64,000 bases of DNA from Spirochaetota bacterium (GTDB lineage Bacteria > Spirochaetota > UBA4802 > JAFGDQ01), in NCBI GenBank assembly GCA_034190085.1, contig JAXHTS010000035.1:1-64000 (forward strand). Reading direction: 5' to 3'. Within the stretch, counting starts at the first letter, position 1. Each line of letters opens with the position of its first letter. The translations under genes were made by a program, and so were the position numbers. Positions 1-64,000 of the stretch are shown here, piece after piece. The notes below the pieces were generated by a model. The model was not told the DNA's origin. It saw nothing but the letters and a program-made list of their open reading frames with translations, and did no database searches.

Positions 1-672
1 GACATTTAAGAAGAGGCTTAAGGCCTTAGAGTCAAAGGCTGCTCAGGATGATTTAGTATTAACGGAGGCAAAATTAGTAGCTTTAGAGAAAGCCAAAAGG
101 GAAAAGGAGGCCTATGGAGAGCTAAAAACGGAACATCCTGGCTATTTAGGATCACAAGATACGTTTTATGTTGGGACAATGAAGGGTGTTGGCCGAATAT
201 ATCAACAGAGTTTTATTGATACTTATACAAAGGTTGCTTTTGCTAAACTCTACACTACTAAAACTGTTATTACAGCTGCGGATATTTTAAACGACAGAGT
301 GTTGCTATTTTTGAGGAGCAAGGGATTCCCCTTTTGAGGATATTATCAGATAGAGGGACTGAGTATTGTGGGAAAATGTAAAACCATGAATATCAGTTGT
401 ATTTAGCAGTTGAAAATATTGATCATTTTAAAACAAAAGCCAGAAGCCCTCAATCGAATGGCATTTGTTGTGAAAGATTTCATAAGACTGTGTTGAATGA
501 ATTTTATTGCGTTGCTTTTAGAAAAAAGATTTACAGAGATTTAGAGGAGTTACAAGAAGAGCTTGACGATTGGATAAAAGAATATAATGTTGAGAGGTCA
601 CATACTGGCAAGTATTGTTACGGAAAAACGCCCATGCAAACATTTCTAGATTCGAAGAATATTGCTCTATAA
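1..672 (+). pseudogene. IS481-family transposase, frameshifted and with an in-frame stop
   Basis: Reading from base 2, the frame encodes a helical linker and the start of an rve/DDE integrase core (YVGTMKGVGRIYQQSFIDTY), then stops at 335-337. Near 303-310 the coding sense moves to another frame (FEEQGIPLLRILSDRGTEYCG, residues from about 310 to 372). That frame meets a TAA at 379-381 and then continues to 672 with SPQSNGICCERFHKTVLNEF and KYCYGKTPMQTFL, the usual C-terminal part of the family. One frameshift plus one nonsense codon means no intact transposase can be made. The N-terminus is off the left edge. Confidence 0.85.
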
Positions 673-742
673 AAAATGTTGGATAATAAATTACAGACAA
701 CAAAAGAAAACGAGAGTGTCAGATTAAATGCTGGTTAGTACA
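1..742 (+). mobile_element. IS481-family insertion sequence, right-hand part, decayed
   Basis: The fragment holds most of a DDE transposase reading frame and the right end of the element; its left part lies outside the window. The coding part ends near 672, and about 70 bases of non-coding sequence follow, including a TGTCAGATTAA motif near 719 that is probably part of the terminal inverted repeat. The next gene (nadA) begins immediately after, on the other strand. A second, more decayed copy lies at 17192-17370. The family call rests on the integrase-core protein sequence; the exact right boundary is inferred. Confidence 0.75.
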
Positions 743-751
743 TGTTGCACC

Positions 752-1663
752 TCATTGATCCCTAAAGTCTAACATCTTATTTATGCTCTTGCCCGCTTCA
801 AAAATTATATCAGATGGTAACGTCACCTCATGTCTCATCTCCTCCAGTGACCACATAATCTTTTCTAGATTAGTAAGCTTCATATTTGGACAGATTGCCA
901 ACTCAGAGGCAGGATGAAATAGTTTCTGAGGATTTTCGCATTCCAGTCTATACAACATACCCACCTCTGTGCCGATGATAAACTCCTTGTATTGCGAATC
1001 CTTAACATATCGGCAAATTCCCTCAGTTGAAAGAACTTCATCAGCTAATTCAATAACCTCAGGTGTGCATTCAGGATGCACTAATACTCGCGCTTCGGGA
1101 TGCCGTTCTTTTTGTTTTTGTATATCCTGCGATAATATTTTTACATGTGTTGGGCAGTATCCATGCCAAATAATGAAATTGCGATCAACCTGTGTAGATA
1201 CGAAATTAGCTAAATATTTATCTGGTACAAAAATTATTTCTTCATCATTATTAAAAGCCTTATTTGTCATATTGACGGCATTTGCTGAAGTACAACAATA
1301 ATCGCATCTGGCCTTTACATCTGCGGTAGTGTTCACATAACATAGCACTTTTGCGCCAGGATGCTTCTCCTTTAATGATTGAAGTTGGTTCGCGGTGATC
1401 ATGTCTGCCATGGGACAACCTGCATCCTTATCCGGAATAAGGACAGTCTTGTGAGGAGAGAGTATTTTAGCAGTTTCAGCCATGAAATACACACCACAGA
1501 ATAGTATAACTTCCTTATCAGTCTCAGAAGCCTTGATACTTAAACCAAGAGAATCACCAATATAATCAGCAATATCATGAACTTCAGGAATTTGGTAATT
1601 ATGAGCCAGAATAACCGCATTTCTTTTTTTCTTTAATTCAATAATTTTTTCGATCAACTCCAT
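752..1663 (-). CDS. nadA: Quinolinate synthase NadA
   Basis: NadA condenses iminoaspartate with dihydroxyacetone phosphate to quinolinate, a step of de novo NAD synthesis in the cytoplasm, using one [4Fe-4S] cluster. The 303-residue product has the three expected cluster cysteines at 83 (AGCPMAD), 170 (GYCPTH) and 258 (AICPNM), spaced as in the short NadA type, and the early ILAHNYQ motif. It lacks the C-terminal extension of the E. coli form. It is the last gene of the Rrf2-cysK-nifS-nadA run, 66 bases after the desulfurase. No nadB or nadC is in the window. The start is the ATG just after a purine-rich stretch. Confidence 0.95.
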   Translation of the reverse strand: MELIEKIIELKKKRNAVILAHNYQIPEVHDIADYIGDSLGLSIKASETDKEVILFCGVYFMAETAKILSPHKTVLIPDKDAGCPMADMITANQLQSLKEKHPGAKVLCYVNTTADVKARCDYCCTSANAVNMTNKAFNNDEEIIFVPDKYLANFVSTQVDRNFIIWHGYCPTHVKILSQDIQKQKERHPEARVLVHPECTPEVIELADEVLSTEGICRYVKDSQYKEFIIGTEVGMLYRLECENPQKLFHPASELAICPNMKLTNLEKIMWSLEEMRHEVTLPSDIIFEAGKSINKMLDFRDQ

Positions 1664-1729
1664 GTTGTAACCTCTTCATTTAATGTCATATCATTATGAA
1701 TCCTCCACATTGTGAATGTCCAATATTTG

Positions 1730-2890
1730 CTACTTTGTATATAGCGGCGACATCGATCGCAGCCTTTCCACTATACCAGGCATAACCTCAAGAAGATAAT
1801 CAATATCCTTTTCCTCTGTCCATCTCCCTAAACTAAACCTTAAGGATCCATGAGCGAGTTCCGGAGGTAAACCTATTGCTAAGAGAACATGGGATGCCTC
1901 TAAACTTGATGAGGTGCAAGCAGAGCCTGTGGAACATGCGATCCCTTCCATATCCAGGTTTAGGATCATTGACTCTCCCTCAACATAGGATATAGTCATA
2001 TTGATATTATTGGGAAGTCGATTTACAGGATGCCCGTTTAACGAGGTGTCCTCGATTTTTTCAATGATTCCTTCTATAAGCTTATCTCTTAACATGGTTA
2101 ATCTTTCACCCTCTTCATGCATCTCATGGCTTGCCAACTCAACTGCTTTGCTAAAACCAATAATTCCAGGAAGATTTTCCGTTGAGGCTCTTCTCTTCCT
2201 CTCCTGATCACCCCCATGCAAAAAGGGTATGATTTTAGTGCCCTTTCTTAAATACATCGCACCAATCCCCTTGGGACCATAAAGTTTATGAGCGGAAGCG
2301 CTTAAAATATCGACGCCAAATTCATCAATATTTATTGGTAAATGTCCAAAGGTTTGAACAGTATCTGTATGTATATAAATTTTCCCTTCCCTGGCGATAC
2401 TGGCAATCTCCTTTATTGGCTGAATTGTCCCAATTTCATTATTGCCATGCATTATGGAAATTAGTATTGTGCTATCGGTTATTGAATTCTTTACATTATC
2501 AGGATCAACCAATCCGTTGCTATCAACAGGAAGCCAAGTAATTCTAAATCCATCTTTTTCAAGATGCTTACATGTCTCGGTTATGGAATGGTGCTCAATC
2601 TGAGAGGTTATTATGTGATTTCCCTTGCCCCTGTTTGCATAGGCTATCCCCTTTAATGCAAAATTGTTGCTCTCTGTTCCGCCGCTGGTAAAAATAATCT
2701 CTGATATATCAGCTCCTATAAAGGAAGCTATCCCCTCTCTCGATTCCTCAACCGACCTGCGTGCTTCCTGACCATATGAATATAGCGATGAGGGATTGCC
2801 AAATATTTCAGTATAATATGGTTTCATCGCCTTCACTACCTCTGGAGCAGTAGGAGTAGTAGCCGCATAATCAAGGTATATTTGTCTCAT
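1730..2890 (-). CDS. nifS: Cysteine desulfurase (NifS/IscS class)
   Basis: This PLP enzyme takes sulfur from cysteine for Fe-S cluster and other thio-cofactor assembly. The 386-residue protein starts with YLDYAATTP, has the EHH motif at 99-101, the PLP lysine K202 (SAHKLYGPKG) and the persulfide cysteine C325 in CSTGSACTSSS, in a loop of the length typical of class I NifS/IscS. It lies between cysK and nadA in one strand run. No iscU-type scaffold follows, so it may mainly serve NadA and general clusters; that link is inferred from position. An IscS name would be equally defensible. Confidence 0.93.
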   Translation of the reverse strand: MRQIYLDYAATTPTAPEVVKAMKPYYTEIFGNPSSLYSYGQEARRSVEESREGIASFIGADISEIIFTSGGTESNNFALKGIAYANRGKGNHIITSQIEHHSITETCKHLEKDGFRITWLPVDSNGLVDPDNVKNSITDSTILISIMHGNNEIGTIQPIKEIASIAREGKIYIHTDTVQTFGHLPINIDEFGVDILSASAHKLYGPKGIGAMYLRKGTKIIPFLHGGDQERKRRASTENLPGIIGFSKAVELASHEMHEEGERLTMLRDKLIEGIIEKIEDTSLNGHPVNRLPNNINMTISYVEGESMILNLDMEGIACSTGSACTSSSLEASHVLLAIGLPPELAHGSLRFSLGRWTEEKDIDYLLEVMPGIVERLRSMSPLYTK

Positions 2891-3037
2891 TCTTTCTCGC
2901 CTCCATTTATGATTACAACTTTATTCATGCAATATCAATTTCATTAACCCAATTACAAATATGTATATAATGTTTAAGAGACCATGATACAATTAAAGTA
3001 ATCATACCCTTAATTAATTCTGAATGATGAGTTCATA

Positions 3038-3958
3038 CTAATTGAATAATCCTGTAGATAGATATCTCTCTCCTGTGTCCGGAAAGACTACTACAATGAG
3101 TTTTCCCCTATTTTCAGCTCTTTTTCCTATCTTAATCGCTGCCCAGGCTGCTGCGCCTGAAGATATGCCCACAACCAAACCCTCATCACGTGCTAATCTC
3201 CTAGCAGTCTGAAGAGCATCTTCATTAGTCACTTGTATCACCTCATCCACAAGATTCATTTTTAATACCTTTGGCACAAATCCAGCGCCAATGCCCTGAA
3301 TCTTATGTGGTCCTGGCGTGCCTCCTGAAAGCACTGGAGAATCTTTCGGTTCAACAGCAATTGTTTTAACTTCTGGTTTTCTCTCCTTAATAATCTCTGT
3401 TATACCGGTGATTGTCCCCCCTGTGCCTACCCCACAAACAACAATGTCCACTTTCCCATCTGTATCTCTCCATATCTCTTCAGAGGTAGTATTACGGTGA
3501 ATTTCGGGATTAGCAGGATTTTCAAATTGCTGGAGGATTAAATATCTTGAGTCACTTTTTACCAATTCATCAGCCTTCATTATCGCGCCCTTCATCCCTT
3601 CACTTCCTGGGGTTAATACTAAATCAGCTCCTAAAGCCTTGAGCAGGCTTCTCCTCTCAAGACTCATTGTATCTGGCATAATGAGAACTAATTTGTACCC
3701 CCTGGCAGCACAAACGAAAGCCAAGGCAATGCCAGTATTCCCACTCGTCGGTTCAAGGATTATTGTGTCTTTATTAATGCTCCCCCTCTTCTCAGCAGCA
3801 TCAATCATGTTTACCCCAATTCTGTCCTTTACGCTTGAAAGCGGGTTGAATGATTCCAACTTTGCAACAATTGAAGCACCAATTCCTTTAGTTATCCTGT
3901 TCAGCCTAACAAGGGGTGTATCCCCTATCAATTTTGTAACATCCTCTGCTATTCTCAT
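3038..3958 (-). CDS. cysK: Cysteine synthase (O-acetylserine sulfhydrylase)
   Basis: A PLP enzyme that makes cysteine from O-acetylserine and sulfide. The 306-residue product has the PLP lysine K44 in NPLSSVKDR, the substrate loop [12 protein letters not shown] and the phosphate-binding GTGGTITG, all in CysK order and at normal length. It starts 22 bases after the Rrf2 gene and is followed by the desulfurase, so cysteine made here could feed the desulfurase. In Gram-positive bacteria a CysK-Rrf2 (CymR) complex controls cysteine genes; whether that occurs here is unknown. A cystathionine beta-synthase-like role cannot be fully excluded. Confidence 0.93.
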
Positions 3959-3980
3959 ATATCAAATACCTCTGATGTTT

Positions 3981-4427
3981 CTAAATATTATACATTATTG
4001 GCTGAGATTTCAGCTTTTCTTTATGACGCTGAAGCATATTCTGAAGTGTGATAGACTCCATAACATCCATCATCTTCTCACTCACCTCACTCCATATATC
4101 ACGTGTGATGCAGATAGAAGATCTGGAGCATATCTCAGGTGTGATGACACATTCAGAAATGCAATGATTGCCCTCTAAGGCTCTTATTACTTCCCCAAGA
4201 GTTATTTCAGATGGAGATTTGTTTAGCATATATCCGCCGTGTGCTCCACGACTAGAGTTTATCAAATTTGCAACCTTTAATGGAGGAATAAGATGCCCCA
4301 AATACTTCTCAGAGATATCCTGTCGTTTAGCAATATCCTTTAGAAAGATAGGTCCTTCATTAATATAGAGAGCAAGATCCAACATCAACCTCAATCCATA
4401 CCTGCCCTTAGTAGAGATTTTCATCAT
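3981..4427 (-). CDS. Rrf2-family transcriptional regulator (IscR/CymR-like)
   Basis: The protein starts MMKISTKGRYGLRLMLDLAL, the canonical N-terminus of Rrf2 regulators, with a winged helix over about residues 25-65 (KDIAKRQDISEKYLGHLI). Four cysteines follow in the spacing C-x3-C-x6-C-x5-C (SECV...ICSRSSICI), where IscR-type proteins bind a cluster. I prefer the ATG at 4427 because a GGGAGG lies 10 bases upstream; the open frame extends to 4445 with a TTG inside that site. As first gene before cysK, nifS and nadA it probably controls sulfur and Fe-S supply; this is inference. Cluster binding rather than CymR-like behaviour is suggested only by the cysteines. Confidence 0.88.
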   Translation of the reverse strand: MMKISTKGRYGLRLMLDLALYINEGPIFLKDIAKRQDISEKYLGHLIPPLKVANLINSSRGAHGGYMLNKSPSEITLGEVIRALEGNHCISECVITPEICSRSSICITRDIWSEVSEKMMDVMESITLQNMLQRHKEKLKSQPIMYNI

Positions 4428-4481
4428 TATGATTGATCCTCCCAATAAGCTTTTACTCTTTACGAGTGCTTTTCATTTTAT

Positions 4482-4668
4482 TCATACACTTAATCTATCT
4501 CTTTCGGTAATAATTCCAACAAGATTTCCCTTCTTGTCCGTTATATCCATAACCAATAATGCTCTAATCTTGTGCAGGTTTAGTAATTGAAAAGTTTCAT
4601 CTACTGATGCGTCAATGTGTATTGTGATAACACCTCACTTTTGATTGAAGAATTTTCTTCATATTCAT
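4482..4668 (-). pseudogene. CBS-domain protein remnant, frameshifted
   Basis: On the minus strand an ATG at 4668 opens MNMKKILQSKVR, like the start of small CBS-pair proteins. Shifting frame near 4635 gives VITIHIDASVDETFQLL and then GNLVGIITERDRLSV before a stop at 4482-4484. That is about one CBS motif, whereas functional proteins carry two. The frameshift and early stop indicate a dead gene fragment upstream of the Rrf2 gene. CBS pairs bind adenosyl ligands; no function is expected here. Confidence 0.6.
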
Positions 4669-5136
4669 AATATTCACATCCTAATTGATAATTCTATAAA
4701 GAACTTTTTGTTATAAACAGAGCCATTCAGTAAATATAGATTTAAAGCGATTCCATTTAAAGTTATTAATGCAATATATTACCACTAATGTAATTAAATA
4801 ACTAGAAATAATTTGTCAACAAAAAAATCATTATTAATATTTTTTTAAAATGAAATTAGAATGAGGATTTATAGTAAAAGCAATGTGAAGCCTGTTCGCT
4901 AATCAGCTATATTCAGGATTAATTTTGATTAGCATAGATATTTGAGATATAAAGGTTATTTTAATATGAAAAAACACATGCATTTTCCCTTCAAGAATAT
5001 GAAACAGGATTATCTTTAAATTTAGTAAGAGTTGATTCTCATAGATTTATTTTCTATATGAAATATCAAAAGACTTGACAATATCACTGACAATAAATTT
5101 ATATTCAATCATATAAAGTATTTAAGGTATCCTCAA
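4669..5136. other. AT-rich intergenic region upstream of tatC
   Basis: About 470 bases of very AT-rich sequence between the CBS remnant and tatC. Apart from the likely promoter near 5075-5104 I see no gene, RNA or clear repeat. Confidence 0.5.
5075..5104 (+). promoter_or_regulatory. Probable sigma70-type promoter for tatC
   Basis: TTGACA at 5075-5080 is followed after 17-18 bases by TTTATA/TTATAT (5098-5104). The tatC start lies about 33 bases downstream, giving a short leader. In such AT-rich sequence chance matches are common, so this is tentative. Confidence 0.4.
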
Positions 5137-6207
5137 TTGGCCAAGAATAAAGAACCCACCTCCAAAAAATCAGAACAGAAAAGCGAAAAGACCGACAAAT
5201 CTTCAGTAGTTAAGAAAAAGAAGAAAACCACTCCCGAGACAACTAACTCTAGTAACACTACTCACAAGAAAGATAAACGTATTGATAAGAGTAAGGCGAG
5301 TAAAAAGGCAACTATTCCCCAAAAGGGCGATAAAAAAAATACCACTCAAAAGAAGATGAAAGCAATGGCTAAAAAGGATTCATCAAAAGGGTTCATCTCA
5401 ATACATAAAGAGAAGGAGGATAAATCGAGGGAACTTGAGGTCGCTGATGAGATGTCGCAAAAGGCACTTGAGAGAGGGGATGTGCCCATGAGTGTGGTTG
5501 GGCATCTTGATGAATTCAGATCAAGGCTAATTATTACCTTGTCTGCCATAATAATCATTACCTTGGGTAGCTTTTTCCTGTCTGAGCAGATACTTGAGAT
5601 TATTAATAGACCCTTTCTGGCAACTGGTCTCAAGCTAAATGTTTTCAATCTAACTGAAGGATTTATATTACGACTCAAGGCTTCACTCATCGCAGCCGTG
5701 CTCATCAGCCTTCCGCTCATTATTTATGAATTGTGGAAATACATTCAGCCAGCCATAAATACCGACGATAGAAAATTTATATTTGGTTCAATATTAGGAT
5801 CAATACTACTCTTTTACTTAGGAGTTGCCTTTACATATCTACTCACTCTGCCATTTGCAATTAAGATGCTTATAAGTTTTACTCCGGAGGTGATGGCTAA
5901 TACCATTGGAGCGAGCAAGTATCTTAATTTTGTGCTGCTCTTCAGTCTTGGGATGGGACTAACGTTTCAGTTGCCCATTTTAGTAATGATCCTATCAAAA
6001 ATTGGAATAATAACTCCCGCCTTGCTGATTAGGCAGAGGAAATACGCTGTTGTTCTATCCTGGATAGGCGCTGCTATGATTACCCCTCCTGATGTACTCA
6101 CCCAGATGATGCTGGCAATCCCTGTAATGTTGTTGTATGAAATCTCCATTATCATTTCCAAAATAGTAGTAAAGACGAAAAAGAAAAAAGATTTCAATAG
6201 TAGTTAA
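5137..6207 (+). CDS. tatC: Twin-arginine translocase subunit TatC with long lysine-rich N-terminal extension
   Basis: TatC is the polytopic receptor of the Tat pathway, exporting folded proteins with RR signal peptides. The conserved core begins near residue 120 (MSVVGHLDEFRSRL) and has six predicted membrane spans to about residue 345, ending in a short lysine-rich tail. Residues 1-115 are unusual: a low-complexity, Lys/Ser/Thr-rich stretch with no membrane segment. The frame opens at a TTG (5137) just after a plausible promoter; internal ATGs near residue 74, 111 or 119 could be the true start, and the last would give a normal-size TatC. No tatA or tatB is next to it. pgk follows after 88 bases. 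Confidence 0.9.
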   Translation: MAKNKEPTSKKSEQKSEKTDKSSVVKKKKKTTPETTNSSNTTHKKDKRIDKSKASKKATIPQKGDKKNTTQKKMKAMAKKDSSKGFISIHKEKEDKSRELEVADEMSQKALERGDVPMSVVGHLDEFRSRLIITLSAIIIITLGSFFLSEQILEIINRPFLATGLKLNVFNLTEGFILRLKASLIAAVLISLPLIIYELWKYIQPAINTDDRKFIFGSILGSILLFYLGVAFTYLLTLPFAIKMLISFTPEVMANTIGASKYLNFVLLFSLGMGLTFQLPILVMILSKIGIITPALLIRQRKYAVVLSWIGAAMITPPDVLTQMMLAIPVMLLYEISIIISKIVVKTKKKKDFNSS

Positions 6208-6295
6208 CAAAACTCTTGACTATGTTAATATTGATAGCATATAGTAATATCAGATTACTTAAGTAAATTTATGAAGGTAGTATGGGGGTATTGCT

Positions 6296-7477
6296 ATGAC
6301 CATTAAATATATCGATGAAATAAATCTTAATGAAAAGAGGGTTCTGATAAGGGTTGATTATAATGTTCCCTATGATAATGAAATGAAGATTACAGATGAC
6401 ACTAGGATCACTGCCACTCTACCTACAATTAAATATTGTTTGGAGAAACGCTCAAGTATAATCCTTATCTCCCATTTGGGCAGGCCTAAGGGTAAAGTGG
6501 TTCCAGAGTTAAGCTTAAGACCAGTTGCAGAGAGGTTATCTGAACTTCTTGGAAAGGAAGTGAAATTCATTGATAAACCATTAGGTAATGAGGTTAAAGA
6601 AACAATCTTAAGTTTGCCCAAAGGAGAGGTGGCGCTTCTGGAGAATATTAGATTCTATCCAGAAGAAGAAAAAAATGAAGAAAATTTTGGTAAGAGGTTA
6701 GCTGAGCTTGGGGATGTTTATATCAATGATGCTTTTGCTACGGCTCATAGAGGACATGCATCTAATGAAGCGATTACCAGACATATAAGCGAATGTGCTG
6801 CCGGTTTTCTATTGAAGGATGAGATTGAGTATTTTAAAAGGGCGATCACAACCCCTGAAAGACCTCTCATAGCTCTAATAGGTGGGGCCAAGGTGTCATC
6901 CAAACTCAATATTTTACAAAACATACTTAAGAAGGTCGACACTCTTATAATTGGCGGAGGGATGGTTTTTACATTCCTTAAAGCAAAGGGTAATGAGGTT
7001 GGCAAATCGCTGCTTGAAGAAGATCTAATTGTGTCAGCGAAGGAGATGCTTGATGATAATTCAAAGGGAGTAGAGATATTATTACCTGTTGATGTTGTAG
7101 TTGCTCCCGCTTTTGAAAATGATGCTCCTCAAAAGGTTGTGGGGGTTAATGAAATTCCAAATAACATGATGGGTCTTGACATCGGCCCTGAATCGATTGA
7201 GTTGTTTATCAAAAAAATTAAAAATGCAAAAACTATTGTGTGGAACGGCCCAATGGGAGCGTTTGAAATGCCCTCATTTGCAAAGGGGACTAACGAGGTT
7301 GCTAAAGCGATAGCGGAATCCAATAGCTTAAGCATAATCGGAGGTGGAGATAGTGTTACAGCTGTAAATAAATCAGGGTTAGCTGACAAGATGTCATATA
7401 TATCCACCGGCGGCGGCGCGTTTCTTGAACTCCTTGGGGGTGACACGCTGCCTGCCTTTGCTGCGCTTGATAGATAG
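6296..7477 (+). CDS. pgk: Phosphoglycerate kinase
   Basis: This cytoplasmic glycolytic enzyme moves phosphate from 1,3-bisphosphoglycerate to ADP. The 393-residue protein has the N-terminal substrate motif RVDYNVP, the HLGRPKG loop, WNGPMGAFE, and the nucleotide-binding GGGDSVTAV and STGGGAFLELLGG at the C-terminus. Length is standard. It starts at an ATG after GTATGGGGGTATTGCT, a fair ribosome site. The stop is only three bases before a GH13 glycosidase gene, so the two are probably cotranscribed. No gap or tpiA is adjacent. Confidence 0.96.
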   Translation: MTIKYIDEINLNEKRVLIRVDYNVPYDNEMKITDDTRITATLPTIKYCLEKRSSIILISHLGRPKGKVVPELSLRPVAERLSELLGKEVKFIDKPLGNEVKETILSLPKGEVALLENIRFYPEEEKNEENFGKRLAELGDVYINDAFATAHRGHASNEAITRHISECAAGFLLKDEIEYFKRAITTPERPLIALIGGAKVSSKLNILQNILKKVDTLIIGGGMVFTFLKAKGNEVGKSLLEEDLIVSAKEMLDDNSKGVEILLPVDVVVAPAFENDAPQKVVGVNEIPNNMMGLDIGPESIELFIKKIKNAKTIVWNGPMGAFEMPSFAKGTNEVAKAIAESNSLSIIGGGDSVTAVNKSGLADKMSYISTGGGAFLELLGGDTLPAFAALDR

Positions 7478-7480
7478 GCC

Positions 7481-8695
7481 ATGTCGGGAATCGAATATGT
7501 GTGGCCTAAGTGGTTTAGGAAAGCCATAGTCTATCAGATACTGATTGATAGATTTGCTGGGTACAGATCAACAGACTGGAGTAAGCCTGAATTTATTGGA
7601 GGAAATATTCCTGCAATAACTGAGAAACTCGATTACTTGAAAGAACTGGGAGTAAATGCTATTTGGCTATCTCCCTTTTATGAGACAACCGCATACCATG
7701 GTTACCACATCACGGATTACATGAAAGTGGAGCCTCGTTTTGGCAATCTAAATGATATTAAGGAGTTTCTTCAGAGAGCACACCAATTTGACATTCGCAT
7801 AATTGCAGATTTTGTTCCAAATCACTGTTCAAACAAGCATCCATATTTTCAAGAAGCATTACATGATAAAAGCAGCAAATACTATGATTGGTTTATATTT
7901 AACAAATGGCCGGATGATTATCTTTGTTTTTTTAACTTTGGAGAGCTTCCTAAACTGAACCTTGACAATCCTGATACTAGAGATTATATCATCAATGCAG
8001 CTAAATACTGGCTCTCTATTGGATTTGATGGTTTTCGGATTGATCATGTTGTAGGTGTTAAACATTCCTTCTGGAGATATTTTAGGGAAAATATTAAGAG
8101 GGATTACCCTGACTCAGTTCTCATTGGTGAAGCCTGTTTAGATGGAGTTCGGATTGATAATTTTAATTCAATCAACATTAGAAAAAAAATCATGAGATGG
8201 ATTTTTGGCATATCCCAGGATAGCCTTCAAAGAGAATATTATGGCGAGTTAGACGGAATATTAGATTTTAAATTTCAGGATCTAATCAAGACTCATATCG
8301 CACATGCCCCCTCATGTTATGATGCAAAGACGCTTCAAGAAAAAATAGAAATGCATTGTTCTCATTATCCAAAATGTTATTATCTTGCGATTTTTTTGGA
8401 TAATCATGACATGAACCGCTTCTTGTTCGAATGCGCAAATGACAAAGAAAAGCTAAAATCCGCTGCAAGGGTGCAGTTCAAATTGAATCAACCCATCATA
8501 ATCTATTACGGTACTGAGGTTGGAATGACGCATAATAGCTCAGTTCAAGAACAGAAACCGCATGCTGATATTGAAGCAAGGCAACCGATGATATGGAAGA
8601 ATCAAGACCTCGAACTTTTTGAGTTTTATAAAAAATTGATCAGAGACAAGAAGAAAATCTCTGAAGCGATTGTTAATAAATTTAGCACTTTATAA
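7481..8695 (+). CDS. GH13 alpha-amylase-family glycosidase
   Basis: The 404-residue protein is a GH13 (beta/alpha)8 barrel acting on alpha-glucans. Motif I is DFVPNH (110-115). The catalytic nucleophile is D188 in GFDGFRIDHV, the acid/base E217 in LIGEAC, and the transition-state aspartate D310 in FLDNHD. The barrel is complete, but only a short tail follows it, so the usual C-terminal beta domain is small or missing. There is no signal peptide, so it probably acts inside the cell on glycogen, maltodextrin or trehalose-type substrates; specificity cannot be read from sequence alone. Coupled tightly to pgk. Confidence 0.88.
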   Translation: MSGIEYVWPKWFRKAIVYQILIDRFAGYRSTDWSKPEFIGGNIPAITEKLDYLKELGVNAIWLSPFYETTAYHGYHITDYMKVEPRFGNLNDIKEFLQRAHQFDIRIIADFVPNHCSNKHPYFQEALHDKSSKYYDWFIFNKWPDDYLCFFNFGELPKLNLDNPDTRDYIINAAKYWLSIGFDGFRIDHVVGVKHSFWRYFRENIKRDYPDSVLIGEACLDGVRIDNFNSINIRKKIMRWIFGISQDSLQREYYGELDGILDFKFQDLIKTHIAHAPSCYDAKTLQEKIEMHCSHYPKCYYLAIFLDNHDMNRFLFECANDKEKLKSAARVQFKLNQPIIIYYGTEVGMTHNSSVQEQKPHADIEARQPMIWKNQDLELFEFYKKLIRDKKKISEAIVNKFSTL

Positions 8696-8757
8696 CTAAT
8701 AGAGCTTAGCCAAGGATTGTCATCTCTATATCATTATACTATAGAATTTGTCATCAA

Positions 8758-9348
8758 ATGCGCTTTCCAGAAATATTATTTCGTTTGCCTGAGTGGGTTG
8801 AAGGGATTTTGCCAGATCCTGATCACACCTTTCCCACAGTGACTGATCGCATGCGTTTCGTCATTACCCTTTCACGTCTCAATATTGAACATGCTACAGG
8901 TGGTCCCTTTGGGGCCGGAATTTTTGATATGAATACAAATAGATTGCTCGCACCTGGCATAAATATTGTGACTCAATCCAACTGTTCTGTGGCTCATGCA
9001 GAGATAATGGCAATAATGATTGCGCAAAACATGATAGGTCACTATGATCTAGGCTATGAAGGATTGCGCTCATTCGAGCTAGTAACGAGCACAGAGCCTT
9101 GCGCAATGTGCCTTGGCGCAGTATGTTGGTCCGGCATCCGTCTGCTTGTGTGCGGCGCAAGGGAAGTGGATGCTCGAAATATCGGTTTTGATGAAGGGCC
9201 CAAGATATCCAATTGGACGCATTCTCTCAAGGATCGTGGAATAATAGTGCTGCAGGATATTTGCCGTTATGAGGCATCCGCTGTTCTCAATCAGTATCTT
9301 AAGAGTGGAGGCATCATCTACAATAGCCGTCAAGGAAACGTTAAGTAA
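8758..9348 (+). CDS. Cytidine-deaminase-fold zinc deaminase (guanine deaminase/TadA-like)
   Basis: The 196-residue protein carries the zinc and catalytic motif of the CDA fold: H80-A-E82 (VAHAEIMAIM) and P-C115-A-M-C118 (STEPCAMCLGAV). Spacing fits nucleobase or tRNA adenosine deaminases. The N-terminal extension and the GGPFGAGIFD segment look closer to guanine-deaminase-type enzymes than to tRNA-specific TadA, but I cannot decide the substrate. It stands alone, 62 bases after the GH13 gene and before the repeat-rich island. The start is the ATG at 8758; the leader is poor in ribosome-site sequence. Confidence 0.8.
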   Translation: MRFPEILFRLPEWVEGILPDPDHTFPTVTDRMRFVITLSRLNIEHATGGPFGAGIFDMNTNRLLAPGINIVTQSNCSVAHAEIMAIMIAQNMIGHYDLGYEGLRSFELVTSTEPCAMCLGAVCWSGIRLLVCGAREVDARNIGFDEGPKISNWTHSLKDRGIIVLQDICRYEASAVLNQYLKSGGIIYNSRQGNVK

Positions 9349-9415
9349 CTTCTATTCACAATATGCTATATTTAGTACCTTAACAGTAATATTTGTGTTT
9401 TTTAGCAAGACTTTT

Positions 9416-9486
9416 AAGAATTAGACAGGATTACAAGATCACAGGTAAAAAGGATTTTTAAAATCCTGTGATCCTGTCTAATTCTT
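9416..9486. repeat. Compound palindrome with 16-bp perfect arms
   Basis: The arms AAGAATTAGACAGGAT (9416-9431) and its exact complement (9471-9486) enclose a second pair, GATCACAGG (9437-9445) with CCTGTGATC (9465-9473), and an inner AGGATTTT/AAAATCCT pair (9451-9467). The inner and outer arms share bases, so alternative hairpins are possible. This looks like a dispersed REP- or MITE-like element rather than a simple terminator, because the ends are symmetrical and not followed by a T-run specific to one strand. Confidence 0.7.
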
Positions 9487-9553
9487 TTCCTTTTTGGTTC
9501 TGGCTTGTCCAGGTTAGGAATATCGGAATTAAAATTGATTGTTGAGTGAGAGC

Positions 9554-9581
9554 GTAGGGGCGAAGGGCCCTTCGTCCCTAC
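9554..9581. repeat. GC-rich 28-bp palindrome
   Basis: GTAGGGGCGAAGGG (9554-9567) is followed directly by its near-perfect complement (9568-9581, one mismatch). It is much richer in GC than its surroundings and resembles dispersed palindromes found in many environmental genomes. It could act as a bidirectional terminator, but no T-run is seen. Confidence 0.6.
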
Positions 9582-9659
9582 AACTAATATATACTGAATT
9601 ATCCATTAGGATATATATCCTTAAGGCAGATAATTGATATAAATTAAGGAGGTATTATT

Positions 9660-10070
9660 ATGAACATTAAAAGGTATATCCTTGCAAGCATTGCTGTCTT
9701 CTTTACTTTTCAGATTGTTGACTCAATTTTCCAGTTTTTAATTCTAAGCTCCATCTATGAAACTCTTGAACATGTCTGGCGCCCTGATATGATGCAGAAA
9801 ATGTGGATATTTCTTGCAACCTCGTTTGTGTTCTCATTCCTGTTCGTTTATATCTTCTCAAAAGGATATGAAGGCAAAGGGGTTGCAGAGGGTGTTCGTT
9901 ACGGACTGCTGATTGGTCTTTTAATGTATATTGGGGGGATGTTCAATCAATATGTTGTGTACCCAATCCCCTTCAGCCTTGCTCTTCAATGGTTTGTTTA
10001 TGGCTTAATTGATACTACTGCCTGCGGGGTAGTGGCTGCGCTAATCTACAAGCCAAAAGAAACTTCCTGA
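9660..10070 (+). CDS. Small integral membrane protein of unknown function
   Basis: I do not recognise the family. The 136-residue product has four likely membrane spans (about 7-30, 48-66, 82-102, 108-128), with a charged KGYEGKGVAEGVRYG loop in the middle. A good ribosome site (GGAGG) lies 8 bases before the ATG. It sits alone between repeat elements in the accessory island. The pattern is similar to small DUF membrane proteins of cytoplasmic membranes; no catalytic residues stand out. Confidence 0.7.
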   Translation: MNIKRYILASIAVFFTFQIVDSIFQFLILSSIYETLEHVWRPDMMQKMWIFLATSFVFSFLFVYIFSKGYEGKGVAEGVRYGLLIGLLMYIGGMFNQYVVYPIPFSLALQWFVYGLIDTTACGVVAALIYKPKETS

Positions 10071-10489
10071 CAAGAGAGTGACTTTTGATGGGGAGCTTGT
10101 TTCTTTTGTGTTGAAAAGGTTATATTATACCTGGGAATTATAAATAATCGTAACTACTCAGCTAATGTCATTCCCCTGTATTCACAGGGGCAGGCTCTGT
10201 GAATGCAGGAATCTTATATGTTTACAAAACCCTACTAATAATTGCTATAGATTCCGGCATTCCGCTGCGCTACAGCCGGAATGACATACTTTTACACTGC
10301 CCCAACTCAATTCCTTAATACTATTTTATCTAATAGTGTATATGAAAAAACACCTGAGTAGTTATAAATAATCAATAATTGTGCTGCTGAAAAATCAACG
10401 TATCAGTTATCTGAAATGGTCTCAAAATCTATTCACTATACAAAGTTTTACTTTACATTTTATTTTACCTAAACTCAGTCTGCTTTGGA
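10071..10489. other. Intergenic region occupied mainly by a MITE-like element
   Basis: No gene. Most of the stretch (10140-10373) is one inverted-repeat element with flanking direct repeats, described separately; the remaining 110 bases before the CPBP gene show nothing clear. Confidence 0.6.
10140..10373. mobile_element. MITE-like non-autonomous element with terminal inverted repeats
   Basis: Terminal inverted repeats TAACTACTCAG (10151-10161) and CTGAGTAGTTA (10354-10364) bound about 215 bases without a gene. Outside them, the 10-base direct repeat ATAAATAATC occurs at 10140-10149 and 10364-10373, as expected of a target-site duplication. Inside lie two palindromes: a CCCCTG/CAGGGG hairpin near 10173-10190 and ATTCCGGC (10251-10258) with GCCGGAAT (10275-10282). 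The structure suggests transposition by an unlinked transposase; no such transposase is in the window. Family unknown. Confidence 0.6.
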
Positions 10490-11278
10490 TTAAAACAATC
10501 TCTGCAACTGTCCTTTTTGGAACATGGCTGTAATATCCATACTCCATGCAACAGCCACATGAATGATTACCCCGCCAAAAATTGATCTTGTTCTTAATGC
10601 CAAGGTTCCAAGGAACATGCCAGCTATTATTGCTCCCAATGTTTCTGGAAAAGGTTTCTGAAAGTGGATCATTGTGTATGGAACTGACATCAAAAGGATT
10701 GAATAAGCACCAATGTATCTGGAAAAGGAAAAGAGAATAAACCCGCGGAAAAAGAACTCAAGAGTTAAAAACTGAAGCGCATAAGCTGATTCCCATAATA
10801 CGAGTTCAGTCCAAGTGTTTGCAGCATGCTTGTAAAAGGGGTATGTTCGTAAAAAGCCTGGATCTTTGGATGCAATATATACAAGCGGAAAAACAGCAAC
10901 AAACATCACCACATAAAGAAGCATTACTCTCGGAGACCTGTTCGTCCTGAAGCCATAGTCCCTGATGTTCTCTTTGAACATGCATTTTATAACCATTACA
11001 GGAATAATAAAATAAACGCAAACTCTGAAGAACGCCCAGTAAAGATTTGAATATATTCCTGGATACGGGTAAACTTGAAAATAATTTCCAAAAAGTTGAT
11101 AAAATGTTGGGCTTTTGCCAAAATATTTTAAAGACACAAGAACAAATGTAAATAACAGAAATACAATAATCGCTCTGCTGTCTATCCTGTTTTGCAGGTC
11201 TTTATCAATATATTCTTTATTTATTTTTTGCCACTGTTTAATTGTGTAATGATGTAAAAGTTTAAGCATAGTATTCAA
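10490..11278 (-). CDS. CPBP-family intramembrane protein (Rce1/Abi-like), altered motif
   Basis: The 262-residue protein has about eight membrane spans and the CPBP (Abi, PF02517-type) pattern: LEFFFRG at 173-179, H205 in YTMIHF and H240 in VIIHVAVAW. CPBP members are glutamate-type intramembrane proteases linked in bacteria to bacteriocin self-immunity and CAAX-like processing. In the canonical EExxxR motif the first glutamate is Leu173 here, so proteolytic activity is uncertain. It stands alone in the accessory island. The start is the ATG at 11278; an ATG three codons later is possible. Confidence 0.75.
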   Translation of the reverse strand: MNTMLKLLHHYTIKQWQKINKEYIDKDLQNRIDSRAIIVFLLFTFVLVSLKYFGKSPTFYQLFGNYFQVYPYPGIYSNLYWAFFRVCVYFIIPVMVIKCMFKENIRDYGFRTNRSPRVMLLYVVMFVAVFPLVYIASKDPGFLRTYPFYKHAANTWTELVLWESAYALQFLTLEFFFRGFILFSFSRYIGAYSILLMSVPYTMIHFQKPFPETLGAIIAGMFLGTLALRTRSIFGGVIIHVAVAWSMDITAMFQKGQLQRLF

Positions 11279-11392
11279 TCATTCTGTTTTATAAATTCGA
11301 TCAGTCCCCAGCACATAGATAACTGTCCAACTCTGCTTGTTGTAAAAAGCGGAGTCCTTAGCAACAAGTAATCAAGGCAAATGTAGTGACTT

Positions 11393-11806
11393 TTATGCAA
11401 AAATTGTGACTGCAAGAATTGTCAGCGATGCTAAGAATAGTACCAGACTTATAACCAACAGCAGTCGTTTAACAAAAACCACCCTCCTGTGCATGGCTTT
11501 GATGGACTGGACAGATTCGCTTGCATATCTGTAACGCCATGGGAACAGCACAAAAAAAGAAGCAAGCAAAGATATCAGCCATAAAATAATTGCAGCCTTA
11601 ATTGACCATGATGTCTCTTTAACCTCAAATGAGCTTTTGCCTATTGCCAGAAAGATTGTTAAGGATATGGATATCATGCTTGCCAAAAACTTGGCAGCGT
11701 CTTCCAAACGGTTGGGCGTGTCCTGCTCCTCTTTCCATGTGTATTCAATCCAGCTTCTTGTGTCTGGTGAAGGTTTGGTGCTTTTTATTGTTTTTGGTTT
11801 GTCCAT
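11393..11806 (-). CDS. Three-span membrane protein of unknown function
   Basis: The product (137 residues from the preferred ATG at 11806, with AAAGAAG upstream; the frame opens at 11845) has a soluble N-terminus with a WIEYTWKEE segment, then hydrophobic stretches at about 37-57, 66-92 and 108-137 with a basic loop RYRYASESVQSIKAMHRR between the last two. I do not recognise the family. It resembles in layout the small multi-span partners found near conflict-type NTPases, but that is analogy only. It lies in the same orientation as the GxxExxY and CHAT genes, about 530 bases downstream of the former. Confidence 0.65.
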   Translation of the reverse strand: MDKPKTIKSTKPSPDTRSWIEYTWKEEQDTPNRLEDAAKFLASMISISLTIFLAIGKSSFEVKETSWSIKAAIILWLISLLASFFVLFPWRYRYASESVQSIKAMHRRVVFVKRLLLVISLVLFLASLTILAVTIFA

Positions 11807-11865
11807 TTTGTTCGCTTCTTTGTGATGATAAACTATTATAATCAAAATGTCATTATCTCACACTC

Positions 11866-11885
11866 ATTCCCGCGAATGCGGGAAT
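11866..11885. repeat. Palindromic repeat, ATTCCCGC type
   Basis: ATTCCCGC (11866-11873) and GCGGGAAT (11878-11885) flank a four-base loop. It belongs to the same repeat family as 12001-12020 and 16585-16604. Confidence 0.65.
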
Positions 11886-12000
11886 CTAAGAACTCATACT
11901 CTACAGAAAATAAATTCTGATTTAGTGAGAAAGTAACTTAGAATACCTGATTTTAAGCCTTTTGCAAAAAAAAAATACTACGTGCAATTCAATCTAATGG

Positions 12001-12020
12001 ATTCCTGCATTCGCAGGAAT
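12001..12020. repeat. Palindromic repeat, ATTCCTGC type
   Basis: ATTCCTGC (12001-12008), loop ATTC, GCAGGAAT (12013-12020), followed by GACA. The same unit with the same following bases occurs at 16585-16608. Confidence 0.65.
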
Positions 12021-12271
12021 GACAGTACCTGACAATTGTTTCCATAACTTAATAATATTGCCCTAAATCCCCTAAAAGGGGGACTTCCTGTATGTCTTTC
12101 AGCTTTTACCAAAGTATCTTCTTAAAAAGCGTCATATTCTTTCTCATATCTCTTTCAAGCAAAATAACTTACTTCAGAGGTGCAATATGAGCATTCATAA
12201 AAAACAAATAACCATTACAACTATAAAACAAAAACAAGAACAAATCTTCAAGTCCACCTTCTGCGGATTTA

Positions 12272-12770
12272 CTGACTTCTACCCACATTTTTTTGTGTAA
12301 AACAAGGAGATGTGGGGATTAAGGAGATATGGAGATATTTAATCAATTTCTATTCTTCTAAAATCTGCCCTCTCCTTAGCAAAGTTAACAAGAATACCAA
12401 CTTTAAGTCCGGTTGCTTTTAAATATGAACGAATTTGAGCATAATGTGATTTACTAAGATTTTCAACAGTCTTGAGTTCAATAATAATTCTATTTTCTAC
12501 AAGAATATCAAGCCTATGACAGCCAATTTGTTCATCTTGATAAAAGATAATAACTTCCTTTTCGTTTTCTGCTGTAATATTACAATTTTTTAACTCAATT
12601 AATAATGCCTTTCTATAAATACTTTCCAAAAATCCTGGACCAAGAGTATTATGAACCTTAATAATAGACTTTATTATTAATTCAGTTAGTTTATCTTCTT
12701 TATATTCAATCACCTTATCTCTATAATCCCCTTATCCCCTATTTTACACTAATTTGTGGGTAGATGTCAG
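12272..12770. repeat. Long imperfect inverted repeat enclosing the GxxExxY gene
   Basis: The left arm (12272-12337) and right arm (12714-12770) are imperfect complements. Read outward from the gene, both contain a GGGGAT-rich part, then TTTTACAC, AA, TGTGGGTAGA and GTCAG. The arms touch the start and stop of the enclosed gene, so gene plus arms make a unit of about 500 bases. This suggests a small mobile or cassette-like unit, or a transcript with a long stem. No target duplication was identified. Confidence 0.6.
12339..12713 (-). CDS. GxxExxY-family protein (PD-(D/E)XK nuclease-like)
   Basis: The 124-residue protein has the signature G27-F-L-E30-S-I-Y33 (GPGFLESIY) that names the family, followed by D69 in RLDILV and E79-L-K81, a PD-(D/E)XK-type active-site arrangement, and the conserved YAQIRSYLKATGLKVGILVNF region split around residue 91-111. 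Biochemical function in bacteria is not established; a nuclease or nucleic-acid role is inferred from fold. The frame opens at a GTG (12713) with AAGG directly before it. The gene sits inside a long inverted repeat, 138 bases downstream of the CHAT gene on the same strand. Confidence 0.85.
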   Translation of the reverse strand: MIEYKEDKLTELIIKSIIKVHNTLGPGFLESIYRKALLIELKNCNITAENEKEVIIFYQDEQIGCHRLDILVENRIIIELKTVENLSKSHYAQIRSYLKATGLKVGILVNFAKERADFRRIEID

Positions 12771-12850
12771 GGGGGATTTAGGGGTAGGGGGGCTCCACAT
12801 GCATAGTCGTAATCTTTTCGCAAAAAATTGCACGATACAGCCTTGCCACA

Positions 12851-15800
12851 CTACAACACTCCCATCTCTTTAAGCATTTTCTCTACTGATTTAATATCGG
12901 CAAAATTTGCCTGCCTGCCTATCTCATAGCTTCTTATAAGAATTTGACGCCCTTCCTCTTTGTTGCCATTTACATAAAGAAATTGCCCAAGGGCAAGACC
13001 AACGTGATATAATCCCATTGCATCACCTGTTTCTGCTGCTAATTTGTAAGCAGTTGATTCATATTCAACAAATTTTTGATAATCGTTCTTTTTTATAGCA
13101 ATCATGGCCATATTGTGCAATGTTATAATTTGACCGCTCTTATCCCCAATCTCTTGACTGATTTTTAAACTATCCTCAAGATATTTAAGAGCAGTCTTAT
13201 AATCGCCTCGGGTATAATAATTACTACCAATATTACTAAGCGTAGTACCTTGGCCTGATTTATACCCAATCTCTTGACGGATTTTTAAACTATCCTCAAG
13301 ATATTTTAGAGCAGTCTCATAATCGCCTCGGGCGTCGTATATCTGACTGATATTATTTAGCGTAGTACCTTGGCCTGATTTATCCCCAATCTCTTGACGG
13401 ATTTTTAAACTATCCTCAAGATATTTTAGAGCAGTCTCATAATCGCCTCGGGTATAATAATTACTACCAATATTATTAAGCGTAGTACCTTGGCCTGATT
13501 TATCCCCAATCTCTTGACTTATTTTTAAACTATCCTCAAGATATTTTAGAGCAGTCTCATAATCGCCTCGGGCGTCGTATATCTGACTGATATTATTTAG
13601 CGTAGTACCTTGGCCTGATTTATCCCCAATCTCTTGACGGATTTTTAAACTATCCTCAAGATATTTTAGAGCAGTCTCATAATCGCCTCGGGCGTTGTAT
13701 ATCTGACTGATATTATTTAGCGTAGTACCTTGGCCTGATTTATCCCCAATCTCTCCATATTTTAACAACGTCGTATTAAAAAATTCTAAAGCATCTTCAT
13801 AGTTTCCATATAAATGTAATAGTAATCCTAATCTGTTTAGGACTGAAGCATCTGTTCCTTTACCGAGCAAATGATAAACCTTCATTGCATAATAGTAAGA
13901 ATTCTGGTATAGTGAATAGGCATAATAGTGACTTGAAAGCATGTCCCCAATAGACCCTGTCCGATTTTTAATGTTAGCGCCCTCAAAATGAAAAAACGCC
14001 TGTTCAAGCTCAGTTATAGAATTTTCAATATTTTCAAAGCAGTGATAATGATAAATTCCAGCCTGCTTATGTGAAAAGTCTGCGGAGGGAATGTTAATAT
14101 CTGCATCAGTCAATATATCCTTAACAATGGAAGTGCAGTAAAAATAGACTTTATCTATTTCGGGGTTTAGCGATATTTCAATCAGTGTAAGGTCATTTAG
14201 ATAAGAAAGTATGTCTTCAATATCCTTTAAATCTTCAGCATCCTGAATTTGCAATTGCAGGGCAAATTGCTGAACAGGAATCTGAAAATTGGAAAGAAGC
14301 CCAAGCATGACCTGGTGTTTTGGATTTAGCAGATTAAATAATTCGCCAATAAGAATATTCTGGCTCATCTTCATTTTCACCTGTTCGGTTTCTTTTGCAT
14401 ACTTTTTACGAAAGGTTTCCAGAGAATCGAGAGCATGTCTGATTTTCCCAGGGTCATTTTTAAAGAGTTCGTTAAAAAACTCAAGCGCCCTGTAATTGCC
14501 CCCAAATGACTGGTGCAGGTCTTTTGCAATATCAACAAACTCGAGCTTTTTTTGAAATGAAGGCTGATTCTCATTCTGCAATTTTTGAATATGTTCAACA
14601 ATTCCATAAAGCTCCAGGTTGTGACACTTTTTCCAGAAATCGTTAAAGCCAACCTGATTCAGGTCAAAACTGGCTATGCCTTTAAAATCGGGCAATGGAT
14701 ACCTGGAGGTCAAAATTACATAGTGGTTTTGAACACGGATTAGGAAATCAATCACATCCTTAATATCCTGGTATTCTTCAGATATCTCTGTGCCAGGTCC
14801 CTTTTGAAAGGTCTCCAGATTATCGAAAATAAAGACAGGCCTGCATACACTTGCAGTCTGGCCAACGAGATACATAAGCTGGTCCATGCCCTTATCGCAC
14901 AAACCAAATTCCTTACTATTAAATTTACTCTTTTTTTTAAGAAACTCCTGTAGTTGATTCTGGATATCCTGGAAGGATTTGATCTTTTCATTAAAAACAA
15001 AGGGCTCTGTTTTCGGATATGATGCTATTAGGCGCTGTACCATATGTTCTGACATAGCGGTTTTGCCAACACCGCCCATGCCCTTTAATAAAACAGGTTT
15101 TTTAGCAAAAAAAGGCGGCATAATCCTCGCCTTATCCAGTCTGCGGCCTATAAATATATAATCCTTATCATGTTTCAGCAGAAGCCTGTCCTTTTCATAA
15201 ATAAAACGATAGGAGGACAATTCCAGTTTCTCCTGTGGGCTATCCCAGTCCACAAGGTGTTCAATGTTTTTTGAGAGATAGATGTTTGGAATGATCCACT
15301 GCAAAGGTTGCGGTGTTTTGACCTTTGCATTGATCTGGTCTTTATATTCCTGCTCTTTCATGTGTGTTACTGCAGAATTAAACGCGACTAGAATATTCTG
15401 CTTTTTTGCAATCTGCGCATAAAAATGAGCGCTGAATTCGGTCGCGTATTTGTCCAAAACAGCCATGCCCATTGAAATGACTGCTGAAATGCCAGTTCTT
15501 AGCAGATGATTTGTTATTCCACGCAGACCCTCTTCATTGCTGCCCTGTGCAGATTGACATGAAGCGAGCGCTACTAATGGAATTTTGTAATCAGGATTAC
15601 AATTCAGTGTGTCTGCAAATTCCTTTGCGCTTACCCTGTTAAGGGTTAAGTCTAATGGATTCTCTAAATCTAGCACACCTGTGCCGTCTATAAAAGAGGC
15701 ATGTCCTGAATAGTGCAGAACATGGTATCTATTCTTTTTTATCTTTGTCTCCAGAGCCTCAAGCGAGCCGTCATCAGTAAAATCGATCTGCACCTGGCCT

Positions 15801-16300
15801 TTACGGAGCAAGGGGTAAAATGCCTGTAATATTTGAAATTCTTCATCTTCATAGGATAATCTGCCTTTATAATCAACAACCTCAGGTGATGAGATCATAA
15901 TCAAAATCTTGAGAGGGGGCGCAAGTTCTGCAGGTTTTGGTTTTTTTACATCTTCTACAAAATCGGGTAAACATTTGGTAAGTATAAGCTGTTGAATGTT
16001 TCCAAGAGGTTGACTGGATATCTTATCAATAGCCATTATCCAGGGTAGGTTTAGTATTTCATTGTCATGGTGCAAAAGCTGAATCACAAAATAGTCACCT
16101 GAATTATTTATCTTTTTCAGTACATCTGTAAATTCACGCGTTGAATTGATGATGTTGGATAATATTGCCTTCATATTTTCGAGCACATCAGCCCGAAGAG
16201 GAAAGCCCTGTTCCAGATGTTTGATGATCTTAGCGTTCTCTTCTTTTAGTTCTTCAGTTTGTTTATTTTTGATGTCTGGATTGATCTGTTTGTAAATCAT
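12851..16300 (-). CDS. CHAT protease-STAND NTPase-TPR protein
   Basis: A three-part protein of 1149 residues from the preferred ATG at 16300 (GGAAAG lies about 8 bases upstream; the frame opens at 16336, and numbers here count from that). Residues about 140-355 form a CHAT caspase-like protease with His212 (HYSGHA) and Cys260 (ALASCQS). Residues about 395-700 are a STAND/NB-ARC-like NTPase with Walker A GMGGVGKT (419-426) and Walker B FIFDN (502-506). Residues about 820-1160 are TPRs, several nearly identical. This layout is typical of signalling or conflict proteins in which the repeats sense and the protease executes; the target is unknown. It lies in a repeat-rich island next to small unknown genes. 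Confidence 0.9.
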   Translation of the reverse strand: MIYKQINPDIKNKQTEELKEENAKIIKHLEQGFPLRADVLENMKAILSNIINSTREFTDVLKKINNSGDYFVIQLLHHDNEILNLPWIMAIDKISSQPLGNIQQLILTKCLPDFVEDVKKPKPAELAPPLKILIMISSPEVVDYKGRLSYEDEEFQILQAFYPLLRKGQVQIDFTDDGSLEALETKIKKNRYHVLHYSGHASFIDGTGVLDLENPLDLTLNRVSAKEFADTLNCNPDYKIPLVALASCQSAQGSNEEGLRGITNHLLRTGISAVISMGMAVLDKYATEFSAHFYAQIAKKQNILVAFNSAVTHMKEQEYKDQINAKVKTPQPLQWIIPNIYLSKNIEHLVDWDSPQEKLELSSYRFIYEKDRLLLKHDKDYIFIGRRLDKARIMPPFFAKKPVLLKGMGGVGKTAMSEHMVQRLIASYPKTEPFVFNEKIKSFQDIQNQLQEFLKKKSKFNSKEFGLCDKGMDQLMYLVGQTASVCRPVFIFDNLETFQKGPGTEISEEYQDIKDVIDFLIRVQNHYVILTSRYPLPDFKGIASFDLNQVGFNDFWKKCHNLELYGIVEHIQKLQNENQPSFQKKLEFVDIAKDLHQSFGGNYRALEFFNELFKNDPGKIRHALDSLETFRKKYAKETEQVKMKMSQNILIGELFNLLNPKHQVMLGLLSNFQIPVQQFALQLQIQDAEDLKDIEDILSYLNDLTLIEISLNPEIDKVYFYCTSIVKDILTDADINIPSADFSHKQAGIYHYHCFENIENSITELEQAFFHFEGANIKNRTGSIGDMLSSHYYAYSLYQNSYYYAMKVYHLLGKGTDASVLNRLGLLLHLYGNYEDALEFFNTTLLKYGEIGDKSGQGTTLNNISQIYNARGDYETALKYLEDSLKIRQEIGDKSGQGTTLNNISQIYDARGDYETALKYLEDSLKISQEIGDKSGQGTTLNNIGSNYYTRGDYETALKYLEDSLKIRQEIGDKSGQGTTLNNISQIYDARGDYETALKYLEDSLKIRQEIGYKSGQGTTLSNIGSNYYTRGDYKTALKYLEDSLKISQEIGDKSGQIITLHNMAMIAIKKNDYQKFVEYESTAYKLAAETGDAMGLYHVGLALGQFLYVNGNKEEGRQILIRSYEIGRQANFADIKSVEKMLKEMGVL
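13141..13760 (-). repeat. Tandem 120-bp coding repeats (TPR units) in the CHAT gene
   Basis: About five copies of an exact 120-base period encode 40-residue TPR units containing GDYETALKYLEDSLKI and SGQGTTLNNI. Copies differ at only a few bases, mainly where the unit reads IYDARGDY versus YYTRGDY, and where IRQEIG alternates with ISQEIG. Such DNA-level identity points to recent duplication or gene conversion, and the copy number may vary between strains. Confidence 0.9.
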
Positions 16301-16336
16301 TATTATCTTTCCTTTCAAAGTATATAATTCAATCAA

Positions 16337-16784
16337 AGGATCAAGGAGGAATGTAGCTTTTCAATAAATGGCAGTTAAAATCTTGTTATGCCCACACGTA
16401 GTGGGGATATCCTGCCGCTTATTTAGAACTTACAGAAAAATAAAATAATCTCGAGTTCTTCTTAATTGCTTCTCTTATCTAAAGGTGATCAAATTTTATT
16501 AGCATCACTTCATTCAGAATGGGATACTGCTCAAAAAGCGTGGTGTAAACACAGTTTTCCACACTGTCTCACCTGCATTATTGGATTCCTGCATTCGCAG
16601 GAATGACATATGTCAAAGGTCACTCACCTGTATGCACAGGTGCAGGTTCTGCGGATGCAGGAGTCTATTTTATATAGAATCATGATGAGATTCCTTCAGG
16701 AGTTTACCCCTGTTGTATACAGGGGTAGGAATGACATCTGTATGATATTCATGTATTTGCAAGAATGACGTCTGTAAAGGGTAG
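16337..16784. other. Repeat-rich intergenic region upstream of the CHAT gene
   Basis: No gene. It holds several palindromes: CCCACACGTAGTGGG near 16392, the ATTCCTGC unit (16585-16604), CACCTGTATGCACAGGTG near 16627, and CCCCTG...CAGGGG near 16707-16726. Any promoter for the CHAT gene must lie here, but I cannot point to a convincing one. Confidence 0.55.
16585..16604. repeat. Palindromic repeat, ATTCCTGC type
   Basis: ATTCCTGC (16585-16592), loop ATTC, GCAGGAAT (16597-16604), followed by GACA. It is the same unit as at 12001-12020. Confidence 0.65.
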
Positions 16785-16976
16785 CTAATAGTTGTCAAAT
16801 TTTCTAAGTATTGCCGCATTCGAAACCGCTTTCTCTTGTATTTTTATATTCATTAATTCGTCACAAAATGGGCAATATGCCTGCATTTCTAATTCGCTAT
16901 CTTCACTGCCTTCCTCTATCTCAATGACCTTTTCAAAAATATGCTCCTTATTAAAAGCACATTCAACATTGTACAA
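16785..16976 (-). CDS. Small Cys-rich protein of unknown function; start doubtful
   Basis: The 63-residue product has one cysteine near the N-terminus (YNVECAFNKEH) and a CPFC knuckle (AYCPFCDELMNIKI), suggesting a zinc-binding fold, plus an acidic centre (EIEEGSEDSELE). The frame opens at a TTG at 16976 preceded by AAGG at only three bases. A better start, ATG at 17011 with GAGAGGGG just upstream, is in another frame (MFGKRKKKATR) and would join this one by a single-base shift near 16980. The gene may therefore be frameshifted or the TTG may be used. It lies 448 bases upstream of the CHAT gene, same strand. Family not recognised. Confidence 0.55.
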   Translation of the reverse strand: MYNVECAFNKEHIFEKVIEIEEGSEDSELEMQAYCPFCDELMNIKIQEKAVSNAAILRKFDNY

Positions 16977-17191
16977 AACCTTGTTGCTTTTTTCTTTCTT
17001 TTGCCAAACATTGCCCCTCTCAAAATTATAGTTTTTCGGCAGTTATCTAATCATCTTTAATAAAGAGTAGAATATAATGCAATATAAAAATAATTAGTGC
17101 TTGGGAAGATATTTTTCGTTGTAGGGTAAGTATTATATTCTATCAAATTTGGAAAGGTCTTAATAAACAGTAGGGATTATAGCGGTTTAAG

Positions 17192-17370
17192 ACGTTGTAT
17201 GTAATTTATTATCCAGCATTGTTTTTAGAGAAATACTTTTAGAATCAAAATTGTTTACATGGGTATTCTCTCATAACAATACTTGTCTGTATGCGTCCTT
17301 TCACCATTATACTCGTTTATCAAATCGTCAAGAACTTCGTGTAATTTTTTTACATCTCTGTAAATCCTTT
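17192..17370 (-). pseudogene. IS481-family transposase remnant, second copy
   Basis: The minus strand reads IYRDVKKLHEVLDDLINEY, then YNGERTHTDKYCYERIPM and a stop where the copy at 1-672 has glutamine (PMQTF). Base similarity to 529-700 continues through the stop into the non-coding tail (TGGATAATAAATTACA). It is a short C-terminal relic with nothing functional left and is older than the copy at the left edge. Confidence 0.8.
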
Positions 17371-18026
17371 TCTAAGGATCTCCATGAGAAAAATCATGGA
17401 GATTTTTTGCATGTAAAGCAAGCATTATATCTCGAAAACTCTAAAATATTCAGAACTTTTGATTTTTTCAGGAAGTTTTATATTAGAGGAAGAGGCAAGT
17501 ATAAAGTATGTTGCTCAATTGAAATTACTTGATTAGTGAAGTATATTGAAACAATATTAGCTGAAAGATAGACTCTGATTGATAGAAGTATAAGTTCAAT
17601 TTTTATAATTGCCATAGATTAAGCAGCCTTAAAGAAAAATGAAAGACCGGTTAATAATTCAAATATAGATAAAAAGTTCTCTACATTCAACTCTATAAGT
17701 TTTTTACCGAGTTTCATTTTGCTGATGAACAATTTAGGGTAGTCCCAACTTCAGAATATAAAATAGAAAAGCTATATCTCTATTTAATGAAGATGAAAAA
17801 TCTTTAAAAAAGGAGTATTTATTATCATAGGTTATAAGAAAACATAATTGTAACAAAAAATGATGAGATGATTCTTATAACGTAAGACTTGGTTGTAAAT
17901 ATAGTAGGAAATAGCTATCGATAATTTCATTATCTCTTCTAAGAAGCCAGTGTGGTTTCGAATATCATTGTATTACATTATATACTAATGAATTAAGCAG
18001 ATAGTTATGTGCATCGGGGAGTATTC
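17371..18026. other. AT-rich intergenic region right of the IS relic
   Basis: No convincing gene on either strand. A hairpin with T-run (17378-17408) is listed separately. The rest is AT-rich, with a CGGGGAG ribosome site just before the MsrB-MsrA start. It may contain further decayed mobile DNA that I cannot identify. Confidence 0.5.
17378..17408 (+). terminator. Hairpin followed by a T-run
   Basis: ATCTCCATGA (17378-17387) and its perfect complement TCATGGAGAT (17394-17403) enclose GAAAAA and are followed by TTTTT. This is the form of an intrinsic terminator on the plus strand, but no gene on that strand ends just before it, and the stem is not GC-rich. Confidence 0.4.
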
Positions 18027-18962
18027 ATGCAGAAGTGTAGGATAATATTATTTATTATAGGAATTGGTATTTATTTTCTTTCATGCTCGGAGGGACATCC
18101 TGTGAAGAAACAAATTTACAATAAGCTTACACCTGAAGAGGAAAGAGTCATTGTACATAAGGGTACAGAAGCTCCATTCACTGGAGCATATAACGATTTC
18201 TTTGAAAAGGGATATTATCACTGTAGGCGATGTGATGCGCGGCTTTATAGTTCGGATGATAAGTTTGCTTCTGTATGTGGATGGCCAAGTTTTGATGATG
18301 AAATCAAGGGAGCTATTAAAAGGGAAAGGGATGCTGATGGAAAAAGGGTTGAGATATTATGCGCTAATTGCGGAGCGCATTTGGGTCATGTCTTTGAGGG
18401 GGAAGGATTAACTGAGAAGAATGTTAGACATTGTGTTAATTCAATTTCGATGAGGTTCAAACCTGAGAAAGAAAAAGCTAATGTGAAAAAAGCCTACTTT
18501 GCAGGAGGGTGTTTCTGGGGTGTGGAGTATTTTTTTGAGCGAGAAGAGGGTGTCATATCAGCAACATCAGGTTATATGGGAGGTGCATTGAATAATCCCA
18601 CATATGAAGATGTGGTTAATAAAAACACAGGCCATTTAGAGGTGGTGGAAGTAACTTATGACGAGAACAGGGTTAGTTATGAGGATCTTGCTAAGTTGTT
18701 CTTTGAGATTCATGATCCAACTCAAGCTAATGGTCAGGGGCCGGATATTGGTGAGCAGTATCGATCTGCAATATTTGTTAATAATAAAGAGGATAAAGAG
18801 ACTGCTTATAGGTTAATAGATATTCTTAAAAAGAAGGGATATCATATTGTAACAAATGTGCTTCCAGTGAGTATCTTTTGGAAGGCTGAAGAATATCATC
18901 AAGATTATTACAGTAAGAGTAATAAAAAACCCTACTGTCATAGGTATACGAAGAGGTTTTAA
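18027..18962 (+). CDS. msrBA: Bifunctional methionine sulfoxide reductase MsrB-MsrA, predicted lipoprotein
   Basis: The protein repairs both S- and R-methionine sulfoxide in oxidised proteins. The MsrB domain is first: zinc knuckles HCRRC and CANC, and the catalytic cysteine in RHCVNSISMRF. The MsrA domain follows with GGCFWGVEYFF and the YHQDYY segment. The N-terminus MQKCRIILFIIGIG plus IYFLSC is a lipoprotein signal with the acylated cysteine at residue 20, so it should be tethered outside the inner membrane. I prefer the ATG at 18027 (CGGGGAG upstream) over the GTG at 18009. It stands alone. Confidence 0.92.
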   Translation: MQKCRIILFIIGIGIYFLSCSEGHPVKKQIYNKLTPEEERVIVHKGTEAPFTGAYNDFFEKGYYHCRRCDARLYSSDDKFASVCGWPSFDDEIKGAIKRERDADGKRVEILCANCGAHLGHVFEGEGLTEKNVRHCVNSISMRFKPEKEKANVKKAYFAGGCFWGVEYFFEREEGVISATSGYMGGALNNPTYEDVVNKNTGHLEVVEVTYDENRVSYEDLAKLFFEIHDPTQANGQGPDIGEQYRSAIFVNNKEDKETAYRLIDILKKKGYHIVTNVLPVSIFWKAEEYHQDYYSKSNKKPYCHRYTKRF

Positions 18963-19195
18963 ATCAACATAATTTATTCAAGAGATTATTAATTGTGTTT
19001 ATGAAATTTATAGCCATCATGCTCAATGAATTCTGTGAATTAGTATAGGATAGCCTTACGGTTATGCTTCTCTCGGAATCTCAAATCATTTGGATCCAAT
19101 GAAATTGCTTTATTGCTATCCCTATTCTGCTATAAAAAATTGGTATGATATTAAAACTTCTATTGATTGTTGAGGCCTAATTAATTTTTTGTGAG

Positions 19196-20752
19196 TCACA
19201 CAGAGTCAATAGAAGTAGCCCACTCTGGAAGAGTATTTTTATCAATTGAGAATACCCGTGTTCCGATTACATAGAATAGTGTAGCTATTATCATCACCCC
19301 GATTAAGTTGATTATAATTCCAACTCTTGCCATATCTATAATTTTTATTCTATCACTCCCAAATATGATCGCGTTGGGTGGCGTGGCTACAGGCATCATA
19401 AAAGCGCATGATGCAGAAATAGTTGCTGGTATCATGAGCATCATAGGATGGATTTTCATGGCAACTGCCACAGATGCCAATATAGGAAGAATGATTTGTG
19501 TAGTGGCGGTGTTTGATGTGAATTCAGTTAAAAAAGTGATGAAGAAGCATATTATCATTATCATCAGAATAGGATGCAGATCTTCCAGCCCACCAAACTG
19601 ATTGCCAATTAGTGAGGATAGTCCGGCAACCTGAAAACCCTTAGCCAAGGCAAAACCTCCTCCAAAGAGCAGCACAATATCCCAGGGCAATTTTGTAATA
19701 ATATCTGCGCTCATAATTGTGGAAGAAGTGTTGCCTTTGCTTCGTGTAGGTATTAAAAATAGAATCAAAGCCATAGATAGGGCAACAGTGCCATCATCAA
19801 TCATATTCGGATAGGGGATAAATTGTGACCACCCTGGTATTGATACAAATCCTAATTCAAGCTTTTTCCTGAACACCCACAAAATAGCTGTGGCAATAAA
19901 CACAGTGAGCACCCCCTTCTCTTCAAAGCTCATTGAACCAAGCATTTTATATTCTTTTTCAATAAGGTCTCTGTCCACCTGCAGGCAAGCAGGCACTTTG
20001 AAGAACACCTGTGTGAGCAGGGTCCATACAATACCTAACATAATCAATGATATTGGAATTCCTAAAAAGATCCACTTACCAAAGGTGATGCTTGGCGCAT
20101 TAGGAAAGGTCATTTCATAGATGCGAGTAAAAGCAAGATTGGGTGGTGTTCCCACCAGAGTTGCAAAACCACCAATTGAACAGGAGTAGGCTATCCCAAG
20201 CATTAAGGATGTGGAAAATTTGGCGCTGTTTTCACTTTCAAATCGCTCCTCCATCTGTGTTATTATTGCTAATCCAATCGGGATCATCATCACCGCAGTG
20301 GCAGTGTTAGATATCCACATGGATAGAAATGCGGCAGCTAACATGAAACCGAGAATAATCCTTGATGTGCCACCACCAATAGCGCGGATAATCCAGAGTG
20401 CGATCCTTTTATGCAGGTTCCATTTTTCCATTGTCAGGGCTATCATGAATCCGCCAATAAATAGAAAAATTATGCTATTAAAATAGATTGGAGCCGTCTC
20501 CTTACCCTTCAAGATTCCAAGAAGCGGGAGCATGATCATAGGAATCAGCGCTGTTGCGGCCAATGGAATGGCGTCAGTAATCCACCACACAGCCATCAAA
20601 ATGGCTACTGCGGCCATTCGTGTGGCGATGGGATTGTCTGGAGTTAAATCCATAAACATCATTGATATGAATAAAATTGGTCCTAAGACCAATCCTATTT
20701 TCTGAATGGTGGTTTTATTCGCTTCATATTGTTTTCTCTTCATCAATAACAC
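19196..20752 (-). CDS. SLC13/DASS-family sodium:dicarboxylate-type transporter
   Basis: A 518-residue inner-membrane protein with about 11 spans and the two SNT motifs of the DASS family, at 148-150 (WISNTATAV) and 413-415 (TSNTATTQI), each followed by a proline-containing re-entrant region. Family members move succinate, malate, citrate or sulfate with Na+. The substrate cannot be told from sequence. A hairpin at 20797-20824 lies just upstream. The ferredoxin-type gene upstream on the same strand is separated by 192 bases. Confidence 0.88.
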   Translation of the reverse strand: MLLMKRKQYEANKTTIQKIGLVLGPILFISMMFMDLTPDNPIATRMAAVAILMAVWWITDAIPLAATALIPMIMLPLLGILKGKETAPIYFNSIIFLFIGGFMIALTMEKWNLHKRIALWIIRAIGGGTSRIILGFMLAAAFLSMWISNTATAVMMIPIGLAIITQMEERFESENSAKFSTSLMLGIAYSCSIGGFATLVGTPPNLAFTRIYEMTFPNAPSITFGKWIFLGIPISLIMLGIVWTLLTQVFFKVPACLQVDRDLIEKEYKMLGSMSFEEKGVLTVFIATAILWVFRKKLELGFVSIPGWSQFIPYPNMIDDGTVALSMALILFLIPTRSKGNTSSTIMSADIITKLPWDIVLLFGGGFALAKGFQVAGLSSLIGNQFGGLEDLHPILMIMIICFFITFLTEFTSNTATTQIILPILASVAVAMKIHPMMLMIPATISASCAFMMPVATPPNAIIFGSDRIKIIDMARVGIIINLIGVMIIATLFYVIGTRVFSIDKNTLPEWATSIDSV

Positions 20753-20796
20753 CCTTTACGCACGTAACAATTCGGATATCCTCAGTTATCCCTCAA

Positions 20797-20824
20797 ATGA
20801 TTGGTTAGCATCATAACCAATCAT
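20797..20824. promoter_or_regulatory. Perfect 11-bp inverted repeat upstream of the SLC13 gene
   Basis: ATGATTGGTTA (20797-20807), loop GCATCA, TAACCAATCAT (20814-20824). It lies 45-72 bases before the transporter start and downstream of the ferredoxin-type gene. Without a T-run it looks more like an operator than a terminator; the binding protein is unknown. Confidence 0.45.
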
Positions 20825-20944
20825 GTCATATTCTTTGGTAATGATGTATATGAGAATTATTTTATACTCAGTCAAAAGAGTATTGAAGGTGCATTCTTCA
20901 TAATTAATCTCAAAAAGGATATTTGTTGAGTAACGCCTTTCATA

Positions 20945-22144
20945 TCATAGCTTTAGTCTGGCCTCAGATTTTTTTAGAATTGGTAAAAATACATTTCGTT
21001 CACTAGGTATCAATTCGATAACACCCTTCTCTGGGCATTGAAAAACACATAGACCACAGCCAATACATCTATTGCTATTGAGATAACACATCTTGTCTAT
21101 AATGGAAATTGCGTTTGTGGGGCAATATTTTTCGCATTTTTTACAGCCAGTACATTCTGAATTATCAATAATCCGCGCTAAATAATAACACTTATAGTGC
21201 AGGGGGGCGGATCCAGCGTTATAAGCTCTCAGTAGACCGCAACAATCCCAGCAACAGTTACAGATGCCGACTTGTGGAAGATTTGCATCATCCCTCTCAT
21301 GAAATACAGTATGAATAGCTCCATTTTCTCGAACAAGCTGGATAACATCCAGCGCTTCATCCATTGATATTATTCGAGCATGTCCATGCTTGACATAGGG
21401 TTTTACCATATCACCTAAACCCAGACATCCTCCATTGTTCGGTATCTTTATGCGGCATGGATCATCTGCTATATTGCACATATGCCTGCACATGCATGGG
21501 AATTGAGCAATCATGTTTTTGCTGCCGAATTCCTTTATTAAATCATTAACGCTGTTCATGGGATATATTTTTGAATCCGATTCGGATATTGAGCGGTTTA
21601 TCTCTATCTTTTTCTTCTTGTTGCTTTTCAAAGGAAATTCATTAAATCCAACGCTCTGATTGGGTATTTTCATTGAGCGTTTAATAAAGGTATTCATTAT
21701 ATTTCTCAAAGGAAAAACGTTATATTTTCTGGTAAATTGAATAAATTCCATTTGGAATTTTTTTGCGAATTCCTTTTCTTCAGATTTTCCCATAAGATAA
21801 GGAACCTGCGCTTCAATCCAACCCACTATAATAGCGTTTAACACATAGTGTTCTTCAGATTTTTCATTGTATTTTATTGTTATGAATCCCTTGCCAATAA
21901 GTGTATTAATGATTGATTTTGTTTTATCTTCTGACATCTTGCTGATTGAGACTGCTTCCTGAAGGGTATACTTGTCTGTTCCCATCCTTAAAAGGAAATC
22001 AAGCTCTTCTGAATCTATAACAAGATTAAATGAATCGATAAGTGGTTGTACTGGTGGGAATAACCTTTCATTTTGTTTGTTCATCAATTTAATAAGGTTT
22101 TTGAGTTTTCTTTTTCGTTCTGATGAAATTTCTATAGTTGACAT
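20945..22144 (-). CDS. Winged-helix-like protein with C-terminal 2[4Fe-4S] ferredoxin domain
   Basis: The 399-residue protein has an N-terminal region (about 45-105) that resembles a winged helix (LQEAVSISKMSEDKTKSIIN). A middle region is rich in cysteine (CMCRHMC, then CNCCWDCC), and near the end two ferredoxin motifs, CTGCKKCEKYCP and CIGCGLCVFQCP, could bind two [4Fe-4S] clusters. Similar proteins in anaerobes are annotated only as 4Fe-4S binding proteins. It may be a redox-linked accessory or sensor; no partner is next to it except the SLC13 transporter downstream. Confidence 0.8.
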   Translation of the reverse strand: MSTIEISSERKRKLKNLIKLMNKQNERLFPPVQPLIDSFNLVIDSEELDFLLRMGTDKYTLQEAVSISKMSEDKTKSIINTLIGKGFITIKYNEKSEEHYVLNAIIVGWIEAQVPYLMGKSEEKEFAKKFQMEFIQFTRKYNVFPLRNIMNTFIKRSMKIPNQSVGFNEFPLKSNKKKKIEINRSISESDSKIYPMNSVNDLIKEFGSKNMIAQFPCMCRHMCNIADDPCRIKIPNNGGCLGLGDMVKPYVKHGHARIISMDEALDVIQLVRENGAIHTVFHERDDANLPQVGICNCCWDCCGLLRAYNAGSAPLHYKCYYLARIIDNSECTGCKKCEKYCPTNAISIIDKMCYLNSNRCIGCGLCVFQCPEKGVIELIPSERNVFLPILKKSEARLKL

Positions 22145-22434
22145 TTTATGACCTCCTGGAAAAAAGGTTGCATTACGTCGACGATAATATTGGATACATC
22201 TATAAAATCAATAAAAAATGGAGAATTAAATCGAAATTCTGTATATATCATAAAATGTGTTGCAATCCCTCCAATGATGAGGATTACCTGCCCCTTTTGG
22301 GGTATAATATGATTTTATATTGTGTAAATCGAACCCATAGTTGAATTGAAGCAGGCATAAAAATCGTCATTTTTATATTTGTTTCTTGTTGATAATCGTT
22401 ATGTGTAATGTTATGAATAAAGTATGGAGAGAAT

Positions 22435-23244
22435 ATGGAATCACAAGGTGTTCTACTAGCATTTGGATTAACACTCTTTGCTGGATTATCTACAGGTATC
22501 GGCAGTGTAATGTCATTATTTTCAAAGGAATTTAATCCAAAATTATTAGCTTTGTCGCTTGGATTTTCTGCAGGAGTAATGATTTATGTGTCATTTGTTG
22601 AGATTTATGCTAAGGCAATTGATATTTTGAAACCATTATATGGGAATAAAACAGGATATTGGTATGGTTGCATAGCATTTTTTGTCGGAATTGCTGTTAT
22701 TGCCATTATTGATAAACTTATCCCATCATCTGAAAATCCTCATGAGATTAAAAATATTAATAAAATGAATGCATTATCACCTGATAAGGATAATAAGCTG
22801 CTTCGAATGGGATTATTTTCGGCATTGGCGATTGCGATTCATAATTTTCCTGAGGGATTGGCTACATTTATGAGTGCATTGTCAGACCCGGCCTTAGGGA
22901 TAAGTATTGCAGGTGCAATAGCTATTCATAATATTCCGGAAGGAATAGCAGTATCAGTTCCAATATACTATGCTTCAAAGAGCAGGAGAAAGGCTTTTTG
23001 GTTGTCTTTTATGTCAGGACTAGCTGAGCCAGTGGGGGCTATTGTCGGGTATTTTGTATTAAGAAGTATTTTTAATGAAGTAACCTTTGGAGTAGTTTTT
23101 GCGGGTGTTGCTGGAATTATGGTATACATCTCCCTTGATGAACTTTTGCCAACTGCTGAAGAATATGGAGAACATCATATCGCTATAGGTGGATTGATTA
23201 CAGGTATGCTTATTATGGCTATAAGTTTATTGTTATTTGTATAA
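22435..23244 (+). CDS. zupT: ZIP-family metal transporter ZupT
   Basis: ZupT imports zinc and other divalent metals across the inner membrane. The 269-residue product has eight spans and the paired metal-site motifs HNFPEG (136-141) and HNIPEG (165-170) of the family, with the usual variable, charged loop (about 98-122). Length fits ZupT. GGAGAG lies a few bases before the ATG. It is not in an operon; no Zur-type box was recognised. Confidence 0.93.
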   Translation: MESQGVLLAFGLTLFAGLSTGIGSVMSLFSKEFNPKLLALSLGFSAGVMIYVSFVEIYAKAIDILKPLYGNKTGYWYGCIAFFVGIAVIAIIDKLIPSSENPHEIKNINKMNALSPDKDNKLLRMGLFSALAIAIHNFPEGLATFMSALSDPALGISIAGAIAIHNIPEGIAVSVPIYYASKSRRKAFWLSFMSGLAEPVGAIVGYFVLRSIFNEVTFGVVFAGVAGIMVYISLDELLPTAEEYGEHHIAIGGLITGMLIMAISLLLFV

Positions 23245-23614
23245 GTATATATTTACCCCTATTGTAAAATATTTTTGTTTTTGAGATTCATAAAGAGTAT
23301 CCTTCTCCTTTGGGTTTGTTTTGAATTAAGATTATACTTTAGAAATTCAGTAATTAAATTATTGACAATATATGATTATGTCATATTATTTATCTAATGA
23401 TGAGACTATAATCATACTATATGCAGGGAGTTGGATTATTCTATAGTTATTATCAATATAATAACTGTTGTAAAGGTTATGATTATTAAAATTTTTCTAA
23501 TTGTTTGTAATAAGTACAGATTAGTTTAGACATCGGATTACAGGCCTTTTGTCGATATACCATATATTGAAGTAAGGGATTATTTATCTTTACCTATAAC
23601 CTGAGTTAGAATTT
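23245..23614. other. AT-rich intergenic region upstream of the DnaC-like gene
   Basis: No gene. One plausible promoter lies at 23362-23389; the rest shows nothing clear. Confidence 0.5.
23362..23389 (+). promoter_or_regulatory. Possible sigma70-type promoter
   Basis: TTGACA (23362-23367) and TATTAT (23384-23389) are separated by 16 bases, about 225 bases before the DnaC-like gene. Chance matches are likely in such AT-rich DNA. Confidence 0.35.
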
Positions 23615-24433
23615 ATGAAAAAAGAAACTGCGCTAAATGTTAATGCCAAGAGAAAGTACTGCTCCTTTTGTGATTACACTGGTATTGTAAGAAATCCATA
23701 TTATCAGGAGATGGGAGAGGTGCCATTATCCCCATGCCCCAAATGCCTGCTTTGGGAGTGTAGTTGTGGTGGGGAATCTCCCTATTACTATTATAATAAT
23801 GATACAATTCTGGAATGCTGTTGTAGGGAGATAAGAATGAAGATTGATAGAATCAATGATACCTATTCCAGATCCGGTATTGATCGAAAGTATCGATGGA
23901 GATTCATCACAAACTATGAATCCACAAACAAGACAACAGAGGAGGCAAAATCCGCTGCATATGACATTATCAGCAAGTTCCCGAATATAACGAAAGGTTT
24001 GTATTTATGGGGTGGTCTTGGGACAGGAAAAACCCTGTTATCAGCGATAATATTAACAGAATTGATTACAAGACATGCTCTTGAGGGGAGACTTATTAAG
24101 ATATCCAGGACCTTTTTTAATAGATTGAGATCAACCTTTGTGGAAGGCTCTTCTTCTTATGGAGAGGCTACTAAAATTGAGAAGGAGTTAGCGGAGATTG
24201 ATATTCTTGTAATTGACGATTTTGGAGTACAGCGCGATTCAGTCTGGGAACAGGAGACTCTGTACAATCTTGTAGATGCCAGATATGAGGCCGAAAGGTT
24301 TACTATCTTTACCTCTAACAATGATCCCAATAAGCATTTGAAGGATACAGCGGATGGACGAATCCTTTCTCGCATCAAAGAGATGTGTCGAGTATTAGAG
24401 ATATCCGGTCAGGATTATAGGGAAAAATTATAG
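23615..24433 (+). CDS. DnaC/IstB-like AAA+ ATPase with N-terminal cysteine cluster
   Basis: The 272-residue protein has Walker A GGLGTGKT (133-140) and Walker B LVIDDFG (D201, D202), as in DnaC/DnaI helicase loaders and IstB. Residues 16-70 contain a series of cysteines (CSFC, CPKC, CSC, CCC) that could hold zinc, as in DnaI-type loaders. No istA or transposase is near and folK follows directly, so a housekeeping helicase-loader role is more likely than a transposition role. Confidence 0.8.
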   Translation: MKKETALNVNAKRKYCSFCDYTGIVRNPYYQEMGEVPLSPCPKCLLWECSCGGESPYYYYNNDTILECCCREIRMKIDRINDTYSRSGIDRKYRWRFITNYESTNKTTEEAKSAAYDIISKFPNITKGLYLWGGLGTGKTLLSAIILTELITRHALEGRLIKISRTFFNRLRSTFVEGSSSYGEATKIEKELAEIDILVIDDFGVQRDSVWEQETLYNLVDARYEAERFTIFTSNNDPNKHLKDTADGRILSRIKEMCRVLEISGQDYREKL

Positions 24434-24435
24434 GG

Positions 24436-24903
24436 ATGGCTCTTGTTTACATAGGCCTTGGATCCAATGTCGGCAATAGATCACTTAATCTTGAGAATTC
24501 AATATATGAGCTTATTCAATATTCTTCTATTAAGCTAATAAGAATGAGTTCTGTAGAGGAGACGAGGCCAGTTGATTTTTTAGATCAACCAATGTTCTTG
24601 AATCAGGTTATTGGAATCGAAACGGATATTGAACCCTTTGAGTTATTGGAAATATTAAAAGGAATCGAATTAAAATTAGGAAGAACTAAAACCCTTCCTA
24701 AGGGGCCTAGAATTATTGATATGGATATCCTATTATATGATGATGTGATACTCAAAACAGAAGTATTGAAGATACCTCATCCTCAGATCAAAAGTAGGGG
24801 CTTTATTATGAAGCATCTCTTAGAGCTTGATTCGAATATTGTAGATCCTGTTACAAAAATCAGCTATAGGGATTGCTATACAGATATAAGGGATAGGAGT
24901 TAG
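24436..24903 (+). CDS. folK: 2-amino-4-hydroxy-6-hydroxymethyldihydropteridine diphosphokinase
   Basis: FolK transfers pyrophosphate from ATP to the pterin in folate synthesis. The 155-residue protein has the family hallmarks GLGSNVGNR at the start and GPRIIDMDILLYDD, then the HPQIKSRGFIMKHLLEL segment. It starts two bases after the DnaC-like stop, so the two are translated from one message. No folP or folB is next to it. Confidence 0.94.
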   Translation: MALVYIGLGSNVGNRSLNLENSIYELIQYSSIKLIRMSSVEETRPVDFLDQPMFLNQVIGIETDIEPFELLEILKGIELKLGRTKTLPKGPRIIDMDILLYDDVILKTEVLKIPHPQIKSRGFIMKHLLELDSNIVDPVTKISYRDCYTDIRDRS

Positions 24904-24917
24904 CCGTGTATAGACTT

Positions 24918-25421
24918 CTAATCTATATAACTCAGATTTTCTCTCTCAATAATTGAATCAAGGGAGAGATAATGTCTTTTAACATTGAATAATAAAAGCA
25001 GTATTAATAGAATAATAACATCCCTGATTATTATAGATATCCCGATTGTTTCTTTAAATCCAAATCTGGTGAATTCGAAGCAACCGCAATCAAAGGATTC
25101 TCCCCTGATTACATTTAGTGTTATTGCAAAGATAAATAATATCATAAGAAATATTAATGTTAAGGATGATGCCCTTACCCTGAGGCCTATAAGAAGAAGG
25201 AAACCGAGGATTAGTTCTATAAATGGGAGGATTATGGCTACATAGGGTGTAACCATCTCAGGTATAATATTATACCTAATAATCACCCTTACAAAAGCGT
25301 TTGGTTCAAGAACCTTATAGAAGGCGGAATATACAAAGAGAGCCCCCATTATTATTCTCAATATTGCTGTCAGCCTATTGCCATAGAATAGATCATTCAG
25401 TTTATTTCTTATCATGGTCAT
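24918..25421 (-). CDS. DoxX/MauE-like redox-associated membrane protein
   Basis: A 167-residue protein with four spans and a DCGCF motif in the third loop, as in MauE/DoxX-type membrane proteins that work with thiol chemistry. It overlaps the rhodanese gene by 20 bases, so the two are translationally coupled. Its role may be electron or thiol transfer for the rhodanese-like partner; no direct proof in the sequence. Confidence 0.8.
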   Translation of the reverse strand: MTMIRNKLNDLFYGNRLTAILRIIMGALFVYSAFYKVLEPNAFVRVIIRYNIIPEMVTPYVAIILPFIELILGFLLLIGLRVRASSLTLIFLMILFIFAITLNVIRGESFDCGCFEFTRFGFKETIGISIIIRDVIILLILLLLFNVKRHYLSLDSIIERENLSYID

Positions 25422-25926
25422 ACCTTATTATCTCTTCTGTTGTATCGTATTCAACAGGATAACCTTCTGATCTCCATTCTGGAAATCCATGTTTAATAAT
25501 ATAGATGTGCCTTGAAAATCCCATCTGCATAAGCCTTTTAGCAAGAATCTCTGAAGTTCCGCATGAAGTGCCGGAGCAATATATAACTGGTTCCTTCTGT
25601 TGTTTCAGAATGGAAAGGTTTGCTTTGATTTTTTGCATGGAAGTCGATTCTGGTTCTGCAGGTATATGTATAGCCCCATTGATATGGGCATCATAGTACT
25701 CCTCCTTAGACCTTGAATCAATGAATATACCCGTGGATCCAGTATGTTTTATCTGTGCTTCCTCGCTCGAAATTAAAACAATCCTTTTATTGTTATATTC
25801 CTCCTTGCTAATGAGGATAAATCCGTTGGGATGAAGCAGATTAACTGCAAATCCAATTATAACAGAAATAATAACGATGTAAGTGGATTCCTTTATTGCT
25901 TTTTTTAGTTCTTTAACCTCAATCAT
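25402..25926 (-). CDS. Membrane-anchored rhodanese-like protein
   Basis: After one N-terminal membrane span (about 15-33) and a linker, a rhodanese domain covers about residues 55-168 (IDSRSKEEYYDAHINGAIHI) with the putative catalytic cysteine in VIYCSGTSCGTS. Rhodaneses carry sulfur as persulfide. The domain should face the periplasm. The start ATG overlaps the last base of the upstream metallophosphatase gene and its end overlaps the DoxX-like gene. Confidence 0.85.
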   Translation of the reverse strand: MIEVKELKKAIKESTYIVIISVIIGFAVNLLHPNGFILISKEEYNNKRIVLISSEEAQIKHTGSTGIFIDSRSKEEYYDAHINGAIHIPAEPESTSMQKIKANLSILKQQKEPVIYCSGTSCGTSEILAKRLMQMGFSRHIYIIKHGFPEWRSEGYPVEYDTTEEIIRYDHDKK

Positions 25927-26936
25927 TAGTCAAACCTGATTCGATTGTACTCCTTTTTGATTTCCTTCTTGTATTCATTAATCAACTTGCGGATATGTTT
26001 ATCATCCTCTGGTTGGAACTCATCGGGTAATCTGAATGAATTTTTGAAGGACAGAATTTTTCCTTCATCCACTATTAACTCTAGTATCCCAATATGTGCG
26101 CCATTTGCCCCAGCCTGTACAAGGATGGAATCTCCTATTCGCTCTGGATTTTTTATTAGTGTTTGTGAGTGCCCTCCGATTGTAACATCCACTCCCTTAA
26201 TCTTCTTCAGGAGTTGTAGGTCCTCATCATATCCGGAATGGGATAACAGGATTATTAGATTTATCCCCTGTTTCTGAATATCATCAATATCCCTTTTAAT
26301 CTCCTTAATCTGATCCAAAATTTTAATCCTTGATACAATCTCCTTGGGGTGATACCTGAATGCATTTTTTGATATGCTTCCAATAATCCCCATGGCTATA
26401 TTATTCCTTTTAATAATAAGAAATCGAGTAAAATTGCTAATCCATCCTTCCTCCGTTTTAAACAGAATATTGTTGCAGATAAATGGAAGCTCCTTCTTGA
26501 ACTTGATAAATTTTTCTATGCCGATAAGGAATTCTTGATCCCCAAATATGATGGAATCATATTCCAAACACTTATATCCCTTTATTAAGTACTTAGCAAT
26601 AATGTGATCAGGATCGCAAGGAAAGATGTCCCCTGTCTCAAATAGAAAAACATTTTCAAAGGTATTTCTGATGTTCCTTAGTTCTGTTGCCCGCTTTACA
26701 AGACCACCCTTTGGGTTTTCTTTGCAGTGACAGTAATCAAAATTACCATTCAATGAATTGGTATATACAAGAGTAATTTTTTCTTTAGAGGATAGTTCAA
26801 TATTGCTCCAGAAGATTATAAGTATTGTGAGAACTATGTAGTATGTTATGTGTGGGAATCGCACGATAATGATATTACAATTTGAAAGCATTCTTGTCAA
26901 TCTTTTCATAAATTTTGTACTTAATGAATATTTCAA
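25926..26936 (-). CDS. UshA/5'-nucleotidase-type metallophosphatase with degenerate motifs
   Basis: An N-terminal membrane segment (about 29-48) precedes a domain like the metallophosphatase part of 5'-nucleotidases: YTNSLNGNF, a CHCKENPKGG loop, FETGDIF, GDQEF, LSHSGYDED and IGGHSQTL. Compared with active enzymes, the first D-x-H is missing, GNHE reads GDQE, and the last GHTH reads GHSQ. Catalysis is therefore doubtful. Related proteins occur with DoxX/rhodanese genes. The frame opens at 26936, inside the HD-GYP gene; ATG 26891 would shorten the overlap to 17 bases. Confidence 0.75.
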   Translation of the reverse strand: MKYSLSTKFMKRLTRMLSNCNIIIVRFPHITYYIVLTILIIFWSNIELSSKEKITLVYTNSLNGNFDYCHCKENPKGGLVKRATELRNIRNTFENVFLFETGDIFPCDPDHIIAKYLIKGYKCLEYDSIIFGDQEFLIGIEKFIKFKKELPFICNNILFKTEEGWISNFTRFLIIKRNNIAMGIIGSISKNAFRYHPKEIVSRIKILDQIKEIKRDIDDIQKQGINLIILLSHSGYDEDLQLLKKIKGVDVTIGGHSQTLIKNPERIGDSILVQAGANGAHIGILELIVDEGKILSFKNSFRLPDEFQPEDDKHIRKLINEYKKEIKKEYNRIRFD

Positions 26937-28908
26937 GGATATTTTTATCCAGTTTATTGCACTTTGCCTCTTCTTCTAATATGGATAATGCTTCCTCGCA
27001 TGAGATCGCCCTTTTATAGGGTCTATCCGATGCAATCAGGGCATCATATATGTCAGCTATCGTTATCATCCTTGATTGTATTGGAATATTCTCTTCTCCG
27101 GATATGCCAAAGGGATAACCGCTTCCATCAAGCTTCTCATGATGTTTCAGTACAATATCAGGAATATTCTTGAATTCCGGGGGCCATGGAATATCGCTTA
27201 AGAAGTAGTGAGTATGGAGAACATGACTCTCTATCTCTTTTCTCTCAATAGGATTCAGGCTACCCCTTTTAATTTTTAGATTTAGGGTTTCATTGTCAGT
27301 TAATAACTCAATTTTATTTCCCTCAATATCAAAACATTCCACTTGTTGAATATCATTCATGATTTCATTTAACATCCTTTCTGGATCGCCTTCAATAATT
27401 CTTGGTTCATTTAAGACCTTTACCTTATCCTTAATTCTCCTAATTCTTTGAAGTTTATCCTCTTTAATGAGGTTCATGCTCTCTAAATCGGGCACAATAT
27501 CATTGAAAAGATTCCGATCCCTTGAAAGTAAACTCTCCTGCATTGTATAATGCAATTCAATAAATCTATAGAGATAGTTTAGCTTTAATATTAGATTTTC
27601 AAATTCCTTGGGGTACAACTTTTTTGCTTTCTTGAATATTGCTAAATCAATATAAACCTTGCCATAGTCATGAAGAAGAGATGCGTATTCTATCTCCTTA
27701 ATCTCGTTCTCTGAAAAATGTGTATCCTTAAATGACCCGCAATCCTCTCTATCTATTGATCTTGCTATCTCCTTGCAAATCTCAGCAACCCTAAAGGAAT
27801 GACCTGATGTGGCAATATCTCTTGATTCAATTGCGCTAACGGATGTCTTGACAAAGGCTTCAAATTGATTTTGAATCTGTTTAATCATCCTGTTGTTCTC
27901 GATTGCAATTGCAGCCTGTCCGGCAACAGCCTGCATTAGGCTCTCGTATCTTTGGTCAAAAGAAACAACCTTGGTTTCAAAGTCATTAGGATTTTCCAAT
28001 TTAATCTCGTAAGCCGCGTTTTTCATTATTTGAGTATCCTCCTTGGTGTTCTCCTTGCTGTTAATGAGTTGTATTACCCCAATAATATGATCCACATGAT
28101 TCTTCATTGGAACTACAAGCATTGACTTAGCCCTATAATTATGTGTTTTATCAAAGGAGGAGTTAAAGGATAGGGGATCCTCAGAAGACAATTTATAGAC
28201 ATCAGATATATTTAACACTTCACCAGTAACAGCAACAAATCCAGCGATGGAGTTTTTGTCAATTGACAATACATGCTCCTCAAAGGGGAGGTCCCGTTCA
28301 AAGGTATGAGAGTATTTAAACCGTAGTTGTTTTTTCCCATCCTCCGTCTCTTCAGCAAGGTATATGCTACCAGCATCGGCGCCAGTAATCTTTTTGCTGA
28401 GTAATAATATTGATTTCATCAGTTTATCTGTAGATTTTTCTGTTGAAAGAGCCATTCCAATATTAATCAAATCTTCCTGATCTCGTTTTGTGTCCAAAAG
28501 ATGCAGAATCTGTTCATCCTTTAGATTGCTTTGCCAATATTTTTCCTCAATTTGCTGGAATGCTATTTGCGTCAAGATGTTGTATTCCTTTATCGATATT
28601 GTGGATGATCTGATATCGGAGATGTGTTTAATGTTATCTGAGTTCAGGGTTCCCAGTTCTTCTTCAGTACTAAATAAGATTACTTTATATGAAATATCCT
28701 TGAAATTGAATTCATTGAGGAAGGGGACTATCTCAAATAGATCCTCCTTGCCTAAAAAGAGGACTGCGAAGATTGGATTGTGCTTCTTATGTAATAAATG
28801 AGAAATCTTTTGTTTAATATCTACTAATATAAATGTATTATCTCTCAGAGTAGACTCATCACATATATATTCCTTTATCTTAGCTGATATAAATATATAT
28901 TTTCTCAT
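26875..28908 (-). CDS. GAF-HD-GYP phosphodiesterase with a large insert
   Basis: A 677-residue cytoplasmic signalling protein. Residues 1-120 resemble a short receiver-like region without the usual aspartate motif, about 150-340 a GAF domain, and about 360-670 an HD-GYP domain: H370, HDYGK (413-417), HHE (589-591) and GYP (597-599). HD-GYP enzymes break down cyclic di-GMP. Here about 130 residues lie between HD and the LNPIERKEIESH helix, where the family normally has a few dozen. The catalytic residues are kept. It overlaps the downstream metallophosphatase gene. Confidence 0.88.
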   Translation of the reverse strand: MRKYIFISAKIKEYICDESTLRDNTFILVDIKQKISHLLHKKHNPIFAVLFLGKEDLFEIVPFLNEFNFKDISYKVILFSTEEELGTLNSDNIKHISDIRSSTISIKEYNILTQIAFQQIEEKYWQSNLKDEQILHLLDTKRDQEDLINIGMALSTEKSTDKLMKSILLLSKKITGADAGSIYLAEETEDGKKQLRFKYSHTFERDLPFEEHVLSIDKNSIAGFVAVTGEVLNISDVYKLSSEDPLSFNSSFDKTHNYRAKSMLVVPMKNHVDHIIGVIQLINSKENTKEDTQIMKNAAYEIKLENPNDFETKVVSFDQRYESLMQAVAGQAAIAIENNRMIKQIQNQFEAFVKTSVSAIESRDIATSGHSFRVAEICKEIARSIDREDCGSFKDTHFSENEIKEIEYASLLHDYGKVYIDLAIFKKAKKLYPKEFENLILKLNYLYRFIELHYTMQESLLSRDRNLFNDIVPDLESMNLIKEDKLQRIRRIKDKVKVLNEPRIIEGDPERMLNEIMNDIQQVECFDIEGNKIELLTDNETLNLKIKRGSLNPIERKEIESHVLHTHYFLSDIPWPPEFKNIPDIVLKHHEKLDGSGYPFGISGEENIPIQSRMITIADIYDALIASDRPYKRAISCEEALSILEEEAKCNKLDKNILEIFIKYKIYEKIDKNAFKL

Positions 28909-29171
28909 TTGTTGAGGCTTTTTTAATAGTTATATTTCTATTCTATAAAGTGCATTACACTAAGTAAACAAAAAATAGGTATCTTTATTCATTTTTGTAT
29001 TACTTCAATTGATGAAATTGACTTATACATAATTAAAGAGATGAATAAGTTGTCAATTGGAAGGATATTGAGGAAGATTCGGGGTGTATTCTATTATTGT
29101 ATTTGCTTTATAATATAATTCCAATTGAAGTATATAATGGTCCTAAATGGAAAATTTAAGAGTGCTATTAG

Positions 29172-30146
29172 CTAGGATTTATAACTTAATCCGATCTTAT
29201 GTTTAACTTCCTCGATATTTTTTCTTGCAATCTCCTTAGTCTTTTCCGCCCCTCTCTGTAAAATTTGATATATCTCCCCTGTATCTTTACTGAGCATATC
29301 CCTCTTTTCCCTATAGGGTCTGAAGTAGTCCCACATTAGTCCGAATAACTCCTTTTTGACATCTCCATATCCAACTCCACCATTCTGATATCGACCTCGC
29401 AATTTCTCAGCCCTATCCCTATCTGCAAAGAGTTTGTATAACTGAAAGACAGTGCATCTATCGGGATCCTTTGGATCTTCAACTGGTGTGGAATCAGTGA
29501 CAATCCTCATCACCTTTTTTTTCAGGTCCTTTTCAGATTCAAATATATATATTGCATTGTCATAGCTCTTGGACATTTTCAGTCCATCAATGCCGGGAAT
29601 AATAGCAATATCATCAGAAATCAAGGGTTCTGGAAGCACAAAGGTTTCCCCATATGTTGAGTTAAACCGCTGAGCAATATCCCTGGTCATCTCAATATGT
29701 TGCTTCTGATCCTTCCCAACTGGGATCATCTCTGCCTGAAAGAGGAGGATATCAGCGGCCATTAGAACAGGATAGCAGAAGAGACCGCAATTGGGCACTA
29801 TTCCTTTAGCAATCTTATCCTTATAACTATGACTTCTTTCGAGTAGTCCTAAAGATGTGTTGCAACTGAGTATCCAGGATAATTCAACCACTTCATGAAT
29901 ATCTGATTGAACCCAGAAGTAGCATTTATCAGGATCAATGCCAAGGGCCAGAAAGTCAAGCGCTGCTGATATCGTGTTCTTCCTGAGTTTTTCCCCATTC
30001 TGGATAGTTGTCAAGGCGTGATAATTAACTATGAAGCAGAACAATTCATGTTTACTTTGCAACTCTATCATCGGTTTCATCATGCCCATATAATTACCAA
30101 TATGTAGTTGCCCGGATGGTTGTATTCCAGATAGTATTCTTGACAT
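29172..30146 (-). CDS. trpS: Tryptophan--tRNA ligase
   Basis: A class I aminoacyl-tRNA synthetase that charges tRNA-Trp. The 324-residue protein has the HIGH-type motif HIGN (15-18), the GIQPSGQLHIGNYMG signature, and KMSKS at 190-194 (LKMSKSYDN). Length fits bacterial TrpS. It stands alone; the upstream 418 bases show no T-box or other recognisable leader. Confidence 0.96.
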   Translation of the reverse strand: MSRILSGIQPSGQLHIGNYMGMMKPMIELQSKHELFCFIVNYHALTTIQNGEKLRKNTISAALDFLALGIDPDKCYFWVQSDIHEVVELSWILSCNTSLGLLERSHSYKDKIAKGIVPNCGLFCYPVLMAADILLFQAEMIPVGKDQKQHIEMTRDIAQRFNSTYGETFVLPEPLISDDIAIIPGIDGLKMSKSYDNAIYIFESEKDLKKKVMRIVTDSTPVEDPKDPDRCTVFQLYKLFADRDRAEKLRGRYQNGGVGYGDVKKELFGLMWDYFRPYREKRDMLSKDTGEIYQILQRGAEKTKEIARKNIEEVKHKIGLSYKS

Positions 30147-30564
30147 AGCTTTTTTCTCGAGAAGAACTAATGATTATTTATTAGGTTAATTGTTATGCCT
30201 TAAACATACTGAATTTTGTGTAATCATAAAGCAGTATTAATATCAATACGTGGTTTAACTGTATTTCTTGAATAATGGGAAGGGGAGGTGCTAATGGCTG
30301 TGGTGAGGCCATCTCTCTCCTATTCATCTCAAGAGTATTGAGAATTTACAGAGCAATTAAGTCAATAATAAAATTCTTTTTATTATCCTAAATCAATTTG
30401 GGATTAAAAAATAATCTGATACTTTATCATTTGGAATAATTGTATTGACTATTACATACACTTTAGCATAATTTTAACATTAAAATAGATTTAGTATTGT
30501 TCATTTGTGCTATATGGCATCATCCCATAAGTATAATAGTTGAATTAGTATTGGATAACATACT
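30147..30564. other. Intergenic region between divergent trpS and the phosphatidyltransferase gene
   Basis: About 420 AT-rich bases without a gene. A GC-richer patch near 30280-30340 has no strong hairpin. Promoters for both flanking genes should lie here, but none stands out. Confidence 0.4.
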
Positions 30565-31344
30565 ATGATAAATAATGAGATTCTGATATCATTACTACCA
30601 CTAATTATTGTAAATAGCTCTGTAATAGCAGCGTTAATTATCTTTGCATTTCTTTACCCAAAGAGGCCTAATGATCCTGAAGTACTGGGACGTATGCATA
30701 AATCATTCATTGGTGTTTTTATAAGAGAATTCTGGTACTGGGTAGTCAATCCATTTATCTCTATCTTCAAGGCATTAGGATTGACTCCGAACATGTTAAC
30801 AGGGATATCCTTAGTATTTGCATTAATATCAGGATATTTTTATTACAGAGGCGATTTTGCTTTAGCCGGTTGGGTCCTGATAATTTGTGGCACGATGGAC
30901 CTTCTCGATGGTAGATTGGCTAGGGTTACCCAACAGGTTAGTAGGGAGGGGGCCTTCTACGATTCTTGTATTGATAGATATAGTGATGGTATCGTTTTAA
31001 TTGGTATAGCCCTATACTTTAGGGATGATTTTTGTATGCTCACTGTATCCCTCTTTGCCCTTTTGGGTTCTGAACTCGTCAGCTATGCAAAGGCTAGAGG
31101 GGAAGCAATAGGTGTGACAACAGAGCGGGGAATAATGCAGAGACCAGAGAGGGTAGCTTCTCTCTCAATAGTATCAGTGATTTATCCCTTTCTCAAGATA
31201 GTTCTTTCAAATTATGGCATAAGGGCTGAATATCCAATGATGATTATTATTTTTTTAATGGCTGTACTAACAAATTATACAGCTATAGTAAGGATTGTTG
31301 AAATATTTAAAAAAATAAAAAATTTAGAAAACCATGATGGATAA
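30565..31344 (+). CDS. CDP-alcohol phosphatidyltransferase
   Basis: An integral membrane enzyme of phospholipid synthesis. The family motif D-G-x2-A-R-x8-G-x3-D-x3-D is complete at residues 115-137 (D115, G116, A119, R120, G129, D133, D137). The 259-residue protein has about six spans. The alcohol (glycerol phosphate, inositol phosphate, serine or other) cannot be told from the motif. It overlaps the mtaB gene by 11 bases, an unusual pairing that suggests only cotranscription. Confidence 0.85.
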   Translation: MINNEILISLLPLIIVNSSVIAALIIFAFLYPKRPNDPEVLGRMHKSFIGVFIREFWYWVVNPFISIFKALGLTPNMLTGISLVFALISGYFYYRGDFALAGWVLIICGTMDLLDGRLARVTQQVSREGAFYDSCIDRYSDGIVLIGIALYFRDDFCMLTVSLFALLGSELVSYAKARGEAIGVTTERGIMQRPERVASLSIVSVIYPFLKIVLSNYGIRAEYPMMIIIFLMAVLTNYTAIVRIVEIFKKIKNLENHDG

Positions 31345-32704
31345 GACATTCTCAATTAAAACCCTAGGCTGTAAGCTTAACCAATATGAATCATCTGAAA
31401 TAGCAAACCAATTATTACAGATGGGTTGGATTGCAAAACCCTTTGGCAAAAGGGTTGATATCGTTATTGTAAACACATGCACTGTTACAGATAGAAGCGA
31501 CAAAAAGTGCAGGAATTATATTCGTCAAGGAGCAAGGGTGTCAAGGTGGGGAAAAACAATAGTAACTGGATGTCTTGCGCAGAGAGATCCCCTTAGCCTG
31601 AAAAGAATGCCTGAGGTTTTAGAAGTATTTGGGAATAATGAAAAGGGATCAATATCTTCAAGGATTGAGGAACTGAATAATGATACTTTTCAGACAATTG
31701 ACGATACAAAATCACCCTATTGCCCAAACCCTTTAACAAAAACATACTCTGAGTTTAAAGATATTTCTCATCCTATATCAAGTGGAGGGGTAGATAATGA
31801 TATTGAGCCTCCTGTCCCGTATTTTCGTACCAGGGGTTTCATGAAAATACAGGATGGATGCGATGGAGAGTGTACATATTGCATTATTCCCACTGTAAGG
31901 GGAATACCCAAGAGCAGGCGATATGATGATATTCTGGAGCATTCAAGAAGACTTATAGAGATTGGGTGCCCGGAAATAATACTCACAGGTATCTCTATAG
32001 GCAGATATTCTGATGAGAAAAAGGATTTGGCTGAATTAATAAAAGAGATAATCGCTCTAAAGGGAAGATTCAGGGTTAGGATCAGCTCCATTGAGCCTAA
32101 TCATATTAATCCTCAGCTTATTGATCTATTTGAGAGTGAGAGGTTATGTCCACATATACATCTTCCTATTCAATCCGGATCAGACAGGATTCTTCAAATG
32201 ATGAAGCGACCCTATGGCATTAATGATTATATGAAAATCATAGATAAAATAAGATCAAGATTACCAGATATAGCAATTGGGACTGATATGATAGTTGGAT
32301 TTCCAGGTGAAGGAGAGGAAGATTTTCAAGGGAGTCTGAAATTGATAGAGGAGGTGGGATTCTCATATGTTCATCAGTTCACTTATTCTCAGAGATCAAC
32401 TACACCTGCTTCAATTATGAAACAGAATTGTACTCATGGAGAGTTGTTGAAAAGAAAGGAAATAATGAGGCAGGTTCAGAAGGGGATTGGACTGAGGTAT
32501 AGAGAGAAATTTGAGGGTCATTCCTTGTCATCTGTTATTGAAGATAATAGAAGTGGGGAAGGGTTTAGCGCTACTAGCGATAATTATATTAAGATTTCAC
32601 TTCAAGAATCGCCGCTTAATCAAAAAATGGTTGGAAGAATAGTGGATGTACACCTCAAAAGGATTAAAATAGATAAGAATTTTGGATATATATCATCTGT
32701 ATAA
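31334..32704 (+). CDS. mtaB: tRNA t6A37 methylthiotransferase MtaB-type
   Basis: A radical-SAM enzyme that adds a methylthio group to t6A37 of tRNAs. N-terminal cluster cysteines are C13 (LGCKLNQYE), C49 (NTCTVTD) and C80 (VTGCLAQ); the radical-SAM motif is C176-x3-C180-x2-C183 (DGCDGECTYC). The GCKLNQYES segment favours MtaB over MiaB or RimO. Length is 456 residues, including a rather long, variable linker at about 110-160. The last part carries a TRAM-like region. Confidence 0.9.
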   Translation: MMDKTFSIKTLGCKLNQYESSEIANQLLQMGWIAKPFGKRVDIVIVNTCTVTDRSDKKCRNYIRQGARVSRWGKTIVTGCLAQRDPLSLKRMPEVLEVFGNNEKGSISSRIEELNNDTFQTIDDTKSPYCPNPLTKTYSEFKDISHPISSGGVDNDIEPPVPYFRTRGFMKIQDGCDGECTYCIIPTVRGIPKSRRYDDILEHSRRLIEIGCPEIILTGISIGRYSDEKKDLAELIKEIIALKGRFRVRISSIEPNHINPQLIDLFESERLCPHIHLPIQSGSDRILQMMKRPYGINDYMKIIDKIRSRLPDIAIGTDMIVGFPGEGEEDFQGSLKLIEEVGFSYVHQFTYSQRSTTPASIMKQNCTHGELLKRKEIMRQVQKGIGLRYREKFEGHSLSSVIEDNRSGEGFSATSDNYIKISLQESPLNQKMVGRIVDVHLKRIKIDKNFGYISSV

Positions 32705-32796
32705 TACATCTCCTCCAGGCTATTAGTCTTTCTTAAATCCCGTTTTATCAATAAGGACCTTCGGTTGGGGACTGAAATGGTAAGTGAATCATAATC

Positions 32797-33717
32797 GTGA
32801 TTATCTCAACAACAAACAGGATTGTTCGCCTCTTGTTTATACTGCTTGGGGCTGTGCTCATTGTTCATTCTCTACTATACATTATTCCTGGTGATCCAGC
32901 TATGATGATTGCTGGGGAATATGCCAGCCAGGATGATATTGATGAGATAAGAAGAGAACTTTCCCTCAATGAGTCATTCTGGGTAAAGTATTTCAAATAT
33001 ATAGAGAGATTATGCACGCTTAACCTGGGCCGGTCACTCCATTCCGATATCCCGGTTGATAAGTTAATATTTGACAGGTTTCCAGCAACACTAATACTTG
33101 CTTTCACCTCAATGATCATAGCCGCGGTTTTGGGTATTGTTTTTGGGGCAATATCTGCTATTAATAAAGGAAGATTCCTAGACAGAGCATCCTTATGGAT
33201 ATCATCGATTCTTATTTCAACTCCAATTTTTGTGAGCTGTATTGTATTATCTTTAACATTTTCTTACTACTTTAACCTCTTGCCACCTTCAGGGAGGGAT
33301 GGGCTTAACCCTTCTTATATAATATTACCATCTTTGGCTCTTGCATCCAGGTCCCTTGCTTTGTTGGTGAGAATTGTTAGGAATGAACTGATCTATGTGT
33401 TGAATCAGGATTATATAAGAACAGTGAGATCCCTTGGATTTCATGAGGCCAAGGTAATTTTTTTATTTGCCTTTAAGAATATCTTAGCGCCGGTTTTGAC
33501 TATTATACTGTTGGATTTTGGAACCTATCTTGGTGGGGCTGTTGTTACTGAGTCTGTATTTTCATGGCCTGGAATTGGAAGACTCTTGATTGTTGCGCTC
33601 TATAAGAGGGATATACCGGTCATCCAGGGTGTCATTATCTTTAGTACTCTCTTATTCCTAATTATAGGTCTTATAATAGATTTAATGCAGGGTATAATCG
33701 TTAAAAAAGTAGAGTAA
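32797..33717 (+). CDS. ABC transporter permease, DppB/OppB type
   Basis: A 306-residue inner-membrane permease of the peptide/nickel family: an N-terminal span, GDPAMMIAGE in the first periplasmic part, six spans, and the coupling EAA loop (RTVRSLGFHEAKVIFLFA). The frame opens with a GTG. It pairs with the DppC-type gene 32 bases downstream. No substrate-binding protein or ATPase is in the window, so the rest of the transporter must be elsewhere. Substrate unknown. Confidence 0.88.
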   Translation: MIISTTNRIVRLLFILLGAVLIVHSLLYIIPGDPAMMIAGEYASQDDIDEIRRELSLNESFWVKYFKYIERLCTLNLGRSLHSDIPVDKLIFDRFPATLILAFTSMIIAAVLGIVFGAISAINKGRFLDRASLWISSILISTPIFVSCIVLSLTFSYYFNLLPPSGRDGLNPSYIILPSLALASRSLALLVRIVRNELIYVLNQDYIRTVRSLGFHEAKVIFLFAFKNILAPVLTIILLDFGTYLGGAVVTESVFSWPGIGRLLIVALYKRDIPVIQGVIIFSTLLFLIIGLIIDLMQGIIVKKVE

Positions 33718-33748
33718 CTACAATGTTTAGGTTGTATTTTTTCTTAAT

Positions 33749-34576
33749 ATGTTGGCAAAGAAATTGAGGAAGAACAATATTGAAATATTATCATATATTA
33801 GTGTAATTTTTCTAATAGCATTTTCTGCAATATTTGCTGAGGAAATATCCGGATATTCCCCTTTTAAAATAGATTTTACTGGCGCGTCCCCGCCCGGTGA
33901 TAGGCATGTGTTGGGTACTGATTTTCTTGGTAGAGATATTCTGAGTCGAACGCTAATTGGAGGTAGGATATCAATTATAATTGGTATTATATCCAGGATG
34001 GGCAGCACCTTGATGGGACTAATAATAGGACTTGTCGTGGGATTGAGTACTCGATTGATAAGGTCTCTACTCAATGGTATTTTGGATGTCTTTCTTGCAG
34101 TTCCTTCACTTCTCCTCGCTATGGGATTGGCTGTTGCCCTTGGTGAAGGGTATAGAACCATAATAATAGCAATAGTTATTGGCACATGGGCTCCTGTTGC
34201 TAGATTTGTTTCAGTAAAGGTTATAGAAATAAATAGTGAGGATTTTATAATTTCAGCAAAGGCATCTGGGGCAGGCGGTCTTAGAATTATTTTTTATCAT
34301 ATCATTCCATCGTTAATACCTGTTTTAATTCCTGTATTTACAACAGGGATTGCCACGAGTATTATGATGGAATCCACGCTATCATTTCTTGGTTTGGGAG
34401 GAGCTTCATCTATTGATACGATATCCTCATGGGGATTGATGATTCAGGAGGGAGCAAAGTTTATCTTTGACGCCCCTTGGATTATCATGCCACCTTCTGC
34501 TATTCTTATGATTTTAATTTTGTGTATTAATCAGATTGGTGATAAACTCGCATCTAACATAAAAGGAAATAATTGA
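33749..34576 (+). CDS. ABC transporter permease, DppC/OppC type
   Basis: The second permease of the pair, 275 residues. It has the GTDFLGRDILSRTLIGGR motif typical of DppC, five to six spans and an EAA-type loop near ISAKASGAGGLRIIFYH. It should form a heterodimer with the preceding DppB-type protein and needs two ATPases encoded elsewhere. Substrate unknown. Confidence 0.88.
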   Translation: MLAKKLRKNNIEILSYISVIFLIAFSAIFAEEISGYSPFKIDFTGASPPGDRHVLGTDFLGRDILSRTLIGGRISIIIGIISRMGSTLMGLIIGLVVGLSTRLIRSLLNGILDVFLAVPSLLLAMGLAVALGEGYRTIIIAIVIGTWAPVARFVSVKVIEINSEDFIISAKASGAGGLRIIFYHIIPSLIPVLIPVFTTGIATSIMMESTLSFLGLGGASSIDTISSWGLMIQEGAKFIFDAPWIIMPPSAILMILILCINQIGDKLASNIKGNN

Positions 34577-34702
34577 GAATCATTTAACAGCTAATATTGA
34601 ATTTAGTTTTTTTTGATTTTATAAAAAATTTGTTTACAGAACTGAAGTTAAGAACCTAATATCGCCAATATTCGGATTATTTATAGAAGGAAGTGCGTAA
34701 TA

Positions 34703-35047
34703 ATGACAACAAAAAGTAATCTCAATGGAAAGAGTAGGAAATCTACAAGTAAGGGAACAAGCAAAGGAACGAAAGCTGAGAAAAAGGGTACTGAAAAAAA
34801 AAGAAAAACAAATCTATTAAGATTATGCTCAATGATGAGCAAATATGCAGCTGATGCTAATGATAAAGAGATAATAAAGCGTTTTAAAACCACAATCTTT
34901 TCTTCATCAGATGACATCACCAAATCAAGTCTAGACCTTATTATCAATAATCCAAAGGATTTAGAATTAAATAATTTTTCGGAAAATATTCAACCATATA
35001 TTAAGCATTACCTTTTTATGGTCAAAAGGGATCGTTTAAATAAATAG
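34703..35047 (+). CDS. Small lysine-rich protein of unknown function
   Basis: A 114-residue protein whose first 40 residues are rich in Lys, Ser, Thr and Gly (KSTSKGTSKGTKAEKKGT), followed by a helical, more ordinary part with a LLRLCSMMSKYAAD stretch. No membrane segment or known domain is visible. The basic tail could bind nucleic acid and resembles in composition the N-terminal extension of TatC in this window. AGGAAG lies about 8 bases before the ATG. It lies between the permease pair and moaD. Confidence 0.6.
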   Translation: MTTKSNLNGKSRKSTSKGTSKGTKAEKKGTEKKRKTNLLRLCSMMSKYAADANDKEIIKRFKTTIFSSSDDITKSSLDLIINNPKDLELNNFSENIQPYIKHYLFMVKRDRLNK

Positions 35048-35117
35048 CTCAATTGCTTTAATGATCAATTGTTGTTTGATTTTGAGTACTATGGGTAATT
35101 GATAATTAAGGGATTAT

Positions 35118-35363
35118 ATGAAAATTAGAGTATTTACATTTGCTGCTGTGAGAGATATCTGTAGATTTAAGGAAAGATGTATGTCGGTTCCATGTAATTC
35201 AACAGTTGGTGAAGTGTATCGAAGACTTGTAGAGGAATTTGAGTCACTTAAATGTATGAAGGATAAATTGCTATTTGCAGTAAATGAGAGTTATTGTGAT
35301 GAGAGTAAAATTCTTTTTGAGGACGATATAATAGCAATCTTTCCGCCAGTAAGCGGTGGTTAA
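35118..35363 (+). CDS. moaD: Molybdopterin synthase sulfur carrier subunit MoaD
   Basis: An 81-residue ubiquitin-fold protein ending in the required diglycine (FPPVSGG), which is thiocarboxylated and donates sulfur to precursor Z. The middle FAVNESYCDE region fits MoaD, although the usual VN(G/Q)E pattern is slightly changed. moaE lies 108 bases downstream on the same strand. MoaA, MoaC and MoeB are not in the window. Confidence 0.85.
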   Translation: MKIRVFTFAAVRDICRFKERCMSVPCNSTVGEVYRRLVEEFESLKCMKDKLLFAVNESYCDESKILFEDDIIAIFPPVSGG

Positions 35364-35471
35364 GTGATGGCAAGAGGCAATATCGAATAATAAAAACATT
35401 TTGATTGTATATAAAAATAAGTATAATCTTCTTTAACCCTATACCCTGTTAGGTATTATTAAGAATTATAA

Positions 35472-35867
35472 ATGTTAAAGATCGTATTACAGGAAGAGCC
35501 CTTAGATATTAACAGAGAATTGTATGAGATGGGTGTTGATGCTGATGGCGCTATTGTTACTTTTATCGGGATGGTAAGAAACAAATCAGATGATCAAGAT
35601 GTAATGTTTCTTGAGTATGAAATCTATGAATGCATGGCTAAAAAGGAGATTGAAAAAATTGCAAAGGATGCCATATCCAGATGGTCCTTAAGTGATTGTA
35701 TTATCAATCATAGATATGGAAGGGTGGAAATAGGGGAGGCCAGTGTTTTTATAGCGGTTTCCTCCCCTCACAGGGATGAGGCATTTAAAGCAGCGAGATA
35801 TATTATTGATACTATTAAGAAGACTGTTCCCATATGGAAGAAGGAGTTCCTTCGAAATGATATATAA
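35472..35867 (+). CDS. moaE: Molybdopterin synthase catalytic subunit MoaE
   Basis: A 131-residue protein with the MoaE signatures DGAIVTFIGMVRN, LEYEIYECMA, and the active-site region VSSPHRDEAFKAARYIID followed by KKTVPIWKKE, which carries the conserved lysines. With MoaD it forms the synthase that makes molybdopterin. The genes are close and in the same orientation. Confidence 0.92.
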   Translation: MLKIVLQEEPLDINRELYEMGVDADGAIVTFIGMVRNKSDDQDVMFLEYEIYECMAKKEIEKIAKDAISRWSLSDCIINHRYGRVEIGEASVFIAVSSPHRDEAFKAARYIIDTIKKTVPIWKKEFLRNDI

Positions 35868-35881
35868 GTGATAAAATTGCA

Positions 35882-36277
35882 TTAAGTTGGTAATCTCATT
35901 AATGCTTCATCATTTAGGGATTTAGCTTTTTCTAAAAATGTATATGCTTCCTCTTTCGTGATGATTGTATCTGTTCTTTTCTTCGCAGAATCTTGAAGTA
36001 TTTTCGTCTCATCTATAACATCAAGAATATTAATTGATGTCCAACCGGTAGGTTCAAAATATTTTGTAATCAATTCAAAAATTTTATTATAATTATCAGA
36101 GTCATCGTTGTTATCAATAAGTAACAACCTTATAGAGTAGAACATAGATAGATATGAAAATATTAGTGATTCTTTGTTGAGTCCCTTATTTATCATAAGT
36201 GATGATAATCTCAGCTTCTCCTTACTCTGTTCAACCCTAAAGTCTTTATTGCTATCAATATCTTTAGTTTTGATCAT
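35882..36277 (-). CDS. Hypothetical protein, possibly HEPN-like
   Basis: A 131-residue, helical protein. The segment SLIFSYLSMFYSIRLLLID resembles the helix of HEPN proteins with a hydrophobic YLSMFYSIR face, but the RNase-type R-x4-H motif is missing. I do not recognise the family with certainty. It converges on moaE with 14 bases between them and starts just before a long AT-rich region. Confidence 0.5.
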   Translation of the reverse strand: MIKTKDIDSNKDFRVEQSKEKLRLSSLMINKGLNKESLIFSYLSMFYSIRLLLIDNNDDSDNYNKIFELITKYFEPTGWTSINILDVIDETKILQDSAKKRTDTIITKEEAYTFLEKAKSLNDEALMRLPT

Positions 36278-36620
36278 ATCTTAATTTATTCTCCTCTGTC
36301 AAGGATTCATATTTATTTCGATAACAAATTTAAAAGTATAAGCGCTTATTTTTATATAAATAATAGTAATATTCTATCAATCGTCAAGTATTTATTGGAA
36401 ATTCAACTAAATTACAGATAATTCTTTTTCATGTCAGATAAAATGAAGTGAGATTTATCTCCTTAGGTGCAACCATAAGGTATAAATAATAATGAGACAT
36501 ATTTTTATTTCTATTTCTCGCTTGACATTTCTATATGAATTGTTAAAGTTTTCACAATTTATTTATATACATATTATAATCATTCTACACTAAAATTAAA
36601 TTAGTTAGGAGACAAACTTA
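36278..36620. other. AT-rich intergenic region upstream of the outer-membrane barrel gene
   Basis: No gene. A TTGACA lies at 36522-36527, about 95 bases before the start, but the expected -10 region (around 36544) is poor. A TTAGGAGA ribosome site precedes the ATG at 36621. Confidence 0.45.
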
Positions 36621-37310
36621 ATGAAAAATGTAATATCTATCATCATTGTTATTTCTTTTTCAGTAATTAATACTTCTTTAGTGAAAGCAGCAGGAAGAAC
36701 TTTTGATGGAAAGATTGGGACAGCTTATGCAACTGATCCAGAAAAATTTGGATTACAGTTGAATTTTGCATATTTTGCAGACCTGGATCCCTATTTTGTC
36801 GCTGGCATTGAACCAGGAATATATTGGATAAAATGGGATAGGAAGGTGGGTACAAGACCTCAGGGTGAATATACTGCTGATGTTAAGGCTGATACAAATG
36901 CCTATTTATTTCCTATTCTGCTGGATGCGCAAATCCGTCTTCCTAACTTAAAGAAAAAGACCTTCGTATTGCCCTATTTTACGATTGGTTTAGGTTATTC
37001 TTTAATGATATATAACTATGAACAACCCACATATACTGACTCTGTTACAGGAGTTACAGTTATAGCTGAGGATAAGACGAAATTCTATAGTGGATTCACT
37101 TGGCATTTCTTAGCTGGAGCCACTGTAAAACCTGGTTCTGAATCAAGTATTGAGTTCCTTGCTGAGCTTGGGTATCGCGGCGCAAAGCTGAAAAAGGGTA
37201 ATTTGGAGGTGGATATGTCCGGATTTTTATTAAATATAGGAGTAAGGTATCCCTTTGGCAAGTCCCGTTCCCGGAATAATGTTATAGAGCCAACAATCTA
37301 TGTTGAATAG
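36621..37310 (+). CDS. Predicted outer-membrane beta-barrel protein
   Basis: A signal peptide (about 1-23, ending VKAAG) precedes about 200 residues with alternating, aromatic-rich strands such as FGLQLNFAYFADLDPYF and FLLNIGVRYPFG near the end, as in small eight-stranded barrels. I cannot name the family; it resembles OmpW/OmpX-size porin-like proteins. It is monocistronic and converges on the OmpA/PD40 gene. Confidence 0.7.
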   Translation: MKNVISIIIVISFSVINTSLVKAAGRTFDGKIGTAYATDPEKFGLQLNFAYFADLDPYFVAGIEPGIYWIKWDRKVGTRPQGEYTADVKADTNAYLFPILLDAQIRLPNLKKKTFVLPYFTIGLGYSLMIYNYEQPTYTDSVTGVTVIAEDKTKFYSGFTWHFLAGATVKPGSESSIEFLAELGYRGAKLKKGNLEVDMSGFLLNIGVRYPFGKSRSRNNVIEPTIYVE

Positions 37311-37376
37311 AATAGCTTATCTAAAATGAATCGGGTGTGCCAACAGGTGATGCAAAATACTATGCCACATGCTTAG

Positions 37377-38912
37377 TTATTTATTCAACAGCTTAAATTC
37401 CGTACGTCTGTTTTTTTCATCATAGCCGGCACCCAGTTTGGGTATTAAGGGCTTTGTCTTACCAGCTCCCCTCACAATGAATCTGTTACCATCCAGCCCC
37501 CTGGCAACAAGATAATTCGTTACAGCTTGCGCTCGTCTCATGCTTAGTTTGTTGTTAAACTTATGTGAGCCATGAAGATCAGTATGACCTATAATTTCAA
37601 AACGGAGGGTAGGATTTTTCCGCAAATATTCTACAAGAGCATTGAGATAGGGGAATGATTCAGGTTTTATTCTCGAAGATTCAAAATCGAAATGAATTGC
37701 ATGTATTTCAAAGCTAGCCTCCTTTTCAATTGGTACTAATTCCAATAACTGGGTTTCTCCCTTCGTTTCTGGAATATCTATTGATTTAAAGAGGGGAAGG
37801 TAGCCGTCCTCGCTTATGAATACATCCAGCTTCTTAGCCTGTGGTTGATATTCAACAATCGCTTCTCCATTGGTATCGGTTTGCTTTTTAATCTCGTATG
37901 TGACAGACTTGTCTTCACTCTCCTTTATCCTGGTTGATATATGCATCTGCACTGATGATGGTTTTTGGGTCTTTTTATCACGGACAAAAAAATTTAAAGC
38001 AAGATCATCTTTAGTTATGTTAGATGAATAAATGTCATAGAGGCCATATCCATTCTGACGGTTGGAACAGAAATAGAGTGATTCGTTTATTATGGAGAGA
38101 TGCGTCTCATTATACTCAGAATTTATCTCTGGTCCAAGATTTACGGTTTTACCAAATTTTCCATTTTGGTAATTTATATAATAAAGGTCCCAACCACCAT
38201 ATCCACCTGGTCGGCTGGAAGAAAAATAGAATCCCTTTCCATCCAAACTTGGGATTAATCCAATATCCTGAGTATTCATATTGATCGGGGATGGCATGGG
38301 TGTAGAATTGATAAATTCACCATTAACATATTTAGCCGACATAATCTTTGCCTTGCTGATATCTCCAAAGGGCCAGGTTGTATAATAAAGAGTATTGGAG
38401 TCCATGCTAAGGCTTGGAGAGCGCTCGTGATGCACTCCATTTACAGTACCTGGTATCTTAATAGGATTTGCCCATTTGCCATTAACATTTTTTGATACAT
38501 ATAGATCATATGACACCTTTATTTGACCATATGAATTTGCAGGCATCTCGTAGCTTCCATCTCTGTCTGATGAAAAAAATATAAATGCTCCATCAAGAGT
38601 AATATATGGTGTTTCATCATTATAAAGAGAATTTAATGCTGTAAGCGGTTCTGGGTTGCTCCAACCATCATTATTGAAATAGCTAATATAGAGGTCCTGA
38701 TAACGACTATTTTCTCGTTTTGAGTTAAAAACAATTATCTTCTCATCCGCGGTTAATGAAGGAGAAAAATCATCACTCATTGTGTTAATAGGTGAACCTA
38801 TATTTGAAATTTTATCAACACTAATAACCTGTGATACTGCTAATGTAGGAATGAAAAAATATGACAAAATGATGATGAATGTATAATGTATATTAAAAAA
38901 TTTTTGTGTCAT
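37377..38912 (-). CDS. OmpA-family protein with PD40 beta-propeller repeats
   Basis: A signal peptide (about 1-27) is followed by PD40/TolB-like propeller repeats (DFSPSLTADEKIIVFNSKR, ETHLSIINESLYFCSNRQNG), a short carboxypeptidase-regulatory-like beta domain (about 310-385), and a C-terminal OmpA domain from about 395 (HFDFESSRIKPESFPYL, then EIIGHTDLHGSH and RRAQAVTNYLVARGL). The OmpA part binds peptidoglycan, and the propeller probably faces the periplasm or surface. The 511-residue layout is common in Bacteroidetes and spirochaetes. Confidence 0.9.
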   Translation of the reverse strand: MTQKFFNIHYTFIIILSYFFIPTLAVSQVISVDKISNIGSPINTMSDDFSPSLTADEKIIVFNSKRENSRYQDLYISYFNNDGWSNPEPLTALNSLYNDETPYITLDGAFIFFSSDRDGSYEMPANSYGQIKVSYDLYVSKNVNGKWANPIKIPGTVNGVHHERSPSLSMDSNTLYYTTWPFGDISKAKIMSAKYVNGEFINSTPMPSPINMNTQDIGLIPSLDGKGFYFSSSRPGGYGGWDLYYINYQNGKFGKTVNLGPEINSEYNETHLSIINESLYFCSNRQNGYGLYDIYSSNITKDDLALNFFVRDKKTQKPSSVQMHISTRIKESEDKSVTYEIKKQTDTNGEAIVEYQPQAKKLDVFISEDGYLPLFKSIDIPETKGETQLLELVPIEKEASFEIHAIHFDFESSRIKPESFPYLNALVEYLRKNPTLRFEIIGHTDLHGSHKFNNKLSMRRAQAVTNYLVARGLDGNRFIVRGAGKTKPLIPKLGAGYDEKNRRTEFKLLNK

Positions 38913-39300
38913 GTTTTATTGCCTCAATATAAAAATCAGTATGCGATTATAGATAGTGAATATACTTTCTAAATCGTATTATTTGAATCAGTTCATTAAT
39001 AATTATTTGGAAACCTATTGAATTTTCCTATAGCTTCCCTCTATAAAAAAGCATTGATGATAATAGATAAACATTGTTAGTTCCAATAGCCAGGGTGATC
39101 TGACAAACCAAAAGATGAATGTGAGCGAATTCTATAACACATTCTGATTCCACCTTTAGTATCCTCTATGAAACTAAAGCAGTATTTTGCTATCAATATA
39201 ATACAAGAGGATAATTTTTGTCAATTTTAGTTTAGCAGTGAATAATTACGCTGGATCAGATGGCTTGATAGATTGGGGTAATCAATTGTGATTGATTATT
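38913..39300. other. Intergenic region
   Basis: About 390 AT-rich bases between two minus-strand genes. No gene, RNA or strong palindrome was seen; a promoter for the OmpA/PD40 gene should lie near the left end. Confidence 0.4.
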
Positions 39301-40350
39301 TTAATTATAAACTTTGTGTAATATTTTATTCTCTTTATTCACAGAGAGCTTTTCAATATATTTATTGACTGTCTCAGGAATCTCAGAAAGGGGAACAACA
39401 ATAGTACTGGGAATTGTTTTGATTACTGTTGCTGGCATGGATTTTACTATGGCTGTTTCAGGATCCTGCGCAATAACAATTCCTGCTGTGGCATTAATAT
39501 GAGATGCTCCAAGAGCGCCATCGCGCCCCATCCCAGTTACAATTACAGCGATACTGCGCTTCCCAAAACTTTTCGCAACACTTCTAAAGAGAGGATCAGC
39601 AGCAGGTTTTACATAATTTTCAGGTGGATCGTCAAGCAGACGAATTTTCATCGAGCCAGGTTCAACAGTCATATGGGTTTTACCAGGCGCTAAATATATC
39701 TTACCTGGATCAATAGCAATACCATCAGTGCTTAGAATTATCTCCATTGTAGAGATTTCATTCCAACGTTTTGCCATGTCCTCCAATGCCCAAGAAGGGC
39801 TATGCTGTACAATAAAAAAGGCTGCATCCTTTGTGACAGTTAGGGTGCTGAGTATTTTTTTCAAAGTCTGTGGACCTCCTGAACTCGCGGCAATGCAGAC
39901 TCCAGTGAATGGCGCGGATATATTATATTTTTTTGTCTGTTTCGGTATTACTGAAGGGAAGGGCTGTTTCTCTCTATTGAAAAGATTGTCGAGCCTAGTA
40001 ATTATATCCTGAGGATCGTAGGGTTTAACAATAAAATCATCAGATCCTGAATCTAAAGCATGTTTGCGAGCCTCTGGGGATGATAGAGCAGTGATTATCA
40101 CTATAATCGGCACTGGTTTAATTGTATCCCTGACTCTTCTTATCAGTTCAATGCCATCCATTTCAGGCATCATCCAGTCAGTAAGTAGAGCATCATATTT
40201 ATTTCTTTTTATAGTATCAAAGGCTTTCTTGCCATTGTTTGAAACATCAGCCGAATATCCAGCCCTTCTTAATATCGCTAACAAAAGCTCTGCATTTGCT
40301 TCATTATCTTCTGCAATAAGTATCTTCTTTTTTTCCATTTTATAAACCAT
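39301..40350 (-). CDS. cheB: Response regulator-CheB methylesterase
   Basis: The protein joins a receiver domain (1-125; phosphorylation site D58 in LLTDWM, acidic pair E14/D15, K109) to a CheB methylesterase domain (about 145-340) with Ser156 (AASSGGP), His183 (FIVQHS) and Asp277 (GMGRDG). CheB demethylates or deamidates chemoreceptors. Here no cheR or receptor gene is next to it, so it may belong to a dispersed chemosensory system. An ATG at codon 5 is an alternative start. Confidence 0.9.
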   Translation of the reverse strand: MVYKMEKKKILIAEDNEANAELLLAILRRAGYSADVSNNGKKAFDTIKRNKYDALLTDWMMPEMDGIELIRRVRDTIKPVPIIVIITALSSPEARKHALDSGSDDFIVKPYDPQDIITRLDNLFNREKQPFPSVIPKQTKKYNISAPFTGVCIAASSGGPQTLKKILSTLTVTKDAAFFIVQHSPSWALEDMAKRWNEISTMEIILSTDGIAIDPGKIYLAPGKTHMTVEPGSMKIRLLDDPPENYVKPAADPLFRSVAKSFGKRSIAVIVTGMGRDGALGASHINATAGIVIAQDPETAIVKSMPATVIKTIPSTIVVPLSEIPETVNKYIEKLSVNKENKILHKVYN

Positions 40351-40835
40351 AAATATTATTTTTACTGCTTAGTAGAATCTCATACTAAAGATAAATTGAA
40401 AAAATATTTGTAAAAAGATAAAGAAAGCGTTATTGCCAAATGTTGATATTTTAGATAATAAGACTAAGAGAGATTGATAGATTTAATTCTTCATTAGAAG
40501 AATGCTCATAGGGACTAATATAGGAATAACTAATGCTGGTTTATTATACATGTAATTCTTGCCTTAGTCAAGAAATTATATTTTAATGGGATTTATTCAT
40601 TAAATATAAAGGCTGCAGACGGTGTATTTTTTAGGCGTTATATGCCATTGAACCAGATATCAGGCTTGCTGAACCTTTCGAGCAACCAACCGTTGTGAGC
40701 AATATCAATCTATAGGTTTATCGATAATGATGTGGGCTTGTTCAAATAGTAGCAATATGACACTGATGAGATAGTTCCTTCATGCCTGTGTGGAGTGGAG
40801 TCTATTCCTGATGACGATATAGTATAATCATACAA
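40351..40835. other. Intergenic region without identified features
   Basis: About 485 bases. Around 40610-40830 the base composition is less AT-rich. One plus frame (AADGVFFRRYMPLNQISGLL) is open for some 40 codons but is interrupted by stops and matches nothing I recognise. It may be a decayed gene. Confidence 0.35.
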
Positions 40836-41759
40836 TCATCCTATAAAGAAGTTGTTTTTATCTAATCTCTTTAGGCCTACACTTGAGGTAACATCGATTG
40901 CCTTGTCATACTCTTCAAGAGTAATCCTTCTTTTTAGATCAAAACATTCTCTGGCCCTGAAAGCAGGCCTGTACTGATTCATAATGTTAATATAAGTATT
41001 TTTCGATAGATTTGCAATAAATGAAATCACTCTATCAGTAGAAGCAATATTGTTGGGTAGCACAAGATGTCTTACCATTAATCCTTTATAAGCGATTCCT
41101 CTGTCGTCTATTAATAGGTCTCCCACTTGATTATGCATTTCTCGTAAGGAATTCATGGCGATATTAGGGTAGTTCTTGGCATTGCTTAATTCTTCAGCGA
41201 TTGTGTAATCCATAAATTTAAAATCAGGCATATATATATCAATCACCCCATCAAGAAGGTGTAAAGTCTCAATAGAATCATATCCACCAGAATTGTAAAC
41301 AAGTGGAATCCTTAATCCACCTTCAATTGCTATAGGAAGTGCCCGTAAAATAGCGTAAACCATATGAGTTGGTGTAACAAGGTTTATATTATGACATCCC
41401 TTTGCTTGAAGGTTCAGCATAATGTTAGCAAGATCCTTATAGGATATTTCTTTTCCTGAGCCTAAATGAGAGATATCATAATTCTGACAAAAAATACATG
41501 AAAGGTTACAGTTAGTGAAAAATATTGTACCTGATCCATAGCGTCCAACGAGGCAGGATTCTTCTCCAAAGTGTGCATTGAAGGATGAGACAATTGGTCG
41601 CTGACCGCTCTTACACTTGCCATCTCTATGCTTGGTTCTATCAACATTGCATTTATGAGGACAAAGCATACAGCCTTCGATCCCTTTACGAATAGCTTCT
41701 ATTCTTTTTGTGAGTATTCCCTCTTCATAAAGAGATATATAGCTAGGTATATAACTCAT
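40836..41759 (-). CDS. Radical SAM protein, PflA-like
   Basis: The 307-residue protein has the radical-SAM motif CNLSCIFC followed by QNYDISHLG, as in the PflA-like proteins of unknown substrate, and an N-terminal Cys pair region GCMLCPHKCNVD. It lacks the two extra ferredoxin motifs of the glycyl-radical activases at 43.3-45.3 kb. Members of this group may activate other proteins or act in modification chemistry; the substrate is unknown. It is about 1.4 kb downstream of the small subunit gene, and operon membership is not clear. Confidence 0.8.
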   Translation of the reverse strand: MSYIPSYISLYEEGILTKRIEAIRKGIEGCMLCPHKCNVDRTKHRDGKCKSGQRPIVSSFNAHFGEESCLVGRYGSGTIFFTNCNLSCIFCQNYDISHLGSGKEISYKDLANIMLNLQAKGCHNINLVTPTHMVYAILRALPIAIEGGLRIPLVYNSGGYDSIETLHLLDGVIDIYMPDFKFMDYTIAEELSNAKNYPNIAMNSLREMHNQVGDLLIDDRGIAYKGLMVRHLVLPNNIASTDRVISFIANLSKNTYINIMNQYRPAFRARECFDLKRRITLEEYDKAIDVTSSVGLKRLDKNNFFIG

Positions 41760-41939
41760 ATCCCCTTCATTTTACTCCAATTCGTTATAATATATTGATT
41801 CAACCAATAAACAGCTATTGGCCAATTTTCGTTTGGAATGTATAAATCATATAGAATAGTATATATTTTTAGGAATTAAGATATAATGGTGAATAATTCT
41901 ATAACAAACATTGGAAAATTTGCTAATAAATGAATGTTT

Positions 41940-42125
41940 TCATTTATATGCAGGTTTACCATGTACCTTTTCATAGGATCGACAAAATGGGCATGATTTT
42001 CTATATAATTTTAATTTTACAAAATTATAAAAAAAACCTTCTCCCTTTTTGCGTGCTCTAGTACAAACAGGGCAAGTGTCGCTGCAGAAGTGTGACATTT
42101 TTTGTGTTAGATTACTATGTGGCAT
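41940..42125 (-). CDS. Small Cys-rich protein of unknown function
   Basis: A 61-residue protein from the ATG at 42125, which has AAGGGGG just before it; the frame opens at 42143. It has CSDTCPVC, a basic RKKGEG linker and KSCPFC near the end, so it could bind zinc. No family recognised. It is one of three small cysteine-rich genes between 41.9 and 45.9 kb. Confidence 0.6.
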   Translation of the reverse strand: MPHSNLTQKMSHFCSDTCPVCTRARKKGEGFFYNFVKLKLYRKSCPFCRSYEKVHGKPAYK

Positions 42126-42307
42126 GTATTCCCCCTTGATCACTTATATTACAATATTACATTAAAAATATTGAATTATAATTTAATCTAATTGAAAGTC
42201 ATTATTAGTAGTGCTTCGTAATGTCATATTTATAAGACTCGGTGAGTTATCCCTTTAATCTATATATCTTTATATCTTTGGATGAAGTCGTTGTTTTTCT
42301 AAATATT

Positions 42308-42757
42308 TCAATCTATTGATCTTGTTTTTTTTTGCTTAATCTCGTACAGACAAAATACAAAACCTAGAGCTGACAACATTAAAAAGAATATCATTGTATT
42401 TCTACCAAGTCTTGAACCTAGCATCCTTCTTTCCAATAGAATGGATAAATATATTTTATCGTTAATCTCGAACTCTTCGTTATTATCAATCTTATTATTA
42501 AAATTCTTTTTTATGCTTTCTATTGGACGAGCTATAGCATCGTAATTGTTATAACCAGCAAATAGTTGGGGATTTTTCAGTTCAATATACGCTTCTTTAT
42601 AATTATCATTAATATTATCACTCATGGATAACAATTCCTTAACTTTTGGCTCAACTATAAGAATTGAGTAGTAAGAGATAAGGGCTAGTATTATAGCAAT
42701 GATAAGGGTAATAATAGAAAAATATCTATATAGCTTTGTATCATCAGTTTTTTTCAT
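42308..42757 (-). CDS. Hypothetical two-span membrane protein
   Basis: A 149-residue protein with membrane spans at about 11-34 and 118-139 and a polar, acidic, periplasmic-type domain in between (KNFNNKIDNNEEFEINDKIYL). No family recognised and no catalytic motif seen. It lies alone between AT-rich gaps. Confidence 0.6.
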   Translation of the reverse strand: MKKTDDTKLYRYFSIITLIIAIILALISYYSILIVEPKVKELLSMSDNINDNYKEAYIELKNPQLFAGYNNYDAIARPIESIKKNFNNKIDNNEEFEINDKIYLSILLERRMLGSRLGRNTMIFFLMLSALGFVFCLYEIKQKKTRSID

Positions 42758-43144
42758 TTATATTGGTTTAATAAAAAACCCCCTCCAGTATTTTACTCAA
42801 TATGATTGAATTCCTTAAGTTATTAATTACATTAATTTAAACTTAAGGGATTTATCTCATTATATGCATTGATGTATTATCAATCATATTATACTGGAGA
42901 AGGGTATGTATGTAATTTATGTTAAGGATATAGTTGAATTAATTCTATATACTATATCTATTACATATTGTTTATTTTTAATCACTTCTTTTTTCTATCA
43001 TCAATTTAATATCAATTTATTTCAATCCCTTCGAGTCCTTTGAGGAAGATTTTACTATTTCAATACAATTAGAAATGCTTCCTCCTCAATTATTAGATAA
43101 AAGCAAGGGACTGAAAAGATATAATTGAAACAACCAATAGACTT
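42758..43144. other. AT-rich intergenic region downstream of the glycyl-radical operon
   Basis: About 390 bases with no gene, tRNA or clear terminator. The run at 42.78-43.12 kb would be the 3' end of the operon message. Confidence 0.4.
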
Positions 43145-43309
43145 TTACTTTTTCTGAAATGAAGTACATTTTGATGCATCTTCATCAGCTGCCATTGGTT
43201 TAGCCTTATAATAAGCTTGGCGTGGGTCTACTACTCTCATTACACAATCCCCTCGAGAGGGGTCTTCTTCTAAAGCAAAGAAACTCTTACACTCTACACA
43301 TGTAGGCAT
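43145..43309 (-). CDS. Small Fe-S subunit resembling BssB/BssC of fumarate-adding glycyl-radical enzymes
   Basis: A 54-residue protein beginning MPTCVECKSFFALEEDPSRG. It has four cysteines, C4, C7, C22 and C48, the arrangement of the small HiPIP-like subunits (BssB/BssC, TutF/TutG type) that bind one [4Fe-4S] cluster on benzylsuccinate-synthase-type enzymes. A strong AGGAGG lies 8 bases before the ATG. It follows two activase genes after 44 bases, which fits a subunit of the same complex. The catalytic glycyl-radical subunit is not in the window. The small size makes the family call probable rather than sure; a small subunit of a glycyl-radical decarboxylase is the main alternative. Confidence 0.65.
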   Translation of the reverse strand: MPTCVECKSFFALEEDPSRGDCVMRVVDPRQAYYKAKPMAADEDASKCTSFQKK

Positions 43310-43353
43310 TTTCCTTACCTCCTTTTATTTGGTATTATTATTAATATTCTTTA

Positions 43354-44289
43354 CTAACCACCTACAGTTACCTCTTCGACATGATCTAAAAACATTTCAA
43401 CTATAGGCCGTAATGGATCATCTTGTATTCCTTCTCCAGCAGGAAAGGGGTAATCAAAACCAAATGCTTTATACTTTGCACCTGCATAGGGATGATAGGG
43501 AAGCAGGTCAACGCCCTTCACAGATGGGCCTAATTCCTCAATAAATTTGGCAATTTTTAATAGTTCTTCCTCTGAGTCATTTCGTCCTGGTATAATTGGG
43601 ACTCGAATTCTCATATCAATATTCATATTTGATATACGTTTAACATTATCATGAATAAGCTCATTCCCAACTCCAGAATAATCATGGTGAATTTGAGGAT
43701 CGATGACTTTAATATCGAAGAGGACTATGTCTGTGAATTCCAATACACGCTCAAAATCCTCCCAGGGTGCATGTCCGCAGGTATCAAGGGCGGTATGAAT
43801 TTCCCGATTCCTGGCGGTTTTCATTAAAGCATAAGCAAATTCAGGTTGAGCCATGGGTTCGCCCCCAGAGATGGTCATTCCACCACCTGAGTTTTTATAG
43901 AAAACCCTATCCTCTTCAACCTCAGCCATCACCTCTTCTACGGTAACAATCTTTCCCCAACATATCAATGCGTCATCTTTACATATTTTAACACATTGTA
44001 AACATGTAGAACAAAGACCCAAGTCGATATGTGGTTTCTTCTCTTCAATCAGTGAAAGGGCGCCAGTGGGGCAGACATCTAGGCATTTCCTACATCCTAT
44101 GCAATTGGAAACATAAGGTATGACCTCCGGATAGCGCCTTTTGCCCTCAGGATTATGGCACCATTCACAATTGAGATAACAACCCTTAAAGAAAACCACT
44201 GTCCTATATCCAGGGCCATCATTCATGCTCATCTTCTGGATATTATTTATTACACCTATATATCGTTCCTCATCCATTATGTTCTCCAT
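43354..44289 (-). CDS. Glycyl-radical enzyme activase, ferredoxin-insert type (second)
   Basis: A radical-SAM enzyme that puts the glycyl radical on a partner. The motif is C37-x3-C41-x2-C44 (GCYLNCEWCHNPEG); two ferredoxin motifs follow at C63-C66-C69-C73 and C93-C96-C99-C103, as in BssD, HpdA and glycerol-dehydratase-type activases. Residues such as GGGMTISGGEPMAQPE are conserved. An ATG at codon 5 (44277) has GGAGAA just before it and may be the start. It lies 3 bases after the first activase and 44 bases before the small Fe-S subunit gene. Confidence 0.92.
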   Translation of the reverse strand: MENIMDEERYIGVINNIQKMSMNDGPGYRTVVFFKGCYLNCEWCHNPEGKRRYPEVIPYVSNCIGCRKCLDVCPTGALSLIEEKKPHIDLGLCSTCLQCVKICKDDALICWGKIVTVEEVMAEVEEDRVFYKNSGGGMTISGGEPMAQPEFAYALMKTARNREIHTALDTCGHAPWEDFERVLEFTDIVLFDIKVIDPQIHHDYSGVGNELIHDNVKRISNMNIDMRIRVPIIPGRNDSEEELLKIAKFIEELGPSVKGVDLLPYHPYAGAKYKAFGFDYPFPAGEGIQDDPLRPIVEMFLDHVEEVTVGG

Positions 44290-44292
44290 AAA

Positions 44293-45264
44293 TTAAGCCA
44301 CTTTATCTTCAAAACCAGAACCGCCAATTGTGGTTTTAAATCCAGCAGCTTCATAAATTTCTAAAGCAAATTTTAATTCCGATGGCTCCATAGCCTCAAC
44401 TTCAGCCATCTTCCAATCGATGCCAAGCCATCCATATTTATCCTGACACCAATTATGGAAGGGTAGGAGGTCAATCCTCTCAATTGGTCCTGGCAATGAC
44501 TTTAAGCAATCTGCTACGTCCCTATGGTAATCCAATGAATCAGTGTATCCCGGAATTCCGAGCACTCGAATCCAAATCTCAGCTCTCCTTTCAGTTAACT
44601 TCTTCAAGTTTTCAAGTATTAACTCATTACCAACACCGGTCAGTTCCTTATGCTTATTGGTGTCTATATGCTTTATATCAAATAAAAATATATCAACTAA
44701 ATCTTCATCTAATAGTGTTTCAAGGTATTCCCATTTGCAATGTCCACTCGTGTCTAAGCAAATATGCAGTCCCTTTTTACGAGCTCCTTTTAGTAAGTCA
44801 ATAACAAAGTCTGCATGAATCATGGGTTCCCCACCACTCAGGGTCATTCCGCCGCCAGAATTATTATAGAAGGGAATATCCTGCTCAACTTCCTCTATAA
44901 TCTCATCAATAGTCATTGGTGTGCCAACAATCTCAAGGGCATCATATACACAGACATCAACACATTTAAAACAGAGATCACATTTATCCCAATCAATTTT
45001 ATAATATGTGGAACCTTCCATTTGAGCTTCTTCAGGTGGTATAGGTGGGTAGATAGCATCTTTGGGGCAAGCATCTAAGCAAGCTCCACATTGAACACAT
45101 AACCTCTTTTTCCAATACAACTCCTTGTCCGTTGACTGTGTTTCAGGATTGTGACACCATAAACATCTTAAGCTGCAACCCTTTAAAAAGACATTGGTTC
45201 TAAAGCCAGGACCATCATTTACTGAAAATCTTTGAATCTGTGTAACCAATAGTTGTTCGCTCAT
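44293..45264 (-). CDS. Glycyl-radical enzyme activase, ferredoxin-insert type (first)
   Basis: A 323-residue relative of the next gene: radical-SAM motif C30-x3-C34-x2-C37 (GCSLRCLWCHNPE), ferredoxin motifs C56-C59-C62-C66 and C95-C98-C101-C105, and GGGMTLSGGEPMIHAD. Its insert between the ferredoxin motifs is longer (PPIPPEEAQMEGSTYYK). Two different activases in tandem are uncommon; each may serve a separate enzyme, or one may be a duplicate. No glycyl-radical enzyme (with its RVAGY-type glycine motif) is encoded in the window. Confidence 0.92.
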   Translation of the reverse strand: MSEQLLVTQIQRFSVNDGPGFRTNVFLKGCSLRCLWCHNPETQSTDKELYWKKRLCVQCGACLDACPKDAIYPPIPPEEAQMEGSTYYKIDWDKCDLCFKCVDVCVYDALEIVGTPMTIDEIIEEVEQDIPFYNNSGGGMTLSGGEPMIHADFVIDLLKGARKKGLHICLDTSGHCKWEYLETLLDEDLVDIFLFDIKHIDTNKHKELTGVGNELILENLKKLTERRAEIWIRVLGIPGYTDSLDYHRDVADCLKSLPGPIERIDLLPFHNWCQDKYGWLGIDWKMAEVEAMEPSELKFALEIYEAAGFKTTIGGSGFEDKVA

Positions 45265-45586
45265 TGACTCTCCCCTTTATTGATTTATTGTAGGATTGAA
45301 TAAAACATCTTTAGACCCCATTTTTTCAAAATTGTTTAGGTTAGCAAATAAAACTCAAAATTAAAATTATTACTTTATAGTTTTTTATCCTATACCAGTT
45401 AATACCTTCAATCTAAAGTGATTATTTACCAATATAATTTAATACGTTATCCAAATATCAATAATTGCTTTATTATCTTTATGTTATGATTGAAGACAGT
45501 TCAATCGGGTATAATGCAAATTGGGGGAAGGGTCAAAACAACTGTTATATATATAAATATATGATAATGTAGTTATTAAATATTAA
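45265..45586. other. Intergenic region upstream of the first activase
   Basis: About 320 AT-rich bases without a gene. It separates the zinc-ribbon gene from the activases, and the operon promoter is probably here; no clear -35/-10 pair was picked out. Confidence 0.4.
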
Positions 45587-45826
45587 CTACTCTTTACCTT
45601 TTTCAGATTTTCGGGATCTCTTAAAAACCTGCCCTCGTAAACTACCTGTTCCCCAAATTTCATCATTCGGTTCCTTCTCATCTTCTTCTAATTCTTCACA
45701 ATATACCGCTGATTTACACTTGGGACAGTGTCTGTAGACATTCGGTCCCATAACCTCAGCATAATTGAGAAAGCGAAACTTATCTCTCGTGCCTTCATAT
45801 CCACAATTTCTACATTTTGGTGACAT
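45587..45826 (-). CDS. Zinc-ribbon-like small protein
   Basis: The 79-residue protein has CRNCGYEG at the start and CPKCKSAVYC in the middle, two knuckles that could hold one zinc or iron, and a charged C-terminal tail (KRSRKSEKGKE). It resembles rubredoxin-like or zinc-ribbon proteins. It lies upstream of the activases on the same strand, 322 bases away, so a shared role is possible but unproven. Confidence 0.6.
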   Translation of the reverse strand: MSPKCRNCGYEGTRDKFRFLNYAEVMGPNVYRHCPKCKSAVYCEELEEDEKEPNDEIWGTGSLRGQVFKRSRKSEKGKE

Positions 45827-46179
45827 AATGAAACTCGCTAGTCAATATAAATTGTATTCATTACAATATTGGACAGATTACTATATTATTTGTTACAATG
45901 TTAATAATTTGTTTTAGTATCGTCAATAATATTTTTATTATTTTACTCCTTCGCATATTAAATTTTATTTATTCAATAGAATAAATAACTATGCCCATAT
46001 TCGTTTACACTGAATTCAAATATCGATGTTACACTATTTTTATATTGACAGAGATATCACATTTGACTAACCTTGAAAACGATCATTATTGAATTATATA
46101 AACGGGGATTACACCACATTATGAGGTTTTTTTTCGAGTATTGTGTGTACATTATCTAACAAAGTGCGTGGATATTATA
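45827..46179. other. AT-rich divergent intergenic region
   Basis: About 350 bases between the zinc-ribbon gene (minus) and a membrane-anchored protein gene (plus). TTGACA occurs at 46047-46052, but its -10 partner is weak. Nothing else seen. Confidence 0.4.
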
Positions 46180-47178
46180 ATGGTTTCAGAAGATAATCAA
46201 AAGAAATACGTTGAAGAGGGTAATCGTCTAATCTTAAAGGGGAGATTTAAATCGAACTCTCTAAATTTTTATGGGTTATTCCTAATTATTTTTGATAAGC
46301 GTGGAGATATGGATTCTTATCACATACTTGTATCAACCTATTCAAGCACCTATGAAATTGAACCACATTCTTCTTGGGAGAAATATGAGGAATCCATTCT
46401 GAAATTGAGATGGAATAATGAGTGTAATCCGAGTATGACATCATATCTACAGGATATTATTAAGGAAATTGCAAATGATGAGAATCAGAAATCAAATCTA
46501 TACGATTACATCAGAAATTATGAATACGATAATATTGACATTACTATAACTGATATTATAAATAGGATTATTCACGATAAGAATTTGATTCTGGAAACTG
46601 CAATCCAGGAGATTTCAGAAGATGAATTTCGAAAGAATAGACAAAGAGAGTTTACCTCATTAGATGCTAATGATCAATCTGAAGGGAATTACCCAATGGA
46701 AGATGGGGCTGTCATACTCCCAATCCAATTGATTCTTGCACCAGTTTCAGGTACACCCATTTATGAGCTTAAGGTTGGGGATAAGATAATGAGTAAGGTT
46801 ATTCCCGATTCCGATAGGGCAAACTATTTTATTGATCTTCTAAACCTAAGGATTGAAAACTTTATCAAACCAATAGCTTGTGAGGTAATTGACATTAAAT
46901 CGGAAGGAGCAAATACACCATTAGAGGTTCTAACAAAGATTGGACCTGGAATTTTTGGAAAATGTACAGAAGAGGAGAGGCAGGTGAAGCTTAGAATGTA
47001 CAATCCCTCTGTAAATGGTCTTATATCAGAAAAAAGTATTGATGATGTTGAATTAAATCCTAAAGGAATGATCACAAAAGATTCAAAACATACAACCCAC
47101 CCTAAGGTCTCATATATCGCTATTGGAATTCTGGTCATTATACTTCTTATTATCATTATATTATTAGTAAGTTTATAA
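46180..47178 (+). CDS. Hypothetical protein with C-terminal membrane anchor
   Basis: About 330 residues from the ATG at 46180; the frame opens at 46141 with a TTG. The long N-terminal part is soluble and acidic, with a segment VILPIQLILAPVSGTPIYELKVGD split near residue 190-215 that looks like a beta-rich domain. A single hydrophobic span (SYIAIGILVIILLIIIILL) is at the very end. It should be a cytoplasmic protein held by a tail anchor. No family recognised. Confidence 0.6.
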   Translation: MVSEDNQKKYVEEGNRLILKGRFKSNSLNFYGLFLIIFDKRGDMDSYHILVSTYSSTYEIEPHSSWEKYEESILKLRWNNECNPSMTSYLQDIIKEIANDENQKSNLYDYIRNYEYDNIDITITDIINRIIHDKNLILETAIQEISEDEFRKNRQREFTSLDANDQSEGNYPMEDGAVILPIQLILAPVSGTPIYELKVGDKIMSKVIPDSDRANYFIDLLNLRIENFIKPIACEVIDIKSEGANTPLEVLTKIGPGIFGKCTEEERQVKLRMYNPSVNGLISEKSIDDVELNPKGMITKDSKHTTHPKVSYIAIGILVIILLIIIILLVSL

Positions 47179-47274
47179 ATATTTCTTATACAGTGTAATA
47201 CCTCTATATTAGTAATTCTCAGATAGGCGCTTCTATTTTTTCTAATCGATAAATTTATGCTATAAACAAGATAA

Positions 47275-48354
47275 ATGAAACCTCTAAATATCGCTCTCAT
47301 CGGATGTGGAAGAATAGGATTTTCCTTAGAATTTGATCCCTTAAGATACAAGCCATGTACACACTGGGGAGGGGCCAACTCTGTTGGATTAAGAATAAAT
47401 TATGCCTGTGATATCAATGTTGAAAGATTAAATAGATTCGCTAGCTGTGCAAATCTATCCAAAGAGAATCTATTTGCTGACTATAAGGAGTTGATTGAAC
47501 GGGTAAATCCAAAGTTTGTCATAATATCAACATGGACAGAGTCGCATGCTGATATTGGAATATTTGCATCAAAGAACGGAGCTAAGACAATAATATGTGA
47601 AAAGCCAATTGCTTCTACCTTATCCCAGGCTCAATTATTTATAAAGTCAACCCAAAGGTATAATGTGGATTTGATAGTAAACCACGAGAGAAGATATGAT
47701 AATAGATATAGGATGGTAAGAAGACTTATAGATAATGGTCGCATTGGCGAGGTTAAAACAATATACGCATCGATTCTGACATCAGGTTATAACGGGGAAT
47801 CGAAGATTGAAGAGGGTGGGGGACCCCTGCTTCATGATGGAACACATATGATAGATATAATAAGATTCCTCTTTGGGGAAATTAATTCTGTTGAGGGTGA
47901 GATAGAGAGGAAGGAGAGAGAGAGCGGTTTTGAGGATCGGGTTTGCGCATGGCTGAAGTGCAGTAGCGGCATAGACATTTTTCTTGAAGCTGGTGGTGAG
48001 AGGGAATACTTCCTATTCGAACTTGAAATATCAGGCACTAAGGGTAAGATTGTAATTGGAAATGGATATGAGCATCTTTATCAAACCAAAAAATCGAGAT
48101 TATACACAGGTTTTCGAGATCTCTCTGAGAAATCCTTCCCTAAAACAGGAGGTCCTAACTATTTTCAGAGAGAATATTTAGAAGCAAAAAAACTACTCAA
48201 TGGAAAGATTGTAGACATTATATCCAGTGGTGAGGATGGGTATAAGGCCTTAGAGGTTATTCATGCTATATATCTCTCTTCTCATCTTAAAAAGAGGATT
48301 GAACTACCAATAAAACCTGCAATGATTAACTTGAAGAGAATTTTTGGACTATGA
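47275..48354 (+). CDS. Gfo/Idh/MocA-family oxidoreductase
   Basis: A 359-residue NAD(P)-dependent oxidoreductase with N-terminal Rossmann motif IALIGCGRIGFS and the EKP motif (ICEKPIASTL), followed by the typical alpha/beta C-terminal domain (GGGPLLHDGTHMIDIIRFLF). Such enzymes act on sugars, inositols or related compounds. No sugar-nucleotide or transport genes are close, so the substrate is open. It converges on ribE. Confidence 0.88.
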   Translation: MKPLNIALIGCGRIGFSLEFDPLRYKPCTHWGGANSVGLRINYACDINVERLNRFASCANLSKENLFADYKELIERVNPKFVIISTWTESHADIGIFASKNGAKTIICEKPIASTLSQAQLFIKSTQRYNVDLIVNHERRYDNRYRMVRRLIDNGRIGEVKTIYASILTSGYNGESKIEEGGGPLLHDGTHMIDIIRFLFGEINSVEGEIERKERESGFEDRVCAWLKCSSGIDIFLEAGGEREYFLFELEISGTKGKIVIGNGYEHLYQTKKSRLYTGFRDLSEKSFPKTGGPNYFQREYLEAKKLLNGKIVDIISSGEDGYKALEVIHAIYLSSHLKKRIELPIKPAMINLKRIFGL

Positions 48355-48408
48355 GAATAATCCAACTCAGCTCCTTTATATGTCCTTAGATTATTATTAA
48401 GCAATCTG

Positions 48409-49056
48409 TTACATGAATCCACCTTCAATAAGCCTTTTTTTCAATCCTTTATCTTTATCTACCTCAATTGTTTTGAAGATCATCTTTTCAACATATTTTG
48501 CTAGGATGTCTACTTCAATATTGACTTCTGTACCAGTAACAGATTCATTTAATGTGGTCTTTTGAATTGTTTCAGGTATCACATATAGATTGAAACTGCT
48601 ATCAGTAAGGGAAACCACAGTAAGAGAAATTCCATTAACCGCAACAGATCCCTTCTCTACAATGTACTTTAATATATCCTCAGAAACTGTAATTTCGATT
48701 GTCATCCCATTTCCATCCCTCAGCATCTTGTTAATCAATCCCTTGCCGTCTATATGTCCCTGTACAATATGCCCCCCCATGCGTGAACTCGGAGACAATG
48801 CCCTCTCAAGGTTGACCCTCCTATTAACCTGAAAATTACCTAATGTTGTAAGATTGCATGTCACGCTGGAGGTGAATACGGTAAAAGAATCCCCTTCAAT
48901 CTTAGTTACTGTTTGGCAGGCTCCATCAATATTGATTGAATCCCCTATTTGGGTTCCATTAAGGATGCTGTGAGATGATATTGTAAGGTAGATTCCATTA
49001 CCCGCTTTGCGGATATTTTTCACAGTTCCTATTTTCTCAATTAAACCTGTAAACAC
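48409..49056 (-). CDS. ribE: Riboflavin synthase
   Basis: The alpha-type riboflavin synthase dismutates two lumazines to riboflavin. It starts MFTGLIEKIGTVKNI from the GTG at 49056, with AGGTGAG just upstream; a GTG at 49065 in the same frame overlaps the ribD stop. Two similar barrel repeats are visible (SDSINIDGACQTVT-type and EKGSVAVNGISLTVVSL). Length about 215 residues is normal. It follows ribD directly, so they are coupled. Confidence 0.92.
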   Translation of the reverse strand: MFTGLIEKIGTVKNIRKAGNGIYLTISSHSILNGTQIGDSINIDGACQTVTKIEGDSFTVFTSSVTCNLTTLGNFQVNRRVNLERALSPSSRMGGHIVQGHIDGKGLINKMLRDGNGMTIEITVSEDILKYIVEKGSVAVNGISLTVVSLTDSSFNLYVIPETIQKTTLNESVTGTEVNIEVDILAKYVEKMIFKTIEVDKDKGLKKRLIEGGFM

Positions 49057-49061
49057 TAATC

Positions 49062-50303
49062 TCACCTCATATTATAATGAAAGGGTTCTTTGTATGCATT
49101 GTAGAGGATATCCTCCTTTATCATAGCCGCGGAGATATCATAGAGTTTTAATGAATCCTGAATTGAACTCACACCTTCTCCCTCAATAGGGGATATCCCT
49201 TTGCCTATCACCTTTGGAGATGTGAAATATAATAATTGGTCAATTTCACCTGCATCATAGAAGGATCCCGCTAACCTTCCACCTCCCTCTAACATAACCA
49301 TCACCTTTCCGAGTTGTGATAGTGTATCAACAATATTGATAATCTGTTCTTTTCCAGTATTGCCAGCAATAAATAAGATTTTATTATCTCTGATTAGTTT
49401 TTTTATAATATTATAATCATCACGCTCTATAAGGCTATCCTTCACTCTTTCATTTACAAAAAAGAAAAAATTATCATCAAAAAAGATATTCTTGGTGAAA
49501 TCTATCTGCTCCGGTAATCCTACTATCATTCTACTTGAGGTTCTATCCTCTACTCTATTGCCTACTTCAAAGAGCATTTTCAAGAAGAGGCTGTCCCTCC
49601 CTATTATTTTAATATTCGAATTTTCAAAGTATTTTATCACTTCATCTGAGAATGAACCCAATCGAACATTTAGTGTAGGATTATCCATCTGCAGGGTATT
49701 TTTCCCAATTATGATAGCATCAACAATTGCCCTCAATCTGTGAACAATATATCTCGAATATTCGGATGTTATCCACTTTGAGTCTCCCTCTCTTGTTGCG
49801 ATCTTCCCATCAATGGTAATTGCAGATTTATGAATAATGTATCCCTTGTTATGTAAAATATATTTCTTAAAATGCCTTATTAGATCCGATGCATAATCTG
49901 CCATTTCTGAGAGCAATACGACCTCCACACCAGCCTTACGCAGCCTTGCTAAGCCATTCCCCGCAACTAAGGGATTAGGATCGAGGAGAGGTATGAAGAC
50001 CCTAGTAATCTTCGAGTGAATTATAGCATCTGTGCATGGTGGGGTCCTCCCATGATGAGAGCAGGGTTCAAGGGAGACATAGAGTTCAGAACCATCTATA
50101 TCTATACCAGCATTCCTTATTGCTACAACTTCAGCATGCTCCTGTCCACAGGGGGATGTGCTGCCAGTTGAAATAATCTTGTTATTCTTTACTATAACAG
50201 CTCCTACAGATGGATTGGGAGATGTCTTACCCAATGCTGAGAAAGCCAATTGGAGAGCCTTCTCCATATAACCTCTATCTCTATCTGATGTTATATATCC
50301 CAT
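49062..50303 (-). CDS. ribD: Bifunctional riboflavin biosynthesis protein RibD, long form
   Basis: A deaminase plus reductase for two middle steps of riboflavin synthesis. The zinc deaminase motif is H56-A-E58 and C81, C90 (EPCSHHGRTPPC). A reductase domain follows (KSAITIDGKIATREGDSKWI). At 413 residues it is longer than the usual 360-370, with extra sequence at about 215-310 that is rich in charged and phenylalanine residues. It overlaps the upstream gene by 23 bases and ends against ribE. No FMN riboswitch is expected here, inside the operon, and none is seen. Confidence 0.9.
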   Translation of the reverse strand: MGYITSDRDRGYMEKALQLAFSALGKTSPNPSVGAVIVKNNKIISTGSTSPCGQEHAEVVAIRNAGIDIDGSELYVSLEPCSHHGRTPPCTDAIIHSKITRVFIPLLDPNPLVAGNGLARLRKAGVEVVLLSEMADYASDLIRHFKKYILHNKGYIIHKSAITIDGKIATREGDSKWITSEYSRYIVHRLRAIVDAIIIGKNTLQMDNPTLNVRLGSFSDEVIKYFENSNIKIIGRDSLFLKMLFEVGNRVEDRTSSRMIVGLPEQIDFTKNIFFDDNFFFFVNERVKDSLIERDDYNIIKKLIRDNKILFIAGNTGKEQIINIVDTLSQLGKVMVMLEGGGRLAGSFYDAGEIDQLLYFTSPKVIGKGISPIEGEGVSSIQDSLKLYDISAAMIKEDILYNAYKEPFHYNMR

Positions 50304-51207
50304 GGCCTTTATATATATTTTCCCTATCCTGTAAAAGAGACATCTCCTTAAACAATCTTGTTTTCATCCTATTGGTAATTTCTCTATTATATCTCTTTGA
50401 GGACAGAAAACCACCTATAATGCTCCCTGTATAAAAGAATGTCCCAGCCGTGCCAACAATTATACCAATTGCCTTATTATCAGTCTTAAAAGAGAGGTAT
50501 GTCAATGTAGAGAACACCGATACTAATAGTAGGGCGATAATACCCGTAGGTTTCCTCCCTGAGTATACATATCCCATACCTGGTATTAGCCCAAGTATAG
50601 ACGAGTAGATCGGATTTTTTAACTCATGGTGTTTAATGATTGAATACTTTACCAGCTCTTCATATTTTTCAGTACATATACCACTTTCCACATTTTCTGT
50701 TTCATCGAGGAGTCTTCTAGCCGCAATTACCCTGTCTAATAATAGATATGACAGAAATAATCGTTTGTAAATATATATATCGAGAGTTGTTTTACTCTTT
50801 AACTGATAGGAGGAGAGAAGAATGGAGTTTGCCTTTAAATACTCTGATCTTTCAAGATAAACATCAGATTTAAATATTACTTCAATATAATCAATACTCC
50901 TATTTTCAGATGCATATCTTTTATGTAATAGGGTATTAAAGTCATTTCCCTTGAATAATAGAAATAGTTCGGTAGTATAGAAAATACTATTATCAATATG
51001 TCCTGGATAATAGGAGTTCAATCTCAATAGTTCAACATATGCCCTGTAGTATTCTTCCTTGGAGATGAGATATTTAGAAAATTCTAAAATTGCTAGGGAG
51101 CTAAAATGTGAGTCGATTTTTACTTTATTGGTTTTTGGAAATACGAGATATCTCGGAGAAAATATAAAGATGATAATAAAGACAAGATTCAATCTGAGTG
51201 AATTCAT
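50281..51207 (-). CDS. Hypothetical membrane protein with C-terminal spans
   Basis: From the ATG at 51207, just after secF, it has 308 residues; the frame itself opens at 51324 inside secF. A signal-like segment (LRLNLVFIIIFIFS) is followed by about 180 residues of helical repeats, which look TPR-like (YYRAYVELLRLNSYYPG), and then a membrane region starting SILGLIPGMGYVYSGRKPTG with two to three spans. The last motif occurs in small membrane proteins of unknown role in several phyla. Position between secF and ribD suggests cotranscription only. Confidence 0.65.
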   Translation of the reverse strand: MNSLRLNLVFIIIFIFSPRYLVFPKTNKVKIDSHFSSLAILEFSKYLISKEEYYRAYVELLRLNSYYPGHIDNSIFYTTELFLLFKGNDFNTLLHKRYASENRSIDYIEVIFKSDVYLERSEYLKANSILLSSYQLKSKTTLDIYIYKRLFLSYLLLDRVIAARRLLDETENVESGICTEKYEELVKYSIIKHHELKNPIYSSILGLIPGMGYVYSGRKPTGIIALLLVSVFSTLTYLSFKTDNKAIGIIVGTAGTFFYTGSIIGGFLSSKRYNREITNRMKTRLFKEMSLLQDRENIYKGHGIYNIR

Positions 51208-51217
51208 TTTGAATACT

Positions 51218-52099
51218 CTATTTTGTGGAGAATCTCTCCCAAGCGAGAAGTATTGGTGAAGCAATATAGATTGAAGAAAAAGTACCGATGATAACGCCAA
51301 AGAGCAAAACAAGCGCAAAGTCATTGATTACATCTCCGCCAAGAATATAGAGAGCTAAAACAGCAAACATAGTAGTAAGGGATGTAAGCAGTGTTCTGGA
51401 TATTGACTGTGAGATTGATCTGTTTATAACTTCAAAAAATGTTTGTTTTGATTTTACCTCAACATTTTCTCGTATTCTATCAAAGATGACAATAGTATCA
51501 TTAACAGAATAACCAAATATAAATAGGAAGGCAGCAACAATTGGAATACTGATCTCTACCCCGGTCATACCACAGAAGGCAATTGATAGCATGATATCAT
51601 GCAGAAGTGCAGCAATTGCACCAACTGAATATTTAAATTCAAAACGAAAGGAGAGATAGAGTGTAATTAAGACGAGTGCTACAACAAAGAGTTTTAATGC
51701 AGACTGTCTTAGAAAATCACCGATTGCGGGTCCTACCGTCTCAGTACTCAGAAATTCCACATTAAAGACTTTAGTTAAAGCTTCTTTTATGGTATTTGAC
51801 CTATCCTCTGAGGCCTCCTCATTGTTTAGCAATTTTGTCGCAATAATATATTCATTCTGCTCCTCTTTGCCAATCTGTTGCACCAGAGCAGTTACATTCT
51901 GATTGCCCAATTCTGTTCGAATTTTTGTAATATCTACACTTTTCTCAAACTTGGCTATTATCTTGACTCCTCCCACAAAATCAATCCCCCAGTTCATTCC
52001 GCCTCTAATGAAACCAAGTACTAAGAAGAGTATAAAAATCGTTATGGATAGTACAATAGCAATGTATCTGTATTTAAGAAACTCAATATTTTTTTCCAA
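51218..52099 (-). CDS. secF: Protein translocase subunit SecF
   Basis: An RND-type membrane protein that, with SecD, helps proteins leave the Sec channel. Six spans; the motif GGMNWGIDFVGGVKI near the N-terminus and the GYSVNDTIVIFDRIREN segment are typical. 293 residues is normal. It lies 105 bases after secD. Confidence 0.95.
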   Translation of the reverse strand: MEKNIEFLKYRYIAIVLSITIFILFLVLGFIRGGMNWGIDFVGGVKIIAKFEKSVDITKIRTELGNQNVTALVQQIGKEEQNEYIIATKLLNNEEASEDRSNTIKEALTKVFNVEFLSTETVGPAIGDFLRQSALKLFVVALVLITLYLSFRFEFKYSVGAIAALLHDIMLSIAFCGMTGVEISIPIVAAFLFIFGYSVNDTIVIFDRIRENVEVKSKQTFFEVINRSISQSISRTLLTSLTTMFAVLALYILGGDVINDFALVLLFGVIIGTFSSIYIASPILLAWERFSTK

Positions 52100-52204
52100 T
52101 CTAAACTCCTTATATCTAATGCGTTTATAGCTTCCACTTTATATTCCCCAATTCAGTTATTCGTGGAAGAAGCTAATAGGTGAAAGGCAAGATTAAAAGT
52201 AAAC

Positions 52205-53863
52205 CTATATTCTTAATTTTTTCACCCTTTTATTTAATGAGATGATCTCATAGATGAACCTTGTTATATATAAGGCCACAAACATGCTGCAGATTATTCC
52301 GATAAAAAGTGTAACGGCAAAACCCTTAATAGGGCCTGTCCCAAACTGAGAGAGTATAAAGGCTGCGATTAGCGTTGTAAGGTTAGCGTCAAAGATTGTC
52401 CAAAATGCTCTATCAAAACCATTTACAACAGACATTCTGATTGATTTGCCATTTCGAAGCTCTTCCTTAATCCTTTCGTATATAATAACATTTGCATCAA
52501 CCGCCATACCTACTGTGAGTATAAAACCTGCAATACCAGGCAGTGTAAGGGTAAAACCGAGCCAGGAAAGGAGCGCAAGCATGAATATCATATTGAGCAT
52601 AAGACCGAGATCAGCTATTATTCCAGCAACTTTATAATAGAAAATCATAAAGATCATTACTCCAATAAAACCAATCATAATTGCATTTATTCCGAATTCA
52701 ATCGAATCTTGGCCAAGTGAAGGACCAACTGTTCTCTCTTCGATTATTTCCAGATCAACGGGTAGGGCTCCTTCCTTGATTATCCGTGCTAGAGTGTTCA
52801 CCTCGTCAGGTGTGAAATCACCTTGAATAACAGCCTGCCCTGTTGTGATCTGAACGTTGATCTGTGGTGCGCTTCTCACTTTATCATCAATTATAATGGA
52901 AAGCTTTTTCCCATGGTTTTTCTCTGACGTTACCTGTGCAAATTTGCTTGCGCCATCAGGTGTGGTTGTAAAATGAACCGCTAGCCTTCCATATTCATCC
53001 TGTCCAACCCATGACTTGCTTATATCATTGCCAGCGAGAGATACATTTTTTTCAAGAGCAGTTATGTGCGCAGGGTATATTTTTTTTATCTCCTTATTCA
53101 TTTTATAAAAAAATAATAATTCAAGGTTTCGCGGGAGTTTTATTCCTCTGGAGATTTTTGTTAATAATAGAGTCTGTTCATCAGAAGATTGAGGGAGTTC
53201 TTCATCCTTGTAATTTAACTTCAGCCAATTATTTGCCTTCTTAGAATATTCACCGTCAACGAGCCTATATTCAACCCTGCCGGTTGTGCCAATTACCTTT
53301 TTTACGATCTTGGGATTCTTTACACCCGGCAATTGTATCTCGATTGCTTCGTTTCCCCTTGGACGTATCGATGGTTCAGATACGCCGAATTTGTCGATTC
53401 TGTTTCTCAACAACTCAAGGGCTTGCTGAGTAATCTCATTCTTATCGCTCTTGGTTAATTCCTTATTCATCTTTTTTTCAATTTTACCGAAATTAGCCCT
53501 AAGAACCAGATGCATTCCACCCTGAAGGTCGAGACCTAAATTGATTTTCTTTGCAAGAACAGCCTTCTCCGCCCAATGAGGAACAATCTCTGTCTCCTTA
53601 ACCCCAGGGAATATTTTAACCTCATTCATTATTGCATCATTTAAATTGATTCCCTCAACGATTATTTTATTATCTTCTTTGCTTACATAATAATCCCCAC
53701 TAGAGAATCTCTTTTTTATTGCATCAATATCATTAAGAGATGCATCTAGGTTTAACACTATCTCCATCTTCTTATTCCCTATTGTTGGGAAGATGAGGAT
53801 AATTGAGAAGACAATAATAAATAATATAAATATTAGTTTATATATCATTCCTCTTGACATCAT
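52205..53863 (-). CDS. secD: Protein translocase subunit SecD
   Basis: The partner of SecF: one N-terminal span, a large periplasmic P1 domain beginning LGLDLQGGMHLVLRA, and five spans from about residue 390 with VGMAVDANVIIYERIKEEL. 552 residues is within the family range. A charged membrane protein gene and yajC lie upstream on the same strand, a yajC-X-secD-secF order. Confidence 0.96.
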   Translation of the reverse strand: MMSRGMIYKLIFILFIIVFSIILIFPTIGNKKMEIVLNLDASLNDIDAIKKRFSSGDYYVSKEDNKIIVEGINLNDAIMNEVKIFPGVKETEIVPHWAEKAVLAKKINLGLDLQGGMHLVLRANFGKIEKKMNKELTKSDKNEITQQALELLRNRIDKFGVSEPSIRPRGNEAIEIQLPGVKNPKIVKKVIGTTGRVEYRLVDGEYSKKANNWLKLNYKDEELPQSSDEQTLLLTKISRGIKLPRNLELLFFYKMNKEIKKIYPAHITALEKNVSLAGNDISKSWVGQDEYGRLAVHFTTTPDGASKFAQVTSEKNHGKKLSIIIDDKVRSAPQINVQITTGQAVIQGDFTPDEVNTLARIIKEGALPVDLEIIEERTVGPSLGQDSIEFGINAIMIGFIGVMIFMIFYYKVAGIIADLGLMLNMIFMLALLSWLGFTLTLPGIAGFILTVGMAVDANVIIYERIKEELRNGKSIRMSVVNGFDRAFWTIFDANLTTLIAAFILSQFGTGPIKGFAVTLFIGIICSMFVALYITRFIYEIISLNKRVKKLRI

Positions 53864-54169
53864 ACCTCTTTAGTAATATTAAATTTACATTCATTTAATT
53901 CGGATTATAGCATAATCCGATACATTTATTGAATTATCAGTGTAATTGTCGTCAATACACTGATAGTCGATTTTGTACCCTGCCCTGAGTATCTATGGTG
54001 AAAAATCGCATCCCAGCTCTATTGCCTTTAACTCTTATAAGCCTTTTATCAGCAATGAAGAGCGATACTCCTTATACCTTTAGATAAGATACACCCTTAA
54101 TAAATTATTCCCTTAATTTTAAATGAAGAGAAAGTAAATAATATTGGTATAAACGCAGGATATACTTTA
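53864..54169. other. Intergenic region between secD and the charged membrane protein gene
   Basis: About 300 bases without a gene or clear hairpin. It may hold a promoter for secDF, but no clear site was found. Confidence 0.4.
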
Positions 54170-54835
54170 CTAACCTTTGGGGAATCTTTTTAGAACACTG
54201 CCTCTACTCCTCTCTTTAGATCTAATCCTATATAGAATAAATATCAGTGCAACAATTAAAATAAGAGCAATAGTTATTAAGGTATCAAAATTATTCTTCT
54301 TGGTATCATCAAGTCCATCCCCTTTTGGGGTTAAACTCTCATTATCTATGGGATGGCTCTGTAATCTATCCTGGGATAGGATTTCGGTGTCAGTTTTATC
54401 AGAAGTTTTGTATCCAGGGATTCTTTTATACTTGAATTCACCCTCAATCACTTCTAATAATCCATAGTCCTTGATCTGATTATTTCGCTTTTTATTCTTA
54501 TCCCTAGGCGCTTCTGCTTTTACTTTTAAATCAACATCTGTTTTATCTTCAATATCTTTAATTACTTCCTCTTCCTTGCCCCTCTCTTTCTTCTCAGATG
54601 ATTGAGTCTCCTTCTGAGTAGGAGGGTTTTCAGCCTTTACTTCATTGTCAACACTATCCACTTGATTATCTTTTAAGGTCGGTTCAACATCGGATATTTC
54701 TGTTTTTTTAATCTTCGTATCGTGTTCATTTTTATTGGGAATATCTGTTTGCCCATATATCTCATTACCATTGTAATAAAACATGTGGGCAATTATAATG
54801 AAGACTAGAGTGGATTGATGGATTTTTTTACGCAT
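54170..54835 (-). CDS. Charged membrane protein between yajC and secD
   Basis: A 221-residue protein with a signal or anchor segment (about 8-24), a long Lys/Glu/Asp-rich, probably disordered region (30-170), and a membrane span at about 187-204 (LITIALILIVALIFILYRI) with a basic tail. This layout (external disordered part, one span, short basic cytoplasmic end) is somewhat FliO-like. No conserved motif is seen. Genes of this kind sit between yajC and secD in some spirochaetes, which I recall but cannot check here. Confidence 0.6.
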   Translation of the reverse strand: MRKKIHQSTLVFIIIAHMFYYNGNEIYGQTDIPNKNEHDTKIKKTEISDVEPTLKDNQVDSVDNEVKAENPPTQKETQSSEKKERGKEEEVIKDIEDKTDVDLKVKAEAPRDKNKKRNNQIKDYGLLEVIEGEFKYKRIPGYKTSDKTDTEILSQDRLQSHPIDNESLTPKGDGLDDTKKNNFDTLITIALILIVALIFILYRIRSKERSRGSVLKRFPKG

Positions 54836-55081
54836 GTATTAACATCATTCAGGTATTTATTATAATTTGTAACTCTAAATAAATGAGGTTTAATCCACAC
54901 CTGCGGTGGTACTCTTCTTTCCATCTTATTATTAAAGTTGAATAATTTGTGTTGAGTATAGAAAGTTATCAGAATCTCTTCTTAATTATATATGATGAAA
55001 TCATAACAGGGTAAAATCACTTTGAATCAGGATGGGTCGCTATACCCCAGAAATGTATTGTAATTTGATGATAAAACCATG

Positions 55082-55399
55082 TTATGACACTTTTGACTGT
55101 ATCGATGCTTTAGAAAATTCTACCTTTGTTCCATCAGCTATTTTTAGAATCACTGTGTCATCATCCTTTTCATTAACTACAACCCCATAGATGCCACCCA
55201 CTGTTAAGACCTTATCCCCTTTCTTTATTGCTGATATCATGCTTTTTCTGGCTTTTTCTTTTTTCTGCTGAGGTCTGATTAAAAGGAAATAGAATATTAA
55301 TATCATGGCAATAATCGGGAATAAAATACCAAATGAATCGCTTCCCTTCATTTTATCACTACCCTGTGCAAATGCTGATGTTATTAGATTAAAAGTCAT
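55082..55399 (-). CDS. yajC: Preprotein translocase accessory subunit YajC
   Basis: A 105-residue protein with one N-terminal span (about 24-42) and the YajC segment LIRPQQKKEKARKSMISAIK followed by GDKVLTVGGIYGVVV. YajC joins the SecDF complex. It starts the yajC-X-secD-secF series on the minus strand. Confidence 0.94.
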   Translation of the reverse strand: MTFNLITSAFAQGSDKMKGSDSFGILFPIIAMILIFYFLLIRPQQKKEKARKSMISAIKKGDKVLTVGGIYGVVVNEKDDDTVILKIADGTKVEFSKASIQSKVS

Positions 55400-55469
55400 T
55401 ATTCCTCCATTAAGTTAATGATTACGCCTCAAAATTTAATGAGTTGAGAGAATATGTCAACACTTTAAT

Positions 55470-56129
55470 TTACTTACGAGAAATAATCACCGGTGTATGG
55501 ATTTGTATATATTCCCCAAGTTCAACAATATCATCATTATACATTCTGATACAACCGCTAGAAGAGAGATGCCCTATAGATGTAATATCATTATTGCCAT
55601 GTATAGCAATTCCTGAACCAATCGAGGGTGTCCTTTGGTTTATTAAAGGAAGCTCGCGATTTTGCAAGGCATCTTTGTATCTATGCTTATCATTCAGGTT
55701 GGGATAATCCAGTCGAAAGAATCTAGGGCCATAGGCGTTATCACCGAGATCAATATCTTTTTTCCCAAACTTATAATGACCATCCTTAGCCCGAAAATAG
55801 ACCTGATTCATTGACTTAAGCTTTTTATAGGCATTGGAATTTTTGTCAGCATCCATGCTCAATATTTCAATGATTCGATATACACCCTCAGGTGTACGCT
55901 TATCGCCAGAATATAGCTTTGGTCTTTTATCAGGATTTAGACCATAACCAATTTTGTAATCTGTCATAATTCGGAAATCCCTGTCATATACCTTAAGTGT
56001 ATAATCACTTTTACATACATAGATGAGATATCTTCCATTATAGCCTTGAAATGTCCTCTTAATAATCTCCTCTCTGCTGTTGCATGATATAATTATGAGG
56101 GATATAAAGAGTATAATAGTTCTAATCAT
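55470..56129 (-). CDS. YkuD-family L,D-transpeptidase, predicted lipoprotein
   Basis: The signal MIRTIILFISLIIISC ends in a lipobox with Cys16. The YkuD domain covers the rest: GDKRTPEGVYRI, GSGIAIHGN and the active-site segment LSSSGCIRMYNDD with catalytic Cys. Such enzymes make 3-3 peptidoglycan crosslinks or attach proteins to the wall. 219 residues. It stands between yajC and the lpxA run, on the same strand. Confidence 0.9.
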   Translation of the reverse strand: MIRTIILFISLIIISCNSREEIIKRTFQGYNGRYLIYVCKSDYTLKVYDRDFRIMTDYKIGYGLNPDKRPKLYSGDKRTPEGVYRIIEILSMDADKNSNAYKKLKSMNQVYFRAKDGHYKFGKKDIDLGDNAYGPRFFRLDYPNLNDKHRYKDALQNRELPLINQRTPSIGSGIAIHGNNDITSIGHLSSSGCIRMYNDDIVELGEYIQIHTPVIISRK

Positions 56130-56218
56130 AATTCCTTCACCTATTTGCTAAGATAACAGAATAATAAATTCCATTTTTTTACATGTCCGTTATTACCAGC
56201 GTAGCCATAGGGATGGCT

Positions 56219-56986
56219 TTATCTTGTAACACCCCTAGTTGAAGATTCAATAAATCGGATCAATTCATTGATATCTTCATTCCCTTCGTCTGATTTTAAA
56301 TCATTCAAGGCCTGTGTCATATTTTTCCCTGATCTGAATAGGATTCTATATGCTTCTTTTATTGCTCTCCTTCTTTCCGATGAAAAATTCCTTCTCCTTA
56401 GACCAACAACATTGATTCCAGCAATCCTTGCCGGATTTCCTTCAACTATCATAAAAGGGGGACAATCCTTTGATATCCTTGAGCATCCTCCAATCATGGC
56501 ATACTTGCCGATCCTTGTAAACTGATGAAATCCACTGAGACCGGAGACAAATGAATAATCATCTATCTCAACGTAACCTGCTAGGGCCGTATAGTTTGCC
56601 ATAATTACTGAATTGCCTATTTTTACATTATGAGCTATGTGTACACCACCCATTAAAAAGCAATCCGAGCCAAGCCTAGTTACTGATCCCTCCTTAGTGC
56701 CCCTGTGAATTTGGACAAATTCTCGAATAATATTATTCTTCCCAATCTCAACATAGGTTTCAGTTCCTTCATAACCCTCATCCTGAGGAGGAGCACCTAT
56801 ATATGCGCTATGGAATATTTGGTTCCCCTCCCCAATGTTTATGCTTCCCTCAATTTGGACATAGGGACCAATCATGCTATTTGCGCCAATATTTATCTTG
56901 CCAGATATAAAGGCATAAGGGCCAATCGTTACATTCTCTCCAATGTTAACGTCGCCTTCAATTATTGCTGTCTTGTGAATCGTCAC
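56219..56986 (-). CDS. lpxA: UDP-N-acetylglucosamine acyltransferase LpxA
   Basis: LpxA performs the first step of lipid A synthesis. The 255-residue protein is a left-handed beta-helix of hexapeptide repeats (GENVTIGPYAFISG) with the active-site histidine in GGVHIAHNVKIGN and a helical C-terminal domain. It overlaps lpxD by 29 bases, so the two are coupled. Confidence 0.95.
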   Translation of the reverse strand: MTIHKTAIIEGDVNIGENVTIGPYAFISGKINIGANSMIGPYVQIEGSINIGEGNQIFHSAYIGAPPQDEGYEGTETYVEIGKNNIIREFVQIHRGTKEGSVTRLGSDCFLMGGVHIAHNVKIGNSVIMANYTALAGYVEIDDYSFVSGLSGFHQFTRIGKYAMIGGCSRISKDCPPFMIVEGNPARIAGINVVGLRRRNFSSERRRAIKEAYRILFRSGKNMTQALNDLKSDEGNEDINELIRFIESSTRGVTR

Positions 56987-57986
56987 TTGTTTCTCTTATT
57001 TTCCTCTCTAATCTCTTCATCCTTTTCAGGAGTTCTGGCAGATATTTCATTGCAGCCTGAATTTTCTGCTGTTCCCTGTGCGGCCTGGCTGGAGTGCCAA
57101 AGAGAACCTCCGGCTTTTTTATGTCATTATGAATGCCGCTTTGTCCAATAATAATCGTCTCGTCAGCTATAGATATATGATCTCCAATTCCAGCCTGTCC
57201 GAAGATGGTTACATGATTGCCAATAGTAACCGATCCAGATATACCGGTTTGAGCTATAATTAAGCATCTCTCTCCAATTTTTACATTATGGGCTATATGG
57301 ACCATATTATCCAGTTTGGTATCATTACCGATCTCTGTAATATCCACTGTAGCCCTGTCTATACAGCAATTTGCGCCGACTTCAACATTATTGCCAATCT
57401 TAACACTGCCAATTTGAGGAATCTTAATGATCTTGCCATCCTTCTCATAAAAACCATATCCATCAGAGCCAATTACTGTTCCTGAATGAATTATACAATA
57501 ATCACCAATAACACATTCTTCACCTATTATTACACCAGAATAGAGGGTTGAATTCCTTCCTATCCTTGCCCCTCCTTCAATTGTACAGTTAGGATATATT
57601 ACGCTGTTATCATTAATCTCAACATCCTCCATAATAACAGCGCCTGTCATTATTGTTACATTATCACCTATATGTGCACTACTATGGATATGAGCATTTT
57701 TGTCTATTCCAAGGTACTCCCTTCTCATCGGAAATAACTCCAGAAGTCTAATAAATGCAAGTTTTGTATCAGTGACAGCAATATAAGGAATATCCTCTGG
57801 GACCAATCCATGGGGGAGTATTATAGCAACAGGATTTTTTGATAGGGCTTTGTCCAGATATCTCTCTTCCTCAACGTATATGATTGCATTCTCATATTCT
57901 GTATCGAGACTCCCGACTCTATGAATATCAACATCTTCTCCATAATAGTTTTCATTTAGTATCTCAGCAATTATTGAAAGTTTCAT
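56958..57986 (-). CDS. lpxD: UDP-3-O-acylglucosamine N-acyltransferase LpxD
   Basis: LpxD adds the N-linked acyl chain in lipid A synthesis. The 342-residue protein has an N-terminal uridine-binding domain, then hexapeptide repeats (about 95-300) with the catalytic histidine in MVHIAHNVKIGE. The GSDGYGFYEKDGKIIKIPQ segment is typical. It lies between the skp-like gene and lpxA. Confidence 0.95.
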   Translation of the reverse strand: MKLSIIAEILNENYYGEDVDIHRVGSLDTEYENAIIYVEEERYLDKALSKNPVAIILPHGLVPEDIPYIAVTDTKLAFIRLLELFPMRREYLGIDKNAHIHSSAHIGDNVTIMTGAVIMEDVEINDNSVIYPNCTIEGGARIGRNSTLYSGVIIGEECVIGDYCIIHSGTVIGSDGYGFYEKDGKIIKIPQIGSVKIGNNVEVGANCCIDRATVDITEIGNDTKLDNMVHIAHNVKIGERCLIIAQTGISGSVTIGNHVTIFGQAGIGDHISIADETIIIGQSGIHNDIKKPEVLFGTPARPHREQQKIQAAMKYLPELLKRMKRLERKIRETSDDSQDSNN

Positions 57987-58000
57987 TATTATAAATCCCT

Positions 58001-58621
58001 CTATCTTGACACAGGAGCATTTCTCTTCTTAAACCTTACAATCTCTCTAATCACATCCTCAGTTAAATCATATTCCTTTTTTGAAAAGATTGCTCCCTCA
58101 CCTATATTAATAATAAAATCGATCCTTCTCTTTTTAGCTATGTTTATAATCGCTCTATCTATTTCATTGAGTATTATCCCCTTGTAGTAATCCTCATCCC
58201 CCTTGATCTTATTCAATTGTAGATTGATCTTCTCTCTCTTATCTATAATGAGCTTTTTCTTTTCCTCATTTTTAATTTTATCAAGATCGATGTTGAGTTC
58301 ATTAATAGACTCATGATATTGATTTATGCGATCCCTTAAGGCTTTTGCTTCTGGATTATTATTTACCATATAATCAAAAATTATATTAATGTTAACACAT
58401 CTAATCTTCGAGCATCCCTCATACTGCACATTCTCTATGGTTGTGCCACAACTATATATAAGGATCGTCATTATTGCCAATATGACTTTAGTGCAAAAGG
58501 CGAGGAGAAAGTTTGTTTGCCATAAGCGAGAAGGTATACAATCTGTCTTGTATAACACATATGGATTAGAATCAGAGCGTTCAAATGGTTTCAATATGAG
58601 ATTGTATATGCTGTCATTCAT
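58001..58621 (-). CDS. Skp/OmpH-like periplasmic chaperone, N-terminus uncertain
   Basis: Position between bamA and lpxD is that of skp. The C-terminal 130 residues are a coiled-coil (about 85-150, RDRINQYHESINELNIDLDK) with flanking strands (KIRCVNINIIFDYMVN and RRIDFIINIGEGAIF), as in OmpH/Skp proteins. The open frame starts unusually with about 45 residues of non-signal sequence before a hydrophobic stretch ending in LIYSCG, which may be a lipobox. The true start may be inside this frame (a TTG or ATG near residue 48-51). Sequence similarity to Skp is weak; context supports it. Confidence 0.75.
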   Translation of the reverse strand: MNDSIYNLILKPFERSDSNPYVLYKTDCIPSRLWQTNFLLAFCTKVILAIMTILIYSCGTTIENVQYEGCSKIRCVNINIIFDYMVNNNPEAKALRDRINQYHESINELNIDLDKIKNEEKKKLIIDKREKINLQLNKIKGDEDYYKGIILNEIDRAIINIAKKRRIDFIINIGEGAIFSKKEYDLTEDVIREIVRFKKRNAPVSR

Positions 58622-58623
58622 GA

Positions 58624-61191
58624 CTAAAACCGCATATCGCCAATCCCAAACTGAAAGTCGAATCCGCTAATCTCTTTAAAAAAGCCGTCATCCCTTCCAA
58701 CCCATTTCAACTTCCTCCCAAACCAGAACCTGAGTGGCATCATTGGGATCTGGATCTTGAAACCGAATCCCCAGGAATATTTAAAATAAGACATCAGATC
58801 AGCCTTGTGAAAATCTTTGATATCATAGAGCAATACTTCATCATTTGGATCAGTTGGATCTATCTCTTTGTCATTCCTTATTATCTCCTGATATTTCTCA
58901 CTCATATTCTCCTCCCAAAAACTTTCAGTCCAGAGTGAACCTGCGTCAAAGAAAAGTGCAATCCATAACATCTGAGGATGAATCGGTATTCTAAATTCAA
59001 TCCCATAGAGTATTCTGTTAAAGAGCCCCTCCTGCCATGAATATGGCAGATCAATATCATCTATACCATATCCCCTTAATGTCTCAACCCCTCCTAAGAA
59101 GAGTCTATCAGAGGAATCCAACCATTCATTTTCATCCCTGGGTTGAATCTTCTGAAGCTTTCCCCTGTTGAAGGGTGGACGGATAAAGGTTGCGTTTGTT
59201 CTAAGTTCTATTACACAGGGATGCGATCTCAAAAAGGGCAGATGAAAAGGGGAGTAGTAATGATAGAATTCAGGATTATATTTTATATAATGATCTTCAC
59301 CTCTTAGAATATAACCGCCAGTAAATGAAACTGAGAATTCTACCCTCGATCCCCTGGTGGGATTCATATAATTATCTTTTGAGTCGCGGTAGGAATATAG
59401 AGTGAGGGTTCTCTTCTCCTGTAATCCCTTGGCCACATCAAAAAAGATATAATCCGGACTATTCCCTGATGGATCGAGGTAACTCTTAAAGGAATGACTC
59501 CATATAGAACCAACACCATAATAATACCAGAATCTGTAGCTTAGCCCAAGAGAATACCCAAAGGCCTGTTTCTGATACTCAGCTGTATCATCGGAATTGA
59601 CAAACATGGATTGCACATCAGTTACTCTATACAATTCATAAAAAATTGAGGCTGTAAAGCCTACTGGAAAATCCAATAACCAGGGTTCTCTAAAACTGAG
59701 GGTTATGGAACTCTTCCTCGGTCCATACTCAAATCTAACTCCAACCCTTTGTCCATTTCCCAGAAGATTGTTCTCGCCCACATCAGTAAAGATGGAAAAT
59801 CCAGTGCTAGTGCCATAACCGCCACCCAGTGAGATCGTCCCAGTCGGTTGTTCTTCCACATCAATTATTAGATTCATTAAACCTTCTCTACTGCCAGGCC
59901 TGATATCAAAATTGACCTGTTTAAAAAATCCCAGGTTAAACACCTTTTCCCTTGAAAGCTGAACCTTATTTGAGTTAAAGAGTTCCCCCTCTTTTATTAT
60001 TAATTCTCTTCTTATTACCTTGTCCTTGGTCTTTTTATTTCCCTTAATGATGATATTTTCTATATAAGCTTGTTTTCCCTCCTCAATCTTGATGTCAATC
60101 TTTAGAAATTTCTGAATTTTCTTCTCTCCATCAATATCCACCTCTCTCTCTTGTATGATCCTGGTTGGGATTACTCTAGCAAAAATGTATCCCTTAGAGG
60201 CATAGGTAAAGCTTATCAATTGTCTATCTTTCTGGAATTTTGTATCATTAAATATTGATCCTTTACTCCGCTGTTCAAATCTATCCTCAAACACCCTGCT
60301 AGCGAAAACCTCATTCCCGCTTAATGTATATCCATCAAAATAATATTGATCCCCCTCGATAACCTTGATAGTAATAAAGATAACCCTTTTCTCTCTTTCT
60401 TCAGGATTCTCCCATTCATAATCTACCTTATCTTCTATTATATCAGCATCGAGGTAACCGTTTTCCCTGTAATATGCAATTATCTTACTCTTGTCCTCCT
60501 CATAAATCCCCTTTTTGAATGTGCCATCCCTAAACCACCCATCCTCTTTAGTCTCCATAGCATCAGTAAGCTTGTCAGCTGATATCTTTCTTGCACCAAG
60601 TATCGAAATCTTTGCAACCTTAATCTCCTCACCCTCATCTACAATAAATATAAGAGTTACAATATTTTCATCCTCTTTATCTCTTTTAATCTCATACTTT
60701 ACAACAACATTAAAGAATCCATCATCTTCATACTTCTTTTTGATTAGCTTTATGTTTTTTTCTATAATATTAATTCTTAAAACATCTCCGTCTTTAATAG
60801 AGATTATCTCTGTTAACTCAACCTCGCTAAGCTCCTCTGTGCCCTTGAACTTGATTTCCTTAATAATTGGTCGCTCTTTACATATAAATCTCACTCGAAC
60901 TCCATCAAGATGCTCTTTTACCTCTACCAATACATTCTGTAATTTCCCCTCTCGAAAAACAGCCTTAATATCCTCCCTTATTTCTGAGGCCTTGAGTGGA
61001 AACCCCTCTTCAGTAATCATTACGTCAAGTAAATCATCAATATCTATGTTTTCGAGGCCAACAAATTCGAGTTTACGGACAATCATCCCCTCATACTTTG
61101 AAGGTAATGAAAATCCTCCATTAAACGTTAATACAGCCAAGATGGATAAAGTCAGTATTAAAATACTTCTCATAAATAAATAGGTTTTCAT
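58624..61191 (-). CDS. bamA: Outer membrane protein assembly factor BamA
   Basis: The 855-residue protein has a signal peptide (about 1-28), five POTRA domains (about 35-445), and a 16-stranded Omp85 barrel. The barrel part has GGGYGTSTGFSIFTDVGENNL and, in the loop that reaches into the pore, GGVETLRGYG. It inserts beta-barrel proteins in the outer membrane and heads the bamA-skp-lpxD-lpxA run. An ATG at codon 7 is an alternative start. Confidence 0.96.
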   Translation of the reverse strand: MKTYLFMRSILILTLSILAVLTFNGGFSLPSKYEGMIVRKLEFVGLENIDIDDLLDVMITEEGFPLKASEIREDIKAVFREGKLQNVLVEVKEHLDGVRVRFICKERPIIKEIKFKGTEELSEVELTEIISIKDGDVLRINIIEKNIKLIKKKYEDDGFFNVVVKYEIKRDKEDENIVTLIFIVDEGEEIKVAKISILGARKISADKLTDAMETKEDGWFRDGTFKKGIYEEDKSKIIAYYRENGYLDADIIEDKVDYEWENPEEREKRVIFITIKVIEGDQYYFDGYTLSGNEVFASRVFEDRFEQRSKGSIFNDTKFQKDRQLISFTYASKGYIFARVIPTRIIQEREVDIDGEKKIQKFLKIDIKIEEGKQAYIENIIIKGNKKTKDKVIRRELIIKEGELFNSNKVQLSREKVFNLGFFKQVNFDIRPGSREGLMNLIIDVEEQPTGTISLGGGYGTSTGFSIFTDVGENNLLGNGQRVGVRFEYGPRKSSITLSFREPWLLDFPVGFTASIFYELYRVTDVQSMFVNSDDTAEYQKQAFGYSLGLSYRFWYYYGVGSIWSHSFKSYLDPSGNSPDYIFFDVAKGLQEKRTLTLYSYRDSKDNYMNPTRGSRVEFSVSFTGGYILRGEDHYIKYNPEFYHYYSPFHLPFLRSHPCVIELRTNATFIRPPFNRGKLQKIQPRDENEWLDSSDRLFLGGVETLRGYGIDDIDLPYSWQEGLFNRILYGIEFRIPIHPQMLWIALFFDAGSLWTESFWEENMSEKYQEIIRNDKEIDPTDPNDEVLLYDIKDFHKADLMSYFKYSWGFGFKIQIPMMPLRFWFGRKLKWVGRDDGFFKEISGFDFQFGIGDMRF

Positions 61192-61470
61192 ACACTTTTT
61201 AATAATATAGGGATATCTCCTTGTTCAGGTCTCTTTAATTTGTCTGTAATTCTATGTCAAGGAAATATGAATAAATGGTTCAACATTATAAATGTTAGGA
61301 GAGACTTGGATGACTTGATGGTAGTATGAGAAAATATTACCACTTCCTTAGTGCATTGTATTTTTTTATACTCGACTCAAAATGCTGTCAGGATAGTAAA
61401 TTTTTTGAGGATGGACAACAGATAGTATTCTCTCATTTTGGAAATATTTATAAGAACAATAGGCTGTTCT
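61192..61470. other. Intergenic region between bamA and the ExbD/TolR gene
   Basis: About 280 AT-rich bases. No tonB or other gene is encoded here, nor a clear terminator. Confidence 0.4.
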
Positions 61471-61872
61471 TTATTTGACAGTGGATAGTGTAAATTTGGG
61501 TATTCCTGCCTGATTTAAATAGTCCATTACCTTTACAATTGTTTCGTAATTAGCCTTCCTATCTCCTCGTATTATCACAGTTTTATCTTTAACGTTACCC
61601 TGTATCCTTTTTATTTCATCTAAAAGGGAGTTTATATCATATTTTACATCATTTATAAATACCTCATTCCTTTCGGTTATCGAAATTATAATATTACTCT
61701 GTTTTTGTTCTCCTGTCTGTACCGCTTTCGGGAGGTGGACGATGATTGAGGATACCTTTCCAAGACTAGAGGTCACCATAAAGAAAGCCACCAGTAAAAA
61801 TACTAGATCTATTAGGGATGTAATATCAATCTGAGCTTTATGTTGAAACCGGCTGCTAAATCTTTGGGTCAT
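61471..61872 (-). CDS. ExbD/TolR-family protein
   Basis: A 133-residue protein with one span (about 18-40) starting DITSLIDLVFLLVAFFMV, where the conserved aspartate in SLIDLVF is the proton-path residue, and a small periplasmic domain. It works with the ExbB/TolQ-type motor protein encoded 224 bases upstream. Whether this is a Tol or Ton motor cannot be told; no tolB, pal or tonB is present. Confidence 0.9.
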   Translation of the reverse strand: MTQRFSSRFQHKAQIDITSLIDLVFLLVAFFMVTSSLGKVSSIIVHLPKAVQTGEQKQSNIIISITERNEVFINDVKYDINSLLDEIKRIQGNVKDKTVIIRGDRKANYETIVKVMDYLNQAGIPKFTLSTVK

Positions 61873-62096
61873 TCAACCCTCTTGTAATTCATTTTTTACT
61901 GATGGAGATAACATGTATATAAAATAAAGTTGCCAAACATCACTACAACCTCAGGTTGAGAAGGATCAGCAAGTGAAAATATTGAAAAGCATCTCCTATT
62001 ATCCTTGATAAATAAAACTATAGAAAATTCAAATATAGTGTCTATTTCAGATGGCTGGGATAAGGGCTTAAAATCCTGAACATTATATACTATTTA

Positions 62097-62726
62097 TCAT
62101 TGTGAATAAAGAGATGATCTGGGTTCTAAGCTTTTAGCGACAAACTCTAATTCAGTAATATAATATCCAATTTTATCTACCATATAATTGTAAAAGATTA
62201 AAGAAGGGATTGCCACAAGCAATCCAAAGGCGGTAGTTATTAAAGCCTCGGATATGCCATATGCTAGAAGATCGTGAGCTACAGGACCAACCCGTGAAAG
62301 CCCGCTAAAGGACTTCATCATTCCTGTAACAGTCCCCAATAATCCTAACATCGGTGATATGGTTGCAATTGTTGAAAGGACTCCAACATTTCTTTCAAGT
62401 ACCCTAATCACACCTCCTGAATATTCCAAAATTATTCTTTCAGTATCATCTTTCTTAGAGGAGGTTTCAAGCACATTTCGAATCATTGTGATAATTGGGC
62501 CTCTATAATTAAAGCAGAAGGCCTTTGCTTCTTCAATCTTGCCTGAGCTTGTAAGAGTTAAGATATTCCGGACAATTAGCCTGTAATCATGCTTAATTCT
62601 TTTATAGAATATGACTCTTTCAATGATAATTGCCAGACTAACGATTGAGCATAATATTATAGGGAGGATCATGACCCATAATGGGATGGAATCGAAAAGG
62701 GAGATAATAACATCGCTTTTCATCAA
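62097..62726 (-). CDS. MotA/TolQ/ExbB proton-channel family protein
   Basis: A 209-residue protein with three spans and the family core VGVLSTIATISPMLGLLGTV followed by TGMMKSFSGL and ALITTAFGLLVAIPSLIFY. It forms the stator-like pentamer around ExbD/TolR dimers. It starts 8 bases after the end of the outer-membrane receptor gene, which suggests that it energises that receptor. Confidence 0.92.
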   Translation of the reverse strand: MMKSDVIISLFDSIPLWVMILPIILCSIVSLAIIIERVIFYKRIKHDYRLIVRNILTLTSSGKIEEAKAFCFNYRGPIITMIRNVLETSSKKDDTERIILEYSGGVIRVLERNVGVLSTIATISPMLGLLGTVTGMMKSFSGLSRVGPVAHDLLAYGISEALITTAFGLLVAIPSLIFYNYMVDKIGYYITELEFVAKSLEPRSSLYSQ

Positions 62727-62733
62727 TTGAACT

Positions 62734-64000
62734 TTATATCAATATTCTCAAGCCGCCAAGTAGTTGAAACCCAGGCTCTGGATAGTCTTCACGAAGGTTA
62801 TATTTATTGTTGTAAAGATTTTCAATTCTGGCATATGCATAAAATCCGTCATGAACCTGCCTCTGTATACCAAAATAACCTATCATAGCCTCTTCAAGTT
62901 TATTGTCTTCATCAGGATCAGTGTCAACTCTACCAATATACTTATTTGTCCATTCCAGCTTCCACTTCTTTCCATTATACTTAATCGTGTTAGAAAACTT
63001 TCTGTTGGCAATATAGGTAATATTTTTATCTGCATCAAAATAGGAATACTCAAAACCAAAAGCGAGTTCCAGTATCTTTTTATACAATATCAAATTTGTA
63101 TCAATCCTTGTGTTATAATGTATCACTGAAATAGTATCTGCACTAAGTACATTCCCATTAACAGTTGCGTAGTTATAGAAATTATTATTTTTTTCGATTT
63201 CCAGATTTCCTTTCAAGTTTAGTCTACTGTTCATCCTGTATTCTAATCTTATATCCCCATGATGCACCCTCCCTGGTGGAAGGTCATAGCTAGGTTTAAT
63301 ATATTTCTGTCCAAGATAGAACTCCTCTGGCTTAAAGGGGACTATATCATATCGATATAAAATAAAAGAAGATATATGTTTATAGCCCTTAAGAGAAAAA
63401 CCAATTATTGGGAAGGGGAAGAGAAGGGGATCTTCATCCTTATTCCAATCATAACCCAGACCTATACTTATTCCAAAATTACTTGAGACATTTATATCAT
63501 CTATAATCTCAAAATCAAGGTATCTATCATTATCAATATATCTTACGGAATAATTATACAGGAATCCTCCTATTCCAAATCTAATCCTATTGTGTGCAGA
63601 CCAAATATATTCGCTGCCAGTGTCGAAATTAAATTGGTTTAATTTGCTTTTTCTATCATCAAATTCAATAGCCTTCAACCTATGAACATAACCGGCACCA
63701 CCAAGGCTAAGATACCATTCAGAGGAGGTTGAATACTCATAAATATTCTTGATAGAGAGTTCAAACTTATCCTTTTCTTCTCGGCTATAAACAGGATTGT
63801 TGAACATACCTCTGGAATCGCTATCCACAACTGCGTCGAATGTTAATTTCATTCTTTCAAGTATATTGGAATTGCCCGTAAATCCAATTCTATTCTCATT
63901 AAAACTCGAATTAGTGTATTTCCGACCATTGTAACCAAAATCGTTAGATCTCTTAAAATGTGAACTCAAGAGATAAACAAAATCCTCTCCCTCTTGAGAT
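62734..64000 (-). CDS. TonB-dependent-receptor-like outer membrane barrel, partial
   Basis: The reading frame is open up to the right edge (residues SQEGEDFVYL before the first TTG at 63969), so the 5' part, including any signal peptide, plug and TonB box, is outside the window. The visible 420 residues are aromatic-rich beta-strands, ending in ARIENLYNNKYNLREDYPEP and the final strand FQLLGGLRILI, the usual end of TonB-dependent receptors. It is followed directly by the ExbB/TolQ and ExbD/TolR genes. The substrate is unknown. Confidence 0.75.
   Translation of the reverse strand, partial: SQEGEDFVYLLSSHFKRSNDFGYNGRKYTNSSFNENRIGFTGNSNILERMKLTFDAVVDSDSRGMFNNPVYSREEKDKFELSIKNIYEYSTSSEWYLSLGGAGYVHRLKAIEFDDRKSKLNQFNFDTGSEYIWSAHNRIRFGIGGFLYNYSVRYIDNDRYLDFEIIDDINVSSNFGISIGLGYDWNKDEDPLLFPFPIIGFSLKGYKHISSFILYRYDIVPFKPEEFYLGQKYIKPSYDLPPGRVHHGDIRLEYRMNSRLNLKGNLEIEKNNNFYNYATVNGNVLSADTISVIHYNTRIDTNLILYKKILELAFGFEYSYFDADKNITYIANRKFSNTIKYNGKKWKLEWTNKYIGRVDTDPDEDNKLEEAMIGYFGIQRQVHDGFYAYARIENLYNNKYNLREDYPEPGFQLLGGLRILI

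Follow-up and report, generated by a model that had tools for sequence, protein, structure and literature searches.

A 499-bp GxxExxY nuclease unit in a Spirochaetota genome resembles a transposase-free mobile insertion cassette

The GxxExxY gene studied here lies within a 499-bp unit of the window (the whole 64,000-nucleotide stretch of Spirochaetota DNA that was analyzed; table 1). We consider this unit, with a probability of roughly 0.6, to be a non-autonomous DNA transposon of the mobile insertion cassette kind, carrying a nuclease gene as cargo and inserted via a staggered cut, with inner arms that are the gene's own. A search of the same genome with positions 12200-12830 placed the unit at seven or more locations, the window and six others. 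Four of the others are full length and 93-97% identical (C15:44199-44697, C81:30175-30674, C7:147527-148008, and C9:3295-3793) and two are damaged (one on C5 and, with an internal deletion, C15:75666-75925). In the alignment of these copies homology stops at CTGAC...GTCAG, that is at 12272 and 12770, and the sequence outside is unrelated; the compact unit of about 500 bases first recognized from its 375-base gene and arms alone is thereby delimited exactly.

The window copy is flanked by a 10-bp target duplication with two mismatches (TGCGGATTTA/GGGGGATTTA), and four of the five other copies in which both ends survive have 9-bp duplications with zero, one, one, and two mismatches (AGTATGCAC/AGTATGCAC, TGTGAATAC/TGTGAAAAC, AATATGACG/CATATGACG, TCTTCTGTA/TCTTCAATA), a target duplication being absent from the C7 copy. 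Two paralogous sites, on C58 and C42, are empty: they lack the unit, align at ∼80% with the window on both of its flanks, and read ...AAGTCCCCCTTCGTGGGATTTAGGGGGG... at the target. Sharp-ended copies, target duplications, and paralogous empty sites together indicate an insertion event at the sequence level. The original prediction had likened the unit to a small cassette moving as one piece, to be sought through empty sites and duplicated target bases; both were found, and with the sharp-ended copies they strongly support movement of the entire unit.

Table 1. Features of the 499-bp unit and its surroundings (positions in the window)
Feature	Position	Strand	Remarks
Left part of decayed DUF559 hairpin unit	12060..12271	-	83% identical to C42:3619-3788; 12060-12086 is the outer arm GCCCTAAATCCCCTAAAAGGGGGACTT; also a gene remnant and, from 12250, the beginning of the other arm (AAGTCC...)
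Left target duplication, TGCGGATTTA	12262..12271	+	8/10 identical to right one; single in the C58 and C42 empty sites
Whole mobile unit, 499 bp	12272..12770	- (gene strand)	Same interval in C15, C81, C7, and C9 copies; flanks unrelated
Left terminal inverted repeat core, CTGACTTCTACCCACA	12272..12287	+	Common to own-genome copies and elements in other genomes of the order
Inner arm with iterated GGAGAT/GGGGATT motif, TGTGTAAAACAAGGAGATGTGGGGATTAAGGAGATATGGAGATA	12294..12337	+	
GxxExxY gene, GTG start, 375 bp, 124 aa	12339..12713	-	PD-(D/E)XK nuclease residues E30, D69, E79-x-K81, Q93-xxx-Y97
Other inner arm, AGTGTAAAATAGGGGATAAGGGGATTATAGAGATAAGGTGAT (reverse strand)	12709..12750	-	Presumed ribosome-binding site and GTG start inside
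Right terminal inverted repeat core, CTGACATCTACCCACA (- strand reading)	12755..12770	-	
Right target duplication, GGGGGATTTA	12771..12780	+	
Rest of interrupted DUF559-unit arm, GGGGTAGGGGGGCTCC	12781..12796	-	Aligns with C58/C42 just past the empty target
			

The inverted arms around the gene are present as first described, with all of the shared words in opposite orientation, and the observation is stronger than was claimed. Global alignment of 12272-12337 with the reverse complement of 12709-12770 gives 50 identical columns out of 66, and the local arm score of 48 compares with 15 on average and 33 at most in ∼3000 control pairs of 100-base stretches taken at the same spacing within the window. 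Terminal inverted repeats sit at the exact ends of the unit, as in a mobile insertion cassette or a MITE, and iterated GGGGATA-type motifs make up a second pair of arms internal to them. The only sizeable open reading frame is that of the GxxExxY protein, and the unit contains no transposase. Read as RNA it is predicted to form a single extended stem that encloses the coding sequence (-125.6 kcal/mol, z = -5.45), a fold that had been offered as an alternative to mobility and that the gene family shares in general.

The encoded protein clearly belongs to GxxExxY (TIGR04256, 134.9 bits with a cut-off of 35; PF13366 or PDDEXK_3, 135.9 bits with a cut-off of 22). Residues G27, E30, Y33, D69, E79, K81, and Y97 are invariant and Q93 nearly so in two protein alignments, and D69, E79-x-K81, and Q93-xxx-Y97 correspond to the RecB/Cas4 signature. 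The nearest PDB fold to an AlphaFold model of the protein (pLDDT 95.5) is that of Cas4 SSO0001 (4ic1, E 2.3e-5, TM-score 0.59), and lambda exonuclease (3slp, E 8.8e-4) is also similar. Profile scores, catalytic residues, and predicted fold agree with the likeness to PD-(D/E)XK nucleases noted at the outset, and we predict a minimal Cas4/RecB-type nuclease. Inserted gene copies have accumulated 12 synonymous and 43 non-synonymous changes (dN/dS ∼0.9), with stops in two of them, whereas the window copy is intact and closest to the consensus; near-neutral drift after insertion fits the expectation for a selfish element. A search of phages for GxxExxY gave zero matches and thus no indication of a phage gene. 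A role in defense was considered and rejected, the defense libraries giving only weak partial similarity. Further GxxExxY genes or pseudogenes of another subfamily occur in the same genome at L021 (G000:C34, with GTCTGAACCACTGATT arms), L022 (G000:C37), and L024 (G000:C67).

Comparison of the flanks of other GxxExxY genes showed that homologous loci do have inverted flanks. Arm scores of at least 30 were obtained for 81% of 79 loci from many phyla, these being the loci with flanks long enough, versus 2% of 429 control ORFs drawn from the same loci (p = 4e-34); about a quarter of the 79 are closely related Flavobacterium or Bacteroidales copies, so that not all are independent. Once similar proteins are removed 39 loci remain, and arms of this kind still occur in at least seven groups. 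The iterated motif varies among lineages: that of the window (a Nitrospinae MAG included) has GGGGATA, Flavobacterium has CGCAGATTT, Planctomycetes have CACGAAG and CACAAAG, several groups have CACAGAG, and the order of the host has CAGGATT or CACGGATT. Arm similarity tracks protein similarity, both overall (rho 0.31, permutation p < 0.001) and between phyla (rho 0.16, p = 0.012). The motif type of the window's inner arms recurs at the closest GxxExxY genes (the Nitrospinae MAG and G019) and in gene-less hairpins of G008 and G021. Plasmids yielded eight records with distant GxxExxY genes, and of the six inspected one (Bernardetia, CACAGAG arms) scores well for arms. Arms also surround 16 of the 28 DUF559 genes of the order.

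Inverted iterated arms thus appear to be the usual design around GxxExxY genes across bacteria. As similar arms surround most bacterial GxxExxY genes, the inner arms would be a property of the gene, not of this transposon. In a scan for the best terminal inverted repeats at other GxxExxY genes, arms were seen and convincing target duplications were not, and we therefore do not claim generic GxxExxY units as transposons. On this comparison the unit has two layers, the family-wide inner arms of the nuclease gene and, around them, what appear to be transposon ends specific to one element family.

The target in the window is a hairpin arm of an older, decayed DUF559 nuclease unit. An intact relative of that unit is found at C42:3300-3790 (L016), with a DUF559 gene at 3370-3687 (127 bits) within GCCCCCTAAATCCCCC...GGGGGACTT arms. 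C58 (L015) holds another, gene-less remnant of a DUF559 unit. Elements of this family have palindromic targets as a rule: 38% of reconstructed targets reached a stem score of 6 or more, versus 1.8% of control spots (p = 1.5e-10), examples being CCCTCTCCAAATTGGAGAGGG in G021, which is split with CCAAATTGG duplicated, and CCTCTCCTGGCAGGAGAGG in G008. Beside the DUF559 remnant in the window lies a dispersed-looking palindromic region at 11850-12030 (ATTCCCGCGAATGCGGGAATC ... GATTCCTGCATTCGCAGGAATGAC). On the other side of the unit, 12851-16336 holds a 1161-aa CHAT-like/NTPase gene with several near-identical TPR-type DNA repeats, named by eye.

Relatives of the unit are frequent in the order. With at most one mismatch, the end motif CTNACTTCTACCCACA occurs at 113 sites in 14 of 46 genomes (four sites for the reversed control motif), where it bounds dozens of gene-less hairpin elements of 98-310 bp belonging to several subfamilies, most of these elements lying within palindromes. 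Duplications of at least 8 bp with no more than two mismatches flank 23 of 39 related elements, against a chance rate of 0.8%; a clear duplication is absent from the remaining 16, whose ends are partly mis-set, old, or rearranged. A DUF559 gene lies between family ends in G013 (548 bp) and G028 (∼628 bp, CTGACTTGTACC variant), each with one decayed end, and DUF559 remnants persist inside gene-less elements of G004 and G013 (tblastn 8e-8 and 9e-9). Elements with family ends that have kept a gene carry either GxxExxY or DUF559, both small nucleases, and never a transposase. The concern that the arms might be ordinary dispersed repeats holds to the extent that they do occur without the gene; they do so as hairpin elements, and for at least some of these, origin by deletion from elements with a gene can be demonstrated.

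In G021, one gene-less family element is nested in another (L196 1013-1315, G021:C49), the outer one having a perfect CCAAATTGG duplication within a 21-bp palindrome. The same genome contains a deletion derivative of a different GxxExxY unit (L339 ∼1160-1370, G021:C64) with GGAACCGCCG...CGGCGGTTCC ends and GCGGATGAACGCAGATT arms; these ends represent another terminal-repeat type for GxxExxY, independent of the first.

No transposase was found between family ends in the 46 draft genomes of the order, where all two-ended elements measure at most ∼630 bp, and the pattern lists for these genomes contain no end pairs spaced 0.8-3 kb. A search for an autonomous insertion sequence with the 16-mer ends recovered none in the host genome (up to three mismatches), in the 46 genomes, or at DDE_Tnp_1 genes. 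Family repeats were absent at DDE_Tnp_1 genes in six genomes, the host and five others, in a profile search confined to DDE_Tnp_1; G004, with ∼15 perfect-ended copies, gave zero DDE_Tnp_1 matches. Classification of the unit as an IS4/IS50-like insertion sequence was rejected, there being no DDE_Tnp_1 transposase between the ends. Viral contigs contained 18 single matches to the end motif and zero pairs, and plasmids had no significant match to the family ends. Draft assemblies lose insertion sequence copies, which bears on the absence of an autonomous partner; given that neither a transposase nor a two-ended element larger than ∼630 bp was recovered, the transposase would be missing from the drafts, unlinked, or non-existent.

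Fixed-length duplications at exact terminal inverted repeats are the hallmark of DDE-type transposases. A PD-(D/E)XK nuclease does not belong to that class, and PD-(D/E)XK enzymes are not known to carry out DDE-type strand transfer. Duplications of this kind suggest that a transposase is provided in trans. The terminal inverted repeats (CTGACTTCTACCCACA...) form the ends of the element, and we propose that the transposase would recognize CTNACTTCTACCCACA and may mobilize the gene-less relatives as well. Insertion, probably through a staggered cut, left target duplications of 9-10 bp and favored the stems or loops of palindromes that resemble terminators, in the window the DUF559-unit arm. Within the transcript the inner arms may base-pair and occlude the start codon, so that the gene would be silent when read through from outside; alternatively or additionally, they may be DNA sites on which the nuclease acts.

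Tn5/IS50 ends, which begin with CTGACT... and are accompanied by 9-bp duplications as here, offer a possible parallel, with 13 of 19 positions matching the Tn5 outside end CTGACTCTTATACACAAGT; unlike Tn5/IS50, the ends of this family have no DDE_Tnp_1 gene with them in the six genomes checked. The unit resembles mobile insertion cassettes such as MIC231 of Bacillus cereus (PMC6542083, PMC3129680) in having terminal inverted repeats, a gene unrelated to transposition, no transposase, and presumed mobilization in trans. It differs from them in its length of only 499 bp, its nuclease cargo, its internal iterated arms, its preference for palindromic targets, and in that a related insertion sequence was not found. 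Shortness, terminal inverted repeats, target duplications, a strong hairpin, and gene-less relatives in high copy number are shared with MITEs, whereas the unit has an ORF and, where parents of gene-less copies can be identified, these carry DUF559 instead of a transposase. With REPIN-RAYT systems (PMC3116915) it shares an enzyme gene near hairpin-pairing repeats, dispersed gene-less doublets, and vertical inheritance of the gene in some genera, but its enzyme is a PD-(D/E)XK nuclease instead of a Y1 (HUH) tyrosine transposase and it has target duplications. Membership of REPIN-RAYT was rejected, as no Y1 tyrosine transposase gene lies beside the repeats.

A broader reading, which we regard as rather unlikely, is that GxxExxY and DUF559 genes belong to a hitherto unrecognized, phylum-wide class of mobile hairpin elements, the nuclease-based analog of REPIN-RAYT, whose only encoded enzyme would be a small restriction-fold nuclease recognizing its own iterated inverted arms, with gene-less hairpins, nested insertions, and the targeting of terminator-like palindromes as products of its activity. 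It is also doubtful that the GxxExxY nuclease (elsewhere DUF559) is itself the mobility or maintenance enzyme of the hairpin element, recognizing the arm motif or a cruciform and cutting hairpin targets or the empty site so that the unit is spread or retained; the ends would perhaps be joined by a recombinase of host or foreign origin. TnpB for IS200/IS605 and RAYT for REPINs are analogs of such an arrangement. As no transposase with family ends was found, self-mobilization by the nuclease keeps some plausibility, and the only genes between those ends come from two unrelated nuclease families. Gene-less derivatives coexist with them, GxxExxY genes have arms across phyla with motifs that follow the protein, and the targets are themselves hairpins, in the window the arm of another nuclease's unit; the Cas4/lambda-exonuclease-like predicted fold is that of a class of DNA-end and branch nucleases. 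However, the fixed 9-10 bp duplications at exact ends suggest DDE-type strand transfer, the nuclease genes drift in inserted copies, and DUF559 is present in 33 of the 46 genomes irrespective of the abundance of family ends. Moreover, ∼13 Flavobacterium species have the GxxExxY gene at one largely syntenic locus, where recent movement is not evident.

The near-neutral evolution of the copies and the gene-less majority among elements with family ends would also suit an ordinary MITE or cassette in which GxxExxY is an incidental passenger gained once and the inner arms are the old terminator or attenuator repeats of the gene. We consider this unlikely, because similar arms surround most GxxExxY and many DUF559 genes everywhere and nuclease genes were acquired between family ends at least twice, independently. 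Least probable by far is that the arms are merely an RNA device, a stem controlling translation or one trimmed by RNase III (cf. the intervening sequences of 23S rRNA), dispersed by recombination. The stability of the predicted stem favors it, as does the co-evolution of arms at the fixed Flavobacterium locus, where the two arms of a species are more alike than arms compared between species (permutation p = 1e-4, although an arm's own partner is its best match in only 6 of 13 cases). As a complete explanation it is contradicted, since target duplications, empty sites, and palindromic targets are left unexplained; it may still apply to the inner arms.

GxxExxY and DUF559 are widespread, multi-copy, and poorly understood nuclease families, and our results suggest a role for them in hairpin elements, as cargo or as engines, which would explain the odd iterated repeats of both and their location in intergenic palindromes. 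In the open literature searched we did not find a description of mobile hairpin units that include GxxExxY or DUF559, or of family-wide arms around GxxExxY genes. If the nuclease takes part in mobility, it would represent a new mobile-element principle; if it does not, the family would still clearly exemplify the repeated recruitment of nuclease genes into transposase-free cassettes, with testable ends, targets, and empty sites.

The longest inverted arms found, 177 bases each, belong to a GxxExxY locus of a Bacteroidota MAG (L298, 4700-5000 and downstream).
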